NCBI GenBank assembly: GCA_001799195.1
Contig: MGSU01000225.1
Location: forward strand, 1 to 7,189
DNA length: 7,189 nucleotides
Direction: 5' to 3'
DNA from: Deltaproteobacteria bacterium RIFOXYA12_FULL_61_11
GTDB taxonomy: Bacteria; Bdellovibrionota_F; JAHFAK01; YA12-FULL-61-11
A program made the position numbers and the translations under genes. Below the pieces are notes generated by a model. The model saw nothing but the letters and a program-made list of their open reading frames with translations, was not told the DNA's origin and ran no database searches. Of this stretch, positions 1-7,189 are shown piece after piece. Each line of letters opens with the position of its first letter. Position 1 is the first letter of the stretch.

Positions 1-515
1 TACTCTTCGACGATCTCGATCGGCTCTTCGGTCTCGGAGGCTTCGGCGGCCTCGGCAGCTTTCTGTTCCTCGAGTTCCTGTTCGTACCGGGGCAGATCGA
101 TTTCCCAGTAACGGTTGCAGAGGTCGTCAACTTCGCGCACGCACTGCCGTTCGACCCCGCTGAACTTCGGGTCTTTCAAGCAGGAGTTCAAGAACGCGAC
201 GTAGAACTCCATGCTGTTGTATTTTTCGATGCATTCGAGCCGTTCCTCGAGCGGCTTCTGACCGCAATCGACCCCGCAGCGGGCAATGCTCCCGGTTGCC
301 AGGATCTCTTCACACTCCGCGATCTCTTCCTCGGTGGGGAGGGTCGCGCAGAAAGCCGCCTCGTCCGAGAGCGAGTAGTTCTTCTCATATTGGTTGTCGT
401 CGTTGGAGCTGTCACTGCCGTTGACGCTCGGCCTACATGCAGGTCCGGCTCCAAGGACCAGGGCTGCCATGGCGGTGAAGTTGACCAGGATAAGCGCGAT
501 CTGCATGCGTTTCAT
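1..515 (-). CDS. Cysteine-rich exported protein of unknown function, possible lipoprotein (3' end at window edge)
   Basis: Function is not recognised. The frame reads 171 codons from the ATG at 515 down to position 3, then TA at the edge, so the next base decides whether it stops there or continues. The start is MKRMQIALIL followed by a hydrophobic stretch to about residue 25, which looks like a signal peptide. Cys27 follows Gly-Pro-Ala; this could be a signal peptidase I site or an atypical lipobox, since Leu is missing at -3. The mature part has eight more cysteines (56, 68, 80, 84, 95, 112, 125, 133), enough for four disulfides, and ends in an Ala/Glu-rich acidic tail from about residue 143. 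A GGAGG lies 5 bases before the ATG; a second in-frame ATG is codon 4. It is transcribed away from the transporter operon, so shared function is not implied. Confidence 0.8.
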   Translation of the reverse strand, partial: MKRMQIALILVNFTAMAALVLGAGPACRPSVNGSDSSNDDNQYEKNYSLSDEAAFCATLPTEEEIAECEEILATGSIARCGVDCGQKPLEERLECIEKYNSMEFYVAFLNSCLKDPKFSGVERQCVREVDDLCNRYWEIDLPRYEQELEEQKAAEAAEASETEEPIEIVEE

Positions 516-520
516 AAATG

Positions 521-525
521 CCTCC
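521..525 (-). promoter_or_regulatory. Shine-Dalgarno site of the cysteine-rich protein gene
   Basis: On the minus strand this reads GGAGG, with five bases before the ATG at 515-513. It supports that ATG rather than codon 4 as the start. Further upstream on the same strand (about 526-561) the leader is strongly A/purine-rich. Confidence 0.75.
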
Positions 526-587
526 ATCTGTCTTTTTTGTTTTCGTTTTCTTTCTTGTTAACTTCCAATTGAGCTTTGATATTACAA

Positions 588-611
588 TCATTATGCCACT
601 CATTGGCCCAC
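588..611. repeat. 12-bp tandem near-repeat upstream of the SulP gene
   Basis: Two adjacent 12-mers, TCATTATGCCAC (588-599) and TCATTGGCCCAC (600-611), agree at 9 of 12 positions. They lie in the divergent intergenic region and the second overlaps the left arm of the inverted repeat at 609-630. They could be a tandem regulator-binding site or chance similarity. Confidence 0.4.
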
Positions 612-630
612 TAATATCTGCATGTTAGTG
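609..630. promoter_or_regulatory. Imperfect inverted repeat, candidate operator or leader hairpin
   Basis: The arms are CACTAATAT (609-617) and ATGTTAGTG (622-630), separated by CTGC. Eight of nine positions are complementary as DNA, and the remaining one would be a G-U pair in RNA. It lies in the A+T-rich intergenic region, 132 bp before the preferred SulP start at 762 and directly before the upstream ATG at 633. No T-run follows, so it is not a typical terminator. An operator for a dimeric regulator is the simplest reading; a small leader hairpin is the alternative. Confidence 0.45.
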
Positions 631-761
631 ATATGTTCTGGTGTCAAAATTGGAACGTGGTGCCTATCCGGCTACGCCGAGATCCCACACCGGACGATCG
701 CATTGACCCTGCCACCCCTGGGTGCTATGGTGCGGCCGCGTTATCGAGCGTGACCGGTGCC

Positions 762-3392
762 ATGAGCGTGCTGACCTCCACCTCCCCCGAGCGTACCTCG
801 CGTCCCTCGGTTCCCGGGCGGGGGAGCATCCTCGTCGTCCTCACGAGGATCTTCCCGTTCCTCGCCTGGTTGCGCGAGACCACCCCACGGAGCCTGCGCA
901 CCGACCTGATCGCCGGGGTGACCGTGGCCTTGGTGCTCATCCCCCAATCCATGGCCTACGCCCAACTCGCCGGCCTGCCGGCCTATTTCGGTCTCTACGC
1001 GGCCTTCCTCCCTCCGATGATCGCCGCGCTCTTCGGTTCGAGCCGCCAGCTCTCCACCGGTCCGGTCGCCGTGGTATCCCTGCTCACCGCAGCGGCTCTC
1101 GAACCCCTTGCTACCGCGGGGGGGGAAACCTATATCGCGTATGCCATCACCCTTTCCCTGGTGATAGGTCTCTTCCAGTTGCTGCTCGGGCTGCTCAAGC
1201 TGGGCATGATCGTCAATTTCCTCTCCCACCCCGTGGTGAACGGTTTTACCAACGCGGCGGCGATCATCATCGCAACCTCGCAACTCTCGAAGCTCTTCGG
1301 CGTCACGGTCGACGGGGCCGAGTATCATTTCGTCACCGTGGCCCGGGTGGTGGCCGCTGCCTACGACTATACCCACTGGCCGAGCTTCGGTCTGGCCGTC
1401 CTGGCCTTCGGCCTGATGTACGGACTGAAGAAGCTCAACCCCCGACTCCCCTTCGTCCTTGTCGCCGTGGTCGTGACCTCGGTCCTGTCTTTCATGCTGG
1501 GTTTCGAGCACAACCGCACGGTATCCCTGGCCGAGTTCTCGGAGCAAGGCAAAGAGCTTCGCAAACCCCTCGAAGATTACAACGCCGCGATACAGGCAAT
1601 CGAACGAACCTCGGCCCAACGAGCCGAGCTCACCGCACAGGTCCGAGCAGAGGAAGAACAGAAGCCCCCCGATCCGCAACGCATCCTCGACCTGAGCCAT
1701 CAACTCGACCTCGTCAACTTGAACCTCTCCTCGTTCAAGCGGCGCACTCGGGTCCTCCGGCAACACTTGCGCTCCATGATTTTCTACCGGGTCGAGGATC
1801 CGGCAGGGGATGTTTTTCACCTCCGCATCGCCGGCCAGGACCCCCACCCCCACGACGGAAGGGTCTGGCGGCTCAAGGTCGGCAACAAGAACCTCGAGCC
1901 CACCGCCCTTTCGCTGCAAGGAGGTGGAGCGGTCGTCGGCAAGGTGCCCTCCGGACTGCCCGCGTTCTCCCTGCCGCACCTCGACCTGCGAACCTTCCTG
2001 CAGTTCCTGACCATCGCCATGATCATCTCCCTGCTCGGTTTCATGGAGGCCATCTCCATCGCCAAGGCCATGGCAGTAAAGACTCATCAGAAGATCGACC
2101 CCAACCAAGAACTCATCGGGCAAGGGTTGGCCAATATCGTGGGCAGCTTCTCCTCGAGCTATGCGGTCTCCGGTTCCTTCTCGAGATCGGCGGTGAATAT
2201 CGGTGCCGGTGCGGTGAGCGGCTTGTCCAGCGTTTTCACCAGTCTGGTGGTGGTCCTGACCCTGCTCTTCTTCACCCCGGCCCTCTATTTCATCCCCGAA
2301 TCCGTGCTCGCCGCGGTCATCATGATGGCCGTGCTGGGCCTGATCAACATCAAGGGCTTTATCCATGCCTATCGAGCCCAACGTCATGACGGAATCATCG
2401 CCCTGGCCAGCTTCCTGACCACCCTTGCCTTCGCTCCCCATCTCGACAAGGGCATCATGCTCGGGGTGGTGCTCAGCATCGGCCATTACCTCTATCGAAC
2501 GACCAGACCGGTGTTAACCTTCCTCTCGCGTCACCCCGACGGCACCTTCGTCAGCACCGAGCGACACGGCCTGCGCGAGTGCGAACACGTGCTGGTGCTG
2601 CGCTTGGAGGGTCCCCTGTTCTTCGCCAACGTCAATTACCTGGTCGATCGCCTGCACGAGACCTTGAGCACCAGGCCCCGGATGAAGCACCTGATCTTCG
2701 TCGCCGGCGGCATCAACGAGATCGACGCTTCGGGCGAAGAAGCCCTCAGCCTGCTCATCGATCAACTCCGAGCTCGTGGCCTCGAGGTCTCGTTCTGTGG
2801 TTTGAACGAAGCTGTCCTCGACCTCTTGCGCAGGACCTATCTCTACCAGAAGATAGGCGCCGGTCGCATCCACGCTTCGATCGAAGATGCGCTCACCTCG
2901 GTACACGAGGGAGCCCACCGCGGAAGCCTCGAGAACCCCTGCCCCTTGCTCCGCGCCTGTTACCACACTCCCGAGGAGGCCCCCGGGCTAGGCTCAGAGC
3001 TGTTGACCAATTGCGCCGTGCTGCTTGTCGATGCCTCTCCTCAGCGAAATCAATCACTTGCTCGCAAGATGCGCCGCAGAGGCTTGCACGTCTCGATACT
3101 CCCCTCCCTTCAGGAACGGCTGCCCGACGATGCTGACTTCGAGGTCGTCGTCTTGGTCGATCCCGCGGAGGGCACTGTGGAGAAAGCGCTCGCCGCGGTG
3201 CATGATCAACTTCCTCAAGCTCAGGTCATCCTGTTGTCCGGCACCGGGCGCGAGCCGATTCCGGAGAACGGGTATTTGCAGGCCTCCCGCAACCTGTCGA
3301 TGGATCACATGCTCGGCCTCATCACCAGAGCAGTGCTCACCGGCCGCACCTGCCGCGCCGTATCGAGCCAAACTTTCGCGGACCGAGGCTGA
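762..3392 (+). CDS. SulP/SLC26-family anion transporter with STAS domain and degenerate receiver-like tail
   Basis: Inner-membrane anion carrier, 876 aa; sulfate, bicarbonate or another anion cannot be told apart. The SulP core (about 47-585) shows LIPQSMAYAQLAGLP, then FGLYAAFLPP, GSSRQLSTGPVAVVSLL and SGSFSRSAVN. The core is interrupted by about 140 extra residues (249-389) between the seventh and eighth predicted membrane segments, partly coiled-coil-like. A STAS domain (607-717) has the IDASG motif with Asp655 and Ser657. After it, 750-860 resembles a receiver (AVLLVDAS, VVVLVDP, VILLSGTG, YLQAS) with key residues altered; ordinary SulP proteins end after STAS. Start: the frame is open from an ATG at 633, but codons 633-761 have only about 63% G/C at third positions against roughly 90% just after 762, and the extra 43 residues look non-family. 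No candidate start (633, GTG 750, 762) has a strong ribosome site. The next gene follows after 12 bp. Confidence 0.93.
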   Translation: MSVLTSTSPERTSRPSVPGRGSILVVLTRIFPFLAWLRETTPRSLRTDLIAGVTVALVLIPQSMAYAQLAGLPAYFGLYAAFLPPMIAALFGSSRQLSTGPVAVVSLLTAAALEPLATAGGETYIAYAITLSLVIGLFQLLLGLLKLGMIVNFLSHPVVNGFTNAAAIIIATSQLSKLFGVTVDGAEYHFVTVARVVAAAYDYTHWPSFGLAVLAFGLMYGLKKLNPRLPFVLVAVVVTSVLSFMLGFEHNRTVSLAEFSEQGKELRKPLEDYNAAIQAIERTSAQRAELTAQVRAEEEQKPPDPQRILDLSHQLDLVNLNLSSFKRRTRVLRQHLRSMIFYRVEDPAGDVFHLRIAGQDPHPHDGRVWRLKVGNKNLEPTALSLQGGGAVVGKVPSGLPAFSLPHLDLRTFLQFLTIAMIISLLGFMEAISIAKAMAVKTHQKIDPNQELIGQGLANIVGSFSSSYAVSGSFSRSAVNIGAGAVSGLSSVFTSLVVVLTLLFFTPALYFIPESVLAAVIMMAVLGLINIKGFIHAYRAQRHDGIIALASFLTTLAFAPHLDKGIMLGVVLSIGHYLYRTTRPVLTFLSRHPDGTFVSTERHGLRECEHVLVLRLEGPLFFANVNYLVDRLHETLSTRPRMKHLIFVAGGINEIDASGEEALSLLIDQLRARGLEVSFCGLNEAVLDLLRRTYLYQKIGAGRIHASIEDALTSVHEGAHRGSLENPCPLLRACYHTPEEAPGLGSELLTNCAVLLVDASPQRNQSLARKMRRRGLHVSILPSLQERLPDDADFEVVVLVDPAEGTVEKALAAVHDQLPQAQVILLSGTGREPIPENGYLQASRNLSMDHMLGLITRAVLTGRTCRAVSSQTFADRG

Positions 3393-3397
3393 GGAGG
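3393..3397 (+). promoter_or_regulatory. Shine-Dalgarno site of the kinase-like/BON/receiver gene
   Basis: GGAGG starts directly after the SulP stop codon (3390-3392), seven bases before the ATG at 3405. It fixes that start and indicates that the gene is translated from the same message as the transporter. Confidence 0.8.
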
Positions 3398-3404
3398 TTC
3401 CCCC

Positions 3405-4607
3405 ATGCCGACTATCGCCCTGTTCAGCGCCAGCCATTGCGGGGGTGAAGAGCTCGCTCGTGGAGTAGCCACGGCCCTCGGTCTCCCGCTGCTCGAGGGC
3501 ACCCTGCTCGACGAAGCGGCCTCCCTGGCCGGGGCACCGCCCAAGCGCTACCTGCGCAGTCTCTTGGGTGCACCCTCCTTCTTGAACAACCTTACTCATG
3601 ATCGTGAGAAATCCCTGGCCTACCTCCAACTGGCCCTGGCCAAGCGGTTACAACACGACGATTTCGTGTTCCAAGGCCTGGGACTTCACCTGATTCCGCC
3701 TCAACTCACCCACGTGCTGCGGGTCTGCCTCCTCGCCGACCTCGATTACCGGCTGCAGCACCTCGTCGCCTCGGGCCTCGAGGCCAAAGAAGCCCAACGC
3801 CGACTGAGCTATGATGACGAGGAACTGGCCCGGCACATCGATCTCATCCACCAACGTTCTCCCTGGGACGCGGAGCTTTACGACCTGCGCCTCCCCTTGC
3901 ACACCACGACCCCCGACGAAGCGATACGGCTCATCTGCGAGGCCGCGCTCAAGGAAGCGCTCAAGCCGACCAGGGCCTCCCTGGCAGCGGCCCTGGACTT
4001 CCTGCTCGCCAGCGAGGTCAAGGTCGAACTCGCGCGCCATGGGCACCACGATTGCGACGTCGAGGTCCAGGAGGGAGAGGTCGTGCTCAAGATCAACCGC
4101 AACGTGCTTCGGCTCAGCGCGCTCGCAAGAGAACTGACCGACGTGGCCGTCAAGGTCCCCGGGGTCGCAAAGGTCCGGACCGAGGTCGGTCCGCGGTACA
4201 ACGCTCCGGATATCCTACGCAACCTCGAGGTTCCAGAACAGCACAAGGTCTTACTCGTCGATGACGAACGCGATTTCGTGCTGACGCTCTCCGAACGCCT
4301 GGAGATGCGCAATCTCGCCTCGGACGTCGTTTACAGCGGCGAAGAGGCGTTGGCGTACCTGGAGGAGCGTCGGCCCGAGGTCATGGTTCTGGACCTCCGC
4401 ATGCCGGGCATGGATGGCCTGGAGGTACTCCAACGGCTCCGCACGACTCATCCCGAGGTCCGGGTGATCATCCTCACGGGCCATGGCTCCGAACAAGACC
4501 AACAGAAAGCCATGGAACTCGGTGCCTTCGCGTACCTACAGAAGCCGGTCGCCATCGATCAACTGGTGACCGTCCTGCAGCAGGCTTCCGTCGCGAAACC
4601 CCACTGA
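3405..4607 (+). CDS. Fusion protein: cytidylate-kinase-like domain, BON-like domain, response-regulator receiver
   Basis: 400 aa, soluble, no signal peptide. Residues 1-185 resemble the cytidylate-kinase-like family: beta-strand IALFSAS, then HCGGEELARGVATALGLPLL, a VCLLADLDYRLQHL stretch, an Ala/Glu-rich helix and YDLRLPLHTT. The nucleotide loop keeps only the Gly-Gly and lacks the Lys-Ser/Thr of a classical P-loop, so kinase activity is doubtful. Residues about 190-262 resemble a BON domain (VEVQEGEVVLKI, then VPGVAKVRTEVG). Residues 279-396 are an intact receiver: Asp286/Asp287 in VLLVDDE, phospho-acceptor Asp330 in VMVLDLRMPG, Thr358 in IILTGHG and Lys380 in YLQKP. There is no DNA-binding or other output domain after the receiver, so the N-terminal part is the probable output or ligand module. 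Its place between transporter and kinase (4-bp gap to the kinase) suggests that it is phosphorylated by that kinase; this is inferred. The receiver is certain, the kinase-like part probable, the BON-like part moderate. Confidence 0.9.
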   Translation: MPTIALFSASHCGGEELARGVATALGLPLLEGTLLDEAASLAGAPPKRYLRSLLGAPSFLNNLTHDREKSLAYLQLALAKRLQHDDFVFQGLGLHLIPPQLTHVLRVCLLADLDYRLQHLVASGLEAKEAQRRLSYDDEELARHIDLIHQRSPWDAELYDLRLPLHTTTPDEAIRLICEAALKEALKPTRASLAAALDFLLASEVKVELARHGHHDCDVEVQEGEVVLKINRNVLRLSALARELTDVAVKVPGVAKVRTEVGPRYNAPDILRNLEVPEQHKVLLVDDERDFVLTLSERLEMRNLASDVVYSGEEALAYLEERRPEVMVLDLRMPGMDGLEVLQRLRTTHPEVRVIILTGHGSEQDQQKAMELGAFAYLQKPVAIDQLVTVLQQASVAKPH

Positions 4608-4611
4608 ACGG

Positions 4612-6363
4612 ATGAAACCGGGGATGCCCGACCATACGCAGGCGACGAAGAAGAGCGAGTGGTGGATCGACGACAACGACGTCGGCGAACAACCCTTGTT
4701 CCGCTACCGTACCCTGTGGACCGGTATTGTGGTTTCCACCTGCCTGGTCGCCCTGCTTCCCCTCTTCGTCATGGTCGCGGCCTATTACGTCCAGTATGAG
4801 AAGGCCTTCGTCGACGAGGTCAAGCACCCGATCAAACTGCTCGCGGTCAGTGCCCGGCGCTCCTTGCTGTACTACCTCGAGGAGCGCACCATCCTGCTCG
4901 ACTTCATTGTCCGCGATCTCTCCCAGGCCGAGCTGCTCGACCAGGCGCGCATGGCCCGTCTCTTCGGTAACCTGCGAGAGAACCAGAGCGGTTTCGTCGA
5001 CATCGGCCTCATCGACGACCAAGGCGTGCAGCGGTCCTATATCGGACCTTACGATCTCCTCGGTCGGAGCTATGCCGATCAACCCTGGTTCCAGGAGACC
5101 CTTTTCGAGGGCCACTCCATCAGCGAGGTGTTCAGCGGGTACCGTCGCTTCCCCCACTTCACCCTGGCCGTGCGTCGGGTGGGCGAGAACGGGAAACCCT
5201 ACCTCCTGCGCGCCACCCTCAACACCACCATGCTCGACGAGATCCGCGATCAGACCGAAGAGCGCAGCACCCGCGACACCTTCATCATCAATCGCGACGG
5301 CATCCTCCAAACCCCCTCCAAGCGCTTCGGACAAGTCCTCTCCGCGAGCGGTTTCTCCCCTCCACCGGATTTGACCGACCTGTTGGTGAAGGAAGAAGCA
5401 GGCCCCTCGGGCAGGACCCGGGTCGTGGCCTACGCACCGATCACCGGCTCCCCGTTCACCTATGTCGTGGTCGAAGAGCGAGACGATCTCCTGGTCTCCC
5501 TGTTCACCTTGCGCAAGAAGCTGCTCTGGTTCCTGGCCGGGAGCGTGGTGATCATCCTGGTGGTGGTGTTCTCGGCCGCGACCATGATGGTCAACCGACT
5601 GCGCGAAGCGGACGACAAACGCCTGAACATGCTGCACAAGATCGAGTACACGGCGAAAATGGCCTCCATCGGCCGGCTGGCCGCGGGCGTCGCCCACGAG
5701 ATCAACAATCCCCTGGCCATCATCAACGAGAAGGCCGGGTTGCTGAAAGACTACGTCACCTTGAGTACGGCTATCGCGGAAAAAGACCGCTTCTTGCGGC
5801 ATGTCGAGCCGATCATCAGCTCGGTCGAACGTTGCGCCAAGATCACCCGCCGCTTGTTGCGCTTCGCCAAGCACATCGACGTGCATCGCGAACCGATCAA
5901 CCTCGAAGCGCTGCTGCGCGAGGTGGTGGGCTTCATGGAGAAGGAGGCAGCCTACCGCGGCCTCGGCATCGCTTTCCACATCGGAGAGGATCTGCCGGTG
6001 ATCGAGAGCGATCGCGGGCGGCTGCAGCAGGTCTTCCTCAATATCATCAATAACGCCTTTGGCGCGGTCAAGGACGGAGGACACGTCGATATTTCGATGC
6101 AGAGGGAGGACGAGGGTTTCGTCAGCATCTGTATCGAGGACGACGGGGTAGGCATCCCCAAGGAACACCTCAAGAGCATCTTCGAACCCTTCTTCACCAC
6201 CAAGGAGAAACACGGCACCGGTCTGGGTCTGTCGATTACGTATGGCATCGTGGAAAAACTCGGCGGCAAGATCCACGTGGAGAGCGAGCACGGCAAATGG
6301 ACTCGCTTCACCGTGCTATTACCCCTCACTGCCCCCCAATCCACGGACGGAAACCATGAGTGA
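4612..6363 (+). CDS. Transmembrane sensor histidine kinase with dCache-like sensor domain
   Basis: 583 aa. A cytoplasmic N-terminus (1-34) is followed by membrane helix 1 (about 35-60), an extracytoplasmic sensor (about 61-300), and helix 2 (about 303-327). The sensor looks dCache-like: VDIGLIDDQGVQ, a SYADQPWFQETL segment and ISEVFSGYRRFPHFTLAVRR, then a second lobe with TFIINRDGILQTP and VVAYAPITGSPFTYVVVEE. The cytoplasmic part is a complete kinase: H box AAGVAHEINNPLA with His362, N box QQVFLNIINNAFGA (Asn477, Asn481), G1 DDGVGIP (511-516), F box FEPFF and G2 GTGLGLS (535-541). Only about 15 residues separate helix 2 from the dimerisation helix, so no HAMP or PAS domain is present. The ligand is unknown; dCache sensors often bind small organic molecules. 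ATG 4612 lies 4 bp after the previous stop; ATG 4624 (codon 5) is an alternative, and neither has a strong ribosome site. The 3' end overlaps the next gene by 8 bp. Confidence 0.96.
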   Translation: MKPGMPDHTQATKKSEWWIDDNDVGEQPLFRYRTLWTGIVVSTCLVALLPLFVMVAAYYVQYEKAFVDEVKHPIKLLAVSARRSLLYYLEERTILLDFIVRDLSQAELLDQARMARLFGNLRENQSGFVDIGLIDDQGVQRSYIGPYDLLGRSYADQPWFQETLFEGHSISEVFSGYRRFPHFTLAVRRVGENGKPYLLRATLNTTMLDEIRDQTEERSTRDTFIINRDGILQTPSKRFGQVLSASGFSPPPDLTDLLVKEEAGPSGRTRVVAYAPITGSPFTYVVVEERDDLLVSLFTLRKKLLWFLAGSVVIILVVVFSAATMMVNRLREADDKRLNMLHKIEYTAKMASIGRLAAGVAHEINNPLAIINEKAGLLKDYVTLSTAIAEKDRFLRHVEPIISSVERCAKITRRLLRFAKHIDVHREPINLEALLREVVGFMEKEAAYRGLGIAFHIGEDLPVIESDRGRLQQVFLNIINNAFGAVKDGGHVDISMQREDEGFVSICIEDDGVGIPKEHLKSIFEPFFTTKEKHGTGLGLSITYGIVEKLGGKIHVESEHGKWTRFTVLLPLTAPQSTDGNHE

Positions 6364-6736
6364 AGAACGTATCCTGCTGGTCGACGACGAGGGCGAACTG
6401 GTCTTTACCCTGGCCGAGCGCCTCGAACTCCGGGGCTTCAAGGTCGATGCGGTGACCAGCGGGAAAGAGGCGGTCGCCCTTCTCGAAACCCATGCGTACG
6501 ATTGTGCCGTGTTCGACGTGAAGATGCCGGGCATGGGAGGGGGGGAACTGCTCGACCAGGCCTGTAGGCTCCAACCCGATCTACCGGTGATCATGCTCAC
6601 CGGACACGGCTCCCCACACGAAGAAGAGGGTCTGGATCGCTGTCAAGCAGCCCATACCGTCCTCTATAAACCGGTGCTCCTCGACACCTTGCTCGAGGCC
6701 ATGCGCAACGCCAAGAGGAGCCCCCGGTATGACTGA
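6356..6736 (+). CDS. Single-domain response regulator (receiver only)
   Basis: 126 aa, a lone receiver with every key residue: Asp10/Asp11 in ILLVDDE, phospho-acceptor Asp54 in CAVFDVKMPG, Thr82 in IMLTGHG and Lys105 in LYKPV. There is no output domain, so it probably works as a phosphorelay intermediate or by binding a partner protein, as CheY-like receivers do. Its ATG lies inside the kinase gene and the two overlap by 8 bp (ATGAGTGA), which implies translational coupling and makes that kinase the likely phosphodonor. The frame is open further upstream (from an ATG at 6242), but that stretch lies inside the kinase's ATPase region and MSEERILLVDDE is the natural receiver start. The first 25 residues closely resemble the receiver of the kinase-like/BON gene, suggesting duplication within the operon. 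Confidence 0.95.
   Translation: MSEERILLVDDEGELVFTLAERLELRGFKVDAVTSGKEAVALLETHAYDCAVFDVKMPGMGGGELLDQACRLQPDLPVIMLTGHGSPHEEEGLDRCQAAHTVLYKPVLLDTLLEAMRNAKRSPRYD
6715..6720 (+). promoter_or_regulatory. Shine-Dalgarno site of the second kinase-like gene
   Basis: GAGGAG lies eight bases before the ATG at 6729, inside the end of the response-regulator gene. It supports 6729 as the start of the last gene. Confidence 0.65.
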
Positions 6737-7189
6737 CCAGGCAGCAAAGGCCCGCCTGACCTTCTTCGGGACCATGACCGCCAGCCTCTCGCACGAGCTC
6801 AAGAACGTACTGGCAACGATCAACGAATTCGCGGGGTTGCTTGAGGATCTCAGTGTGGGCGGCGATCCGGCAGCCCCACCCCTGCCCGCCTCCAAGGTCC
6901 ATTCCATCAGCACGCGCGTCCTCAACCAGATCAAGAGGGGAGAAGCGCTCGTGAAACGGCTCAACCGCTTCGCCCACAGCACCGATGACCGCAACGGACC
7001 CATCGAGTTGAACCCCCTCCTGGGAGATTTCTGCGACCTCGGTGATCGCTTCGTCCGGCTGGCCCAGGCAACCCTCACGCGTTCCTTCCCCCCGGAGGAG
7101 CACCTGCTCGAGCTCGATCCCTTCGCGCTGCTCCAAGTGCTCTTTCAAGCTCTCCGCCTCGCCCTCGACGAGCTCGGCCCCGATCGCCG
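6729..7189 (+). CDS. Soluble histidine-kinase-like protein with degenerate N box (3' end beyond window)
   Basis: 153 codons are visible, running off the right edge. The protein starts MTDQAAKARL with no signal peptide or membrane helix. The dimerisation and phosphoacceptor helix begins almost at once: FFGTMTASLSHELKNVLATI with His22 in an SHELKN H box. A proline-rich loop (about 44-54) separates it from a second helix (VHSISTRVLNQIKRGEALVK, then RLNRFAHS) like the second helix of a HisKA hairpin. The start of the ATPase domain follows, but where kinases read QVLxNLxxNA, this protein reads QVLFQALRLAL (136-146), so the two Asn become Gln140 and Leu144. Catalysis may therefore be lost or altered, and a phosphotransfer or scaffold role is possible. 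The G1, F and G2 boxes lie beyond the window. It overlaps the preceding receiver gene by 8 bp (ATGACTGA), so the two are probably co-translated and may interact. Confidence 0.85.
   Translation, partial: MTDQAAKARLTFFGTMTASLSHELKNVLATINEFAGLLEDLSVGGDPAAPPLPASKVHSISTRVLNQIKRGEALVKRLNRFAHSTDDRNGPIELNPLLGDFCDLGDRFVRLAQATLTRSFPPEEHLLELDPFALLQVLFQALRLALDELGPDR

Follow-up and report, generated by a model that had tools for sequence, protein, structure and literature searches.

The output of two-component systems has mostly been studied as the control of transcription or of second messengers, and phosphotransfer in a canonical receiver is known to require an acidic pair and a lysine. Transporter clusters that include two-component genes were published for sulfate reducers in 2025 (Sci Adv, PMC11887813). 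They contain DASS or SulP transporters with Cache-domain histidine kinases and CBS proteins, and the authors proposed sulfate sensing, with transcriptional control exerted via WalR-type regulators; neither "receiver" nor "cytidylate kinase" occurs in the main text of that paper. Marietou et al. (2018, PMC5840216), who surveyed the SulP proteins of sulfate reducers, nowhere mention the terms "response regulator", "two-component" or "histidine kinase".

Two further groups of proteins are relevant here. Aspartate-less receivers (ALRs; e.g. RitR, AmiR and ChxR) have the receiver fold, while the phospho-Asp is missing. Constitutive or ligand-driven regulation has been proposed for them, and DNA-interacting modules form the largest category of their known outputs (PMC4395418). 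In the SLC5/STAC histidine kinases (CbrA, CrbS, RpuS), a transporter domain is fused to a two-component part (PMC9100948). No published fusion of a receiver with a SulP or DASS transporter was found in the open-access literature.

The SulP transporter and its C-terminal tail

The window (i.e. the whole 7,189-base stretch of DNA that was analysed) carries a SulP/SLC26 gene composed of the following parts:

762..3392, + strand: SulP/SLC26 anion transporter with a C-terminal tail (PF00916, TIGR00815)
1500..1949, + strand: insert between the transporter halves (TM7-TM8 loop, predicted to be extracytoplasmic), seen as a split Pfam match
2508..2891, + strand: STAS domain (PF01740 over residues 650-753, 59 bits, E 4.4e-16)
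2940..3011, + strand: linker leading from the conserved CPL motif to the receiver-like domain (alignment with homologues)
3012..3344, + strand: degenerate receiver (pseudoreceiver) domain, as judged by profile scores, model and alignment

By its Sulfate_transp and STAS domains, which score above the curated cut-offs, the gene product is a SulP/SLC26 transporter (PF00916, 341.6 bits, E 6.4e-102; TIGR00815, 431.7 bits against a cut-off of 380.45). It is 876 aa long when counted from ATG 762, the start that matches the numbering of the original prediction, and 919 aa long when counted from ATG 633 (ORF 633-3392); residue numbers for the tail run from ATG 633 throughout. The Sulfate_transp match is split into two pieces by an insert, which is also present in all seven aligned homologues (7/7), as well as in a SulP encoded on a Legionella plasmid and aligning with the window protein in one piece. 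By analogy with the topology of SLC26 proteins, this insert should lie on the extracytoplasmic side. In two SulP-receiver proteins from other loci (L073:7468-10056 and L074:10910-13489) it contains the motif CLKCH (CxxCH, of the c-type haem kind), which is absent from the window SulP and the other homologues and might possibly serve extracytoplasmic redox sensing. Taking into account that dsrA is present in the same genome, sulfate is a plausible substrate of the window SulP. Upstream of the transporter gene and on the opposite strand (3-527) lies a gene whose lipoprotein-like product is rich in Cys and Glu and matches no Pfam family.

It had been claimed that SulP proteins normally end after the STAS domain, and this is true of four close homologues, found in genomes G172 and G025 (58% identity), G386 and G686. 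The last point that the window protein has in common with these tail-less proteins is the CPL motif (residues 770-772), shortly after which they stop. The tail of the window SulP extends about 120-150 residues past the STAS domain, whose end is placed by Pfam at approximately residue 753.

Receiver homology of the tail

The original prediction interpreted the tail as a degenerate receiver on the basis of four motifs, all of which lie in frame and in the order given within ORF 633-3392: AVLLVDAS (residues 795-802; 3015-3038), VVVLVDP (residues 838-844; 3144-3164), VILLSGTG (residues 865-872; 3225-3248) and YLQAS (residues 881-885; 3273-3287). Profile searches with the tail alone agreed with this interpretation, the scores being far above those of shuffled sequences. 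A profile of 14 receivers from the window and related loci, one SulP receiver among them, gave the tail 22.2 bits (maximum of 5,000 shuffles, 6.6), and a second receiver profile, with no SulP tails in it, gave 21.3 bits (shuffle maximum 8.5; reversed sequence -1.5). STAS domains scored at most 1.6 bits on the latter profile.

Judged by sequence comparison, the similarity of the tail to receivers appears real but remote. Pfam Response_reg (PF00072) produced no match on the tail even at E <= 1, NCBIfam gave a weak match to an ActR/PrrA regulator (E 0.011), and in the PDB phmmer found for the tail only designed proteins and similar chance matches. Among 98 relatives only two weak matches to the tail were obtained, both of them receivers: one is located beside the two-component cassette of G025 (see below) and the other belongs to a receiver-DASS protein of the window's own genome.

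An AlphaFold model of the STAS domain and tail (pLDDT 79.5) likewise returned a receiver-like fold (VIA Z about 15); the underlying alignment consisted of eight SulP C-termini, three of them with canonical receivers, so the model cannot count as an independent test of the receiver hypothesis. The modelled tail comprises five strands and helices 1, 3 and 5, with no clear alpha2 or alpha4; its core beta strands and these three helices were modelled with fair confidence. In VIA-align comparisons, model residues 1-141 matched SLC26 STAS structures (Z 17.5) and residues from about 160 to 294 matched receivers (Z 14-15.3 over residues 165-292; best match over 125 residues, 2.8 A), including the aspartate-less AmiR. 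A single-sequence AlphaFold prediction of the tail retained the beta-alpha order but reached a pLDDT of only 45; it matched no receiver, and its PDB matches were meaningless.

Loss of phosphotransfer residues

In the alignment with receivers, D800 of the acidic pair after beta1 is kept and the two following residues are changed (D to A801 and E to S802). The column of the phospho-Asp, at the end of beta3, is occupied by V842, and D843 is located one residue further on. The Thr to Ser and Lys to Ala changes were also recovered: the Thr/Ser position at the end of beta4 holds S869 (in VILLSGTG), a residue of the permitted kind, and the conserved Lys at the end of beta5 is replaced by A884 (in YLQAS). 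All losses are in-frame substitutions and in-frame gaps at alpha2 and alpha4, the alpha4 region being shortened.

The tail is therefore not a canonical PF00072 receiver, from which it departs in family score, acidic pair, phospho-Asp and Lys. Its receiver homology, its predicted fold and the missing phospho-Asp identify it as a putative aspartate-less receiver, or pseudoreceiver, whose ordinary phosphorylation is unlikely. This degenerate form is known from one genome.

SulP relatives with intact receivers

The closest SulP proteins were drawn from searches of up to 386 genomes across the domain, plus selected phyla. Homologous SulP-STAS-receiver proteins were found in three genomes, each ending in a canonical C-terminal receiver: G257 (857 aa, Pfam E 4.8e-30), G505 (862 aa, E 1e-23) and G642 (859 aa, E 1.2e-22). 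These genomes represent two phyla other than that of the window, G257 belonging to one and G505 and G642 to the other. According to the alignment, the window protein and these three share the same layout, i.e. a SulP with the TM7-8 insert, a STAS domain and a receiver after the CPL motif. Together with the profile scores and the modelled fold, these homologues uphold the view that a degenerate receiver follows the STAS domain in the window.

Searches of the phyla of G255, G349 and G025 revealed no further SulP-receiver fusions, and a scan of genome contigs with the full SulP retrieved only Desulfosporosinus SulPs (32-35% identity), whose matches reach query residues 746-805 at most. The SulP of G255 (L061:3-2363, cut at the contig start) bears several tandem STAS-like copies behind the transporter, and a stand-alone receiver gene adjoins it on the other strand.

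The adjoining two-component cassette

Beyond the SulP gene, the window contains a cassette of four genes in the order CMK-REC, dCache kinase, receiver and kinase-like protein:

3405..4607, + strand: CMK-REC, a cytidylate-kinase-like protein with a C-terminal canonical receiver (PF13189, E 3e-16; PF00072, E 2.4e-30)
4612..6363, + strand: sensor histidine kinase with dCache, HisKA and HATPase_c domains (Pfam)
6356..6736, + strand: stand-alone canonical receiver (PF00072, E 1.2e-21)
6729..7187, + strand: HisKA-like protein, truncated where the contig stops (H-box; relatives without a recognisable HATPase)

CMK-REC starts 12 bases past the SulP stop. G025, G257 and G505 have the same gene order, with a second receiver (R2) coming after it. 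The proposed link between the tail and the neighbouring two-component genes is supported by the relatives. In G505 the SulP-receiver gene adjoins the full cassette, and in G642 it adjoins CMK-REC, soon after which the contig ends; in both genomes CMK-REC and the SulP-receiver gene are transcribed divergently, 126-130 bases apart. The cassette of G257 is on a different contig from the SulP-receiver gene, and that of G025 follows a different transporter, judged by eye to be of the SLC13/DASS type and accompanied by receiver-CBS proteins. The CMK receivers of all six genomes, the window's included, form one clade (99/99).

In full-length relatives of the kinase-like protein the H-box is invariant and no HATPase_c domain scores above the cut-off; histidine kinases are still matched by a profile of these proteins, the match running into the first part of the ATPase domain. 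By analogy, they may be histidine phosphotransferases of the Spo0B or ChpT kind, and the candidates are window 6729-7187, L043:5090-5788, L044:4750-5439 and L073:3299-3973. The cytidylate-kinase-like family recurs repeatedly beside anion-transporter and two-component genes. Another member, with C-terminal transmembrane segments, is encoded in the window's genome (G000:C94, L047:5890-8652), where its gene is flanked by a histidine kinase gene on one side and, judged by eye, a gene for a TauE/SafE-like permease on the other.

In a tree of the SulP core, G257 is sister to the tail-less G386 (99/99), so that the distribution of the receiver needs at least two changes. In the receiver tree, the SulP receiver of G257 clusters with the cassette's stand-alone R2 receivers (83/97), and those of G505 and G642 are placed elsewhere. 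The fusion history may be explained either by several fusions or by one fusion plus losses.

A receiver-DASS fusion elsewhere in the genome, and the distribution of dsrA

A 676-aa protein encoded elsewhere in the window's genome (G000:C310, L076:623-2650, - strand) consists of a canonical receiver (E 8.6e-25) fused N-terminally to an SLC13/DASS transporter (Na_sulph_symp, E 1.1e-31). Its gene lies downstream of those for a CBS-like protein and a dCache kinase, and full-length relatives (55-58% identity) are present in G207, G025, G310 and G172. This genome thus provides a second case of an anion transporter with a receiver.

The dsrA gene was detected above the curated cut-off in the window's genome (G000) and in G257, G505, G642, G386, G686, G207 and G255; it was not above the cut-off in G025, G172, G310 or any control genome. 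Since all four genomes with SulP-receiver fusions, the window's included, carry dsrA, they probably belong to dissimilatory sulfur-metabolising bacteria, and the source of the window is likely to be a sulfate-respiring bacterium.

What the tail may do

We consider it probable that the tail is a receiver which was fused behind the STAS domain of SulP, has since lost its phosphorylation chemistry and now acts on STAS in a fixed state or by binding a partner. The fusion is suggested by the remote receiver homology, by the intact SulP relatives with a receiver at the same position and by the adjacent cassette. Most likely, the tail of the window protein works independently of phosphorylation, as a domain for regulation or docking.

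The main rival to such a role is that the once-fused receiver has become a vestige, drifting and with no present effect on transport, which we regard as unlikely, though worth weighing. The catalytic residues and two helices have been lost together, and tail-less homologues exist. The branch of the tail in the receiver tree is extremely long (6.3, too long for placement) and its synonymous codon adaptation, at 0.12, falls below that of all the other sequence windows examined (minimum 0.18), both of which would also fit relaxed constraint. However, the reading frame has stayed open, with about 125 codons and no stop, its synonymous codon choice is coding-like and far above random (0.10 versus -0.61 +/- 0.12), and the core of the fold can still be modelled.

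There is little chance that the tail is a working, if unusual, receiver, with the shifted D843 or some other residue continuing to accept phosphate: the proximity of D843 to the phospho-Asp column, the retention of D800 and a Ser (S869) where receivers have Thr would favour this, but the second acidic residue and the Lys are replaced (A801 and A884) and alpha4 is missing. Even less credible is an artefact, either an intact receiver garbled by assembly or frameshift errors or a chance sequence. The contig is indeed short and comes from an assembly of 342 contigs, but the changes are substitutions in the right frame and in-frame gaps, and the frame has coding-like codon use; a frameshift within the tail was rejected, since only the annotated frame matches the receiver profile, the others giving -2.3 bits or nothing. 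Finally, a second, diverged STAS domain is scarcely conceivable and was rejected, even though the G255 SulP has tandem STAS-like copies and both folds are alpha/beta, because the tail reaches 3.2 bits on the STAS profile, a score that shuffled sequences also attain (maximum 7.1), as against 21.3 on the receiver profile, and the VIA matches to STAS and receiver structures separate cleanly.

Returning to the fused receiver, the following scheme can be proposed. In the intact relatives, the dCache kinase would sense an extracellular anion, probably sulfate, and phosphate would pass via the stand-alone receiver to the putatively ATPase-less kinase-like protein, in a role like that of Spo0B or ChpT. 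The outputs of this relay would be the receiver of CMK-REC and, in these relatives, that of SulP, which would act on the STAS domain and thereby adjust transport. In the window, the SulP tail, unable to take phosphate normally, would act on STAS in its fixed state or through a bound partner, and the neighbouring CMK-REC would carry the phosphorylation-dependent signal. We infer that signalling and transport may be directly coupled. In a more tentative generalization, dsrA-carrying bacteria of several phyla could direct a phosphorelay at transporter-fused receivers (SulP-STAS-receiver and receiver-DASS), setting sulfate uptake post-translationally and not solely through gene expression, with the window receiver as a phosphorylation-independent case.

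A receiver within a transporter would couple the sensing of an anion directly and quickly to its movement. The respiration rate of sulfate reducers is influenced by their uptake of sulfate, and the descriptions of transporter and two-component gene clusters so far have offered no mechanism of direct control. The degenerate copy in the window is a natural loss-of-chemistry variant, and the intact fusions of G505, G642 and G257 make the question testable. We find the wider pattern of fusions more interesting than a single odd tail.

Comparison with known systems

The new element is the occurrence of the same SulP subtype with canonical receivers in two other phyla, with the cassette adjoining in G505 and G642. 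As in the published clusters of sulfate reducers, a transporter is found beside Cache-domain kinases, but here receivers are fused to the transporters themselves. The window protein has the same transmembrane domain and C-terminal STAS domain as other SulP/SLC26 proteins, to which it adds a post-STAS domain and a long TM7-TM8 insert. One published SulP is functionally tied to two-component signalling, as the window SulP may be, but in its case by protein interaction; the abstract describes no receiver on the transporter. With the ALR domains the putative pseudoreceiver shares the missing phospho-Asp, its partner being an anion transporter. In the SLC5/STAC proteins the transporter is joined to the kinase, i.e. 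to the input side of the system, whereas the window SulP carries a receiver, which belongs to the output side. The SulP-receiver fusion is a variation on two known themes, receiver output and SulP transporters, rather than a new category.
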